A stretch of 5,337 nucleotides of DNA from Natrinema soli (GTDB lineage: Archaea; Halobacteriota; Halobacteria; Halobacteriales; Natrialbaceae): contig NZ_JAQIVI010000394.1 in assembly GCF_028618695.1 (NCBI RefSeq), positions 1 through 5,337 on the forward strand. Direction: 5' to 3'. Each line of letters begins with the position of its first letter. The first letter of the stretch is position 1. The notes under the pieces are model-generated. The model was not told the DNA's origin. It saw only the letters and a list, made by a program, of their open reading frames with translations, and made no database searches. Below are positions 1 through 5,337 of the stretch, piece by piece. Both the position numbers and the translations under genes were made by a program.

Positions 1-201
1 CGCCTCGAGTTCGGCGGTCGTCGGCTCGGTCGTCACCCCGCCGGGGAGCGAGACGCCGTCGAAGGGAAGCGGTGCACCGATCGCTGGCTCCGCGACGATC
101 GTTTCGATTCGCTCGGTCGCGTCGGCGGCCGCGCCGCGCTCGAGTCCCACTTCGAGTCCCTCGAGTGCGCGTTCGAATCGACCGACAGTGTTGACTGTCA
201 T
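1..201 (-). CDS. Probable LUD-domain (LutC/YkgG-like) protein, N-terminal 67 residues only
   Basis: The minus strand reads without a stop from an ATG at 201-199 to the window edge, starting MTVNTVGRFERALEGLEVG and continuing with an acidic haloarchaeal composition. The segment with AEPAIGAPLPFDGVSLPGG resembles, from memory, the N-terminus of haloarchaeal LUD (DUF162) proteins. In that family LutC-like subunits belong to lactate utilisation complexes. Only about a third of such a protein is present and the diagnostic C-terminal part is outside the window, so the family call is tentative. The coding nature is well supported by C/G third positions. The frame stays open upstream and an in-frame ATG at 255-253 would add 18 residues (beginning MAEKHPVESS). 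I prefer 201 because the MTVNTVGRF start looks like family members and the extra stretch has weak codon bias. I see no convincing TATA box for either start. Confidence 0.55.
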   Translation of the reverse strand, partial: MTVNTVGRFERALEGLEVGLERGAAADATERIETIVAEPAIGAPLPFDGVSLPGGVTTEPTTAELEA

Positions 202-461
202 TAGTTCCCATATCCGGGTGGGCAGTGAAGATTCTACTGGATGTTTCTCTGCCATTTCCGAGCCGATATCGGCGTTCGGCTGTGGCTCGTGATGCCGGAG
301 CCGATCGATACGCGGAGCAGGAGACGGACGACGGCACCGGTCGTCGCTTCGACACGACGACCGACACGCCGGATCGAATCGGCGACGATGCGTCCGATCG
401 CCCGGCAGGGTTGTCTCTCTGACCGATGCGGGCTCCGGAAAATACGGAATGTGAGACGTCG
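202..461. other. Intergenic stretch without a recognisable gene
   Basis: All open frames here are short, arginine-rich or lack a credible start. A minus frame directly following the stop at 462-464 stays open to a TAG at 234-236 and reads as an amphipathic, arginine-rich peptide, but it has no ATG or GTG start and resembles nothing I know. Together with the pseudogene next to it, this looks like a decaying region. Confidence 0.5.
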
Positions 462-662
462 TTACTCCGAGACCGTCAGTTCGCCGTAATCGAACTCCTC
501 GTGGGCCTGAACCATCCCCTCGACGACTGGATCCGCCTCGGCCTCCGCGTCGGCGTCGACCTGGTCGAACACCTCCTCGAGGGCGTCGACGAGTTACTGT
601 TCGGTGTAGTACGCGCGCTTCAGGCCGTCTACGAAGAGGTCTTCGGTCGAGTCTCCGGTCAC
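462..662 (-). pseudogene. Remnant of a DUF892 / YciF-like ferritin-like protein
   Basis: Read on the minus strand from a GTG at 662-660, the frame gives VTGDSTEDLFVDGLKRAYYTEQ, then a TAA at 596-594, then LVDALEEVFDQV, an acidic stretch, and VVEGMVQAHEEFDYGELTVSE, ending at TAA 464-462. The block EDLFVDGLK-YYTEQ-LVDALE is the typical first helix of the DUF892 (YciE/YciF) ferritin-like family, whose members are usually about 160-170 residues. Here only about 65 residues remain. Family-like pieces from the start, from the middle (EEVFDQV to AHEEF) and from the C-terminal end (FDYGEL) appear joined in one frame. This suggests two in-frame deletions plus a nonsense change, probably CAA or GAA to TAA. 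The four-helix bundle and its metal ligands cannot form. The frame is preceded by a TAG at 689-687. The family call rests on memory of the motif, not on a search. Confidence 0.68.
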
Positions 663-719
663 AAATACTCGTGTGAGTGGACAGCGCTAATTTCCATACG
701 CGAGTAGCTTGCATCTGAG

Positions 720-758
720 ACGGACGATATCGACTCCCAACAAAACTGAATCGTCCGT
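720..758 (-). terminator. Inverted repeat with T-run after the GMP synthase subunit gene
   Basis: ACGGACGAT at 720-728 and ATCGTCCGT at 750-758 are a perfect 9-bp inverted repeat with a 21-base loop. It lies 5 bases past the stop of the minus-strand gene. On that strand the loop contains GTTTTGTT. Archaeal termination is mainly driven by T-runs, so the T4 is the likelier signal. The stem may act as a transcript end structure or as a protein site. Confidence 0.4.
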
Positions 759-763
759 AGCGC

Positions 764-1318
764 TTACTGCGATTCGCAGATCGCCAGGAAGTTCTCGAAG
801 ATCTCGTCGCCCTCCTCGGTGTGGGCGACTTCGGGGTGCCACTGGACGCCGTAGAGATCGCGGTCGGTATCGCTCATGGCCTCGACGTCGCAGACGTCGC
901 TTTTCGCCGTCAGCTCGAAGCCCTCGGGCAGTTCCGTGACCTCGTCGGCGTGGCTCGCCCAGACGCGAGTCTCGGGATGCAGGGTGCCGGTCAGCGGGTC
1001 CTCGGCGTCGACGATGTCGACATTGACGTCGGCGTACCCGCCGTACTCGCCGCCCCCGACGCGACCGTCGAGTTCCGCCGCGATCAGTTGCATTCCCAGG
1101 CAGATACCGAGGACGGGTATGTCCGCTTCGAGGTATTCGGCGGACCGTCCGATCCGATCCATATCCGGACCGCCCGAGAGGACGACGCCGTCGGCGTCGA
1201 CGTCCGCGGGTGGCGTGTCGTTGTCGATCAACTCCGTGTCGACGCCGAGGTCGCGAAGCGCCCGGCGCTCGAGGTGGGTGAACTGTCCATGGTTGTCCAC
1301 CACGACGATAGTCGTCAT
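764..1318 (-). CDS. guaA: GMP synthase, glutamine amidotransferase (glutaminase) subunit A
   Basis: This 184-aa protein is a class I (triad) glutamine amidotransferase of the GuaA N-terminal type. It hydrolyses glutamine and passes ammonia to the separate ATP-pyrophosphatase subunit, which aminates XMP to GMP in the cytoplasm. In archaea the two halves are often separate genes, and no ATP-pyrophosphatase gene is visible here. The start MTTIVVVDNHGQF is followed by an oxyanion-loop segment VVLSGGPDMDR near residues 46-55. The nucleophile elbow LGICLGMQ carries Cys73, and YGVQWHPEV carries His161 and Glu163, so the triad is intact. Length matches the stand-alone family. I chose the ATG at 1318 rather than one 21 bases upstream (1339, MIRYEHP) because the family starts at MTTIVVVDN and a TATA-like box lies 26-31 bases before 1318. 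The neighbouring genes on the other side are transcribed divergently. Confidence 0.95.
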   Translation of the reverse strand: MTTIVVVDNHGQFTHLERRALRDLGVDTELIDNDTPPADVDADGVVLSGGPDMDRIGRSAEYLEADIPVLGICLGMQLIAAELDGRVGGGEYGGYADVNVDIVDAEDPLTGTLHPETRVWASHADEVTELPEGFELTAKSDVCDVEAMSDTDRDLYGVQWHPEVAHTEEGDEIFENFLAICESQ

Positions 1319-1343
1319 TGGATGTTCGTAGCGGATCACCGGG

Positions 1344-1349
1344 TAAAAA
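1344..1349 (-). promoter_or_regulatory. TATA-like box of the GMP synthase subunit gene
   Basis: On the minus strand the sequence is GTTTTTACCC, with TTTTTA at 1349-1344. It lies 26-31 bases upstream of the ATG at 1318, the usual spacing for a leaderless haloarchaeal transcript. Confidence 0.6.
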
Positions 1350-1435
1350 CGGTCCGAAACGCGCCCTCGAGTCGACCGATACCCGCGATCGAGCGCCGGC
1401 GAACGGAAAAAGAACGACCCACTCGAGGCGCGGGC

Positions 1436-1442
1436 TTTTGAA
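1436..1442 (+). promoter_or_regulatory. TATA-like box of the zinc-ribbon gene
   Basis: TTTTGAA sits in a GC-rich surround (GGGCTTTTGAACC), 29-35 bases before the ATG at 1471. This would give a leader of only a few bases. The match is weaker than the other boxes in the window. Confidence 0.4.
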
Positions 1443-1470
1443 CCATCGCTCCAATCCCGTCGTCAAACCA

Positions 1471-1692
1471 ATGGATCGGCCGAGCGCGGACGCTGGCGAT
1501 ATGCGGTGGGGATGGCGCTGTCCGCTGTGCGAGACGGACGCATCGGTGACGAGAGACCCCCACTCGGAGACCTTCCGCTGGGAGTGCGACGACGATGATT
1601 GCGAGGCGACCGGCTTCGGGTTCACCTCGCGGCGCAGAGCGAGGCTCGCGTTGCGGGAGTACCGCGAGCGATACGAGAACATCTACCGGTAG
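1471..1692 (+). CDS. Small zinc-ribbon-like protein of unknown function (73 aa)
   Basis: The protein starts MDRPSADAGDMRWGWRCPLC. It has four cysteines as two pairs, Cys17-x2-Cys20 and Cys39-x4-Cys44, with 18 residues between the pairs. That arrangement can bind one zinc ion. The C-terminal third (residues 53-73) is an arginine-rich, probably helical tail ending YRERYENIYR, which could contact nucleic acid. Haloarchaea encode many such tiny CxxC proteins, a few with roles in motility, biofilm or stress, but I cannot assign this one. A second in-frame ATG at codon 11 would leave the zinc site intact. The first is preferred because of the TATA-like box at about -30. The gene is divergent from the GMP synthase subunit gene. 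A short CCCGG-TTG-CCGGG hairpin at 1697-1709 follows the stop. Confidence 0.75.
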   Translation: MDRPSADAGDMRWGWRCPLCETDASVTRDPHSETFRWECDDDDCEATGFGFTSRRRARLALREYRERYENIYR

Positions 1693-1778
1693 TCGGCCCG
1701 GTTGCCGGGACGCTCACGGCCGGTCTCGAGTGGGCTCTCGAGTCGCTGGTCGGCCGCGGGAGCCGGTGTTCCGGTACG

Positions 1779-1784
1779 TTTAAG
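1779..1784 (+). promoter_or_regulatory. TATA-like box of the small membrane protein gene
   Basis: TTTAAG in the context TACGTTTAAGCG lies 25-30 bases upstream of the ATG at 1809. This is the canonical spacing for a leaderless start, and it decides the start of a very short gene. Confidence 0.6.
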
Positions 1785-1808
1785 CGTTCGTCACCGGATG
1801 GCAAGCAC

Positions 1809-1946
1809 ATGGCAGTCGATCTCGGCGAATTCGATCATCCGGCGTGGCTCACCGCGGCGGGAACGGGCATCGGGTACGCACTGATCCTCGCGGTGCTGAC
1901 GCTGGCGCTATTCATCGTGCCGTGGCTCGTCTTTTCGGTCCTGTAA
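1809..1946 (+). CDS. Single-pass small membrane protein (45 aa), unknown function
   Basis: The frame starts MAVDLGEFDHPAWLTAAG and is followed by one strongly hydrophobic segment from about residue 20 to the last residue (rich in L, I, V, A, F, with PW near residues 38-39). It ends in VFSVL and a TAA. An acidic N-terminus before the helix suggests the N-terminus may face outside, but topology is a guess. The frame is also open upstream of 1809. The TATA-like box 25-30 bases before this ATG and the abrupt change to a sensible amino-acid composition support starting here. It is 116 bases past the zinc-ribbon gene on the same strand and has its own promoter. I do not recognise a named family. 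Small conserved membrane proteins of this form are common in haloarchaea. Confidence 0.65.
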   Translation: MAVDLGEFDHPAWLTAAGTGIGYALILAVLTLALFIVPWLVFSVL

Positions 1947-2049
1947 CGGCGAGATGGTGTACTGGCGGCTGCTTTGACATCACCGTCGCTCCTCATCGTG
2001 ACGTATCTACCCCGATTAGTGCAGGCGAAGGAGTTACCGCTGCCAGCAT

Positions 2050-2378
2050 CCGCGAGCGAAGCGAGCGGTTTGCGACGAGAGAGCATCGCTCTCTCGGCAT
2101 CACGAAAGCGCGCTGAGCGCCTTTCGAACGACACCGCCGGAGCGGGCGAAGCCCGCGAAGGCGGCCTTTGTAGCGTAGATTTTTGCGCCAGCGCGGGACC
2201 GCCGGTCCCGCGTGCCATGCGAACGGGCGCTATGCGCCCGTGAGCAGACGAGCGGTTCCGAACGAAGTCGTTCGAAAGACGCTTTGCGTCTTTCGTGATC
2301 TTCAAAAGAGCGCTTTGCGCTCTTTTGGACCTCGCCGAGCTTTGCTCGGCTCAGTGACGAGAGATCGAAGGTCTCTCG
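2050..2378. repeat. Tandem array of about eleven distinct triloop hairpins
   Basis: Stems and loops (plus strand) are: 2050-2068 (CCGC, G/A mismatches, GC, loop GAA); 2076-2096 (9 bp, loop ATC); 2103-2126 (10 bp with a bulged C2109, loop TGA); 2134-2164 (CCGCC, purine internal loop, GCGGGC, loop GAA); 2192-2212 (9 bp, loop GCC); 2223-2241 (8 bp, loop TAT); 2259-2274 (6 bp, loop AAGT); 2273-2295 (10 bp, loop TTT); 2303-2327 (11 bp, loop TTT); 2334-2350 (7 bp, loop TTT); 2358-2378 (9 bp with one G-T, loop GAA). Ten of eleven have a three-base loop closed by a C-G pair, and eight have the core GC-NNN-GC. Stem sequences are different from one another. Gaps are often 6-7 bases, with a 27-base gap at 2165-2191. 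It could be a multi-hairpin RNA, a single-stranded-DNA structure, or debris of repeated palindrome formation. No function is assigned. Confidence 0.85.
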
Positions 2379-2467
2379 AACCATGAGGAACCGAGGCGGA
2401 AAAAGGTACGTAGGCGAACACAGTGAGCGAGAACCGCGGATTATGCGATCAGTGTGTAAATCGTTTT

Positions 2468-2486
2468 AGTGACTACGATAGTCACT
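2468..2486. repeat. Perfect 8-bp palindrome with CGA loop next to a TTTTAG box
   Basis: AGTGACTA at 2468-2475 pairs perfectly with TAGTCACT at 2479-2486. TTTTAG at 2464-2469 touches its left edge. It is less GC-rich than the array and lacks the GC-NNN-GC core. It could be a dimeric regulator's operator, or part of the 3' end of the minus-strand gene. No gene starts in range on the plus strand. Confidence 0.5.
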
Positions 2487-2493
2487 GTCTGGC

Positions 2494-2499
2494 AAAAAA
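2494..2499 (-). terminator. T-run likely ending the winged-helix transcript
   Basis: Six A on the plus strand give T6 on the minus strand, 84 bases beyond the TAG of the winged-helix gene. Oligo-T is the main terminator signal in archaea. The palindrome at 2468-2486 follows it in the direction of transcription. Confidence 0.4.
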
Positions 2500-2561
2500 C
2501 GGCGGGAAACGGTGTCGTTCGTCGGCGATGCACCGGCTGGTGGCCGCGGGGTCGGGCGACG

Positions 2562-2578
2562 GCGTCCGAATCGGACGC
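2562..2578 (-). repeat. 7-bp hairpin immediately after the winged-helix gene stop
   Basis: GCGTCCG at 2562-2568 pairs with CGGACGC at 2572-2578 around a three-base loop. It begins 4 bases after the stop codon of the minus-strand gene. It may stabilise the mRNA 3' end or assist termination. Confidence 0.45.
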
Positions 2579-2582
2579 GAGA

Positions 2583-2888
2583 CTAGCCTTCGATCTCTGC
2601 GACGTCTTCGATCTTCATGCCGTCGAGCTTCTCGACGATTTCGTCGAGTTTGCCGTCGAGTTCGTCGACGAACTCGACGGTGCGCTCGGTCTTGATCGCT
2701 CCCTGACTCGAGGGCTCGATCAGGTTCTCCTCCTCGAGGACTCGAAGCGAGTAGCGGACTTTGTGGTGGGGGTATCCCGTCTCGTTCGACATCTTGACGA
2801 TCCCGATCGGTTCGTTCTCGATGACCATCTTCAGGACCTGCAGATGACGTTCCAACATATCGACTTCCTTCTCAAGTCGGTCTATCAT
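2583..2888 (-). CDS. Small winged-helix transcriptional regulator (101 aa)
   Basis: The protein starts MIDRLEKEVDMLERHLQVLK. Residues 1-22 show heptad-like leucines and look like a short dimerising helix. Residues 24-66 form a winged helix-turn-helix. The turn is at IGIVKMSNETGYPHHKVR, the recognition helix runs about 40-53 (PHHKVRYSLRVLEEENL), and the wing is around IEPSSQGAIKTER. Residues 70-90 are again amphipathic and acidic. The family appears to be the conserved archaeal predicted regulators of about 100 residues (COG3432-like, from memory). Target genes are unknown. The ATG at 2888 is chosen because a strong TATA box lies 27-34 bases upstream; an ATG a few bases further up is out of frame. 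Transcription runs toward the hairpin array, with a hairpin and a T-run after the stop. Confidence 0.8.
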   Translation of the reverse strand: MIDRLEKEVDMLERHLQVLKMVIENEPIGIVKMSNETGYPHHKVRYSLRVLEEENLIEPSSQGAIKTERTVEFVDELDGKLDEIVEKLDGMKIEDVAEIEG

Positions 2889-2914
2889 GGCATTTGTTAA
2901 CTTGTCTTTGGACC

Positions 2915-2922
2915 TTTTAAAA
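2915..2922 (-). promoter_or_regulatory. TATA box of the winged-helix gene
   Basis: TTTTAAAA is flanked by GGACC and GTTCC and lies 27-34 bases before the ATG at 2888. It is palindromic and could in principle fire both ways, but no ATG occurs on the plus strand between here and purA. Purine-rich GGGGAAC directly upstream on the minus strand may serve as the BRE. Confidence 0.65.
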
Positions 2923-3171
2923 GTTCCCCTCGAGAACCGGAACGTCCACTCTCAACTAGGTGTTTGTTTCTGTGTGTAGTTAACGCTTCCGGTGACGCCG
3001 GCGCTCTGGTCGAGGTTGGAAACGCCCGCAAGCGAGTCACCCGAATCAGTCGCTTCCGGTGGGGCCTCGAGTTACAGGCCCGAGACCTGCTGGGAAACGC
3101 GTTTGCGCGGACGCTGTCGCTCGAGTGGGGGGTCGCGACCCTCGGTAGAGCCACCCGCATACCGTAATCTG

Positions 3172-3176
3172 TTTAT
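3172..3176 (+). promoter_or_regulatory. TATA-like box of purA
   Basis: TTTAT in CTGTTTATCGG lies 27-31 bases upstream of the purA ATG at 3203. This spacing predicts a leaderless mRNA. No Shine-Dalgarno sequence is seen before the start. Confidence 0.6.
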
Positions 3177-3202
3177 CGGCCCAGCAAGAACCCGCCGCTG
3201 TT

Positions 3203-4567
3203 ATGACCGTCACTATCGTCGGGTCGCAACTCGGCGACGAAGGCAAAGGTGGGGTCGTCGACCTCTACGGCGACGCCGCCGACGTCGTCGCCCGGTATCA
3301 GGGCGGCGACAACGCTGGGCACACCGTCGTTCACGACGGAACGAAGTATAAACTGTCGCTCGTACCGTCGGGAGCCGTTCGAGGGAAAATCGGCGTCCTC
3401 GGCAACGGCTGCGTCGTCAACCCCGAGACGCTGTTCGACGAGATCGACACGCTGCGAGAGCGCGGTCTCGAACCGGACGTCCGGGTCGCCGAGCGCGCCC
3501 ACGTTATCCTCCCCTATCACCGCGCGCTCGACGGCATCGAGGAAGCGGAGAAGGAAGATCTCGCCGCCGGGACGACCAAACGCGGCATCGGCCCGACCTA
3601 CGAGGACAAGGCCGGCCGCCGCGGCGTTCGGATCGGCGATCTGCTCGACCCCGACGTGCTCCGCGAGCGCCTCGAGTACGTCGTCCCTCAGAAGAAAGCC
3701 CTCGCAGAGGAGGTCTTCGAGAAGGAGACTGGCGAGGAGTTCGACATCGACCACCTCTACGAGACCTACCGGGAGTACGGCGAGCGCCTCGCCGACGAGG
3801 AGATGACCGTCGACTGCGGGACCTTCCTGCAGGAGCGGGTCGACATCGGCGAGAGCGTCATGCTCGAGGGTGCGCAGGGCACCTCCCTCGATATCGACCA
3901 CGGGGTTTACCCCTACGTCACCTCCTCAAATCCGACCGCGGGCGGCGCGACCGTCGGCACCGGCCTCGGCCCGACCGTCATCGGCGACGGGGAAGTCATC
4001 GGCATCGTCAAGGCCTACCTCTCCCGAGTCGGGACCGGCCCGCTGCCGACCGAACTCGGCGGCGTCGAGGACCAGACGCCGGACTATCACGGCGATGTGG
4101 ACGCGGCCGCGGACGAGGAGGAACTCGCGACGTACATCCGCGACGAGGGTGGGGAGTACGGCACCGTAACCGGCCGCCCGCGGCGGGTCGGCTGGCTCGA
4201 CATGCCGATGCTTCGCCACGCGGCCCGCGCGAACGGATTCACCGGACTCGCGGTCAACCACATCGACGTGCTCGCGGGCCTCGAGACGGTCGAGGTCGGC
4301 CACAGCTACGAGTTCGACGGCGAGGAAATCTTCACGATGCCGCCGACGACCGAACAGTGGGCGCGCTGTGAAGCCACGTTCGAATCGTTCGACGGCTGGC
4401 CCGAAGTCGACTGGGCCGCGGTCGCCGCCGAGGGCTACGAGGCCATCCCCGAGAACGCGCAGACCTACCTCGAGTATATCGCCGACGAACTCGACACGCC
4501 GGTCTACGCCGTCGGCGTCGGTCCCGGCCGCGAGGAAACCATCGTCGTCGAGAACCCGTACGAGTAG
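3203..4567 (+). CDS. purA: Adenylosuccinate synthetase
   Basis: PurA condenses IMP and aspartate with GTP hydrolysis to give adenylosuccinate, the first committed step from IMP to AMP, in the cytoplasm. The 454-aa product has the family order of motifs. It begins with the N-terminal phosphate loop IVGSQLGDEGKGGVVDLY, carrying catalytic Asp12 and Lys15. NAGHTVV carries the catalytic His40. TTKRGIGPTYEDKAGRRG lies at about 124-141 and the IMP-binding EGAQGTSLDIDHGVYPYVT at about 222-240. Then come AYLSRVGTGPLPTEL and the aspartate/IMP loop TGRPRRVGW at 323-331. It ends in the GPGREETIVVENPYE tail. Length is slightly above bacterial enzymes (about 430). At 352-355 the guanine-recognition segment, usually TKLD or TKID, reads NHID; the Asp is kept but the Lys is not. 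The TATA-like box and family alignment fix the start at 3203. The T-rich GGTTTCTTCTATC just after the stop may end transcription. Confidence 0.97.
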   Translation: MTVTIVGSQLGDEGKGGVVDLYGDAADVVARYQGGDNAGHTVVHDGTKYKLSLVPSGAVRGKIGVLGNGCVVNPETLFDEIDTLRERGLEPDVRVAERAHVILPYHRALDGIEEAEKEDLAAGTTKRGIGPTYEDKAGRRGVRIGDLLDPDVLRERLEYVVPQKKALAEEVFEKETGEEFDIDHLYETYREYGERLADEEMTVDCGTFLQERVDIGESVMLEGAQGTSLDIDHGVYPYVTSSNPTAGGATVGTGLGPTVIGDGEVIGIVKAYLSRVGTGPLPTELGGVEDQTPDYHGDVDAAADEEELATYIRDEGGEYGTVTGRPRRVGWLDMPMLRHAARANGFTGLAVNHIDVLAGLETVEVGHSYEFDGEEIFTMPPTTEQWARCEATFESFDGWPEVDWAAVAAEGYEAIPENAQTYLEYIADELDTPVYAVGVGPGREETIVVENPYE

Positions 4568-4577
4568 CGCGACGGTC

Positions 4578-4585
4578 GGTTTCTT
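4578..4585 (+). terminator. Pyrimidine-rich tract after purA
   Basis: TTTCTTCT lies 11 bases past the purA stop. It is an interrupted T-run with no stem, a modest candidate for an archaeal terminator. Confidence 0.25.
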
Positions 4586-4692
4586 CTATCACCGTCAGTT
4601 CCGCCGATCGGACTGCGAGCAGAACGCTCGATTCGTCATCCACTCACCACCGCCCGGTCGACCGTCCGCTCGCGAGCGACGTTCCCGAAACC

Positions 4693-4697
4693 TTTTG
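4693..4697 (+). promoter_or_regulatory. TATA-like box of the Trm112-family gene
   Basis: TTTTG, preceded by CGAAACC (a plausible BRE), lies 25-29 bases upstream of the ATG at 4722. It suggests a leaderless transcript independent of purA. Confidence 0.45.
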
Positions 4698-4721
4698 CTG
4701 GAGGCGACGAGCCTACGTAGT

Positions 4722-4916
4722 ATGAAGGAGTCGTTGCTGGACATTCTCTGCTGTCCGCTCGATAAACACGACCTGGGGCTCGAAGGAGCCGAACACGACG
4801 ACGAGGAAGTCATCGCCGGCACCCTCGTCTGTTCCGAGTGCGGCGAGGAGTATCCCATCGAGGACGGCATTCCGAACCTGCTGCCGCCGGACATGCGCGA
4901 GGAAACACCGGCCTAA
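4722..4916 (+). CDS. trm112: Trm112-family methyltransferase activator protein
   Basis: This 64-aa protein starts MKESLLDILCCPLDKHDLGL. It has the Trm112 (PF03966, formerly DUF343/UPF0434) pattern: an N-terminal LxCP knuckle at residues 9-15, a variable acidic middle, LVCSECGEEYPIEDGIPNLLP at 35-55, and a short tail. In eukaryotes and in Haloferax volcanii, Trm112 binds and stabilises several SAM-dependent methyltransferases that modify tRNA, rRNA or release factor. The conserved DGIPNLLP end is the surface that partners use. The usual CPxC knuckle reads CCPLD, so the fourth zinc ligand (position 14) is Asp; with Cys11, Cys37 and Cys40 the zinc site is incomplete or altered. The start is fixed by homology and by the TATA-like box. 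The next gene begins 15 bases after the stop, which suggests co-transcription. Confidence 0.88.
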   Translation: MKESLLDILCCPLDKHDLGLEGAEHDDEEVIAGTLVCSECGEEYPIEDGIPNLLPPDMREETPA

Positions 4917-4931
4917 CCGGCCAGATTTATC

Positions 4932-5337
4932 GTGTCACCACCAGCGGTCACCGTCCACGTCAACCGCGGGTCCGCCGAGGCGCTCGAGCCGTCGAGCACG
5001 TCGCTCGAGACCAACGGCTCGTTTCTCCTCTCGCTGTCGGGTCACGAGTCGCCCGCGCACGTCCACTGTCGCCTCGCGGGTGACCTCGAACGGATCGCAT
5101 CGCTCGAGGAGTCGAACTACTTCGTCGAACCGGACGGCGTCACGACCGTTCCGATTGCCGTCAACGCCGATGTAGTCGATCGTCCCGTGGACGGCCACCT
5201 CGAGGTACTGACGGGCTACGGCTCCGAGTCGATCTCGATCGCCGTCACCGTCGTCCCCGGACCGCCGGACGTCGACGTCGACGAGTCGCTCGCCGAACCC
5301 GCCCGCTCGGAGCCCGAGCCGGCGACGCTCGAGCGCG
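4932..5337 (+). CDS. Haloarchaeal beta-rich protein of unknown function (DUF7524-like), C-terminus outside window
   Basis: The frame starts at a GTG, 15 bases after the Trm112 stop, and stays open to the window end (135 residues). It reads SPPAVTVHVNRGSAEALEPS, then alternating hydrophobic and polar strands such as FLLSLSGHESPAHVHCRL, YFVEPDGVTTVPIAVNADV, HLEVLTGYGSESISIAVTVV. It then turns into an acidic, proline-rich linker from about residue 110. This looks like one Ig-like or beta-sandwich domain followed by a linker, often seen before a C-terminal membrane helix, which would lie beyond the window. No signal peptide is visible. The DUF7524 label is from memory and tentative. The start is chosen because the first strand begins directly after it and no ATG is nearby. 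Expression is probably from the trm112 promoter. Confidence 0.7.
   Translation, partial: MSPPAVTVHVNRGSAEALEPSSTSLETNGSFLLSLSGHESPAHVHCRLAGDLERIASLEESNYFVEPDGVTTVPIAVNADVVDRPVDGHLEVLTGYGSESISIAVTVVPGPPDVDVDESLAEPARSEPEPATLER

Follow-up and report, generated by a model that had tools for sequence, protein, structure and literature searches.

The hairpin array at positions 2050-2378 of the window, the whole stretch of 5,337 nucleotides of Natrinema soli DNA analysed here, is probably a mosaic of mobile non-coding DNA: a skeleton belonging to an element designated family A, enlarged by at least four insertions of SMR-like modules of two hairpins each. We give this reading a probability of about 0.8. 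The module boundaries, the stepwise lengths of related copies, the nested order of the modules, an insertion difference that runs both ways, a spread through the whole class and pairing kept by double changes are established by the comparisons described below. A sequence-only reading of the array had offered three options, namely a structured RNA, a single-stranded DNA scaffold and the product of a hairpin-generating process. The last of them comes nearest, because the array is built by inserting two-hairpin modules and the pattern of changes fits template switching at hairpins; a structured RNA is not required by anything observed.

Eleven consecutive stems were counted in the window, in agreement with the sequence-only reading, which had described about eleven hairpins in a row. 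As read from the sequence, they are:

Stems 1 to 6: 2050-2069, 2076-2096, 2103-2126, 2133-2163, 2192-2212 and 2218-2246.
Stems 7 to 11: 2259-2274, 2273-2295, 2303-2327, 2334-2350 and 2358-2378.

The three-base loops attributed to these hairpins are found in nine of the eleven; at 2259-2274 the loop comprises two or four bases, and at 2358-2378 it has three bases only if a T.G is counted as a pair. At least ten perfect or near-perfect stems of 6-11 bp had also been claimed. A scan for perfect arms detected arms of that length in eight hairpins, two of which are perfect in the inner part of the stem only, while the remaining three are flawed by a bulge, by tandem mismatches or by one T.G.

Comparison of the folding energy with shuffled controls, a check proposed together with the original description, gave a clear outcome: when the region 2040-2390 was folded as DNA (+ strand) and as RNA (+ and - strands), none of 100 shuffles was as stable in any of the three folds. 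The DNA fold reached -115.9 kcal/mol (z -8.6, 100 shuffles), and the RNA folds gave z -8.5 for the + strand and -8.0 for the - strand (100 shuffles each). In addition, no other 350 bp among 110 loci plus the window (about 1.65 Mb) are as rich in perfect stems with loops of 3-4 bases as the array, which has seven; the next three stretches have six. A PreQ1-III riboswitch was considered for the window and set aside as unsupported (21.5 bits against a gathering score of 63, E 0.52).

The position of the array between convergent genes was confirmed. Its left neighbour is a frame of 45 residues (1809-1946, + strand) with a match in 18 of 22 loci from relatives, and its right neighbour (2583-2888, - strand) is a putative DNA-binding gene resembling CggR_N, with a score of 24 bits where the Pfam cut-off is 30. 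Further upstream, a frame of 73 residues (1471-1692) has the look of a zinc finger, with a CxxC and a later pair of cysteines; it is matched in 7 of the 22 relatives' loci and has no Pfam match at E<=0.01. The PurA protein of the window is 96% identical to that of N. zhouii. At the locus of the 45-residue frame, N. zhouii has neither family A nor a second element, family B. In the closest relative found (G036, flank 93% identical), this position is occupied, as judged by eye, by a family A copy that lacks modules and belongs to a different left subtype. Another relative (G034) has family B there, starting after the same bases, CGATTAGT, as family A of the window. The filled state of the window array is therefore local. 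Downstream of the 45-residue frame, the bases CGATTAGT precede both elements, at 2011-2020 of the window for family A and at locus L343 for family B of G034. The motif CAGTA[CG]AG lies near the start of many copies of both families and is possibly a shared target or end signal.

The stretch derived from repeats is longer than the 2050-2378 originally delimited: the array is indeed there, and repeat-derived DNA extends from about 2018 to 2415, followed by one half of an unrelated repeat. The features recognised are as follows:

2018-2070, + strand: left end of family A, with recurrent alignment edges at 2018 and 2070; it joins 2132 directly in other copies.
2071-2131, + strand: module M1, two hairpins, in slot 1, delimited by steps in slot length among family A copies and by the paired changes of M1.
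2132-2189, + strand: core of family A, made of hairpin 2133-2163 and a T-rich stretch around TAGCGTAGATTTTTGC, with edges at 2132 and 2186-2189; it served as probe for 25 copies.
2190-2248, + strand: module S2, with hairpins 2192-2212 and 2218-2246, supported by recurrent 59-bp edges (query 9-67), paired changes and covariance model R1.
2249-2266, + strand: GAGCGGTTCCGAACGAA, right part of the family A skeleton and the hairpin into which an inverted M1 was taken up; other copies have the short form GGTTCCGAACGAAGTGAGGAA.
2267-2299, - strand: first half of the inverted M1 (hairpin 2273-2295), recognised by matches in opposite orientation to those of 2076-2136.
2300-2354, + strand: module M2 (hairpins 2303-2327 and 2334-2350), nested in the inverted M1, with recurrent edges at 2298 and 2354-2355.
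2355-2383, - strand: second half of the inverted M1 (hairpin 2358-2378), fused to the first half, without M2, at locus L170.
2384-2415, + strand: right end of family A, GAGGCGGAAAAAGGTACGTAGGC, a tail recognised in 14 of 25 copies.
2444-2481, - strand: right half of an unrelated miniature inverted-repeat element, of which full copies are found at loci L079, L130, L137 and L138.

The left end of family A closes with hairpin 2050-2069 (CCGC-GA-GC-GAA-GC-GA-GCGG), which contains tandem G.A mismatches, and the second hairpin of S2, 2218-2246, also has a tandem G.A internal loop. M2 lies between the two hairpins of the inverted M1, and its sequence (2298-2355) is also matched alone at other loci. 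Elsewhere, 2267-2299 and 2076-2136 match identical bases in opposite orientations. As read from the sequence, the inverted M1 of the window adjoins an arm complementary to its own end. The start of M1 is GTGGTTCGAG and the reverse complement of its end is GTCGTTCGAA, so that the module has imperfect inverted ends. S2 is 59 bp long and M1 61 bp, and the modules of the window range from about 55 to 61 bp; two inserts at another site, discussed below, measure 56 bp (L319) and 54 bp (L324). The view that no hairpin is a copy of another stands only loosely, as 2071-2131 and the two halves 2267-2299 and 2355-2383 represent one kind of module, present in both orientations.

Two side observations concern the right flank. 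The miniature element is 80-100 bp long, with terminal inverted repeats of the CTATAGTAGTCACTGAAA...TTTCAGTGACTACTATAG type (a full copy lies, for example, at 9200-9450 of L079), and similarity to N. zhouii resumes at 2485, beside the half that remains in the window. The region 1998-2485 also coincides with a rearrangement, as the N. zhouii match of the left flank lies about 33-35 kb away from that of the right flank.

When the DNA at 1950-2480 was searched for in the genus Natrinema, matches were obtained in 29 of 29 genomes, with 21 candidates scored per genome, which makes the counts per genome lower bounds. The same few starts and ends recur among the matches listed, and also in 139 alignments over 200 loci. 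At genome scale, the statement that the hairpins share an architecture and no stem sequence fails: the modules belong to dispersed repeat families, and every module of the window array has copies elsewhere. With copies dispersed through other genomes, a unique structured RNA and a unique scaffold were both rejected.

Copies of family A were recognised by the core (2132-2189), which yielded 25, and were classed by their lengths, pattern flags for S2 being too loose (for example in L171). Slot 1 is empty in eight copies, holds 60-61 bp in two (the window included), 111 bp in one and 116 bp in two, and was not parsed in 12. The distance from core to tail in the 14 copies that have a tail is 32-33 bp in seven, 92-93 bp in four, 152 bp in one and 206-207 bp in two, again including the window. 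Hence, the distances grow in steps of one module each. Individual copies differ in their nesting: L170 has M1 without M2, slot 1 of L175 and L167 holds an M1 with M2-type hairpins inside, and a related hairpin pair is found inside the slot-1 M1 of L165 in the other orientation. The core is sparse, with one occurrence in 400 kb of unselected G034 sequence; the other stretches compared were chosen around matches and are biased towards repeats. For 20 family A copies, the orientation of the neighbouring genes was convergent in four, divergent in three and codirectional in 13, compared with 67, 67 and 124 in background gaps, and no clear bias was detected in this sample, for which our own gene calls miss some small genes such as 1809-1946.

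Module S2 was found in 26 of the 29 Natrinema genomes, very often with identical 59-bp edges; up to 31 candidates were scored per genome, and counts per genome are again lower bounds. With the covariance model R1, built for S2, 195 of 242 genomes of the class gave a match at E<=1e-4; at E<=1e-9 the number was 122 of 242, with 22 candidates scored per genome and the same consequence for the counts. As a specificity check, the model was run on 1.55 Mb of haloarchaeal sequence (80 loci fetched by PurA), where it gave one strong match, the next having an E of 0.024.

The carriers of S2 are the skeletons of families A and B and an element of 487 bp amplified in N. gelatinilyticum. Ten copies of this element were retrieved, and pairwise comparisons among them gave 91-97% identity. 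Nine copies were aligned, leaving out the interrupted L259; they have unrelated flanks and constant ends, TTAG...TTCAC. The element has near-terminal palindromes and, by eye, neither terminal repeats nor target duplication, features of PATEs and IS605-type elements, and its end GTAGTTCAC is common to several TnpB transposons of the genus. An inverted S2 lies inside the left-end palindrome of this element, and the same site is uninterrupted in the TnpB transposon at L201; the SMR-A-like habit of inserting into a PATE or IS605-type palindrome is thus displayed by S2 in one carrier family. The window element of family A also has conserved ends, yet they are unlike those of TnpB elements, and no clean empty site came to light for it. 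Among 30 loci with a TnpB match (about 1.5 kb of flank each), any of seven motifs of family A, family B or the MITE was found in one only, a family B motif at the edge of the locus. The link to TnpB transposons runs only through the 487-bp element. Small differences among copies of that element were also seen: comparison of L258, L265 and L267 showed that a hairpin of L267 has three extra bases on both arms, and L265 has the loop GGA where most near-identical copies have TCC.

Family B is itself a second dispersed non-coding element, and a frequent one, with the layout TGCGGTGGCGCGCGCTG ... GCGCGAGGGATGAGCGA ... AATCGGCTGGGGAGGGCGTGGCGATTCC ... GCCACGATAGCAGG and variable hairpins between the conserved blocks (L160, L168, L176, L191 and others). 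Its 3' motif has 35 distinct matches with up to seven mismatches allowed, 12 of them between convergent genes, and three family B motifs occur 4, 5 and 8 times in the 400 kb of unselected G034 sequence.

One intergenic site could be located through its neighbouring gene in all 29 genomes, and at least four of them have a family A core there. At this orthologous site, L319 has a 56-bp S2-type module that is absent from L324, and L324 has a 54-bp hairpin insert, with an imperfect second hairpin, that is absent from L319. The L319 insert is recognised as S2 by the model (E 1.9e-10). Both inserts sit inside hairpins. A further case is L192, where an extra two-hairpin unit occupies the loop of the second S2 hairpin. 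Seven insertion positions were compared by eye (slot 1, slot 3, M2 in M1, S2 in the transposon palindrome, L319, L324 and L192): four of them lie at the tip of a hairpin, the other three at joints or in arms of larger palindromes. Terminal inverted repeats were not seen in S2 and are imperfect in M1. Filled and empty sites showed no clear target duplication, in surroundings too repetitive to judge.

Compensatory changes, proposed as a check in the sequence-only reading, were found in both modules examined, S2 and M1. In 31 copies of S2, selected for their similarity in sequence and for a 3' anchor (L181 and L111 lack the anchor and L114 and L123 lack one half, and all four were left out), 96.9% of cells pair and double changes are seen in 10 of 20 pairs. 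The cells with double changes number 38, compared with 5.1 in shuffles and at most 10 after sliding the partner by one to three bases. In 10 copies of M1, double changes occur in 4 of 19 pairs, with 6 cells against 1.1 in shuffles. Extension to 64 distinct copies of S2 aligned to the model gave 1211 Watson-Crick cells out of 1250, 13 G.T or T.G, 7 A.C and 19 of other kinds; these counts lean towards structure, as the alignment was fitted to a covariance model. G.T-type and A.C cells are so few that the data hardly indicate wobble pairs or the strand that is read, and the comparison of 13 with 7 as a strand test is not decisive. Of the 64 copies, 56 retain the tandem mismatch GA/GA, although template switching alone would give GA/TC; this points to selection on a folded strand and suggests that the strand is recognised by something. 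In the hairpin data surveyed, GA/GA and its complement account for 43 of the 266 two-by-two internal loops.

The loops are mostly of three bases, and both orientations occur within one oriented hairpin. Among the 64 copies, the first S2 hairpin has GGA (12) and TCC (6), GAA (8) and TTC (7), GAC (5) and GTC (5), and the second has TTC (14) and GAA (11), TGC (8) and GCA (0). Otherwise identical modules may differ by a flipped loop, as in L182 and L193 (TTC, GAA) and in L200 and L190 (GAC, GTC). Of 132 strictly related pairs, 87 have the same loop; a difference of one base is seen in 26, of two bases in 3 and of three bases in 16. In this last group, the two loops are exact reverse complements in six pairs and miss this by a single base in seven. 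The scarcity of two-base differences speaks for switching of whole loops. Exact reversals number 24-45, against 2.8-6.9 expected at 1/27. The count alone proves nothing, however, because permuting the loop pool yields about as many: under five settings, 37, 26, 17, 6 and 3 reversals were observed against permuted means of 30.9, 15.8, 20.6, 6.7 and 7.4, and the observed number never exceeded the permuted maximum. The case for loop flipping therefore rests on the scarce two-base differences and on single examples.

Several explanations other than insertion of mobile modules can be considered. One is that the skeleton is the gene of a structured non-coding RNA whose modules are expandable arms, kept because the RNA works. 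The strong folding of both strands, the paired changes in S2 and M1 and the strand-specific tandem G.A in 56 of 64 copies would agree with such a gene, and a halovirus PATE of 489 bp is reported, in the accessible text of PMC10544981, to be highly transcribed in part. Against it, G.T-type cells are rare (13 of 1250, with 7 A.C), modules occur in either orientation and in unrelated carriers, their number per copy varies from none to several, the orientation of family A relative to genes shows no clear bias in 20 copies, and nothing reaches an Rfam gathering score in the window, whose best match is sub-threshold, or in five loci searched, which gave no match. We regard an RNA gene as improbable. 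The idea that the hairpins are transcription terminators, or REP-like stabilisers of mRNA at gene ends, has even less to recommend it and seems very unlikely: the array is flanked by convergent reading frames, T-runs lie beside the core and 12 of 35 family B matches are convergent, while only 4 of 20 family A copies are convergent, compared with 67 of 258 background gaps, and N. zhouii has no such element at this place.

Other alternatives concern the means of movement. If the modules were minimal PATE-like substrates, a Y1 enzyme (TnpA) of the IS200/IS605 type might move them on single strands. They have hairpins, S2 has no visible terminal repeats and sits within the left-end palindrome of an element that ends like TnpB transposons, and PATEs of 52 bp consisting of termini only are described for Haloquadratum in the text available from PMC3119063. 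Yet S2 and Y1 counts are uncorrelated over 29 genomes (Spearman -0.08, P 0.68), and eight of the 29 genomes have no Y1 match, including G001 and G036, two of the five genomes with the most S2 (18 and at least 31 matches, respectively). By eye, S2 and M1 lack the TTAG/TTCAC ends of the 487-bp element, and a single locus out of the 30 with a TnpB match has a searched motif, at its edge. Mobilisation of this kind is rather unlikely; a past or since-lost Y1 enzyme could still have been the mover. A somewhat better, still doubtful explanation dispenses with a transposase, as modules might be propagated in the course of replication or repair, through template switching or ectopic copying from one hairpin to a similar one. 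Homogenised arms and inverted spacers are reported outcomes of inverted-repeat template switching (PMC8604942 and PMC8794818, in their accessible text), the inserts sit inside hairpins, and the inverted M1 of the window adjoins an arm complementary to its own end. What speaks against it is that GA/GA was not homogenised and that module ends are identical in many genomes and carriers, a recurrence that looks like that of a defined mobile unit.

Families A and B and the modules were not found in the literature searched, as far as its open-access text goes. The closest counterpart to the mobile modules is SMR-A of Haloquadratum walsbyi, described in 2011 (PMC3119063, accessible text) as short, free of transposase and of target duplication, with a mobilisation called "enigmatic", and as inserting into near-terminal palindromes of PATEs and IS605-type transposons. 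In shortness, lack of a transposase and insertion into near-terminal palindromes, the modules are alike. They differ from SMR-A as presented in that text in length (54-61 bp and two hairpins, compared with about 110 bp), in their ends (imperfect inverted ends in M1 and none seen in S2, compared with prominent inverted terminal repeats) and in the frequent nesting of module in module. We speak of SMR-like modules and not of SMR-A because SMR-A is about twice as long and has clear inverted ends. PATEs and terminal-only IS605-type elements, according to the portions available of PMC3119063 and PMC10544981, are likewise non-coding haloarchaeal mobile elements that bear hairpins. Ends of the PATE or TnpB type are present in the 487-bp carrier of S2 and absent from families A and B, and the modules occur in differing carriers. 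Small palindromes, paired units and clusters between genes are also typical of REPINs and BIMEs, which are grouped with the bacterial REPs. The REPs themselves (PMC3733652, text accessible in part) share with the modules the small palindromes, the paired units and the intergenic clusters. In contrast with REPs, the modules insert into hairpins, have many stem sequences and contain a tandem G.A internal loop; casual inspection of the modules revealed no REP tags (GTAG or CGTC), and over the 29 genomes the abundance of S2 does not follow that of Y1, the kind of transposase that goes with REPs or REPINs with RAYT. Loop reversal with arms kept, and arms made to match, are also known from minute inversions at plastid hairpin loops and from template switching (PMC8604942 and PMC8794818, accessible text); there they are described for single hairpins or genes, while here dispersed modules are involved.

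Recurrent ends, several unrelated carriers, occurrence in either orientation and nesting suggest that the modules behave as small mobile repeats. Their targets would be hairpins, entered at the tip of one or where two adjoin, and an array could then grow, because each inserted module brings new target hairpins. The inserting machinery may see a folded single strand or a cruciform. Template switching at hairpins would keep the arms matched and flip the loops, and might thus account for paired changes with few wobble intermediates as well as for flipped loops; the held GA/GA mismatch is not explained by it. No transposase could be tied to the modules. No sign of a host function for the array was detected in this analysis, and the array may be selfish or neutral. 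A more ambitious and only tentative proposal is that mobile DNA found throughout the class targets folded hairpins and grows by recursion, its unit being recognised by its fold and moved by a machinery other than Y1. Under that proposal, the target would be a fold rather than a sequence, each insertion at a hairpin tip or joint would create new targets, and the recognised fold might be the triloop stem with a conserved tandem G.A mismatch.

The enigma of SMR movement becomes amenable to testing with the material described here, as there are now units, ends, an orthologous site in filled and empty form, a target structure, and genomes that are rich in modules but gave no Y1 match. The modules also provide a natural series of hairpins in which selection can be told apart from arm matching and loop flipping by template switching, since the one internal mismatch GA/GA is retained as other parts of the stem change. 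Lastly, these observations carry a warning for genome annotation: intergenic DNA that folds strongly and covaries need not be an RNA gene and can instead be mobile.
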